Shown here one piece after another: positions 1 through 41,187 of a DNA stretch of 41,187 nt. The position numbers and the translations under genes were made by a program. Source of the stretch: Prochlorococcus sp. AG-335-I21 (GTDB taxonomy: Bacteria; Cyanobacteriota; Cyanobacteriia; PCC-6307; Cyanobiaceae); contig QBZO01000005.1 in the NCBI GenBank assembly GCA_003282225.1, positions 1 to 41,187 of the forward strand, in the 5' to 3' direction. Numbering within the stretch: the first letter of the stretch is position 1; the number at the start of each line of letters is the position of its first letter. The notes below the pieces were generated by a model. It was not told the DNA's origin and did not search any database. It saw only the letters and a list, made by a program, of their open reading frames with translations.

Positions 1-47
1 AAATTTACTTATATTAAAACAATTCTAAATATATAAATTAATACAAA

Positions 48-284
48 CTATTTATTTAATTTATTTCTATTCTTGAATCTTACCAAGAAATAAATTCCAA
101 TAACAATAAGAATAGCCATTGAATATTTAAAGAGAAAAACATAAACTGTATAAACTAAGAAAGGAAACAAGCACGCTCTTTTAAAATTGATTTTTTGAGT
201 TGAGTTCATTTTTTTCCAATTTAAATATTCGCGCCACTGGAATATTTTTTTCATTTTTCTTTTTTTATAATTTTGATTAAACAT
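48..284 (-). CDS. small hypothetical membrane protein
   Basis: 78-aa ORF with one hydrophobic segment (FPFLVYTVYVFLFKYSMAILIVIGIYFLV). Confidence 0.45.
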   Translation of the reverse strand: MFNQNYKKRKMKKIFQWREYLNWKKMNSTQKINFKRACLFPFLVYTVYVFLFKYSMAILIVIGIYFLVRFKNRNKLNK

Positions 285-388
285 AATTTTTAAAATATAG
301 TTTTTGTTTTATTTTTATTTTAATTAATATAAACCAACTTCAATAACTATATTTTTACTATAAATATAGACATATAAATTTCAAAATA

Positions 389-811
389 TTGATGTACATG
401 AAAAAAATTTGGAAAATTGAAAAGTTAGTTTTACCACAGCATTCAGATCATGCAGGGGTTATGTGGCATGGTACATATTTTGATTGGCTTGAAGAAGGAA
501 GGATCAATGCCCTTTCAAAAGCAGGTATAAATTATGTTGACCTTACAAAAAATGGGTTTGAGTTACCTTTAATAGATACTTCAATAAAATATATATCACC
601 TTTATTTCTTGGAGATACCATAACAATAGAATCTTTATTTAAAATAAGCAAAAGTCCAAAAATAAAAATCCATTCAAAATTCATTAACAAAAGCAAAAAA
701 GTTTTGACCATAGCTGAGGTTAATTTGGTTCTAATAAATAAAAAAAGTTTTTCTATCATAAGGAAAAGGCCTGATTTTATATCAAAAGCTTTTTTAAAAT
801 TAAACGGATAA
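389..811 (+). CDS. acyl-CoA thioesterase, hotdog fold (4-hydroxybenzoyl-CoA thioesterase-like)
   Basis: HSDHAGVMWHGTYFDWLEEGR motif typical of the 4HBT/YbgC family. Confidence 0.8.
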   Translation: MMYMKKIWKIEKLVLPQHSDHAGVMWHGTYFDWLEEGRINALSKAGINYVDLTKNGFELPLIDTSIKYISPLFLGDTITIESLFKISKSPKIKIHSKFINKSKKVLTIAEVNLVLINKKSFSIIRKRPDFISKAFLKLNG

Positions 812-865
812 GATTATAGTTAGTTAATTTATTAATTATTTAGAGCAATTAAATTCTATACACTA

Positions 866-1066
866 ATGAAGGATATATTTCTTGTCTTGGATTCATATCA
901 ATATCAAATGGAATCAACTTATCAGGAGAAATCTTCTCTAACTAATCTTTTTACTGAAAACAAATTTATAGGATGGCTAGGTCTTTTTATTGTGTTTTTT
1001 TCAATCTTTGCAATTATTATATTTCAATTTCTTGAATGGGAAAGTAATGACAAAAATAAGGAATAA
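866..1066 (+). CDS. small hypothetical membrane protein
   Basis: 66-aa ORF with one TM segment. Confidence 0.5.
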   Translation: MKDIFLVLDSYQYQMESTYQEKSSLTNLFTENKFIGWLGLFIVFFSIFAIIIFQFLEWESNDKNKE

Positions 1067-1105
1067 AAAAGACTTGACTTATAATAAATATAAATATTTT
1101 ATAAA

Positions 1106-1357
1106 ATGGCAATTTACTTAAAAATAACAAATCCAACTGAAGTTGTAAAAAAAAAGACCTCTAAATGGCTAACAGATATAACACCCGAAAGAATTGATAG
1201 GAAATTAGTTGAAGACGAAGTTATTAAAGGAATTATTGAACAATTAACATTGGAAGGAATTGAAGGCGAGATTTCAGCAATAAATGGTTTTGATGTAAAA
1301 AACTCTACATTAATTACAAAAAATGATTTTGTAATCAGAAAAACAAAATCTTTTTAA
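1106..1357 (+). CDS. hypothetical protein
   Basis: 83-aa ORF in a co-directional run with 866 and 1375. Confidence 0.55.
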   Translation: MAIYLKITNPTEVVKKKTSKWLTDITPERIDRKLVEDEVIKGIIEQLTLEGIEGEISAINGFDVKNSTLITKNDFVIRKTKSF

Positions 1358-1374
1358 CTAAAAAATAATAAATA

Positions 1375-2247
1375 ATGAATAATATTTTTATTATTTTAGT
1401 TTCTTTAATTTTGTTATTTTTGATAACTATTTTTAGAGCTTTTCTATTAAAAAAAAGAAAAGATAAATTAAATAATGCCTTAAATGCAAATTACTTCCTT
1501 GAAACGATAAATAGACTTATTGAAGAAAATAAATACAATCTATTGGAGGAAAGAATTAGATTAAAAGTTATGGATGCTTATGGCAACGAAGACTTGAAAA
1601 AGTGGATTGGTAATCCCCCTCTCGATGAAAAATTAATTGAGAGAAGCATTAATAATGGTTCAAAAAGGTTAAAAGAAGGTATTCCATACTTTTGGGAAAA
1701 AGTCATTTTAAAAAAATTTTCAGGTCCAGACATTTTTTTTGAAAAATGGAAAGCTTATCGCAAGATTAATCCAATTATTAATGATGAAATAATTGGGGCG
1801 AGTAGAATTTTGGAGAATGAAGACTGGTTTATATTTATAGCTAGTCAAATAGAAAAAACTTGTTTAAATTTAATAGAAAATAATACATCGAAGAACAATA
1901 ATCAAAACTATAAAAAAGGAATTATATTTGAAAATCATTGTATGGAAATTCTCAAAAAGAATGGTTGGAAAGTGAAAGAAACACCTATTACCGGTGACCA
2001 AGGAGTGGATTTGATTGCCTCCATCGATAATTTAAGGATTTGTATTCAATGTAAAAATCATAAAAAAGCAGTAGGTAACAACGCTGTTCAAGAAATTTCT
2101 GCTGGTAAATTATATTGGAAAGGAACTCATGCGGTATTAGTCTCAAAATCTGGTTTTACTAAATCTGCACAAAAACTAGCTAGAGCTAATAAAGTGAAAC
2201 TAATAAATGACTTTGAATTAAAAGATTTAGAAAATCTACTAATTTAG
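1375..2247 (+). CDS. membrane-anchored Mrr-like restriction endonuclease domain protein
   Basis: N-terminal TM; C-terminal GIIFENHCMEILKKNGWKV..TGDQGVDLIAS...CIQCKNHKKAVGNNAVQEISAGK matches the Mrr_cat PD-(D/E)xK pattern (D..QxK). Confidence 0.8.
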   Translation: MNNIFIILVSLILLFLITIFRAFLLKKRKDKLNNALNANYFLETINRLIEENKYNLLEERIRLKVMDAYGNEDLKKWIGNPPLDEKLIERSINNGSKRLKEGIPYFWEKVILKKFSGPDIFFEKWKAYRKINPIINDEIIGASRILENEDWFIFIASQIEKTCLNLIENNTSKNNNQNYKKGIIFENHCMEILKKNGWKVKETPITGDQGVDLIASIDNLRICIQCKNHKKAVGNNAVQEISAGKLYWKGTHAVLVSKSGFTKSAQKLARANKVKLINDFELKDLENLLI

Positions 2248-2657
2248 TTGAATTTCATAAGTTGGGATATCCCTTCTTTATATAAAACAAGTGTCGTAAA
2301 AATCCCAGAAGCCCATATTAAACCTCTAGCAATAGGAATATTTAAAACATAAGCTCCAATATACAAGAAACGGAAGAGGGGGTGCATCCAAGCTGCTATT
2401 AATGAGAGGTTTGAATCAGGTAAAGTAATTAAACAAAGTATGCAAGCTGGAGCATGAATAGAAATGCTTTCCCAGCAATTCTGATGACACCAAACTGCCC
2501 TTTTACCAAAGTCTGGCAATTGATCAAATAATGCTCTTGGTGCAGACATATTGTCCACAGAATAACCAGCTTTGATTCTTGCTAGTGTCAAAGGAATTGT
2601 CGATAGTAATACAACTACAACAGACAGGCAAAGGCTCCAAGCGAAGACTATTGGCAT
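2244..2657 (-). CDS. MAPEG family membrane protein
   Basis: 137-aa hydrophobic protein with A..NCWESISIHAPA..HPLFRFLYIGAYVLNIPIARGLIW, resembling COG3686/MAPEG. Confidence 0.75.
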   Translation of the reverse strand: MPIVFAWSLCLSVVVVLLSTIPLTLARIKAGYSVDNMSAPRALFDQLPDFGKRAVWCHQNCWESISIHAPACILCLITLPDSNLSLIAAWMHPLFRFLYIGAYVLNIPIARGLIWASGIFTTLVLYKEGISQLMKFN

Positions 2658-2770
2658 ATTTCTTAAATATTTAATTTAGCTTAGTAAATTACCACTTATT
2701 AATGCGGAATAATATTTAATATTTAAAAACTCATGTTTTAATTTATATTCATGAGCTATATTAAGACCTA

Positions 2771-2899
2771 ATGGATATTACAAAAATATTAACAATACTT
2801 CTTGGTAGCATATTAATTTATCTAACTTTTTTATTTTTAGGATTTAATTTAAGAAATAAAAATATAAAGGCACAAAATCTAACCAAAAAAGACAAATAA
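2771..2899 (+). CDS. small membrane peptide
   Basis: Own translation: MDITKILTILLGSILIYLTFLFLGFNLRNKNIKAQNLTKKDK*. Confidence 0.5.
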   Translation: MDITKILTILLGSILIYLTFLFLGFNLRNKNIKAQNLTKKDK

Positions 2900-3024
2900 T
2901 TGTTTTACACTAAAAATTTTTCATTATTTTTTTTTAATCATATTTTATGGAAATACAAAAGATTATTAATTATATTGAATTGAAGAATTTTTAATAAAAA
3001 ACAATTCTGTTTTAGATAAAAATA

Positions 3025-3318
3025 ATGAAAAAGATCTATAAATTTATAAAAAGTTTTTTATTCATATCATTATGGCTAATAATTTCTTCTTATTTACAAA
3101 AATATTGGAATACATTCCACTGGGAATATATATACCATAATTTAAGAACCATTTTTGATAAAGAGTTTTGGTTCGTTTTGGAAAGATACCTATTTGGACT
3201 TGACTTAGGTTATTGGATAGAGGAATTATTAAAATTTTTGTCATATGAAATACCCAAAGAGACCTTTAAATATGTGCCAATATTCTTTTTTTTAAAATAT
3301 ATTTGGATTAAAAGATAA
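3025..3318 (+). CDS. hypothetical protein
   Basis: 97-aa ORF rich in aromatic residues, with TM segments. Confidence 0.45.
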   Translation: MKKIYKFIKSFLFISLWLIISSYLQKYWNTFHWEYIYHNLRTIFDKEFWFVLERYLFGLDLGYWIEELLKFLSYEIPKETFKYVPIFFFLKYIWIKR

Positions 3319-3325
3319 AAATAAT

Positions 3326-3868
3326 TTACAGAGACTCAATAAATTCTTGAAATCTTTCAAATAAGATATTGTCTTTAATTCTTCTGAGAATAAATAAAGT
3401 TCCTTTATCACCCCTGCAAATTCTAAGATTTTTGCTTAAAAAAGTAATTTCTAACCATCCTTTTTGTTCTTTTTTAATCTTAGTTAAAGCGTTAATTTTC
3501 CTTATTCCAATGTAAGGTCCAATTATTCCAGCATGAGTAAAACTAACTCCAATTTTCTTTTCATTTAAAGAACTCAATTTTGCTACTATTCCTGTTCCAA
3601 TAATTGAATTAATCCCTCTGGGCTTGAGTAAATTCAAACCATTTAGATTAAACGGATCAAGAATTTGAAGATTATCAACTAGAGGAGAGTAATTTAGAAA
3701 TGGAGCTTTTGAACTGCTCCATCTAAGCTCCCATACTCCCATTAACTTCTCAATATCCATGTTGAGAGTAAATTTTGATTCCTTTTCTAGTTCTTCAGCC
3801 ATATTTTTAATCTTTTTTGTTTTAGGACTTGAAAGGAGTAAGTCCAATAATTGTTGTTCTAAATTCAT
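3326..3868 (-). CDS. PAP/fibrillin family protein
   Basis: LMGVWELRWSSSKAPFLNYSP... resembles PAP_fibrillin (plastid-lipid-associated protein). Confidence 0.75.
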   Translation of the reverse strand: MNLEQQLLDLLLSSPKTKKIKNMAEELEKESKFTLNMDIEKLMGVWELRWSSSKAPFLNYSPLVDNLQILDPFNLNGLNLLKPRGINSIIGTGIVAKLSSLNEKKIGVSFTHAGIIGPYIGIRKINALTKIKKEQKGWLEITFLSKNLRICRGDKGTLFILRRIKDNILFERFQEFIESL

Positions 3869-3946
3869 TTAAAAAGATTTACAAAATAACCTGAGCAAAA
3901 ATACTTACGTTAATGTGCTATATTCTACTGAAAATGTTTTGATTCC

Positions 3947-4231
3947 ATGACAAAGAGTTACTGGCTTAAGAAAATATCTATTCCAAATGCTGATTTGTTT
4001 CTCGAATACATAAGGACAGTCTTGCCATGGATAAGATCAGTAGGTGGGGTTGTAGTAAAAAAAGATATCACCCAAGATTCCAACTCACACAAGTGGGATG
4101 GGGGTCAACTAGGAATGGTAATTGAATTTGAATCTAAGATAGCTGCAAAAAGAGCTTTTTATTCAGATGTATTTCAAAACTATTTGAAATCTAGAGATTT
4201 AATGGAACTAGTGACAATAAGCACTCTTTAG
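3947..4231 (+). CDS. DUF1330-like small hypothetical protein
   Basis: ADLFLEYIRTVLPWIRSVGGVVVKKD...GMVIEFESKIAAKRAFYSDVFQNY resembles a ferredoxin-like/DUF1330 fold. Confidence 0.55.
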   Translation: MTKSYWLKKISIPNADLFLEYIRTVLPWIRSVGGVVVKKDITQDSNSHKWDGGQLGMVIEFESKIAAKRAFYSDVFQNYLKSRDLMELVTISTL

Positions 4232-4397
4232 TAGTAAAAAAATAAATCACTCATAATAATATCTGCCGACAAAAAATAAAAAATTGATTTTCGCAAATTA
4301 AGTATTTATTACTAGTAATCACTTTTTGTAATGGTTATAACTTCATTATTTATGAAATATTTAGCAAAATCTAAGGTAATAATCAAAATTAAATTAA

Positions 4398-4577
4398 ATG
4401 AATTACTCCACTGAACAAGAAGATTATTTAATGACAACCCCATATACAAAAAAAATTCAAAAAAAATTTAAGGAAGTTAAAAATTTTCTTGAGAAAAACG
4501 GATTTAACTCATCTTCCCAAGGACTAATGCAGGATATTATTAGTTCTCAAGAATATATTTCCAAAAATGATTTATGA
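4398..4577 (+). CDS. small hypothetical protein
   Basis: Own translation: MNYSTEQEDYLMTTPYTKKIQKKFKEVKNFLEKNGFNSSSQGLMQDIISSQEYISKNDL*. Confidence 0.4.
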   Translation: MNYSTEQEDYLMTTPYTKKIQKKFKEVKNFLEKNGFNSSSQGLMQDIISSQEYISKNDL

Positions 4578-4590
4578 AAAAATGTTTTTT

Positions 4591-4761
4591 TCATAGATTT
4601 TTAAAATAATAAATCCCACCTATTAAGAAAGGTAATAATATCCCTAAGAATAAGAGAAATGATCTCTTAGACTCTCCCTGTGTTATTGGATTTATTTCTG
4701 GTTCAATTGCAAATCCATTTTGTCTTCCACCGCTTTCTGTTGTATAACCTTTTTTATTCAT
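4591..4761 (-). CDS. Ssl1498-family light-harvesting-like protein
   Basis: Own translation: MNKKGYTTESGGRQNGFAIEPEINPITQGESKRSFLLFLGILLPFLIGGIYYFKNL*; the GYTTESGGRxNxFAIEP signature plus one C-terminal TM. Confidence 0.65.
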   Translation of the reverse strand: MNKKGYTTESGGRQNGFAIEPEINPITQGESKRSFLLFLGILLPFLIGGIYYFKNL

Positions 4762-4765
4762 AACT

Positions 4766-4800
4766 AAAAAATTTCATACGATTATCGCATGAAATTTTTT
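4766..4800 (-). terminator. hairpin terminator downstream of the 4854..4985 ORF
   Basis: Perfect 12-bp arms aaaaaatttcat / atgaaatttttt around an 11-nt loop. Confidence 0.5.
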
Positions 4801-4853
4801 TTATAAAAAAAAATTTTTACATTTAGAAAAATTTTTAAATTAACTAATAATTA

Positions 4854-4985
4854 TTAGTTAATTTCAATTTTCGATTTTAATTTAGCAGCTTTTTTAAGTA
4901 AACCAACAATTTCTTTTCTACCATTAGCTTGTTCTGCTCTATTAATTAAATCACTATATCTTTTGATAATTTCTCTATGGTTCAT
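4854..4985 (-). CDS. small hypothetical protein
   Basis: Own translation: MNHREIIKRYSDLINRAEQANGRKEIVGLLKKAAKLKSKIEIN*. Confidence 0.5.
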   Translation of the reverse strand: MNHREIIKRYSDLINRAEQANGRKEIVGLLKKAAKLKSKIEIN

Positions 4986-5077
4986 TAAAATAGATGTATT
5001 GATTTTATTATAAAAATAGAATTAAAAATTTTTTGTATAAAAGATATCAAAATCCTTTTTAAATTTTCTTAAATTAT

Positions 5078-5380
5078 TTACCTAAACCAACCTTTGTTTT
5101 TAGGTTCTTCTACAACTTTTACTGGTTCTACTTTTTTACCAAATAATCCCTTTTTCTTTGGTTTCACATCCTCAGTTATCAGTTCTTTTTTTCTACCAAA
5201 TAATCCTTGCTTCTTAGGTCTATCCTTTAAATCATTTATCTGATTTACTTTTTTAACAGGAGATTTAGATTGATTCTGTATTGTTTTTTTACCCTCTGAT
5301 AAAAGCTGATAGACAAAATATCCAAAAACACCAAAAAAGCCTATTGCTTGGACTAAGGCGGTACCGATATTATCAAACAT
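5078..5380 (-). CDS. hypothetical protein with TM segment and Lys-rich repeated GLFGxK motifs
   Basis: Repeated K(K/Q)GLFGRK / KKGLFGKK / NKGWFR. Confidence 0.55.
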   Translation of the reverse strand: MFDNIGTALVQAIGFFGVFGYFVYQLLSEGKKTIQNQSKSPVKKVNQINDLKDRPKKQGLFGRKKELITEDVKPKKKGLFGKKVEPVKVVEEPKNKGWFR

Positions 5381-5502
5381 TGGCGATTCTAGTTTTTAAT
5401 AAAGTAATCTATTAATTATGGAAAAATTTTTTTATAAATGCGTAATAAAAGAATTCATATTTATGAATTAAAAATTAAGATATGAAATTTTTTTAAATAA
5501 AA

Positions 5503-5682
5503 CTATTTATAGTAATTTATTAGATCGATTATTAAAATTGTAAGGAGAGAAATTCCCAAAATGTATGGAGCAAAAGGATATTTATTCAATATTTGATTTA
5601 AATTACTTTTTGAATCCTTTTTTGCTACTTTCTTCTCTCTAGGTGGCATTCCTAATTCTTCTCTTCTTTTAGCTTCTCCCAT
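5503..5682 (-). CDS. DUF2839-like small protein
   Basis: Own translation: MGEAKRREELGMPPREKKVAKKDSKSNLNQILNKYPFAPYILGISLLTILIIDLINYYK*; MGEAKRRxxLGxPPR start. Confidence 0.65.
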   Translation of the reverse strand: MGEAKRREELGMPPREKKVAKKDSKSNLNQILNKYPFAPYILGISLLTILIIDLINYYK

Positions 5683-5815
5683 GTTTTAAGATGTGTACCT
5701 CAAAACAAATATAGTACAGATATATATATGTTTAAACAATACTTAGATCTTTGCTAAATTCGATTACAAGTTTAATTGGAAATTTAGTTAATATATTCCT
5801 ATAAATAAAAACAAA

Positions 5816-5923
5816 ATGATAGAAATAGTTTGGTCAGTAAATATAATGGTTGCGATTTTAATTGGTGGAGTTGGCTGGGTCTTATATTATATTTTCACTT
5901 ACGACCAGAAATATACATCTTAA
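5816..5923 (+). CDS. small single-TM peptide
   Basis: Own translation: MIEIVWSVNIMVAILIGGVGWVLYYIFTYDQKYTS*; directly upstream of the Nif11-like ORF. Confidence 0.4.
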   Translation: MIEIVWSVNIMVAILIGGVGWVLYYIFTYDQKYTS

Positions 5924-5931
5924 ATATCAAA

Positions 5932-6114
5932 ATGTCTGAAAAAGATTTAGTAAATTTCCTAAAAAAAATAGAGCAATTAAACAAGATATCAGAATTAATT
6001 AAAAATAATCCTGTAAAAAAGAAAGAGTTGTCGGATTGTAAAAATCATGAAGAAGTAATTTGCTTAACTTCTAAATGGGGTTTTGAAATTGGCAAAAGAT
6101 GGGGAGAATATTAA
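5932..6114 (+). CDS. Nif11-like domain protein
   Basis: Internal ATG of ORF 5830..6114: MSEKDLVNFLKKIEQLNKISELIKNNPVKKKELSDCKNHEEVICLTSKWGFEIGKRWGEY, a Nif11 (PF07862)-type pattern ending in A/KxxGFEIG. Confidence 0.7.
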   Translation: MSEKDLVNFLKKIEQLNKISELIKNNPVKKKELSDCKNHEEVICLTSKWGFEIGKRWGEY

Positions 6115-6202
6115 ACAAATTAATATCCAACCAATAAAAACACATTTAAGTAGTAGCAATACTCATAAAATAAATTAATATAGAGTTTGTAAAAATTTAA
6201 TT

Positions 6203-6958
6203 ATGACTGATATTGAGGAGATAAAAAAGAAGATATATCAAATAGCAGCTATTACTGACAGGGGGCAAAGACTGAACAAATTAATTGCACCTATGTATCA
6301 AGAAAAATCAAAAGAGATGGATGAACTTATAAAGAGTCTTGAAAATTTTAATATGGAAGTTTCTGAAGAAAAATTATCTGGAGAGTGGGAATTAATTTAT
6401 TCAACAGTTGAATTATTTAGAAGTTCACCGTTCTTTTTAGCTATAGAAAAATCATTAAATGATGAATTCAAAAGTAATCTTTTTTTTAAACTACATCAAT
6501 TACAAGTTGGATCATTTGGTCTTTCTACCATTGGAAGAATTGCTCAAAAAATTGATTTTGATAAAAAAGAATTTTTATCAACATTTGATACCTCAATCTT
6601 TGGGCTTACAACAATTCCAATTCTTGGTTGGTTCAAGCTTCTTCCAACTTTTGGAGGAAGAGTAATAACACTTGCTGATGATTTAATTTTAGAAGATAAG
6701 ATACTTAAAATGAATTTGAAGAAAACCAAAGTCTCCAAAGTTGATGGACTTAATAAGATTCCATTGTTCAGCACGCTATTAATGGAAAGATGGTATCCAG
6801 TAAAAGAAGTATGGGAAAAATTGCCTTGGAATAAAGAATCACCTTCTTGCGAAGTATCAGTTATCTATTTAGATGACGAGGTAAGAGTAATGAAAGATAT
6901 TTATGGATCAACTTTTGTTTATATCAGACCAACAATATCCTTACTTAATTCTAAATAA
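6203..6958 (+). CDS. PAP/fibrillin family protein
   Basis: KLSGEWELIYSTVELFRSSPFFLAIEKS..., fibrillin-like; 251 aa. Confidence 0.8.
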   Translation: MTDIEEIKKKIYQIAAITDRGQRLNKLIAPMYQEKSKEMDELIKSLENFNMEVSEEKLSGEWELIYSTVELFRSSPFFLAIEKSLNDEFKSNLFFKLHQLQVGSFGLSTIGRIAQKIDFDKKEFLSTFDTSIFGLTTIPILGWFKLLPTFGGRVITLADDLILEDKILKMNLKKTKVSKVDGLNKIPLFSTLLMERWYPVKEVWEKLPWNKESPSCEVSVIYLDDEVRVMKDIYGSTFVYIRPTISLLNSK

Positions 6959-7076
6959 AAAATTTCTTGTGATTTATCTAAATGTTTATTACTAATAAAC
7001 TAGAAATAAAAATCAGAATCAAGTAAATCTACTTAAGCGAATGTCGCAGGATTAGAATAAATGAGGTATGTTCAGA

Positions 7077-7408
7077 ATGAACATTTTAAAATTTATGCTA
7101 AAAAATAAAGAAAAAAATTCTGTTGTAAGAGGTATATTTTAATTGGAGGTTGGGGTTTAGGTTTAGATAGATTTTACGAGGGAGATAAAAAAGGTGGGGT
7201 CTTATCAATTATGGGATGGAGTATTACATTTTTTACTTTCCTTTACCTAAAATGTTCAAGCTATGAATATGTTGATGGTGTAAAGAATTATTCAAATTAT
7301 TCACCAAATCCTTTAATTGTTTTACCTTTACTAGCTGGAGCGTATGGAGGGTTTCTCATTATCAAAAAGGCTATCAGGTTAGCTAAACAATTTGAAAACG
7401 CTGAGTAA
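7077..7408 (+). pseudogene. TM2-domain protein with an apparent -1 frameshift
   Basis: Frame A gives MNILKFMLKNKEKNSVVRGIF* (7077..7142); the other frame gives LIGGWGLGLDRFYEGDKKGGVLSIMGWSITFF...; adding one T in the TTTT tract near 7137-7140 joins them as VRGIFLIGGWGLGLDRFYEGDKKGG. Confidence 0.65.
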
Positions 7409-7423
7409 TCATCTCAACAAAAT

Positions 7424-7585
7424 TTAAGATAATAAACCTGATCCTTTCAGATAAAATTTAAATAAAAGAATAACTAGTAAATTAACAATTGCTAAAGCAA
7501 CTATTCCATTTCTGTTTTTTACATCTAGCTTTTTAATTAAATTAGAAAGATAAACGACAGGATTTTCAGGTTCTTTATTTTTCAA
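7424..7585 (-). CDS. small membrane protein (TTG start)
   Basis: Own translation: (TTG)KNKEPENPVVYLSNLIKKLDVKNRNGIVALAIVNLLVILLFKFYLKGSGLLS*. Confidence 0.45.
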   Translation of the reverse strand: MKNKEPENPVVYLSNLIKKLDVKNRNGIVALAIVNLLVILLFKFYLKGSGLLS

Positions 7586-7678
7586 TATTAATAAAATAAA
7601 ATTTAAATCAAATTATCACGGATTATTTTTAAACCCAAAAATGTAAAGTTTAAACTTTAAACAGAAATATTTAAGCTA

Positions 7679-8029
7679 TTACATTATTCCTACATTTCTC
7701 AAGAAAGCTTTACCTACATTTCCTATAACAAAAAATAAAGACAAATTAATCAGAAGAATTATTAATAGAGCCAACATTTTGTAGTTAGGATTTGATGAAA
7801 TTCCATCAAATCCATCATTGAGAATTCTTTTAAAAAGAGAATTATCTTTAAATTCTGGTTTTTTTTCTTTTAAATCAGAGTTTGCTTTTTCTTCTTTAAT
7901 GTCTTGATTACTGGCTTCTTCAAGAAATTCAGTAAATGCTTTTACATTCTCTTCTTTATTACTTTCTTTCTTTATCTCAGAAGATGATTCAATTGAATTT
8001 TCCTCAGGGATTTGCTTTGATTCTTCCAA
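7679..8029 (-). CDS. hypothetical protein, acidic N-terminus plus C-terminal TM
   Basis: 116-aa ORF with KMLALLIILLINLSLFFVIGNVGKAFLRNVGIM at the C-terminus. Confidence 0.55.
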   Translation of the reverse strand: MEESKQIPEENSIESSSEIKKESNKEENVKAFTEFLEEASNQDIKEEKANSDLKEKKPEFKDNSLFKRILNDGFDGISSNPNYKMLALLIILLINLSLFFVIGNVGKAFLRNVGIM

Positions 8030-8208
8030 ATTTTAAATTTACGCTAGGGATATATTACACCATAAAAAAAAACCCACTCGATCAAATGAAGAGAAGGTTA
8101 GTTAAGATTAAAGTTCTTAAAGTTATATTAATTAATTTTGATGAGTTTTGCGATTAGAAATTTTTTTACTAATCAACAGAATTTTAAATGTAATTATTAA
8201 AATAAATT

Positions 8209-8412
8209 ATGCTTGATTCACAAACTATAAAAACCTGCAAGGAAAATCCAACAATAAGAGACATTAAGATAACAAATATTGAGCATGCTATTGATCAAGC
8301 AGAAATGATGATCAAAGAATCAAAAATGAATCAAGAAGAATTAAGTTTTTTGAAAAGGAAAATATCTGATTCAAGGCAGGATCTGGAGATTCTTTATTTG
8401 ATGAAAATTTAA
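8209..8412 (+). CDS. small hypothetical protein
   Basis: 67-aa ORF. Confidence 0.5.
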   Translation: MLDSQTIKTCKENPTIRDIKITNIEHAIDQAEMMIKESKMNQEELSFLKRKISDSRQDLEILYLMKI

Positions 8413-8503
8413 ATAATTAAATGTTTTTCAAAGTTAAGTTTTAGTATATTTGGAGACTTAAGAATATATTGAATAATGATTATATTTAAAAGAAAATAAC
8501 ATT

Positions 8504-8605
8504 ATGTCAAAGAAAAGTATTTATATACCTATAAAAGTAGTTCCATATATATTTGTCTCAATTGCTGCTATTACTATTGCTGCCACTACAAATATAATTA
8601 TTTAG
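8504..8605 (+). CDS. very small membrane peptide
   Basis: Own translation: MSKKSIYIPIKVVPYIFVSIAAITIAATTNIII*. Confidence 0.45.
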   Translation: MSKKSIYIPIKVVPYIFVSIAAITIAATTNIII

Positions 8606-8695
8606 TACTTAAGAACATTGTTTATGAATAAAATATAAAATGATTCAATAGAACATATTAATTAATCAAAAAGATTAGATAAAAACAATATATAC

Positions 8696-8938
8696 ATGAA
8701 AAATTTAAGGATAACTCTCACAGTGATTTTTTTATCTATAATATTCTTTTTTAGTTTAAAAACATATCGTGATTTTGTTATTTCTAGTGATTTAAGAAAT
8801 GAAGAAAAAAATAAATTAAAAAAATCAGCTGAAATCTTGAATGAATGTTTTGATCTTAAAAACAAAAGTAAGAGAACTATAAATGAGTCGTTGAAATTGA
8901 TTGAATATTGTTTAGAAGAATTTGGATCTGAAAAATAA
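8696..8938 (+). CDS. small hypothetical protein with N-terminal TM
   Basis: 80-aa ORF. Confidence 0.5.
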   Translation: MKNLRITLTVIFLSIIFFFSLKTYRDFVISSDLRNEEKNKLKKSAEILNECFDLKNKSKRTINESLKLIEYCLEEFGSEK

Positions 8939-9000
8939 TTTAATTAGCATATGCTCAACTACTTATATCTTTTTAAATAACTCATCTAGAATATATAAAA

Positions 9001-9219
9001 ATGTTTATGGATAAAAAAAATATTAATAGATGGGAACCAACAAAACTGCAAATCGATAATATCATTCTTCCTGCCTATACCGATCTTTCTAAGAGATGTG
9101 TTGCTTATATCAATGAACTTGAATGCCCACCACAATACATAGCTGATATGTTGAGAGATTTAGCTGATGCAATAATGACTTCATATCCTGAAGTTAAAAA
9201 TAATAGTTCTAATTTATAG
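9001..9219 (+). CDS. small hypothetical protein
   Basis: 72-aa ORF, 7 bp upstream of the OsmC-like gene. Confidence 0.55.
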   Translation: MFMDKKNINRWEPTKLQIDNIILPAYTDLSKRCVAYINELECPPQYIADMLRDLADAIMTSYPEVKNNSSNL

Positions 9220-9226
9220 TTTTTAA

Positions 9227-9634
9227 ATGAGTAAAATAACCTGTTCTTATTTAGGGGACTTAAAATGCGAAGCTAAACATCTCCAATCTGGGAATCTAAT
9301 CACAACTGATGCACCTATTGATCATTGCGGGAAGGGTGAAAACTTCTCTCCAACTGATTTACTCGCAACCTCTCTAGGCTCTTGCCTTCTAACGATAATG
9401 TCTATCAAAGCAAGATCAAATGGTTGGGAATTAAAAAATATTTATTTAGATATTGAGAAAATAATGACTAAGAATAAAGAAAGAAAAATAGCACAACTAA
9501 AAATAGATATTTATATTCCTGATGACTTATCAAAAGAAAAAATTGATTTTATAAAAAATGCTTCTGAAGATTGTCCTGTCACTAGAAATCTTTCTGAATC
9601 GCTTGATATTAAAATAAATTGGCATAACCAATAA
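9227..9634 (+). CDS. OsmC family protein
   Basis: DHCGKGENFSPTDLLATSLGSCLLTIMSIKA...DCPVTRNLSESLDIKI. Confidence 0.9.
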   Translation: MSKITCSYLGDLKCEAKHLQSGNLITTDAPIDHCGKGENFSPTDLLATSLGSCLLTIMSIKARSNGWELKNIYLDIEKIMTKNKERKIAQLKIDIYIPDDLSKEKIDFIKNASEDCPVTRNLSESLDIKINWHNQ

Positions 9635-9674
9635 ACTTTACAAAAATAATTTTCAATTTTAATAATAGGATTTT

Positions 9675-9791
9675 ATGAAATACTTCATAGGAATAATTAT
9701 TCTTTTACTTGGAATATTTATAATTACTGATTTAGCATTTAAAACTAGATATACCAGAAAAAGACTGTCCGATAAGAACAAGAATGAATAA
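9675..9791 (+). CDS. small membrane peptide
   Basis: Own translation: MKYFIGIIILLLGIFIITDLAFKTRYTRKRLSDKNKNE*. Confidence 0.45.
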   Translation: MKYFIGIIILLLGIFIITDLAFKTRYTRKRLSDKNKNE

Positions 9792-9805
9792 GTTTCTTGT
9801 TCTTA
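9773..9805. terminator. bidirectional hairpin between convergent small genes
   Basis: taagaacaagaa / ttcttgttctta, 12-bp perfect arms with a 9-nt loop. Confidence 0.55.
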
Positions 9806-9828
9806 TAAATCCATATATTAGAAATTAT

Positions 9829-10035
9829 TTAGGATACTTTTCTGGACTTTCTATTATTTTTTTCAACCCATGTTTTTTGCCTTTTGTTTAAATCTGAGAT
9901 GTATACTCGAGATTTTCTAGCTAATTGAATTTTTTTATCTCTTTGCCTAAGTTGATTTAACTCTTGAATAGAATAGGTTACAGTATCTTTTTTATGCTTA
10001 AAAATACTTAAAAAATTAAGAAAATACTTTTTCAT
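9829..10035 (-). CDS. small basic hypothetical protein
   Basis: 68-aa ORF rich in K/R. Confidence 0.45.
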   Translation of the reverse strand: MKKYFLNFLSIFKHKKDTVTYSIQELNQLRQRDKKIQLARKSRVYISDLNKRQKTWVEKNNRKSRKVS

Positions 10036-10115
10036 AGACTTAATCTACTGTCTTTTGTCATTTTGCCAATATAAAAAAACTTTTATTAAATAATAAATTT
10101 AAAATAATTTTTGAA

Positions 10116-10403
10116 TTATTTATATTTATCAATTTTTTTATCAATTAAATCGATTAAAGGAATCATGAAATTAACATTTATACCTACAGTGCACCATACG
10201 TATGTAAGACAAAATATCAACTTTATATATAAGTTAGAGGGTAAAGTAAGAAACAATTTAAAAAAGCTACCAATAAATAATATTAGTATTCCAACTTGCA
10301 ATAATCCTTTAGCTATCCATAGAAAACCTCGTTTCCTTATGTTTTTGTAGAACCAAAAAAAGATAGCTCCAAAAATAAATAATAAAATTAAATTTATTAT
10401 CAT
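10116..10403 (-). CDS. hypothetical membrane protein
   Basis: 95-aa ORF with three hydrophobic segments; preferred over antisense 10111..10350. Confidence 0.55.
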   Translation of the reverse strand: MIINLILLFIFGAIFFWFYKNIRKRGFLWIAKGLLQVGILILFIGSFFKLFLTLPSNLYIKLIFCLTYVWCTVGINVNFMIPLIDLIDKKIDKYK

Positions 10404-10545
10404 TTAAATTCTTTAATAACACCTGTTAATAATAATGCTTTGGTTAAAGGAAATTATAAATATTACATTTTTAAAATCAATTAATATTAAAGATATTCAT
10501 TTATTATCTATAAATATTTTTAAAAAACTATGGATCTAAATTAAT

Positions 10546-10941
10546 TTAAAACAACTTCGATTTTAATAAATCAACCCTCTTTTGATTCACACCTAGGTCA
10601 CCTTCACCGACTCTAGATTCAGACCTAACAAGTAATTTACTAGATTCAGGAAGAAAAGATACTTCTAAATCGTCAACGTATTTCATCCATTTACTTGTTA
10701 CTTCAGCATGAAGATAGTCTCCGTCAAGTTCAACTATTACTGATCTTGGGGTATTCTCGATAATTTCTTTAATTTCCTTAAAAGGTTGTTCGATTGAGTC
10801 GACTTCCCATTCTTCTCTGACACAATGCGCTATTTCAACACACTCACTCAATTCAATGTGAGAAGCAAATGAAGCTGAGGGAAATATAAATCCTATGAAT
10901 ATAAAAAAACTTACAAAAAAGATTTTCATTAAAACAAGCAT
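10546..10941 (-). CDS. hypothetical exported protein
   Basis: N-terminal signal peptide (LMKIFFVSFFIFIGFIFPSASFASH). Confidence 0.6.
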   Translation of the reverse strand: MLVLMKIFFVSFFIFIGFIFPSASFASHIELSECVEIAHCVREEWEVDSIEQPFKEIKEIIENTPRSVIVELDGDYLHAEVTSKWMKYVDDLEVSFLPESSKLLVRSESRVGEGDLGVNQKRVDLLKSKLF

Positions 10942-11067
10942 GAACTTTTCTTAATCTAACCAACAAAAATAAAAATTTGGTGGAATAATATTTAGTAAAA
11001 TTTATATCTTACAGAAGAACTTAAAACTTCTAAGATTTAGAATTAAGTTTCAATAAATCTAAATATT

Positions 11068-11358
11068 GTGGAATTAACTGAACTAATAAAAGATTATATA
11101 GCCACAGAATTATTATCTAGTATTGAACTTGACTTTCTAGAAGGAGAATTATGGGAAACCATTCAACATATTTCTGAGATAAATACATTAACAATGGCTC
11201 CAAAGGATATATGCAATAAATTAGAACTTAAGGAGAATTCTTGCTGGCAATTATGTTGTGCTGCAGTACTTGATTTTTCAAGACCTTTGAATGAGAAAAA
11301 TGAAAGAGTTGAAAATTTTAACAAATTATTAGATAAATATAACCTTTACATCAAATAA
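11068..11358 (+). CDS. hypothetical protein
   Basis: 96-aa ORF, GTG start, compositionally normal. Confidence 0.55.
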   Translation: MELTELIKDYIATELLSSIELDFLEGELWETIQHISEINTLTMAPKDICNKLELKENSCWQLCCAAVLDFSRPLNEKNERVENFNKLLDKYNLYIK

Positions 11359-11450
11359 AAAAGACCCCTATAAGGGGCCTAAATTGGTTCTAACAAATCA
11401 AGTGTTTCCTTGTTTCCACTGATTTAGTAAAACCTCTCCTACACACAATT
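11357..11450 (-). ncRNA. Yfr2-family-like sRNA
   Basis: Minus-strand stem-loop with tandem GGAAACA-A-GGAAACA (11403-11417) on AAATCA/TGATTT + GTG/CAC stems, then a terminator GGCCCCT-TAT-AGGGGTC-TTTTTT (11357-11379). Confidence 0.75.
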
Positions 11451-11519
11451 TAAATTTGACATGATTTTTTGAGAGAGTAAATACTTATTGGGCAAGTATA
11501 TTAACTGTCACAAATCTAA

Positions 11520-11600
11520 AAACAAAAAGTACTCAAACTATTGTTCGAGTACTTATTACAATCAGAAAAATGTGTGTGAGGAGTTTCTGATTCAATTAAT
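11520..11600 (-). ncRNA. sRNA carrying the Yfr1 core motif ACTCCTCACAC in a hairpin loop
   Basis: Minus strand AATCAGAAA-CTCCTCACACACATT-TTTCTGATT (11560-11592) followed by a 12-bp terminator AAGTACTCGAAC-AATA-GTTTGAGTACTT-TTT (11527-11554). Confidence 0.7.
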
Positions 11601-11707
11601 TTACACTTATTCGAATTAAAAAAGCTACGGTATTAATCCCTATTTATATTTATTTACTTATTAAAAAATAAAACTAGAATACTTGGATTGGTACAAGAGA
11701 TTTTCAA

Positions 11708-11854
11708 ATGAAAAAAAAGTACAAGAAGGTAATTTACATTTTTTCTGCAATTATCCTTTTTTCAATTATTGGAGGAGTTGTAAAATATTCATTTAGATAC
11801 ATCGACGAGAATCCTGATAAATATATTCCTAAAACGAAGCAAATAATTATTTGA
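11708..11854 (+). CDS. small membrane protein
   Basis: Own translation: MKKKYKKVIYIFSAIILFSIIGGVVKYSFRYIDENPDKYIPKTKQIII*. Confidence 0.45.
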   Translation: MKKKYKKVIYIFSAIILFSIIGGVVKYSFRYIDENPDKYIPKTKQIII

Positions 11855-12022
11855 TTAATTATTTTTTAGAATTTTTAGTATATTTACAATTTACTTATAT
11901 TTTCCAGTCTCATATCTTTAATACCAAAAGAAACCAGGTATAAAAAGAAATAATTTGAGTATAAATCCACTTTCCAAAATATTAAATCTGTCTTATAAAC
12001 TTCTCAATGATTGGAGGACTTT

Positions 12023-12163
12023 ATGAAAAGAAAACATACCTTTTTTAAAAATAAAGATAATAATCTGGAAGACTTTAAAGCAAAACATAATTATCAAATA
12101 GTGGAAGAATACTGGAGCAAAAGAATAAAAGAATGTGAAAAGAATCTCTCTAAATTTTGCTAA
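12023..12163 (+). CDS. small hypothetical protein
   Basis: Own translation: MKRKHTFFKNKDNNLEDFKAKHNYQIVEEYWSKRIKECEKNLSKFC*. Confidence 0.4.
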   Translation: MKRKHTFFKNKDNNLEDFKAKHNYQIVEEYWSKRIKECEKNLSKFC

Positions 12164-12172
12164 CCAAAAATC

Positions 12173-12421
12173 ATGAATTTTATTATTTCTATTTTTCTTG
12201 CTTCTGTTATGTGGGTTCAAGTTCCTCAATGGGAGGCTGATTGGTCAAAGTGTGCCGTAGATGTTCCGGATACTTCTTGTCATTGGTATGTCGCTGCACC
12301 AGATAATACCTTTGGAGAAGGATTTGATTGGGAAAGTGCTCCTTGGTTTGATGCTAACGGACTTCAAGATGTCGCAAAAATTGAGAAAGAAAGTGTAGTA
12401 GAAAAGCTTCAAAATAATTAA
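12173..12421 (+). CDS. small hypothetical exported/membrane-anchored protein
   Basis: 82 aa; hydrophobic N-terminus then VQVPQWEADWSKCAVDVPDTSCHWYVAAPDNTFGEGFDWESAPWF. Confidence 0.6.
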   Translation: MNFIISIFLASVMWVQVPQWEADWSKCAVDVPDTSCHWYVAAPDNTFGEGFDWESAPWFDANGLQDVAKIEKESVVEKLQNN

Positions 12422-12514
12422 ATAAAATTCAATTTATAAACCAAATTTTTTGCAATAAAGTATTTATTTTCTTTCTAATAATATTTAAAATGGAAATAAC
12501 TTTTTAATATTTCA

Positions 12515-12661
12515 ATGCGCTTCAAAGTAAGTTTAAAAAAAGACGGCAAAGAGTTTGATGAGGTTGTGATAGCAAACAATAAGAAAGATGCTATTGAAGT
12601 GGCTTTAAGAAATAATCCAGAAGCGGAGGTCCTTAATTCTGACTGGACATTTAAACTTTGA
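12515..12661 (+). CDS. small hypothetical protein
   Basis: Own translation: MRFKVSLKKDGKEFDEVVIANNKKDAIEVALRNNPEAEVLNSDWTFKL*. Confidence 0.55.
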   Translation: MRFKVSLKKDGKEFDEVVIANNKKDAIEVALRNNPEAEVLNSDWTFKL

Positions 12662-12669
12662 AAAAAGTT

Positions 12670-13458
12670 TTAAAATTTATTTCCAATTTTTGGAATTATT
12701 AACGAAGCAACGCAAATAACACTTATTGCAGGACCAGGAGATAAGTTAAAAACAATTGAAAGAATAAAACCCAATAGAGAAATACAAAGTCCAAAGAATG
12801 AAGATCTCATCATTGCAATCCTAAGACTTTGTGCTTTATCAAGTCCTAATAAAGTAGGTGTTGAGAGTAATGCAATTACTAAAATTACTCCAACAGCTGA
12901 CATTGAACTAACGATAACTAGTGCCGTCGTGAAACTTAGAGCTAGGTTTAACAAAGACACATTTATTCCACTAGCTGAGGCGCCCTCTGGATCTAATCCT
13001 ACATATACAACTTTTTCATATCCGAACGTTACTAATAAAATGAATGCCAGAAAAGCAATAATTGTTCTTAACAAATCGCCAAGGTTTGCTGTTAATAAAT
13101 CCCCAAATAATACAGCCTCTAAATCAATTCTTATCCCAAGAAGTGGAATTAGTAAAACCCCAAAACCAAGCATGCCAGCAAGAATTGTATTCATAACTGC
13201 TTCATAATTTTCACTTTTTTTATTAGTTAAACTCTCTGCAATAATTGAACCAACAAGACCACTTATAACTCCCCCAATTGAGGGATGAATACCTAGAGCT
13301 AGAGCTAGAGCTAGTCCTGGTAAAACACAATGAGAAATTAAATTTACTTGTAATAGTCTTCTATGAGTAATCAATACCGTTCCCATAGCTGGGCATAAGA
13401 TTCCAGAGAAAATAGTAATTATTAAAGGAATTAACCACCAGTTGTTTAAAAAAGACAT
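12670..13458 (-). CDS. znuB: zinc/metal ABC transporter permease (ZnuB-like)
   Basis: ABC-3 family permease: LITHRRLLQVNLISHCVLPGLALALALGIHPSIGG...; clustered with znuC, znuA and a Fur-family regulator. Confidence 0.88.
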   Translation of the reverse strand: MSFLNNWWLIPLIITIFSGILCPAMGTVLITHRRLLQVNLISHCVLPGLALALALGIHPSIGGVISGLVGSIIAESLTNKKSENYEAVMNTILAGMLGFGVLLIPLLGIRIDLEAVLFGDLLTANLGDLLRTIIAFLAFILLVTFGYEKVVYVGLDPEGASASGINVSLLNLALSFTTALVIVSSMSAVGVILVIALLSTPTLLGLDKAQSLRIAMMRSSFFGLCISLLGFILSIVFNLSPGPAISVICVASLIIPKIGNKF

Positions 13459-13514
13459 TAATCGTATTATTCGTTATGATCAAAAAAACGGGACATTAAA
13501 AGATCTTGAAAATA

Positions 13515-13910
13515 ATGGGAATCAACCCTGACATTACCCAACGACAAGAGCAACTTCTTGAAGAACTCAAAAAATGTGATGATGAATTGAGTGGTCAAGA
13601 ATTGCATAGGCAATTGATTATCGATGGCAAATCTATGGGTTTGACAACAGTTTATAGAAATCTTCAAGTTCTTATAAAACATGGATTAATTCGATCTAGA
13701 CATCTTCCAACAGGTGAAGTACTTTACACTCCTGTTGATAGAGATATTCACCATCTGACATGTGTTCAATGTGGAGAAACCTCCAAAATGGAAGGTTGTC
13801 CGGTAAAAGATATTCATAGTCCAAAGAAAAACCCAAAAAAATTTCAACTTTTGTTTCATACACTTGAATATTTCGGCCTCTGCCAAAATTGTTACCAAGC
13901 TCAGAGTTAA
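13515..13910 (+). CDS. zur: Fur-family regulator, probably Zur
   Basis: TTVYRNLQVLIKHGLIRSRHL...HHLTCVQCG...FGLCQNC; ORF track start 13506 is TTG, with ATG at 13515 more likely. Confidence 0.85.
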   Translation: MGINPDITQRQEQLLEELKKCDDELSGQELHRQLIIDGKSMGLTTVYRNLQVLIKHGLIRSRHLPTGEVLYTPVDRDIHHLTCVQCGETSKMEGCPVKDIHSPKKNPKKFQLLFHTLEYFGLCQNCYQAQS

Positions 13911-13924
13911 ATTTAAAAATATTT

Positions 13925-14695
13925 TTAATCACAAGAATTATTTTCTTTTAAAGTACTAATATTAAGATCATCTAATTTGCCTTGTATTGAATTGGGAGTT
14001 CCGGATGCTAATACTGTTTTATCTAAAACAACTACATGATCATAACTATTGAGAGATGAGCCCCAATCATGACTACTTATAAACAAAGCTAAGCCTGCAT
14101 CTGCAAGTTGACGGACTATCTTAAGAAAATCGTCTTTTGCGGGAGGATCTAATGCAGCACATGGTTCATCTAGCAGAAGAATTCTTGCAGGAGACATTAA
14201 AGTTTTAGCCAAAAGTGCTCTTTGTTGTTGTCCACCTGAAAGAGAATCAAGTCTTCTATTTGCAAGATTGGAAATGCCAACTCTTTGCATTGTTGCTTCC
14301 AATTCGCAACATTTATTAACCCAAGACTTTGGATTTGCGAGAAGAGCCTTTATTTGGAATGGATTATTATTTTTTGATTTTGAATATTTAATTTGACCTA
14401 ATGAGACTAATTTTTCAACAGTAATAGGAAATTTCCAATTCATTGAGCTTCTTTGTGGCATAAGTGCAACCTGGGATCTAGTTCTAACTAAACTTTCACC
14501 ATCAATAGTTATATCTCCAAAATCAGGATTATTTTGTCCTTGCAATAATTTCAAAAGAGTTGATTTACCAGCTCCATTTGGCCCAACAAGAGCAGTTAAT
14601 GTTCCTGGTTTTATTTGAACTGAAACCTTATTTAAAGCTGGCTTGCTTTGTTTTGTATAAGAATAAGTTAAATTATCTGCAAGTAAAGTAGCCAT
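13925..14695 (-). CDS. znuC: zinc/metal ABC transporter ATPase (ZnuC-like)
   Basis: Walker A GPNGAGKS, signature LSGGQQQR, Walker B ILLLDEP. Confidence 0.9.
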   Translation of the reverse strand: MATLLADNLTYSYTKQSKPALNKVSVQIKPGTLTALVGPNGAGKSTLLKLLQGQNNPDFGDITIDGESLVRTRSQVALMPQRSSMNWKFPITVEKLVSLGQIKYSKSKNNNPFQIKALLANPKSWVNKCCELEATMQRVGISNLANRRLDSLSGGQQQRALLAKTLMSPARILLLDEPCAALDPPAKDDFLKIVRQLADAGLALFISSHDWGSSLNSYDHVVVLDKTVLASGTPNSIQGKLDDLNISTLKENNSCD

Positions 14696-14795
14696 TAAAG
14701 AATATATTTAAATCAGTTAGACCTTTATCTTATCAATATTAAGGAATCTATACTTATTTCATAACAATTGATACCAAATATTGCCATTAATTTTG

Positions 14796-14812
14796 AAAAT
14801 GATTATCATTTT
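14796..14812. promoter_or_regulatory. putative Zur box in the znuC-znuA divergent region
   Basis: Perfect 8-1-8 palindrome AAAATGAT T ATCATTTT. Confidence 0.7.
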
Positions 14813-14831
14813 AGGTATTTAAGATTTATTT

Positions 14832-16670
14832 ATGTCAACTTTCAAAAAGCTTTTATTAAATAAAAAAGGTTCAGGTAATTCAATTATTAAAAATTCAGTA
14901 ATCGCAGGCACTATAATATTTACTGGTTTTGGTCAAGATGTTTTGGCCAAAGGAAAGTCATATGTAGCTGTAGAACCGCTTGTTTGTGATTTAGTAAAAT
15001 CAATAGCGTTACCTTCAGATAAAGTTACCTGCTTAGTGGATAGAAAGCAGGATGTACATGACTTAAAAATCAATCCAAGACAAGCTCAATTACTAAATAG
15101 TGCAGATAAGGTATTCACTCTTGGTAAAGAGATGACTCCCACAATGAAAAACTGGGAAGGAAAGTCCAATACTGTTGTTGTTGGTGTTAGCGCTATTGAA
15201 GTTGAAAATCCTTCAAGTGAAGAAGGTGGCGCTTTCGAATGGGCTGGAGTTTTTGATCTTAAAGCTGGTTCGTACAAATGGACTTTTGCAAAAGTTGATG
15301 GAGAATATGCGGATCCAGCAATGAAAATGGTTGTTCTCAAATCTGGGGATATAGAAGCATCTGAAGAATTAGCCGAAACCATGCTTGGATCAGATGAAAA
15401 TATTGATAAAAGCGATGGTGGAAAACTTATGGAGAGTGATAAGGCATATGTTCTGAACTTTGATCAAAAGAAAGAAGTTACAGAATTCAACGTTGAAATA
15501 AAAAATGATGGCAAATATGCATTTTTTACAGAACATATGCCTTTTGAATTTGAAGCAGATGAACATTTTTTAAAAGATCTTGCAAAAAATGATGTCGAGC
15601 CAGTTGCACAGGAACCAGACATGGGAAGTCATAGTGAGCATGGAGCAGAAGGATTTGAATGGGCAGGAACTTTTGAATTAGATGAGGGATCATATAAATG
15701 GTCGTTTGCAAAAGTAGATGGTGAGTATGCAGATCCTGCGATGAAAATGGTTATTCTCAAGTCGGGTGATATTGAATCATCTGAGGAACTTGCCAAAGAA
15801 TTATTAGAATCTGAGTCTTCTATTAACAAAACTAATAATGATGTCCTTGTTGCCAGCTCTGAAGCCTTCTCTCTTAATTTTGACCAGAACAAGGATTTAA
15901 CCGTTTTTAATGTAGATATTAAAAAGAAAGGAAAATATACTTTCTTTACTGAACATATGCCTTTTGAATTCGAGTCAGATGAACACTTCTTTAAAGATGT
16001 TTCTAATTCTGATGTCGAACCCATAGCACAAGTACCTGATGAAGGTGGTGGGCATCATCATCATCATCATGGACATGGCAGCTTAGACCCTCATGTATGG
16101 CATGATCCAAGTAACATTATAAAAATGAGTTCTGTTGTATCAAAAAATCTAAAGAAAGATATATCCATTTTTAATAGAAAAGATAGAAAAGCTATAAATG
16201 AAAGAATCGATAGTACTGAATCTATTCTTGGCGACCTAAAGGGATGGATAGTTGATCAGGTTAGTACCATTCCAGAGTCAAACAGAGTAATAGTCTCAAA
16301 ACACAAAGCAATGGATTACTACGGAACTGCTTTTGGTCTGGAGACAGTAAGTCTATTAGATTTTCTTGGCGATTCATCAAGCTTAAGGCCTGAAAATATC
16401 AAGACAACTTTAACCATGCTTGAAACAGAAAATGTTAAGGCAATATTCCCTGAACAAATTCCTACATCAAAGTTATTAAAAAACCTAAGTAGGCAAAGTT
16501 CAGTTCCATTAGCTAATAGTCAAATATTTGTAGATGGATTAATGATGACGGGTAATACAGTTTCTGTTGCTGTTCACAATACATGTAATATTGTTGATTC
16601 ATTGGGTGGATCATGTGATAAGAAAGCAGGCAATGAGTTGGAAAGCAGCTGGAGTTTTCAAAATAATTAA
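14832..16670 (+). CDS. znuA: zinc ABC transporter substrate-binding protein (ZnuA-like) with two inserted FEWAG modules
   Basis: ZnuA N-terminal (VAVEPLVCDLVKSIA..VHDLKINPRQAQLLNSADKVF), His-rich loop GGGHHHHHHGHG, DPHVWHDP..., plus two ~129-aa repeats at 15234..15620 and 15654..16040. Confidence 0.9.
   Translation: MSTFKKLLLNKKGSGNSIIKNSVIAGTIIFTGFGQDVLAKGKSYVAVEPLVCDLVKSIALPSDKVTCLVDRKQDVHDLKINPRQAQLLNSADKVFTLGKEMTPTMKNWEGKSNTVVVGVSAIEVENPSSEEGGAFEWAGVFDLKAGSYKWTFAKVDGEYADPAMKMVVLKSGDIEASEELAETMLGSDENIDKSDGGKLMESDKAYVLNFDQKKEVTEFNVEIKNDGKYAFFTEHMPFEFEADEHFLKDLAKNDVEPVAQEPDMGSHSEHGAEGFEWAGTFELDEGSYKWSFAKVDGEYADPAMKMVILKSGDIESSEELAKELLESESSINKTNNDVLVASSEAFSLNFDQNKDLTVFNVDIKKKGKYTFFTEHMPFEFESDEHFFKDVSNSDVEPIAQVPDEGGGHHHHHHGHGSLDPHVWHDPSNIIKMSSVVSKNLKKDISIFNRKDRKAINERIDSTESILGDLKGWIVDQVSTIPESNRVIVSKHKAMDYYGTAFGLETVSLLDFLGDSSSLRPENIKTTLTMLETENVKAIFPEQIPTSKLLKNLSRQSSVPLANSQIFVDGLMMTGNTVSVAVHNTCNIVDSLGGSCDKKAGNELESSWSFQNN
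15234..16040 (+). repeat. tandem in-frame duplication (2 x ~387 bp) within znuA
   Basis: FEWAG...SYKW(T/S)FAKVDGEYADPAMKMV(V/I)LKSGDIE...FFTEHMPFEFE(A/S)DEHF... in both copies, each 129 aa. Confidence 0.9.
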
Positions 16671-16682
16671 ATTTTTCTATTA

Positions 16683-16699
16683 ATAATGGTTTTCATTAT
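16683..16699. promoter_or_regulatory. putative second Zur box upstream of the COG0523 GTPase
   Basis: ATAATG-GTTTT-CATTAT; 13/17 positions identical to the 14796..14812 palindrome. Confidence 0.55.
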
Positions 16700-16756
16700 C
16701 AAATAATGTCTAGTATATTGATTGCTAGACATTATTTTAATTAGATCAAATAATAG

Positions 16757-18115
16757 ATGAGTATCAACGAAAAAGTTCCTGTTACAATCCTTACTGGATT
16801 CTTAGGCTCAGGTAAAACAACTCTTCTTAATAGAATATTAAGTGAAGAGCATGGTAAGAGAATCGCTGTAATTGAGAACGAATATGGAGAAGTTGGAATT
16901 GATCAAGGATTGGTTATAAACGCCGATGAAGAAGTATTTGAAATGTCTAATGGTTGCATTTGTTGTACTGTTCGCGGAGATCTTATTAGAGTCCTTGGTA
17001 ATTTAATGAAAAGAAGGGATAAATTTGACTACGTTTTAGTTGAAACAACTGGCTTAGCTGACCCTGGTCCTGTTGCTCAAACATTTTTTATGGATGAAGA
17101 AATTAGTTCTGAATTCACACTTGATGGAATAGTTACTTTAGTTGATGCAGCTCATATTGATCAACAACTTGGGCGTAGTGATGAGAGTTCTGAGCAAGTG
17201 GCATTTGCAGATGTCTTAGTCCTTAATAAAACTGATTTAGTCTCAGATGATGCTCTTGATAACCTTGAATCAAGATTAAGAGATATGAATCGAATGACGC
17301 GTATTATTCGAGCAGAGAAAGCAGAAGTTCCTATTGAGACAGTTTTAAATTTGAGTGCATTCGATCTTGACCAAATTTTAAAGCGTAGACCAACTTTCTT
17401 AGAACCTGAATATCCTTTTGAATGGTCAGGAGTTTATGAGCTTGAGCCAGGAAAATACGAATTAAAACTTGAAGAAGGGCCAGATCCTTTAATGTCCTTA
17501 GTAGCTTTTGCTAATCAAGGATTTAGTGAAGAAGAATTAAAAGAGGGTGCAGAAGCTTCTGTAAGACTATATGCAGAAAAAGCTAAAAACTTAGAACCTG
17601 GAAATACTATTCCATATGATGAGCATGTAAGTCTTAAATTGCAAAACAAAGGATCTAAATCTTTTATTTTGGATGTTGAAAAAGCGTCAAAAGTTGGATT
17701 TTTCACACAACATACTGCTGAAGAATTCAATATGAAAGTGCTAAAAATAGATTCCCAAAATAATGTTAAGGAAATTCCTTTTAAAACTGAAAGAAACTGG
17801 GTCGCAGAACATGAACATGATGATGAAGTTGGATCAATTGCAATAGAGCGTTTTGGAGATGTTGATCCTGAAAAGTTGAATACTTGGATGGGAAGGCTTC
17901 TTTCCGAGAAAGGAGTTGATATATTCAGAACAAAAGGGTTTATTAGTTATTCTGGCAACCCACGCCGAATAGTATTTCAAGGAGTTCATATGTTATTTAC
18001 TGCCCAACCAGATAAAGAATGGGGAAATGAACCACGAAGAAATCAACTCGTGTTTATTGGAAGAAATCTAAATGAAAAAGAAATGCAAGAGGGATTTGAT
18101 AAGTGCCTGATATAG
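16757..18115 (+). CDS. COG0523/CobW-family GTPase, predicted zinc metallochaperone, with internal FEWSG module
   Basis: GFLGSGKTTLLNRIL, NGCICCTVRGDL (CxCC), NKTD; FEWSGVYELEPGKYELKLEEG..DPLM..FFTQHTAEEF; C-terminal CobW_C-like region. Confidence 0.9.
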   Translation: MSINEKVPVTILTGFLGSGKTTLLNRILSEEHGKRIAVIENEYGEVGIDQGLVINADEEVFEMSNGCICCTVRGDLIRVLGNLMKRRDKFDYVLVETTGLADPGPVAQTFFMDEEISSEFTLDGIVTLVDAAHIDQQLGRSDESSEQVAFADVLVLNKTDLVSDDALDNLESRLRDMNRMTRIIRAEKAEVPIETVLNLSAFDLDQILKRRPTFLEPEYPFEWSGVYELEPGKYELKLEEGPDPLMSLVAFANQGFSEEELKEGAEASVRLYAEKAKNLEPGNTIPYDEHVSLKLQNKGSKSFILDVEKASKVGFFTQHTAEEFNMKVLKIDSQNNVKEIPFKTERNWVAEHEHDDEVGSIAIERFGDVDPEKLNTWMGRLLSEKGVDIFRTKGFISYSGNPRRIVFQGVHMLFTAQPDKEWGNEPRRNQLVFIGRNLNEKEMQEGFDKCLI

Positions 18116-19176
18116 AATTTTTTAGCCCTAGAGGCATGTTTCATGAGGGATGGTCTGCTGAAGTTGATGATTATGCAATAGTTTGTGGTTGGGCTTTAAA
18201 AGGGAAACTCTTTATCGTTGGTGACGTAGTTGGAGGGCTTTATGGGTTTGAAGGAGATACAGGAAAGCTTATTTGGAAAAAGGATAAAGCCCATTCCGGA
18301 GGTCTTCTTGCAATGTCTATCCATCCGAATGGGGAGATTTTTGCAACTTCAGGGCAAGACGGAATAGTTCGAATTTTAAATTGCAATAATGGGGAGGAAA
18401 TTAAAGCCATTAAACTTGGTAAAGGTTGGGTAGAACATTTAAGTTGGTCAAATGGAGGTTTATATTTAGCCGTAGCTTTTTCCAAAAAAGTATATGTATT
18501 TAATCAAGATGGTAATGAACAATGGGGTTCAGAAGAACATCCGAGTACAGTAAGTGCCATATCGTGGTCTAATAAGAATGAATTAGCAACTGCATGCTAC
18601 GGACGCGTAACTTTCTTTGATGTAGCAAACAAAAAGACTAATCAGAAACTTGAATGGCAAGGTTCACTAGTTTCGATGCAGTTAAGCCCTGATGGAGATA
18701 TTGTCGCCTGTGGGAGTCAAGATAATTCGGTACATTTCTGGCGTAGATCAACTGGACTTGATGCTGAAATGACAGGTTATCCTGGAAAGCCTTCTCACCT
18801 TTCCTTCGATGATACTGGCATGCTATTAGCAACTAGTGGTAGCGAAAGAATTACAGTATGGAGTTTTTCAGGAAATGGCCCTGAAGGAACAATGCCGGGA
18901 GAATTATGTCATCATACTGAACCAATTTCTAGCCTAGCTTTTTCAAACAAAGGTTTGCTAGTTGCTTCAGGTTCAAGAGATGGTTCAGTAGTAGCTAGTT
19001 TTCTTAAAAACGACGGAAATGGGGATCCTGTAGGAGCTGCTTTTGCTGGAGATTTAGTTGGAGATATTGCTTGGAGACCCGATGACTGCGCTTTAGCTGC
19101 AATTAATGCTAAGGGTGTTGTAACCGTTTGGAATTTTAAAGTCCGAACAAGTTCCTCTTCAAAAGGGTTCAAGTAA
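18103..19176 (+). CDS. WD40/beta-propeller repeat protein
   Basis: GTG start overlapping the GTPase by 13 bp; repeats such as IHPNGEIFATSGQDGIVRILN, LSPDGDIVACGSQDNSVHFWR, FSNKGLLVASGSRDGSV. Confidence 0.85.
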   Translation: MPDIEFFSPRGMFHEGWSAEVDDYAIVCGWALKGKLFIVGDVVGGLYGFEGDTGKLIWKKDKAHSGGLLAMSIHPNGEIFATSGQDGIVRILNCNNGEEIKAIKLGKGWVEHLSWSNGGLYLAVAFSKKVYVFNQDGNEQWGSEEHPSTVSAISWSNKNELATACYGRVTFFDVANKKTNQKLEWQGSLVSMQLSPDGDIVACGSQDNSVHFWRRSTGLDAEMTGYPGKPSHLSFDDTGMLLATSGSERITVWSFSGNGPEGTMPGELCHHTEPISSLAFSNKGLLVASGSRDGSVVASFLKNDGNGDPVGAAFAGDLVGDIAWRPDDCALAAINAKGVVTVWNFKVRTSSSSKGFK

Positions 19177-19192
19177 TTTCTAGCTTATATAT

Positions 19193-19366
19193 TTACCAAT
19201 AATTAGTTTTCAAATGTCTCTCAATACAAATCACTTCGCAATCATTATCAATACCTTTTGGATGAATATCGCAATATGAAAGACATTGTAAATATTCATC
19301 TACGGGATTATTTTTATTATTATTAATATCATTATTGCGATTATTTTGAATTTTTGAATTAGTCAT
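19193..19366 (-). CDS. small Cys-containing hypothetical protein with twin CX3C motif
   Basis: Own translation: MTNSKIQNNRNNDINNNKNNPVDEYLQCLSYCDIHPKGIDNDCEVICIERHLKTNYW*. Confidence 0.55.
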   Translation of the reverse strand: MTNSKIQNNRNNDINNNKNNPVDEYLQCLSYCDIHPKGIDNDCEVICIERHLKTNYW

Positions 19367-19677
19367 AAATAGATTTCCTCAATTCATTTAGGGTTAACAT
19401 AAACGAGAGAGATAAGAAAAGAAATAAGCAAAACTTACTAAAAAACTAAACAAGAAATATATAAAATTTAAAGCGTAAAATAAACAAATTGATTATTACT
19501 ATCGGACATTTTGGATTAAAAATCAATGCGTATAAAAACGGATTGTTTTTTTAAAAGTTTTTAATTAATTTGTAATTGTTGAGTTTTAGGAGGTCTTTCA
19601 AAATGATCGATAGCCTGCCTGCAATTTCGGAATAATTCCGAACTAATTTAATTAACTGCTCCAATTATTTTTTATTA

Positions 19678-19797
19678 ATGTCTGAACTTACTTCTTTCGC
19701 ATCGTTTAGGTGCCCTACAGGAAAAAGTTCAATACTAGAGTCTTTGCCCCAGTTAAAAACTATTAGTTTTTTAAGGTTATTTTTAGCTGAAAAATAA
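19678..19797 (+). CDS. possible small ORF of unknown function
   Basis: Own translation: MSELTSFASFRCPTGKSSILESLPQLKTISFLRLFLAEK*, flanked by structured DNA. Confidence 0.35.
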   Translation: MSELTSFASFRCPTGKSSILESLPQLKTISFLRLFLAEK

Positions 19798-19862
19798 TTA
19801 ACAACAAGGATCAATGATTTAGGCTAGTTGTTAATTTTAATAGATAAAATAAGTAAGAGAAT

Positions 19863-19892
19863 AAAAGGAGAGCTTTTAAAAGCTCTCCTTTT
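19863..19892. terminator. strong bidirectional terminator hairpin
   Basis: Perfect 30-nt palindrome aaaaggagagctttt/aaaagctctcctttt. Confidence 0.75.
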
Positions 19893-19980
19893 TATTTGGG
19901 CTTAAAAAAAACTTTGGCATTTTTATATTTTTTTAGCTATTTATTGTAATAAGAGACTTTACTTGGATAGAGATAAAATA

Positions 19981-20124
19981 ATGTCAAAAAAACTTAGATT
20001 TTTTTCCGATTTATTAGCTAGAGCTGTTAATGAAATCGAATACAAAAATGTTCTTAAAAAATTAAAGAAACATGATCTTATAGCAGATATAGATGATCAG
20101 AGATCACACCATTTCTATTCATAG
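19981..20124 (+). CDS. small hypothetical protein
   Basis: Own translation: MSKKLRFFSDLLARAVNEIEYKNVLKKLKKHDLIADIDDQRSHHFYS*. Confidence 0.5.
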   Translation: MSKKLRFFSDLLARAVNEIEYKNVLKKLKKHDLIADIDDQRSHHFYS

Positions 20125-20251
20125 CGAGGGGACTAAATTGAACTATTGGAATAAATCTTTTACTTCAAAAATCTTACTTTGGCTAGAAGTCTTATTACAA
20201 AATAAATTTTTTATATTTCTAATAATAAGAAAAATAATTTTGTTTTAATCC

Positions 20252-20578
20252 ATGAATAATTACTATTGTCCATACTGTAATACCAAATATCAATTTCAAA
20301 AAAAATCAACATCTGGAGAATTAATATGTGGGTTATGTGGTGACCCTTTAGTAAAAAAACCATTGATTAAAATTAATCAAATAATTGCTATTATTGCCTC
20401 CTTATCGCTAGTAATTCCATTGATTTACACGTTTATTATTTTAATTGAAAACCAAATAAATCCTCCTAGCAGAAACTATAGAGCAAGTAAAAATTTTATC
20501 GATAAAAATTCAAAAACAAGATTTTATCAACCTCTACAAAGTGATTTACTTAAACAAGAATCATTATCTTCAATTTGA
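20252..20578 (+). CDS. hypothetical membrane protein with N-terminal zinc ribbon
   Basis: YYCPYCNTKYQFQKKSTSGELICGLCGDPL (CPYC...CGLCG) plus TM. Confidence 0.65.
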   Translation: MNNYYCPYCNTKYQFQKKSTSGELICGLCGDPLVKKPLIKINQIIAIIASLSLVIPLIYTFIILIENQINPPSRNYRASKNFIDKNSKTRFYQPLQSDLLKQESLSSI

Positions 20579-20790
20579 TTTTTATAACCAGAATTATTTA
20601 ACTCTTTATTCATAATTAATGGTTTAACAGATTCTTTACAATGATTTTTACATCCTCCATTAAATGAATCGTGAGCTTCTAAAAAGTGAGTATTTGTTAA
20701 AAAGATAATTAAGATTAATTTAAAAGTTTGTTTTATTTTGGATTTCATTTTTAGTAAATTATTTACATAAGCCTGGATTGACATTATCAA

Positions 20791-21027
20791 CTAATTCCAA
20801 GGAGTGTTAATCAATCCCCAAATATCAAAAAAGAAAAATAAAATTGCAATAGCAACTAAATCCCAGGCCCTCTCCCTAAAAGCCCAAGGAGCTATAAAAA
20901 CTTCTCCCAAACCATGAAGTGCAGCTCCAGTAGGTAGATGATCTAAAACAAGTAAACTATGAGAGAGAATAAAAAGTAAACTCGCAAAATATCTAAAAAA
21001 AACAAATTGCCAATTGCCAGAATTCAT
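20791..21027 (-). CDS. small conserved membrane protein
   Basis: 78-aa ORF with two TM segments. Confidence 0.6.
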   Translation of the reverse strand: MNSGNWQFVFFRYFASLLFILSHSLLVLDHLPTGAALHGLGEVFIAPWAFRERAWDLVAIAILFFFFDIWGLINTPWN

Positions 21028-21152
21028 ATTTTTATATTTTTAAGAAATATAGTTCAATGCATAAAATATTGAAATAGATTTAGTTTATGGATATTTCTTT
21101 TTGTAGTTTTAAATACTAAATATCGTCCCAAGCTAAAGTAAAAAGTTTATAA

Positions 21153-22598
21153 ATGAAGAGATATATGTTTTCAAATTATCGTCCTAAAAATAATTTTGAT
21201 GAATACTTTAAAGATAACTTAAATTCTGCCAGAGAAATTTTAACTCCCTTATTATCTTCCTTAGATAACATGGGCTTAGAAGAACTAAACAGAAATCATT
21301 CTGCGGCCAAGAAGTTATTACTAAGACATGGAGCAACTTTTAGGTTAAACGACACAGGCTTAAAAGGTACAGAAAGAATATTACCTTTTGACCCTTTGCC
21401 GAGAATAATAAGTAAGCACGACTGGATAACCTTAGAAGAAGGCTTAAAGCAGAGACTTGAGGCAATAGATCTATTCTTAGATGATATATATAATTCTCAA
21501 AATATAATTAATGATGGAACAATTCCAAGGGAATTAATTGAGAGCTCAGATGGATGGAGGCCTCAAATGTTGGGTTTTAAGCCTCCATTGAATAAATGGT
21601 GTCAAATATCAGGACTTGATTTAATAAGAGATGGACAAGGTACTTGGCATGTTTTAGAAGACAACTTAAGATGTCCTTCTGGTGTGGCTTATTTTTTGGA
21701 GAATAGATTAGTGATGAAGAATATCTTCCCTAATCTTTTCTCAGGCAGGATAGTTAAACCTATTGATGAATACCCATCATTTTTATTAAAGACTCTCCAA
21801 GAACTAGCTATTTGGACTGATACACCAAAAATAGTTTTATTAACACCTGGGATTTTTAATAGTGCATATTTCGAACATAGTTATTTAGCCCAAGAAATGG
21901 GTATTCAATTAGTTCAAGGACATGATTTAATTTGTAACGATGAATATGTTTACTTAAAGACTACTTCTGGATTAAAAAGAGTAGATGTAATTTATAGAAG
22001 GATTGATGATGATTTTTTAGATCCTATACATTTCAGAAAAGATTCATTTTTAGGTGTTAGTGGATTACTAGATGTTATGAAAGCAGGTCATGTTGCTGTT
22101 GCTAATGTTCCCGGGACAGGAATAGCAGATGACAAAATGATTTATTCTTTTGTTCCTAAAATGATCAAATATTTTCTTGATGAAGAACCAATAATAAAAA
22201 ATGTTGAAACGTATATTTGTTATTACGAAAAGGATAGAGAATATGTCTTAAAGAACCTTTCAAAACTTGTTGTCAAATCAGTCTCTGAAGCTGGTGGTTA
22301 TGGAATGTTAATTGGTCCTCAATCAACTACAACTGAGATAAATGAATTCTCAGATAAAATCAAAAATAATCCTAGAAATTTTATAGCTCAACCTACTTTA
22401 GAACTTTCTACAGTCCCCTCATTATGCGATGGTGAACTTTATCCATGTCACGTTGATTTAAGACCTTACATTTTAAGAGGAAAGGATTCATGGGTAAGTC
22501 CAGGAGGTCTAACTAGAGTTGCTTTAAAAAAAGGTTCATTAGTGGTTAATTCTTCTCAAGGAGGGGGTTGCAAAGATACATGGGTTGTAGGAAATTAG
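21153..22598 (+). CDS. circularly permuted ATP-grasp protein (DUF404/DUF407 type)
   Basis: NRNHSAAKKLLLRHGATFRLND.., IPRELIESSDGWRPQM, DVIYRRIDDDFLDP, VANVPGTGIADDKMIYSFVPKM, VKSVSEAGGYGMLIGP. Confidence 0.9.
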   Translation: MKRYMFSNYRPKNNFDEYFKDNLNSAREILTPLLSSLDNMGLEELNRNHSAAKKLLLRHGATFRLNDTGLKGTERILPFDPLPRIISKHDWITLEEGLKQRLEAIDLFLDDIYNSQNIINDGTIPRELIESSDGWRPQMLGFKPPLNKWCQISGLDLIRDGQGTWHVLEDNLRCPSGVAYFLENRLVMKNIFPNLFSGRIVKPIDEYPSFLLKTLQELAIWTDTPKIVLLTPGIFNSAYFEHSYLAQEMGIQLVQGHDLICNDEYVYLKTTSGLKRVDVIYRRIDDDFLDPIHFRKDSFLGVSGLLDVMKAGHVAVANVPGTGIADDKMIYSFVPKMIKYFLDEEPIIKNVETYICYYEKDREYVLKNLSKLVVKSVSEAGGYGMLIGPQSTTTEINEFSDKIKNNPRNFIAQPTLELSTVPSLCDGELYPCHVDLRPYILRGKDSWVSPGGLTRVALKKGSLVVNSSQGGGCKDTWVVGN

Positions 22599-22599
22599 A

Positions 22600-23556
22600 A
22601 TGCTTTTAAGTCGGGTAGCTGAATCTCTTTATTGGATTAATCGTTATTTAGAGCGTGCAGAAAATATATCTCGTTTCGTTGAGGTTAGTGAAGCAATGTC
22701 TTTAGATTGTCCCCCTGGCAGTGCTGAACCATGGCTACCTCTAATTGATGCTTCAAGTGATAGAGAAACATTTGATTCTAGATTTCCTGATAAAAAACAG
22801 GATGATGTTATTAATTTTTTAATTAGGGATCGAATAAATCCCAACAGCATTATCTCTTGTATTCAATTAGCTAGAGAAAACGCTAGGCAAATAAGGGATG
22901 TGATGACATCTGAAATGTGGGAACAAATAAATATTCTATATTGGAATTTACAAGAAGGGGAATCTATATGGGAGCTTCCAAGGCAGGAGCAACTAAGCGA
23001 AATAAGAAGAGGATGTCAGTTGTTTTATGGCATTACAGACGCCACTCTTAGCAAAGATCTTGCATGTCAATTTAGTATTTTAGGTAGATTAATAGAAAGA
23101 GCTGATAAGACATCTAGAATCTTAGATGTAAAATATTACTTATTACTCCCAAGCCTAGATGAGCTTGGAGGAGTCCTAGATGAGTTGCAGTGGATTGCTC
23201 TTCTGCGTTCGGCAGGTGCTTATCAGATGTTCAGGAAAGCAGAACAAAATTCTATCCAGCCGAATTCAGTAGCACGATTTCTTTTACTAGATAATAATTT
23301 CCCAAGATCTGTTAGATACTGTTTGGATGGTATAAGTAATACCCTAAAAATGATTGATACCTCTCCAAGTTCAGATAATCCCTCAAAACTTGAGTGCATG
23401 AGAGGTTTACTTAAAGCAAAGTGGAGTTATATAAGAATTGAAGATATAATTAATGATGGACTACATGAGGCTATTGATTCCCTACAAATTGATTTAAACA
23501 AACTGCATAATCTCATAGAAGATAAATACTTTATAAATAAAGAATTTGATAAATGA
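22600..23556 (+). CDS. Alpha-E domain protein (DUF403)
   Basis: MLLSRVAESLYWINRYLERAENISRFVEV...LGRLIERADKTSRILDVKYYLLLP. Confidence 0.9.
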   Translation: MLLSRVAESLYWINRYLERAENISRFVEVSEAMSLDCPPGSAEPWLPLIDASSDRETFDSRFPDKKQDDVINFLIRDRINPNSIISCIQLARENARQIRDVMTSEMWEQINILYWNLQEGESIWELPRQEQLSEIRRGCQLFYGITDATLSKDLACQFSILGRLIERADKTSRILDVKYYLLLPSLDELGGVLDELQWIALLRSAGAYQMFRKAEQNSIQPNSVARFLLLDNNFPRSVRYCLDGISNTLKMIDTSPSSDNPSKLECMRGLLKAKWSYIRIEDIINDGLHEAIDSLQIDLNKLHNLIEDKYFINKEFDK

Positions 23557-24413
23557 AAATTAAATATATCCATAACCTTGAATATTCCTATGAAGAATCA
23601 GTTCAATTGGGGGAACATCGATTATGTATCAAGCCCAGATCGCATGGATTTCAAAGGCTAATAAACTTTAATTTAAATATTTCTCCAAATCCTAAAATTC
23701 TTTATCCTTTGCTTGCCGCCAGTGGTGAAGAGATTAATAGAATTACCTTTGAGGGATATACCGATTCATTATCTATTAAAGCAATAAGCGAGGTTGAGAC
23801 ACTTAAACATCCTTGTATTCTTGATGGTGTTAAAGAAAGGGACCTCACATTACCCTTTTGTAGAAGTCTCATTAATAGAGATCTTCAGGGCGCCTTGGAA
23901 GGATGGATGCCAAATGGGCAGCATGATCCTTCTGCTGTTGAATTAGCGCAAGAGTCATTAGCAGGAAGTAGGAATAATGCCTTATCTTTCATATTTCAAC
24001 TTATAGAAATTATTCAAGATCGAGTTAAGTATACGAAAAGACATACTGGCCCAGCATGGCCAGCAAGCAGGACTCTTAGAGAAAGGGTTGGGTCATGCAG
24101 AGACTTAGCAATGTTAATGGTTGAGTCATGCAGATCAGTTGGAATTCCAAGCAGATTTGTTAGTGGTTATCATTTTGAAGATCCTTTACCAAAAAAATTT
24201 GAATTACATGCGTGGGCTGAATTATATATCCCAGGAGCAGGATGGAGAGGTTTTGATCCAAGCGGTAAAGGATTAATAGACGAAAGGTATTTAACATTAG
24301 TATCTTCTTCAAAATCGAACCTAACGGCAGTGATAACTGGAAACTTCAGAGGCAAAACAAACCTTAAGAATAATTTGACATGGGAAATAAAGCCTTTAGA
24401 AATTTGTAATTAA
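23553..24413 (+). CDS. transglutaminase-like cysteine protease-fold protein
   Basis: RERVGSCRDLAMLMVESCRSVGIPSRFVSGYHF..ELHAWAELYIPGAGWRGFDPSGK (Cys-His-Asp). Confidence 0.92.
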   Translation: MKIKYIHNLEYSYEESVQLGEHRLCIKPRSHGFQRLINFNLNISPNPKILYPLLAASGEEINRITFEGYTDSLSIKAISEVETLKHPCILDGVKERDLTLPFCRSLINRDLQGALEGWMPNGQHDPSAVELAQESLAGSRNNALSFIFQLIEIIQDRVKYTKRHTGPAWPASRTLRERVGSCRDLAMLMVESCRSVGIPSRFVSGYHFEDPLPKKFELHAWAELYIPGAGWRGFDPSGKGLIDERYLTLVSSSKSNLTAVITGNFRGKTNLKNNLTWEIKPLEICN

Positions 24414-24499
24414 TTAAGCTATTTAATCTTTAAAATTATGTTGAAGAATATTTAAAAAATAATCTTAATTATTTATTTAATAGAAGTGTTCCTTATTTA

Positions 24500-25084
24500 G
24501 TGTTAACTGATACGTTATCCTTAAAAATTATTTGTTTTCATAAAAATAATATTTCAAATAAATTGAACTCAACTTTAAAAATCGAACTTATCAAGCCAAA
24601 CAAAACTGAAATGTTTGAATTGAAAAGTTATGAAAAATTTCGTGATACGGAAGATGTCAGATTCTTCGATATTAGTATTAATAACTCAAATTTTAGAGAC
24701 TTAGTAATTCATAAAGGCCCAGCTGTAAGTCCACCTAATGATAAAGAATTAGGTAATTGGCAGTTTTATATTCATCACAAACAAGAGGATAACCTTTTAG
24801 CAATTTCAGGAGGAAGAACTTTTTATCTCGTAAACTTTAACTGGGAATATCCTTTCTACAAAGTAAGATTAGAATCATGTGGATTAATCTTAAAAATCCC
24901 TAGAGGAACTTTCCATAGATCTGTTTCTGATGCAAATGGTTCTATTGTTTTAAATCAAGCTATCAGAGATAAGGAAGGAAGTGTTGAATCTGAATTCAAA
25001 GTTACCAATAGTAAAGATAATAAAAGACTCCACGATTGCATTACAAATTTACAACCTAAATTTAAAATTTATAGTGTTAAATAA
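24500..25084 (+). CDS. hypothetical protein
   Basis: 194-aa ORF, GTG start. Confidence 0.6.
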   Translation: MLTDTLSLKIICFHKNNISNKLNSTLKIELIKPNKTEMFELKSYEKFRDTEDVRFFDISINNSNFRDLVIHKGPAVSPPNDKELGNWQFYIHHKQEDNLLAISGGRTFYLVNFNWEYPFYKVRLESCGLILKIPRGTFHRSVSDANGSIVLNQAIRDKEGSVESEFKVTNSKDNKRLHDCITNLQPKFKIYSVK

Positions 25085-25167
25085 CTTTAAAAACTTTATT
25101 CAAATTTTAAAAATAATTTAAATCATTATCTTATTGAGATAAGATAAAAGCACTGCAAAATCTCAAT

Positions 25168-25686
25168 ATGAATCGATTCAGCTTCTTGAAATACTTTTTA
25201 TGTTTAACTTTTTCATTTTTGATTTTTACCTCTCCTGTTTTTGCAGGTGCAAATGTTGCGACTAAAGGAGAGGGAGACGAAGTTCCTAGTTATGTAAGAT
25301 CTAATATTACTGGTTTTGATTTTCATGGAGAGGATCTTCATTTATCCTCAATAGCTGGAGCAGTAGCAAGAGATGCTGACTTTAGCGAAGTTGATCTTCA
25401 TGGAACAACATTAACTTTATCTGACTTAAAAGGTTCTAATCTCAATGGAATAGATCTAACTGATACTCTCGCAGATAGAGTGAATTTTCAAAAAACAGAT
25501 TTAAGGAATTCAATTTTGATTAATATGATAGCTTCTGGAAGTAGCTTTGCTGGTGCTCAAATAGAAGGAGCAGATTTTTCTTACGCGATTCTGGATAGTG
25601 AAGACCAGAGAAATCTTTGCAAAATTGCTGAAGGAGTTAATCCAACTACAGGAGTTTCTACTAGAGATAGTCTTGAATGTAATTAA
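25168..25686 (+). CDS. secreted pentapeptide-repeat protein
   Basis: Signal peptide then FSEVDLHGTTLTLSDLKGSNLNGIDLTDTLADRVNFQKTDLRNSILINM... Confidence 0.85.
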   Translation: MNRFSFLKYFLCLTFSFLIFTSPVFAGANVATKGEGDEVPSYVRSNITGFDFHGEDLHLSSIAGAVARDADFSEVDLHGTTLTLSDLKGSNLNGIDLTDTLADRVNFQKTDLRNSILINMIASGSSFAGAQIEGADFSYAILDSEDQRNLCKIAEGVNPTTGVSTRDSLECN

Positions 25687-25697
25687 GTAGTTTTATA

Positions 25698-26057
25698 TTA
25701 GATAAATTTTTTCTTCCCATTAATATATTTATAGATCTTTTTCTCTGGATCTATAAATATAGTCTCGCCATTTAATTTTGACTTCTTAAATTTTGAAAGT
25801 CTTGCCCTATGAATATTAGATTTTCTATTTATATTATCTTCATTCTCATAAAGTCCAATATTAATATTAATATTTGGATCTGAGAATGTTTTTTCATCGT
25901 CTCTTGAAAAAATTTTTTCAATATTTGACTCTTTACTCAGAAGTTTCTTTTTAAATTTAGATAACTTATTGTTCTTATTTTTTTTTATATTTTTAAATTT
26001 ATTAATTATTAAAATAAAAAATAAAACAAGAGCAAAAACAATTAAATATATATTCAT
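25698..26057 (-). CDS. hypothetical membrane-anchored protein
   Basis: 119-aa ORF with N-terminal TM; overlaps the upstream ORF by 4 bp. Confidence 0.55.
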   Translation of the reverse strand: MNIYLIVFALVLFFILIINKFKNIKKNKNNKLSKFKKKLLSKESNIEKIFSRDDEKTFSDPNININIGLYENEDNINRKSNIHRARLSKFKKSKLNGETIFIDPEKKIYKYINGKKKFI

Positions 26058-26245
26058 CTAATTCTAATTTTAAAATCGAATCCTAAATTGCTTTTAGTAG
26101 TTAATATTTCCTTTTTAAAAATCCCATAAGTAAAAATCCCAGATAAAGTTTTTAGAGATTCAAAAATTAAAAAAGAGATTAACAAGAAGAAAATCATAAT
26201 TGAATCAACAAGATAACTTCTTTTTTTATTTAACAAATTACTCAT
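26054..26245 (-). CDS. small membrane protein
   Basis: 63-aa ORF coupled to 25698..26057. Confidence 0.5.
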   Translation of the reverse strand: MSNLLNKKRSYLVDSIMIFFLLISFLIFESLKTLSGIFTYGIFKKEILTTKSNLGFDFKIRIR

Positions 26246-26256
26246 AAAAGATTTAC

Positions 26257-27129
26257 CTAACTATAGTTATTACTATTTTTATATGGTCCAAAATGTTCAC
26301 TGCAGTTTCTACCTAATATTTTAGCAAGATTTAAACTTTCTTCTATATTCCAATTGGAGGACATTCCATAAAGGATTCCAGCTGCGAAAGAATCTCCGCA
26401 TCCATAAGAGTCAATCTTATTTTTTTTATTTTTAATAGCTTTATATCTTCCTCCTGGAAATACTATTCCACCATTCTCTCCTTCTGTTTTAAAAACATAT
26501 TTTGGGTTAAGTTTTAACTCATCTAAAGAAAAAACTTCACCAGGATCAAGATTACTTCCAATTAATCCATCTAAAAATATCCCTGATTCATTAATTATAT
26601 TTAATCCTACTCTGGGCGTGGTACATAATGTTTTAGCTAACCTCGATTTTTTAAATAATTCTTTATCGCCTGCCGTAATAAAAACTCCATCCATATCATT
26701 AAGGGTAGCCCAATCTAAATCATCATTATGATTAGGAGACAATCTATCTCCAATAATAGTAATAGATCTTTCACCATCAGAGTCAATTACACTGAAACCT
26801 TTTCTTGTTGGTTTATCTCGCCATGCTACATGTAATTTAATACCCATATTTTCAAGAATATTAAAACATTGTTTACCATAAAAATCATTCCCTAAAGCTG
26901 TAAAGAAATGAACTTCGCAGTTGGTTAATTCCCTTAGTCTTTTAGCTATTACTGATCCTCCCCCGGCAGGATATTCTAAAGATTTTTTAGAATGAGAGAT
27001 TAAACCTGGTTGAGGTAATTGATCTACTTCAATAAAATTTATCCACTCAATATGTCCAATAACAGCAAATTTTAAATTCCCTTTTTTAAATTTAAAATCC
27101 TGAACTTTATTATTTTCTTCTTCAATCAT
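26257..27129 (-). CDS. PfkB-family carbohydrate kinase
   Basis: PAGGGSVIAKRLRELTNCEVHFFTALGNDFYG... and C-terminal DSYGCGDSFAAGILYGMS; start placed at the internal ATG (MIEEENNK). Confidence 0.88.
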   Translation of the reverse strand: MIEEENNKVQDFKFKKGNLKFAVIGHIEWINFIEVDQLPQPGLISHSKKSLEYPAGGGSVIAKRLRELTNCEVHFFTALGNDFYGKQCFNILENMGIKLHVAWRDKPTRKGFSVIDSDGERSITIIGDRLSPNHNDDLDWATLNDMDGVFITAGDKELFKKSRLAKTLCTTPRVGLNIINESGIFLDGLIGSNLDPGEVFSLDELKLNPKYVFKTEGENGGIVFPGGRYKAIKNKKNKIDSYGCGDSFAAGILYGMSSNWNIEESLNLAKILGRNCSEHFGPYKNSNNYS

Positions 27130-27170
27130 AAGTTTATAAATACTATTATTAGGATATATATAATTTGGAT

Positions 27171-27539
27171 ATGGATTCATTAAACATACTAAAAGATAAT
27201 AGACAAAAACTATCGTATCTTTACCTTTTTCTATCAATCCTTGGGGCAATCCTTCCCATGATGGCAAATTTTAATTTTGCTATTGAATATGGAAATAGTT
27301 TTGACATTAAAAATTTTATTTCATTAGCAAATGCCAATCCAGCAGCTCAATCCATCTCTAGAGATTTATTGGTTGGAGCAACTGCAGTTTTTATTTGGAT
27401 AGTAAATGAATCTAAAAAATTGAATATAAAAAATATGTGGGTTGTTTATATTGGAACTTTTTTAATAGCATTTGCTTTCTCTGCTCCTTTTTTCTTATTT
27501 CTTAGAGAAAGAAGAATAATTGAAATAGAAAAAAAATAA
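27171..27539 (+). CDS. DUF2834-like membrane protein
   Basis: YLYLFLSILGAILPM...SISRDLLVGATAVFIWIVNESKKL..; start ATG 27171. Confidence 0.7.
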   Translation: MDSLNILKDNRQKLSYLYLFLSILGAILPMMANFNFAIEYGNSFDIKNFISLANANPAAQSISRDLLVGATAVFIWIVNESKKLNIKNMWVVYIGTFLIAFAFSAPFFLFLRERRIIEIEKK

Positions 27540-27559
27540 ATATTATTTATATAAAACTT

Positions 27560-28789
27560 TTAAAATGATTTCTTAAATATTATCGTAAATATTAAAAAAC
27601 AAATAAATGAAATAACTAACCACATAATTGATGCATAACCAAAAAGATCTAGTACCCTTCCAGAAATAAATGGTCCAAAAAAATATCCCATTGCAAAACA
27701 TTGTGATAACAGTGCTAGTGCATAACCTTTTTTATTTGAAGGGGCAATACTGAAAACAACATCTGTAGATGTTGGTAGGAAGGAAGATGTGCCTAAACTT
27801 ATTAAGACGATTGCAAAAAAAACGAAATAAAAGGCTGCAATATTTAAATAACTAGAAATAAATAATAAAAGTGAGGCGAAAGAAAAGTTGATTAAGCTAA
27901 ATTTCAATCCAAATAATTTTCCTTTTTTTGATATCCATGAACCAATTGGCCATTGTAAAATTAATAATAAAATCAACTGAAAAGAAATGATAAAACTAAT
28001 AACTTGTTCATTTAAGACATCTCTTATAACTCCACCCTTAACAAGATCAAGTGGTAAAGTCACCTGAATTAAAGCAAGAGATGTAGTTATCAATATTACA
28101 GATAAAACTATTATGGTTGTATTTTTGTTCCACCTCTCTTTATAGATTTTAAAATGATCTATAGCATTTTTTTGAGAGTTCTCTAAAGTTGTTTTTATCG
28201 ACTTTTTATTTCTTAAAATCAAAAAAATAATTGAAAGCATACAAAATATATCATTTATAAAAATCGATTTGATATAAATAAAATTATTCATAAATCCACC
28301 AATCAATACTCCTAAAAATATCCCCAAAGCCTCAGAAGTTCTCACCAGGGCATAAGCTTTTCTTGTATCAAAAGGTTGACAAAAATATGGGACTACAAAT
28401 TCCGCAGTAGGCCAATATATACCCGCGGCTGCTCCGATAAAAGCTTGACCAAAGATATAAGAGTAAGTATCTTTTGAAATAATTAAACAAAATCCTGCAG
28501 CAATACTTATGAATGAAGAGATAACTAAAGGACTATGAATTTTGCCTGTTTTATTTAGGTAGTTACCAGTAACGATTCTTGTTAAAGTACCTATGATTGC
28601 TGAAATCGTAAAACCTAGACCAATTTCTGTTGCTGATAATCCAATATTATTGAAAATAAGGGATGTTAAATAAATCACGCCTCCTGCTCCAAATGAAGCA
28701 AAAAATCTTATTTTAGTAATTAACCTTAAATGAAAGGGAAATTGACTCCACCAAAGTTTACTTGTAAGAAATTTATTCGGAATAAACAC
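27560..28789 (-). CDS. MFS transporter
   Basis: ~12 TM; GLGFTISAIIGTLTRIVTGNYLNKTGK, GSWISKKGK. Confidence 0.88.
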   Translation of the reverse strand: MFIPNKFLTSKLWWSQFPFHLRLITKIRFFASFGAGGVIYLTSLIFNNIGLSATEIGLGFTISAIIGTLTRIVTGNYLNKTGKIHSPLVISSFISIAAGFCLIISKDTYSYIFGQAFIGAAAGIYWPTAEFVVPYFCQPFDTRKAYALVRTSEALGIFLGVLIGGFMNNFIYIKSIFINDIFCMLSIIFLILRNKKSIKTTLENSQKNAIDHFKIYKERWNKNTTIIVLSVILITTSLALIQVTLPLDLVKGGVIRDVLNEQVISFIISFQLILLLILQWPIGSWISKKGKLFGLKFSLINFSFASLLLFISSYLNIAAFYFVFFAIVLISLGTSSFLPTSTDVVFSIAPSNKKGYALALLSQCFAMGYFFGPFISGRVLDLFGYASIMWLVISFICFLIFTIIFKKSF

Positions 28790-28791
28790 AA

Positions 28792-30354
28792 TTGAAATTC
28801 ATTTTTATAATTTTTTTAAGTTTTTTTAGTTTTTTTTCAGCAAAAGATTCAATAGCTGCTGAAAAGATAAATATCAAGTTCGAAGAGATGTCAATCCCTT
28901 TAACTATAGATCAGTTATTAAACTTAGAGAATTATAAGGATGATTCTACAGAAGTAATAGACTGGTTTAAGCAAAATGGATTTTTAAAAGTCTTTGAGAT
29001 ATCAAAATTTTTAAAATTTCCAGTTTTTAAAGAAGAAAGTTTAAACAGGCAAGTATTAAGAAGTTGGGTAGGTAGAAAGATTCTTTCAGAATTAAGTAAT
29101 ACTATTTTGGTTCCCAATGACAAAGATGGTATTAAGGTTTTTAATACAATAGAAAGTTTATTGGAAGTCAAAAATGAAGTTTCAACTTTGGATATCCTAA
29201 AGGCTTTACCTTCAGAAGAAATTTCGTTAGATATTGATAATTTAATTTTAATAATTTCTTCATGGAAAAAAGAATTAGCAAAGCAACAAAGTTTAAACCT
29301 AAAATTAAAATCATTAGAAAAAACCAATAACTCTTTTTCTAAGAAAGAAGTACATAAAGATGATTCAGATCTTATAAAAATTAATAAGAAAATTTATTCG
29401 CCTCATAGAGGTAAGGCTTTAAAAATTGAATTATGGAAAAATAAGAAAACCAAATCAAATAAAGATCTAATTATATTTATGCCAGGACTTGGAGGAAATA
29501 TTGATAATTTCAAATGGATTGGCATTGAATTAAGTAAAAGAGGTTGGCCCATAGTATTTATAGACCATGAAGGAAGTAATTCAGAGGCTTTTTTAGAAGT
29601 TATAGAAGGTTTTAATTCAATTCCAACTAGTGCCGACTTTTTCTTATACCGTATAAAAGATTTAGATACAGTAATTAAAGCTCATAATAATGGGAAATTA
29701 GGCTTACCAAATGATTCCTATATTTTAATGGGACATTCATTAGGAGCTTTAATAGCTTTTTTGTATGAAGGTGATTTACCTAAAGATGACTTTGAAAAAA
29801 GATGTGATTCATCTTTAAAAGATTTTGCAATAACTAATTTATCAAAATTACTCCAATGTCAATTAAACGAAATTCCATTACCCGAAATAATAAATTCAAA
29901 GAAAGCAAATGGAATAATAGGATTTAGTTCATTTGGCGGCTTAATCTGGCCAAATGAAAAAAATTCTGGAATTGAGATTCCAGTACTGTTAATTGGAGGA
30001 ACTTATGATCTTATAACTCCCTTAATAAGTGAGCAATTCAAAGTATTTTTATCTACGGCTAATAATCCTTTAAATAGATTCTTAATTATTGAGGGATCAA
30101 GTCATTTTTCACCAATAAGAATCAATGATAAGTATTCAGAAAATATCGAAAATAATGATATTTTTAAAATCAATAAATCTTTTATTGGATCAAATCCTTA
30201 CTCTTTTCAAAATTTATCTTTAAAAGTTATCGTAGAGTTTTTAGAAAATATAAAAAATAATGAAAGCATTAAAGTTATAAAAAATCAAACAGAAAGCAAT
30301 CTTGATTTTCATCTTTTAGATAAAAAGAATTTAAAAGCAATAATCAAAAATTAG
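28792..30354 (+). CDS. secreted alpha/beta hydrolase (DUF1400-type N-terminus)
   Basis: TTG start, signal peptide, nucleophile elbow GHSLG, DHEGSN, GGTYDLITP, SSHFSP. Confidence 0.85.
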   Translation: MKFIFIIFLSFFSFFSAKDSIAAEKINIKFEEMSIPLTIDQLLNLENYKDDSTEVIDWFKQNGFLKVFEISKFLKFPVFKEESLNRQVLRSWVGRKILSELSNTILVPNDKDGIKVFNTIESLLEVKNEVSTLDILKALPSEEISLDIDNLILIISSWKKELAKQQSLNLKLKSLEKTNNSFSKKEVHKDDSDLIKINKKIYSPHRGKALKIELWKNKKTKSNKDLIIFMPGLGGNIDNFKWIGIELSKRGWPIVFIDHEGSNSEAFLEVIEGFNSIPTSADFFLYRIKDLDTVIKAHNNGKLGLPNDSYILMGHSLGALIAFLYEGDLPKDDFEKRCDSSLKDFAITNLSKLLQCQLNEIPLPEIINSKKANGIIGFSSFGGLIWPNEKNSGIEIPVLLIGGTYDLITPLISEQFKVFLSTANNPLNRFLIIEGSSHFSPIRINDKYSENIENNDIFKINKSFIGSNPYSFQNLSLKVIVEFLENIKNNESIKVIKNQTESNLDFHLLDKKNLKAIIKN

Positions 30355-31391
30355 TATTCAATTCGAGGATCTAATATAGCGATTAAAATATCGACAAAAA
30401 GATTTAATGAGACTATTAGTAAAGAGGTGATAATTACAATTCCTTGAACAACAGTATAATCCCTTTGGGAAATAGCTTCATGTAATCTTAAAGCTATCCC
30501 TGGCCATGAAAAAGTAACTTCAAAAAGAAGCGCTCCTCCTGCTAAAGAAGCTATTGTTAAGCCTGAAATGGTAACAATAGGCAAAAGTGCATTAGGTAAA
30601 GAGTGATTTAAGATAATTTTCCTTCTTGAAATTCCTCTGCATAAAGCTGCATTTACATAATCACTTTTTAGTGTCTTGTCTAAATTTATTCTTAAAGATC
30701 TACTAAAAATTCCGCTCAAAAGAAACCCAAGAGTTATTGAAGGAAGCGCAAGATGATATAAGCTTTCTCTTAAATAGATAAGATTATTATTTAGAAGACT
30801 ATCTAGAACTAGAAAGCCTGTAATTTTTGGTGGGCTATAAATGATTGAGAACCTCCCACCAATCGGAAAAATGCTTAAATATACTGAAAATATTAATTGA
30901 GCTAAAATTGCCCCCCAGAAAGGTGGAATTGCATATGAAGAGATTCCTATTACTCTAGCTATGTAGTCTCCTTTTTTCCCTTTATTTTTTAAACCAAAAA
31001 AACCAAGCGGAAATCCTAATAAGATTGCAAAGAATATTGAAAAGGTACCTAGTTCTACACTCGCTGGTAATGATTTAAGAATAATATCAAGAACCGGTTC
31101 TTGAGTACTTAAAGATTCTCCAAAATTTAAGTGCAAAATATTATTAATGTAAGAAAGATATTGACTAAGAAGAGATTCATTTAACCCTAATTTATATCTA
31201 AGAATTTCTCTTGAAGCTTCATTAGCTCCAGATCCTAAAATTGCATCAACTGGGTCTCCTGGCGCAACTCTCAATAAAATAAAAACTAATGTAGATATAA
31301 TCCACAACATTAAAGGTATTAAAGAAATCTTTAATAAAGAATAATTTAAAAGTTTACTAAGATCTCTACTCATTAATGAATTTGAGATCAC
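30351..31391 (-). CDS. peptide/nickel-type ABC transporter permease (DppB-like)
   Basis: WIISTLVFILLRVAPGDPVDAILG...LGLNESLLSQYLSYI..; EAA region ALCRGISRRKIILNHSLPNALLP. Confidence 0.88.
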   Translation of the reverse strand: MISNSLMSRDLSKLLNYSLLKISLIPLMLWIISTLVFILLRVAPGDPVDAILGSGANEASREILRYKLGLNESLLSQYLSYINNILHLNFGESLSTQEPVLDIILKSLPASVELGTFSIFFAILLGFPLGFFGLKNKGKKGDYIARVIGISSYAIPPFWGAILAQLIFSVYLSIFPIGGRFSIIYSPPKITGFLVLDSLLNNNLIYLRESLYHLALPSITLGFLLSGIFSRSLRINLDKTLKSDYVNAALCRGISRRKIILNHSLPNALLPIVTISGLTIASLAGGALLFEVTFSWPGIALRLHEAISQRDYTVVQGIVIITSLLIVSLNLFVDILIAILDPRIEY

Positions 31392-32937
31392 TCATTAAAA
31401 TAATTCCTGCCCCATTAAAAATAGGTTTTGAAATTTCATTTTGCGACCAAGCTTTTTGAGATGAAATCCATATTGGAATATAAGGTATTGATTCTGAAGC
31501 TATTTTCTCTATTTCAATTAATTTCGCTAATCTTTCTTCACCGTGTAAGTTTTCGCTATCAAGAAATAAATCTTCTACTGTATTTGATCCCCAAAAACTT
31601 CCGCTGTAAACTGATTCTCCTTTTTTACAGTTTTTACCATCTATTTCATTGCAACTTAGAAGGGGTGTTAAATATGCCTCGGGGTCAGAATAAGCACCTG
31701 TCCAATCAAGAATAACCGCTGTATATATCCCTAAATTTAGATTCTTATAAATAGTTGTGGACTCTACTCCGTTGAGTTTAATATTAATACATTCATTCAA
31801 AATATTTTTTATTTGTTCTTGCCAAGAAAGAGCAATAAGTTTATCAGCAGGTACGTTAGATCTATAAGTGAGAGGAAAATCTAAAACATTACCGTTACAG
31901 TAACCTTCTTTTTGTAGTAACACTTTTGCTTCTAAGGGATCATATTTTGGCCATAATTCTTCCTTATTTTTTTTTAAAATTGGTGGAACAAGTGATCTTG
32001 AGGGTTGCCTTAATCCATAACTAACCTTTTCGCTAATGAATTCTCTATTAAGACTTTTAGCTATAGCCAACCTTACATTAAGATTATTTAAGGGATAAGA
32101 ATTTGTTCTTAGACTAATAAAACTTATTTCTGTAGCAGGACTCTTTCCTTCTTTAATTTCTTTGTTATTGCTTAATAAATTTAAATTATTTCTTTGAATA
32201 TCATCGATTGAATTTGATAAAAGAACGTCAATTTGTTTACTTTTTAGAGCTCCGAAAAGAGAAGAAGAGTTGGAATATCCAATAAAACTAATACCTTCAT
32301 TATTAGGTTTATCACTCCAATAATTTAAATTTGGTTCAATTATTTGAATTTCATTTGAAAATCTCTTCAATATATATTTACCTGTACCAACAAATTTATC
32401 ATTTAAAAATTTATCCGAATAATCTTTATAATAAGTAGGTGAAATAGGTGTCAAATTTATAGATGTAAGTAAACCATTAACGGAGCTTGATGGTTTATTT
32501 AGATTAATGATTACCTTATATTCGCTTGGAGTTTCTATAGATTTTATTTTATTCCCCAAGATATAATTCATTGTTCCGATTCTTTTAAATCTATCAAAAG
32601 AAAACTTTATAGCATTTGAATTAAATAAAGTTCCATCATGAAAAAGAACATTTTCTTTTAGATTAATTATTATTTGTAATTTATCTTTTGAAAAAATTGG
32701 CATTCCTAATGCTAATTCAGGAATTAACTCTCCTTCAGAATTTAATTCATATAAAGTATCACCAAGGGAACTTAATAGTTGTAGTGATTTTAGAGTACTT
32801 GCCCTAGCTGGATCTAAAGATTCAATTTTACCTGAACTCGCAACTGTAATTCTTTTGGATTTATTATTAGAAACGCAAGAATATTGTGATAAAGAAATTA
32901 AAAAAACGAATAAAGCTATTAAAAAATTATTGTGCAT
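31366..32937 (-). CDS. ABC transporter substrate-binding lipoprotein, family 5
   Basis: Lipobox-like SQYSC; SLDPARASTLKSLQLLSSLGDTLYE, VLFHDGTLFNSNAIKFSFDRF. Confidence 0.88.
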   Translation of the reverse strand: MHNNFLIALFVFLISLSQYSCVSNNKSKRITVASSGKIESLDPARASTLKSLQLLSSLGDTLYELNSEGELIPELALGMPIFSKDKLQIIINLKENVLFHDGTLFNSNAIKFSFDRFKRIGTMNYILGNKIKSIETPSEYKVIINLNKPSSSVNGLLTSINLTPISPTYYKDYSDKFLNDKFVGTGKYILKRFSNEIQIIEPNLNYWSDKPNNEGISFIGYSNSSSLFGALKSKQIDVLLSNSIDDIQRNNLNLLSNNKEIKEGKSPATEISFISLRTNSYPLNNLNVRLAIAKSLNREFISEKVSYGLRQPSRSLVPPILKKNKEELWPKYDPLEAKVLLQKEGYCNGNVLDFPLTYRSNVPADKLIALSWQEQIKNILNECINIKLNGVESTTIYKNLNLGIYTAVILDWTGAYSDPEAYLTPLLSCNEIDGKNCKKGESVYSGSFWGSNTVEDLFLDSENLHGEERLAKLIEIEKIASESIPYIPIWISSQKAWSQNEISKPIFNGAGIILMSDLKFINE

Positions 32938-32964
32938 AACATTTGATTCTTCAGAAATTTAATT

Positions 32965-33219
32965 TTAATTAAAAGATTCAGAGCAAAAGGTTTGTAGTGT
33001 AATTTGATTAATTTTCAGGGAGAATGTCTTGTTAACTTCCAAAGCGAAGGGCCACTCTCTTATCCAACAAACTTTACTCTCTGGATTAATTCCTACAACC
33101 TGATATGTCTTTTGACTATTTTTAATTTTCACACACGCTCCTTTATAGAGGTTTTTAAAGCTGTTATTAGGATTAAATTTATAATTATTTTTATTATCTA
33201 CTAATTTTGAAAATCTCAT
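32965..33219 (-). CDS. hypothetical protein
   Basis: 84-aa version starting at MRFSKLVDNK; longer ORF to 33273 possible. Confidence 0.55.
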   Translation of the reverse strand: MRFSKLVDNKNNYKFNPNNSFKNLYKGACVKIKNSQKTYQVVGINPESKVCWIREWPFALEVNKTFSLKINQITLQTFCSESFN

Positions 33220-33282
33220 TACATAAAATAAACTTCCTTTCTTTGGTTTAACAAGGAAAAAAGAGATATGCAAATGTTTTTT

Positions 33283-34584
33283 TTAAATACAACTTAATTG
33301 ACTAGCAATTAATTCAACTTCAGAAAGAGCATTTATTTCCTTCTTTGATTTTTCAAATTTACCATTTGAGACTTCGTGAGTGATCACAACTATTTCTGCT
33401 TTATTCTCACTTGCATCTAATTGGACAATTGATTCTATTGAGACATCATTCTTGCCAAAAAGATCTCCAATCTTACCAATTACTCCTGGGGTATCTAAAC
33501 AAATAATTCTGAGATAATTCTTTTTTGATATTTTATTAAAATCAATGATATGACAATCTCTCCAAAAATTAAAAGATAATAATGGATCTATAGATTTCGT
33601 ATCCTTGGTTAATGAAGACTGCAGATTTAAAATATCAGACACAACAGAAGCAGCGGTTGGCCCACTTCCCGCACCTGGTCCGTACAACATTATTTCCCCT
33701 AGTGGTTCAGCATCTACAAGGATGGCATTATTCACACCATCAACTGTTGCCAAAGGATGAGATTTTGGGATTAAAGAAGGACCTACCCAAACATTTAGAG
33801 AGAGAGAATCATTAATGTTGGTAGCATTTCTTTTCGAAAAGGCTAAAAGTTTTATTTCAAAACCTAGTTTATTTGCATATTCAATATCTTTAATATCTAT
33901 TTGATTTATACCCTCTGTACTAATTGAATCTCTATTAATTTTACCTCCAAATGCGAGTTCAGAAAGAATTGAAATCTTATCAGCCGCATCGTGTCCTTCA
34001 ACATCAGCAGTTGGATCAAATTCTGCGAAACCAAGTTTTTGAGCTAATTGTAATGTTGCCTTATAATCAGCTTTTTCATTTGACATTTTTGTAAGTATAA
34101 AATTTGTTGTACCATTTATTATCCCAACCATTTTATTTATTTGATTACTTTTAAGAGATCTTTTTAAAGGTTCAATTATTGGAATCCCTCCACATACTGC
34201 CGCTTCTGTTAAAACATAGACTCCATACTTAGCAGCTGTGGTATATATTTCACTCCCATATCTTGCAATTACCGCTTTATTAGCTGTAACTACTGATTTT
34301 CGAGCCTTTAGAGATTTCAAAATAATATCCTTGGCTGTATCTGTCCCTCCCATTACTTCTACAATCACCTCAACATTTGGATCTTTGATTAAGTCATAAG
34401 GATCATTTATTAAAAGATTATTCTCTAATTCAATGTCCCTTTTTTTGTTGATATTTTTAACGGCTATTCCTACGATTTCTATATCTTTTAAAATGGGATG
34501 TAGGTCATTTGTCGATTTTAGGATTTTATAAATACCTTTTCCTACAGTTCCAAAACCAATAATTCCAATTTTACATTTTCGCAT
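33283..34584 (-). CDS. hom: homoserine dehydrogenase
   Basis: GIIGFGTVGKGIY, VTANKAVIARYG, NGTTNFILTKM, C-terminal ACT domain. Confidence 0.95.
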   Translation of the reverse strand: MRKCKIGIIGFGTVGKGIYKILKSTNDLHPILKDIEIVGIAVKNINKKRDIELENNLLINDPYDLIKDPNVEVIVEVMGGTDTAKDIILKSLKARKSVVTANKAVIARYGSEIYTTAAKYGVYVLTEAAVCGGIPIIEPLKRSLKSNQINKMVGIINGTTNFILTKMSNEKADYKATLQLAQKLGFAEFDPTADVEGHDAADKISILSELAFGGKINRDSISTEGINQIDIKDIEYANKLGFEIKLLAFSKRNATNINDSLSLNVWVGPSLIPKSHPLATVDGVNNAILVDAEPLGEIMLYGPGAGSGPTAASVVSDILNLQSSLTKDTKSIDPLLSFNFWRDCHIIDFNKISKKNYLRIICLDTPGVIGKIGDLFGKNDVSIESIVQLDASENKAEIVVITHEVSNGKFEKSKKEINALSEVELIASQLSCI

Positions 34585-34619
34585 TTGTTATTTTTTATTA
34601 TAGTTTCAATTTTATAATA

Positions 34620-35045
34620 TTATTCCGACAAAAAATCATTTGCCTGAGACTGCATTTTTAAGAGAATATTTAAAAACCCATTTGATCTTGATGGGGTTAA
34701 ACTTGCTTTTAGACCAGTATCTTCTATAAATTTATTGTTTATATTAACGACTTCTCTTGGCGTTAATTCATTCATTCCATTGATTAGGAATGCAAGTAAA
34801 CCTTTTGTTATCAAAGCATCAGAATAGCCTTCCCAATAAAGTTTACCTTCTTGAAAACTTGCTTTAACAAAGACTTCAGAAACACATCCTTGAACTTTAT
34901 TTTCAGGAATTAAAATACAATTATTTGGGACTTTCAATTTTTTACCTAACCATAAAATAAATTCATATTTTCTCTTTGGATCTTCTGCATTTTTTAGCTT
35001 CTCAACTAATTTAGATAATTCAGTATAAGTTTTATTGTTTTCCAT
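34620..35045 (-). CDS. sufE: SufE family Fe-S cluster assembly protein
   Basis: NCILIPENKVQGCVSEVFVKASFQEGKLYWEGYSDALITKGLLAFLI. Confidence 0.9.
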   Translation of the reverse strand: MENNKTYTELSKLVEKLKNAEDPKRKYEFILWLGKKLKVPNNCILIPENKVQGCVSEVFVKASFQEGKLYWEGYSDALITKGLLAFLINGMNELTPREVVNINNKFIEDTGLKASLTPSRSNGFLNILLKMQSQANDFLSE

Positions 35046-35082
35046 TCTTATACAACCATTAAAAAGCTAAATTAAATACACA

Positions 35083-35640
35083 CTATACTAATATTTCTTT
35101 TTCCGTAATAAAACCTGATAGAGGGATATCCCAATCAGCTCTAGTCAATAATTTATGGCTTACACAATTAGAAGTTAAGATCCCAATACAAGGAATTGCT
35201 CTCCAATTCTTATCTTCCCTTAATTTGTCAAAATATCCTCCACCGTAACCTAATCTTATTAAGTTTTTATCAACGGATAGACACGGGATAAAAATCATAC
35301 TAATTTCTTCATAACTTAATTTATTTGAAGAATCAGGAGCTAGTATCCCATGTGAATCTTTAGATAATTGTTTCTTATCCCAGAGACAAAATGAAAGTTT
35401 CTTATATTTTTCACATCTTGGCAAGGCTAATAAATATTGATCTCCAAGACTTCTTAAATCAACTTCGTTTTCAAGAGGCCAGTAAATTCCAATATATTTT
35501 TTTTTTAAATCTTTACTAAAAATTGAATCAACATATCTTTTTACATTAATTTCAACATTTTTCTTATCAATAGATGTAGTTTTATTTCTCAAATTTTTAA
35601 AGAATTTCCTCTCAAAATTCTTTCTCTCTGAGATAATCAT
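35083..35640 (-). CDS. 5-formyltetrahydrofolate cyclo-ligase
   Basis: IGIYWPLENEVDLRSL..., RLGYGGGYFDKL. Confidence 0.9.
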   Translation of the reverse strand: MIISERKNFERKFFKNLRNKTTSIDKKNVEINVKRYVDSIFSKDLKKKYIGIYWPLENEVDLRSLGDQYLLALPRCEKYKKLSFCLWDKKQLSKDSHGILAPDSSNKLSYEEISMIFIPCLSVDKNLIRLGYGGGYFDKLREDKNWRAIPCIGILTSNCVSHKLLTRADWDIPLSGFITEKEILV

Positions 35641-35649
35641 AATTTATAT

Positions 35650-36123
35650 TTAATTAAATCCTTCTTCATTTAATTTTGTTAAAGCTATGGCTAGTGCATC
35701 TGCAGAGTCATCTGGTTTCGGCGCATGAGTCAAATTTAAGTTATACATTACCGCTTCAATAACTTCCTTCTTTGATGCTTTACCAGAGCCTGCAATAGTA
35801 AGCTTGACTTGAGATGGTGCGTACTCACTAACTTTGATGCTCTTAGCAGCAAATACCATCATGATTACGCCCCGAGCCTGAACTACGCTAATGGTAGTAC
35901 TAGATCTATAAAAGAAAAACTTCTCTACCGCAGCAATATCAGGTTTCCACTTATTAATTAATGTATTGAGATCGATAAAAATCTCATAAAGTCTATCTCC
36001 TTCTTCTTTATTTTTATTGGTTTCAATTACACCACAATCAAGAAATATCTTCTTATCATTTTTAATCTCAATAATTCCATATCCAACTCTTCCTAATCCA
36101 GGATCAATTCCAATAATCCTCAC
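35650..36123 (-). CDS. ruvC: Holliday junction resolvase RuvC
   Basis: [19 protein letters not shown]..., [25 protein letters not shown]; start placed at GTG 36123, which removes a 47-bp overlap with chlI. Confidence 0.93.
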
Positions 36124-36127
36124 TTTA

Positions 36128-37216
36128 TTATTCTTGTGTTGATAATTGAAATTTGGAAAGGTCATCTTTTTCATTTAAATCGAAGACTTTACAGAATGCT
36201 TGAATGACTCTTTCTCCTGAATCAACTTGTTCTAAAGGATCTTTTCTTAATCGATGTCTTAAAGAACACGTAATTACTCTAGCGATATCTTCTTCTTGCA
36301 CTTCAGTTCTTCCCTCAAATGCAGCAATTGCCCTTGCAGATCGATTAGTTACAATATCCCCTCTCAGTCCATCAACATCAAGTTCTCCACATATAGCAGA
36401 TATATTTAATCTAAGATCATCATCCAATTGAACGGAATTTAATATCTCTTGAGCTTTAATAACTTTTTGCTGAAGGTCATCTTGCTGTTTCTCAACACTT
36501 ATTGAGAATTCATCAGGATTATCATCAAATGAAGTTCGCTGATCAACAACTTTAACCCTTAATTCGGCATCTCTTACTGTCTTAACCTCAACGCTCATAC
36601 CAAATCTATCTAATAACTGAGGTCTAAGTTCTCCTTCTTCTGGATTGCCAGAGCCAATTAAAACAAATCTTGCAGGATGTCGAACTGAAACACCCTCTCT
36701 CTCAACAGTGTTCCATCCAGATGCGGCGGAATCTAAAAGGACATCAACTAAATGATCGTCAAGTAGATTAACTTCGTCAACGTATAACAAGCCTCTATTA
36801 GCTTTTGCTAATAAGCCTGGTTCAAAGGCCTTGATTCCTTCGCTTAAAGCCTTTTCTATATCAATAGTTCCGCATAGTCTGTCTTCTGTTGCCCCCAATG
36901 GCAAATCAACCATTGGGACTTGTTTTATATCTTTTTCCAAACTTTCTCCTTGTACAATTTTCTCTAAAACTTCTTTACTCTGTAAATCAGGATCTATAAG
37001 TGAACTATTATATGGATCATCTTTAACAACATCTATAGCTGGCAACAAGTCTGCTAGAGCTCTTATGGTAGTAGATTTACCAGTTCCTCTGTCACCCATA
37101 ATCATTACTCCTCCAATTCTTGGATCTATAACATTTAATAAAAGAGCTAATTTCATTTCTTCTTGACCAATTACAGCAGTAAAAGGAAAAACTCTTCTTT
37201 TCTTTGTTGTATACAC
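36128..37216 (-). CDS. chlI: magnesium chelatase ATPase subunit I
   Basis: [51 protein letters not shown]. Confidence 0.96.
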
Positions 37217-37474
37217 AGCTTTAGGTTTACTTTATTTTCGAACGATCAGTAGATGATACTTCAGAAAATGTTATTAGTAAATATCTAAATTAAATTGAAC
37301 GTTTTGACTATATTTGAGCTAACTTTATAACAATTTCATTTCTTAATCCAATTTAATTTTTTAGAGTTAATTTTTCACATAAACTCTGCTGCTTAGAATA
37401 TATTCAAAGCTATAATCTTAAAAAGATTTAACTAAAATATATCAATTTCGTCGTTTTAATTTAACTTTATAAAT

Positions 37475-38218
37475 TTACTTGCCTTTTGAATTATTTAAAA
37501 ACCAGTTAATTTGGTGAACGATTCCTCTCAAAACATTAATATCATGTCTTGATGTCTTCGCTTTTAATAAAAATTTTTTAAATTTACTGATTTTTGAATT
37601 AGCTGTATGTTCTAAAAGATACCCAGTTCTAATAAGCATTTCTTCTATTTCTTTAAAAGATTCAAAAATTTGTTTTGATGATGCAAGGTCAAAAACTTGT
37701 AAATCTTTCTTTAAATTATTAGTTGAAGATTTATTTAATTCATACAATATTATTGAAACTGCATGAGATAGATTTAAAGAAGGATAATTTTGAGAAGTTT
37801 TAATATTCAGAATCTTATGTGCAAAAAATAATTCATAATTACTTAATCCTCTATCCTCTCTTCCAAATAAAATTCCTAAATTATTAATCTCAACAAAAGA
37901 TGAAATCCATTTAGAAATGTCCTCAGGGGATTCACATTCAATATCATTACTTAAATCAATCCTTCCACAAGTAGCAAGGACCAAATCACAATCAAAAATT
38001 GCATGCTCAATACTATTAAAAATTTTACAATTATCAATATATCTACTTCCTTTAAGAGCCATTTTTTTTGCTTCTAAGGAAAAAATATCACATTTTGGAG
38101 AAACAATCCTTAATTCATTAACATCAAAATTAGAACATAATCTTGCGATACTTCCAACATTTATAGGTCCATTTGGTTCGACCAATACAACATTCAAGTT
38201 AAGACTTTTTTTCTTCAA
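37475..38218 (-). CDS. TrmH/SpoU-family RNA methyltransferase (TrmJ-like)
   Basis: VVLVEPNGPINVGSIARLCSNF, LGILFGREDRGLSNYEL, YPSLNLSHAVSIILYEL. Confidence 0.9.
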   Translation of the reverse strand: MKKKSLNLNVVLVEPNGPINVGSIARLCSNFDVNELRIVSPKCDIFSLEAKKMALKGSRYIDNCKIFNSIEHAIFDCDLVLATCGRIDLSNDIECESPEDISKWISSFVEINNLGILFGREDRGLSNYELFFAHKILNIKTSQNYPSLNLSHAVSIILYELNKSSTNNLKKDLQVFDLASSKQIFESFKEIEEMLIRTGYLLEHTANSKISKFKKFLLKAKTSRHDINVLRGIVHQINWFLNNSKGK

Positions 38219-38223
38219 ATTTA

Positions 38224-38607
38224 TTACAAGCTATGTAAATACGTTAATAAATTAGACATGTTTTGAGGATCAATTTCAAAACTTGGCATAGGAGGGGTAA
38301 CTCCCTCAATAACCTGTTTTATGATTTCTGAATCATTTAAACGCAGAGTTATTGAATGTAGATCTGGTCCAACTAATCCACTAGCAGTAATACCATGGCA
38401 TCCAACACAATTCATTTTAAAGAGAGTATCTCCTTCTTTAACAGAACCGTTGAGTTCAAGAGTTTTAATAATATATGTATTATTTTCTTCATGATTAAAA
38501 TAAAAGTAAGAGCAGCTAATTAATAAAATCACACAAACAATAAAAACCCGTTTCCAGATTTTCGTTTTCAAAGTTTTTTCTGCTGCAGATGATGAAGATG
38601 TTGTCAC
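38224..38607 (-). CDS. cytM: c-type cytochrome, cytochrome cM-like
   Basis: N-terminal TM; GDTLFKMNCVGCHGITASGLVGPDLHSIT; TPPMPSFEIDPQNMSNLLTYL. Confidence 0.82.
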   Translation of the reverse strand: MTTSSSSAAEKTLKTKIWKRVFIVCVILLISCSYFYFNHEENNTYIIKTLELNGSVKEGDTLFKMNCVGCHGITASGLVGPDLHSITLRLNDSEIIKQVIEGVTPPMPSFEIDPQNMSNLLTYLHSL

Positions 38608-38662
38608 AAAAAAATGTCTCTGTGTAACAATTGTGAATGAGAAATAAAAAAAATGCCAGAAA

Positions 38663-38782
38663 ATGATTGAACCTCTTTTATGTGGAATAGTTTTAGGATT
38701 AGTTCCAATAACTCTTCTAGGATTATTTGTTAGCGCGTGGAATCAATATAGGAGAGGTTCAGGAATGTTAGATATGGATTAA
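38663..38782 (+). CDS. petG: cytochrome b6-f complex subunit PetG
   Basis: Own translation: [39 protein letters not shown]. Confidence 0.92.
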
Positions 38783-39355
38783 AAAAGTCAATTTTGATTG
38801 ACCATAAATCCTAACATCATAAATCTTCCAGAGAATATTCGTCTTAATATCCATATCTAATGAATGTTCGCAGATAACAATAGTACCTTTCTTTATAAAA
38901 TTACAGTTAAATATTTGATTTAAAACTAATTCATGGTAATCAGCTCTATATGGGGGATCTAAATAGATAAAGTCAAATTTTATTTTATCAAAATCATTTG
39001 AAGAGGAGATATTCCTCTCAGTATTTGGCTTGGTCCAAATTAATACATCTTTGCAAATAACTTCAATATCTTTTTTTCGATTATCTATATTTTGCAATGA
39101 GTGAAGATTTTTTAAACATATTTTTGAATTGTTTTTATTTTTTTCAATTGCAACAATTTTTTTTGCTCCATGATTATAGGCTTCACATGACACAGCACCT
39201 GTTCCACTAAATAAATCTAACCAATTAGAATTTTCTACAGTATTTTTCAAAATATTAAAAATTGCTTCTCTAACCATTAAGGTTGTTGGCCTAGTATCAA
39301 TATTTCTTGAGCTTTCAAGCCTTCGTCCTCCAATTAACCTCAAATTTGTTTTCAT
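38768..39355 (-). CDS. rsmD: 16S rRNA (guanine966-N2)-methyltransferase RsmD-like
   Basis: [12 protein letters not shown]...[39 protein letters not shown]. Confidence 0.9.
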
Positions 39356-39370
39356 ATATCACAAATCAAA

Positions 39371-39988
39371 TTATTGAACACTTTTAACCCACCGACGTAA
39401 AAGTTTTTCTCCGGTTTTCCCTGATTTTTCAGGATGAAACTGGCAAGCCAGTAAATTATCTCGTTCTATCATTGCTGTTAATTTTTCAGAACCATAGCGA
39501 ACATTTGCAGTTATTAAATTAGCATTTGAGGGCACTGCATGATAAGAATGAACAAAGTATACCCAATTATTTAATTCGTCTTCTCTTAATAAACTATTAG
39601 TACTTGTTGGGATAAGTTCGCACCATCCAACATGAGGGGTTCTTTGATCGGATAATTCAGGGATTTTTTTTATTTGGCCTTTTACTATTCCAAGTCCATT
39701 AGTAGATCCTTCCTCACTTGATTCAAAAAGTAGTTGCAATCCTAGACAAATACCTAAAAATGATTTACCGCTTTTAATCCAAGTTTTAATATCACTTATT
39801 AAATCTCTATTTTTGAGATTTTTAATTGCAGGGTCAAATGAGCCAACCCCTGGAAGGATAAGAGCTTTACAGTCTTTTGTTTGATCTTTATTTGTAATTA
39901 AAATTATCTCTTGTTCAAGACTTTCTAAGGCTTTTGTTACTGAATGAATATTACCCATCCCATAATCTATGAGTCCTATTTTATACAA
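39371..39988 (-). CDS. hisH: imidazole glycerol phosphate synthase subunit HisH
   Basis: IDYGMGNIHSVTKALE, FLGICLGLQLLFE, CQFHPEKS. Confidence 0.95.
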   Translation of the reverse strand: MYKIGLIDYGMGNIHSVTKALESLEQEIILITNKDQTKDCKALILPGVGSFDPAIKNLKNRDLISDIKTWIKSGKSFLGICLGLQLLFESSEEGSTNGLGIVKGQIKKIPELSDQRTPHVGWCELIPTSTNSLLREDELNNWVYFVHSYHAVPSNANLITANVRYGSEKLTAMIERDNLLACQFHPEKSGKTGEKLLRRWVKSVQ

Positions 39989-39997
39989 TACCTTATT

Positions 39998-40321
39998 TTA
40001 TAAGTGTTTAGATAAGGTGCTTGAAAGAGTCGCTTTTGGTACTGCTCCAACAACAGTATCAACTTTTTGACCACCTTTAAAGATCATTAAGGTCGGGATA
40101 CTTCTGATTCCATATTGACTTGCAACATTTGGATTCTCATCTGTATTTAATTTAAATACTTTAATTTTACCTTCAAAGTCTTTCGAAATCTCCTCGACAA
40201 CTGGTGCGACCATCCTGCAAGGTCCGCACCATGGAGCCCAGAAATCAACTAAGACTGGCAGATCACTTTGCAAAACTTCTTTGTCGAATGAAGAATCAGT
40301 TACGGCGGCGGCTGATGACAT
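39998..40321 (-). CDS. trxA: thioredoxin
   Basis: [23 protein letters not shown]. Confidence 0.96.
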
Positions 40322-40412
40322 AATTTAGATATTCCTTTAAGAAAATTTAGCAAGCTATTCTTTTAAGTGATGATTTCATTACAGATAAAAACATATAAGT
40401 AACAAAACAAAC

Positions 40413-40473
40413 TTAAGAAAGCCCGATAAATCGGGCGATTTGGTGTGTGAGGAGTATGGGGTTTCCCCCATTC
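40413..40473 (-). ncRNA. yfr1: Yfr1 small RNA
   Basis: Minus strand ATGGGG-GAAA-CCCCAT hairpin, single-stranded ACTCCTCACACACC, terminator GCCCGATTTATCGGGC-TTTCTT; lies between trxA and a guaB-like gene, the known cyanobacterial location. Confidence 0.93.
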
Positions 40474-40527
40474 TTTAATAATAACTCTTAAATAGAAATT
40501 TTTTGCATATAGAGATTAGATTTTAGG

Positions 40528-41187
40528 TTATTTACCCATTCCAAGTTGTTGGGCTTTTTGATAAACCTTGCCCTCTGTCAAGAGAGATGGTGCAATAACA
40601 ATTTCTACTTTTTGCATTTCTTTAATATTTTTAGCTCCAAGAGTACTCATGGATGTTCGTATAGCTCCAAGTAAATTATGTGTTCCATCATCAAGTAATG
40701 CAGGTCCTTTTATAATTCTTTCTAAAGAACCTGTAGAACCTACCTCAATTCTTGTACCTCTTGGTAAAATTGGACTGGGAGTAGCCATTCCCCAATGAAA
40801 TCCATTACCTGGGGCATTTGACGATTTGGCTATAGGGGAACCAATCATTACAGCATCAGCACCACAAGCAAGACATTTACAAATATCTCCACCAGTAATA
40901 ATTCCTCCATCAGCAATTATTGGAACATAACGACTAGTTTCTTTAAAATAATCATCTCTTGCTGAACTGCAATCAGATATTGCTGTTGCCTGAGGGATTC
41001 CGATGCCTAAAACCCCTCTTGAAGTACATGCAGCACCAGGACCAATTCCCACCATAAGGGCTGATACTCCTGCTTTCATAAGTAGATCTGCAACTTCATA
41101 AGTTACACAGTTTCCAGCAACAACGGGAATTTTTAAAGTATTGCAGAGACTTTTAATATTTAACGTCTCTTTTCCGTTCATACCTAA
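40528..41187 (-). CDS. GuaB3-type IMP dehydrogenase-related protein (5' end beyond window)
   Basis: GPGAACTSRGVLGIGIPQATAI, IADGGIITGGDICKCLACGADAVMIGSPIA. Confidence 0.88.
   Translation of the reverse strand, partial: LGMNGKETLNIKSLCNTLKIPVVAGNCVTYEVADLLMKAGVSALMVGIGPGAACTSRGVLGIGIPQATAISDCSSARDDYFKETSRYVPIIADGGIITGGDICKCLACGADAVMIGSPIAKSSNAPGNGFHWGMATPSPILPRGTRIEVGSTGSLERIIKGPALLDDGTHNLLGAIRTSMSTLGAKNIKEMQKVEIVIAPSLLTEGKVYQKAQQLGMGK

Follow-up and report, generated by a model that had tools for sequence, protein, structure and literature searches.

The window analysed here, meaning the whole stretch of 41,187 nucleotides, is a contig of a Prochlorococcus-type genome (assembly of 0.94 Mb, 59% complete). 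It carries the genes, in order, znuB (-), a FUR-family gene (+), znuC (-), znuA (+), a COG0523 GTPase gene (+) and a WD40 gene (+), the coordinates of which are collected in Table 1. The product of znuA belongs to the ZnuA-type binders, with a PF01297 score of 130.9 bits against a cut-off of 29, and with ABC-3 and ABC_tran genes adjoining, while the GTPase scored 207 bits with PF02492 and 86 bits with CobW_C, and has both the GFLGSGKTT and CICC motifs in its sequence. The WD40 gene lies directly 3' of the GTPase gene, and this pairing is seen again in Proteobacteria and in a different class of Cyanobacteriota.

The divergent promoter has a FUR gene nearby and contains a perfect palindrome, a putative Zur box. 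Its 13 bp core, AATGATNATCATT, has a single exact instance in the assembly examined, and since one-mismatch matches in the genome were in no excess over the control, only the exact site was used. In Synechococcus WH8102, Zur represses the counterpart of this cluster, and with it two uncharacterised genes that follow znuA (PMC9337993); going by gene order, these two are presumably the GTPase and WD40 genes.

Table 1. Genes, promoter element and module copies of the znu cluster, with window coordinates
Feature	Coordinates	Strand	Basis or remarks
znuB, ABC-3 permease	12670..13458	-	domain search
FUR-family regulator, probable Zur	13506..13910	+	PF01475
znuC, ABC ATPase	13925..14695	-	domain search (ABC_tran)
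Perfect palindrome AAAATGATTATCATTTT, Zur/Fur-box-like	14796..14812	.	between divergent znuC and znuA
znuA, cluster A-I metal solute-binding protein, 612 aa	14832..16670	+	PF01297
Module copy 1, ZnuA aa ~134-257	15231..15602	+	candidate ligands E 15237-15239, D 15312-15314, H 15534-15536, E 15546-15548
Module copy 2, ZnuA aa ~274-397	15651..16022	+	candidate ligands E 15657-15659, D 15732-15734, H 15954-15956, E 15966-15968
HHHHHH run, ZnuA His-rich loop, after module 2	16053..16070	+	
COG0523 (CobW-like) G3E GTPase, 452 aa	16757..18115	+	PF02492, PF07683, Walker A GFLGSGKTT, CICC
GTPase module copy, aa ~220-332	17414..17755	+	candidate ligands E 17420-17422, D 17483-17485, H 17711-17713, E 17723-17725
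WD40 beta-propeller protein, N-terminal signal not evident	18103..19176	+	

One domain in ZnuA and in the GTPase

A module of about 120 aa is present twice in ZnuA and once in the COG0523 GTPase, and these are the only three across the whole assembly examined. The sequence-only reading, which had described an FEW-x-G module in both proteins, was correct as to number and position: the FEW motifs start at 15234 and 15654 (ZnuA residues 135 and 275) and at 17417 (GTPase residue 221). It had also placed the GTPase copy between the G domain and the C-terminal domain, and this agrees with the domain limits, the module lying between PF02492 (aa 8-184) and PF07683 (aa 359-451). The two ZnuA copies share 67% identity, and ZnuA-GTPase pairs 29-33% (blastp 37 and 42 bits).

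The proposed similarity between the ZnuA and GTPase modules was examined with a held-out profile, built from 10 GTPase copies only and scored on ZnuA copies and on 5,000 shuffled modules. The shuffles reached 10.7 bits at most, against 51-57 bits (E 1e-14 to 1e-16) for five cyanobacterial ZnuA copies, so that the similarity is significant. With the reverse profile, made from ZnuA copies only, every GTPase copy scored above all shuffles, the weakest at 14.2 versus 12.4 bits. This profile homology supports the claim that a periplasmic binder and a predicted cytosolic chaperone share a homologous domain. One detail of the sequence-only reading was wrong: the terminal 'FEADEH' was found to be confined to the cyanobacterial ZnuA copies, and the invariant part of this end is H-x3-E-F.

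An ordinary CobW linker was ruled out as the identity of the GTPase segment by comparison with paralogues, YjiA and plasmid homologues. The genome encodes two further COG0523 proteins, of 374 and 353 aa, whose linkers differ and contain no module, and in Escherichia coli YjiA the G domain is joined directly to the C domain, with no insert. Among 1,429 plasmid records with COG0523 homologues, a single stretch covering 80% or more of the window GTPase was present in only 2. Nearly all plasmid homologues are without the module, and close homologues free of it exist, such as the Dolichospermum and Leptolyngbya plasmid copies. COG0523 pieces were also present in phage records, none of them spanning the full GTPase.

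Hosts, insertion site and history of the module

The module was found in 17 of 248 sampled genomes of Cyanobacteriota, 13 of them from the window's own family and four from another class, the latter carrying the GTPase type only. Plasmid records added four ZnuA-type proteins and three stand-alone proteins of Halobacteria, a membrane protein of Alicyclobacillus (Bacillota), and GTPases of Pantoea and Paraburkholderia (Pseudomonadota). This brings the total to four phyla in two domains of life. Because the broad searches covered one phylum, the Cyanobacteriota, together with plasmid records, the true range is probably wider. Scans of viral contigs gave no relative of the module.

Most of the hosts and their neighbours are metal proteins. 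The haloarchaeal ZnuA-type genes adjoin those of metal ABC transporters, accompanied in two annotated records by COG0523-type GTPase genes; GTPase-type copies adjoin WD40 genes in the window, in genomes G061, G087 and G102, and in Pantoea and Paraburkholderia. Genes for ZIP, NicO, Nramp and cation-efflux proteins are further neighbours. His-rich ends flank the module in all three stand-alone copies, two of which (L135 and L140) have no clear metal genes among their neighbours.

In both ZnuA lineages the insertion point is the His-rich loop, and the module occupies the site of metal-recruiting His loops. Single-copy ZnuA proteins have, ahead of the module, a His/Asp array in which the number of His ranges from 2 to 24 (median 15). 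Among two-copy proteins, the window's included, the array has been replaced by a 12-residue linker free of His and an extra module, and the upstream array is missing in 7/7 of these proteins. L068, which has YEW in its second copy and had been tallied by the script as single-copy, is of the two-copy kind. As all two-copy proteins share the linker, the change from array to module looks like a single event. Copy 2 is the nearest of the copies to the single copy of relatives. In one relative, L127, the array is retained and the module is absent, and another type of ZnuA (L085 and others) has the array and no module. Nine of 76 Prochlorococcus loci have a ZnuA without the module, which is therefore dispensable in some strains.

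A tree of 23 modules, with AU tests on alternative groupings, separated the GTPase copies from the extracytosolic copies with support of 92/87, which is below the strict mark. Grouping the cyanobacterial ZnuA copies with the cyanobacterial CobW copies in one clade was rejected (AU p=0.013), and grouping ZnuA with all CobW copies was not (AU p=0.132). Local exchange between neighbouring znuA and GTPase genes was discarded on the first of these results, which indicates no recent exchange of the module between the two window genes. The earlier suggestion of a module moving within one regulon also found no support in its spread over four phyla and two domains of life or in the position of the copies on separate sides of the tree. 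Two old branches of the module appear to meet in one gene cluster.

Conservation, predicted fold and possible function

Over 172 distinct modules (at 80% identity, an effective number of 25), conservation was 100% for E, H, E and F, 99.9% for G, and 96% for D and P; strong conservation was also seen at W, G, L, P and F. The only change of the D that was found is to N, at this otherwise conserved position, in a broken GTPase gene on a Pantoea soli plasmid (L141). The four near-invariant E/D/H/E positions would suit a metal site. On the other side, their invariance may mirror a structural network, and three carboxylates with one His and no Cys are unlike the usual tight Zn sites.

The AlphaFold2 prediction for ZnuA copy 2, from a 66-row alignment, was confident, with a mean pLDDT of 87.5 and a pTM of 0.81 in the best of five models, which diverge down to a pLDDT of 57.3. 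The predicted fold is a beta-sandwich with one longer helix, in which H-x3-E would span a short helix, and the strand order would place E and D together at one end of the sheet. The model of the full-length GTPase reached a pLDDT of 47, its alignment being too shallow, and its agreement in the module region is limited to the order of strands and helices. Searches of Pfam-A, NCBIfam and PHROGs gave no significant match for 22 diverse modules or the stand-alone proteins, and ZinT was absent among the Pfam matches. Against the PDB, the best sequence match by hmmsearch had E=1, and Foldseek found nothing at E<=0.001 among the structures, the best being 0.085.

The favoured explanation, held with moderate confidence, is that the module is a small, portable accessory domain that binds a transition metal, most likely Zn here and Co or Ni elsewhere, and concentrates it for its host. 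The site would be made up of the FEW glutamate, where strand 1 begins, the DP aspartate, in the loop leading into strand 3, and the H and E of the H-x3-E that follows strand 8. In ZnuA, the module sits in the His-rich loop by the metal cleft, where it would capture zinc from the periplasm for delivery to the cleft. Within the GTPase, it would hold metal near the CxCC/GTP-dependent site. A small shared ligand is favoured because the hosts lie on both sides of the membrane and there is no partner common to all of them. By analogy, the module is proposed to work like the ZinT domain of AdcA or like His-loops. It is probably a widespread, uncharacterised metal-binding building block. The broader proposition, to which about even chances are given, is of an undescribed, ancient transition-metal-binding domain in cytosolic metallochaperone GTPases, extracytosolic metal binders, a membrane protein and free lipoproteins of bacteria and archaea, serving on both membrane sides of one uptake pathway and interchangeable with His-rich arrays.

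The main rival is a docking or oligomerisation module that binds no metal, in which the invariant residues form a structural or interaction network tying the host to a partner, which for ZnuA could be another uptake component and for CobW the WD40 protein. It is favoured by the recurrent pairing of module-bearing CobW genes with a WD40 gene, a classic scaffold, and by the strong conservation of W, G, L, P and F as well. However, the haloarchaeal ZnuA, the stand-alone lipoproteins and the Alicyclobacillus membrane protein, which belong to another compartment, have no WD40 neighbour, no partner is shared by all hosts, and diverging docking surfaces would not be expected to keep E/D/H/E in both cytosolic and secreted copies, so that docking is considered unlikely.

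Even less probable is that the ligand is a metal complex or another small ligand (a metallophore, glycan or nucleotide), as in PA14, CBM and GOLD-like sandwiches. A faint, non-significant CBM_35 similarity of the whole ZnuA (E 0.0093, below the cut-off), a PA14 match at E 0.1, and a weak structural likeness to the PA14-type Epa1A (TM 0.49, E 0.25) and to a GOLD domain point in that direction, but these profile and fold scores are all sub-threshold and at noise level, glycans or metallophores are unlikely ligands for the same domain in a cytosolic GTPase, and there is no near-invariant aromatic cluster beyond W. Chance, low-complexity convergence or an ordinary CobW linker, for which the low ZnuA-GTPase identity within the window might speak, is refuted by the held-out profile scores and by the paralogue, YjiA and plasmid comparisons given above.

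Relation to known systems

A close functional parallel to the preferred metal-binding reading is the ZinT-like C-terminal domain of streptococcal AdcA, likewise an extra metal-binding domain on a cluster A-I ZnuA-type binder, which recruits Zn under limitation together with a His-rich loop and is stabilised by Co and Ni as well (PMC7858048). ZinT is, however, a separate family, fused at the C-terminus and with a three-His Zn site (PMC7858048), whereas the module is inserted within the loop, its invariant His is a single one, and a cytosolic GTPase carries it as well. The His-rich loop of ZnuA, for example that of Synechocystis (PMC8786288), has the same position in the host, and in the two-copy lineage the module stands in place of the His/Asp array, but the loop is of low complexity while the module is a conserved domain that is predicted to be folded.

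The clustering of CobW, WD40 and znuABC genes is already known, having been reported in 2009: in the parts of Haas et al. consulted (PMC2770081), prokaryotic genes of COG0523 subfamily 5 are described as clustered with WD40-repeat genes and znuABC, some of them downstream of Zur sites. The gene order in the window fits subfamily 5 as characterised there, a likeness that is one of WD40 and znuABC neighbours, not of tree placement, and the inserted domain is not mentioned in those parts on subfamily 5. No published account of the module was found in the literature searched, where coverage of COG0523 reviews was incomplete, and its absence is not proven.

A Zur-linked, extracytosolic Zn protein of Anabaena, ZepA (PMC10957091), has an Ig-like beta-sandwich domain in a metal context, but, compared by description, it differs in having a signal peptide and PEP-CTERM, in its two domains, and in its reported absence from Archaea. 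The zinc protein AztD (PMC6689063) is extracytosolic and hands Zn to a ZnuA-type binder, and the WD40 protein of the window is a possible parallel; AztD is periplasmic or at the surface, while the window protein shows no signal peptide and is paired with the GTPase. Diatom ZCRP-B was rejected as a relative, being NikA-like and not ZnuA-like (PMC9010474).

The module touches on two open questions, how COG0523 GTPases are supplied with metal and how picocyanobacteria of the open ocean cope with very little zinc. A domain common to a zinc catcher outside and a GTPase inside offers a target that is small, can be expressed, and has four residues for mutagenesis. It also gives 'uncharacterised' Zur-controlled genes, such as the two that follow znuA in Synechococcus WH8102, a link to an activity that can be tested, and with a family model the annotation of proteins in at least four phyla would change.

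Several individual loci deserve mention. An apparent 873-aa double ZnuA frame (L028/L040, genome G280) contains an N run and is probably an assembly artefact. Distant module-bearing GTPase genes at L036-L039 and at L158 and L159 have ZIP or NicO transporter genes within a few kb. In the Alicyclobacillus membrane protein (L132:4794-5705), the module is inserted after a His stretch; its HSILPDH motif resembles the HX4DH of nickel transporters, yet it has no Pfam NicO match, so that it is called a membrane protein only. The third stand-alone haloarchaeal protein (L136:4875-5426) is lipoprotein-like and is encoded directly after a urease operon, making a link to nickel possible.
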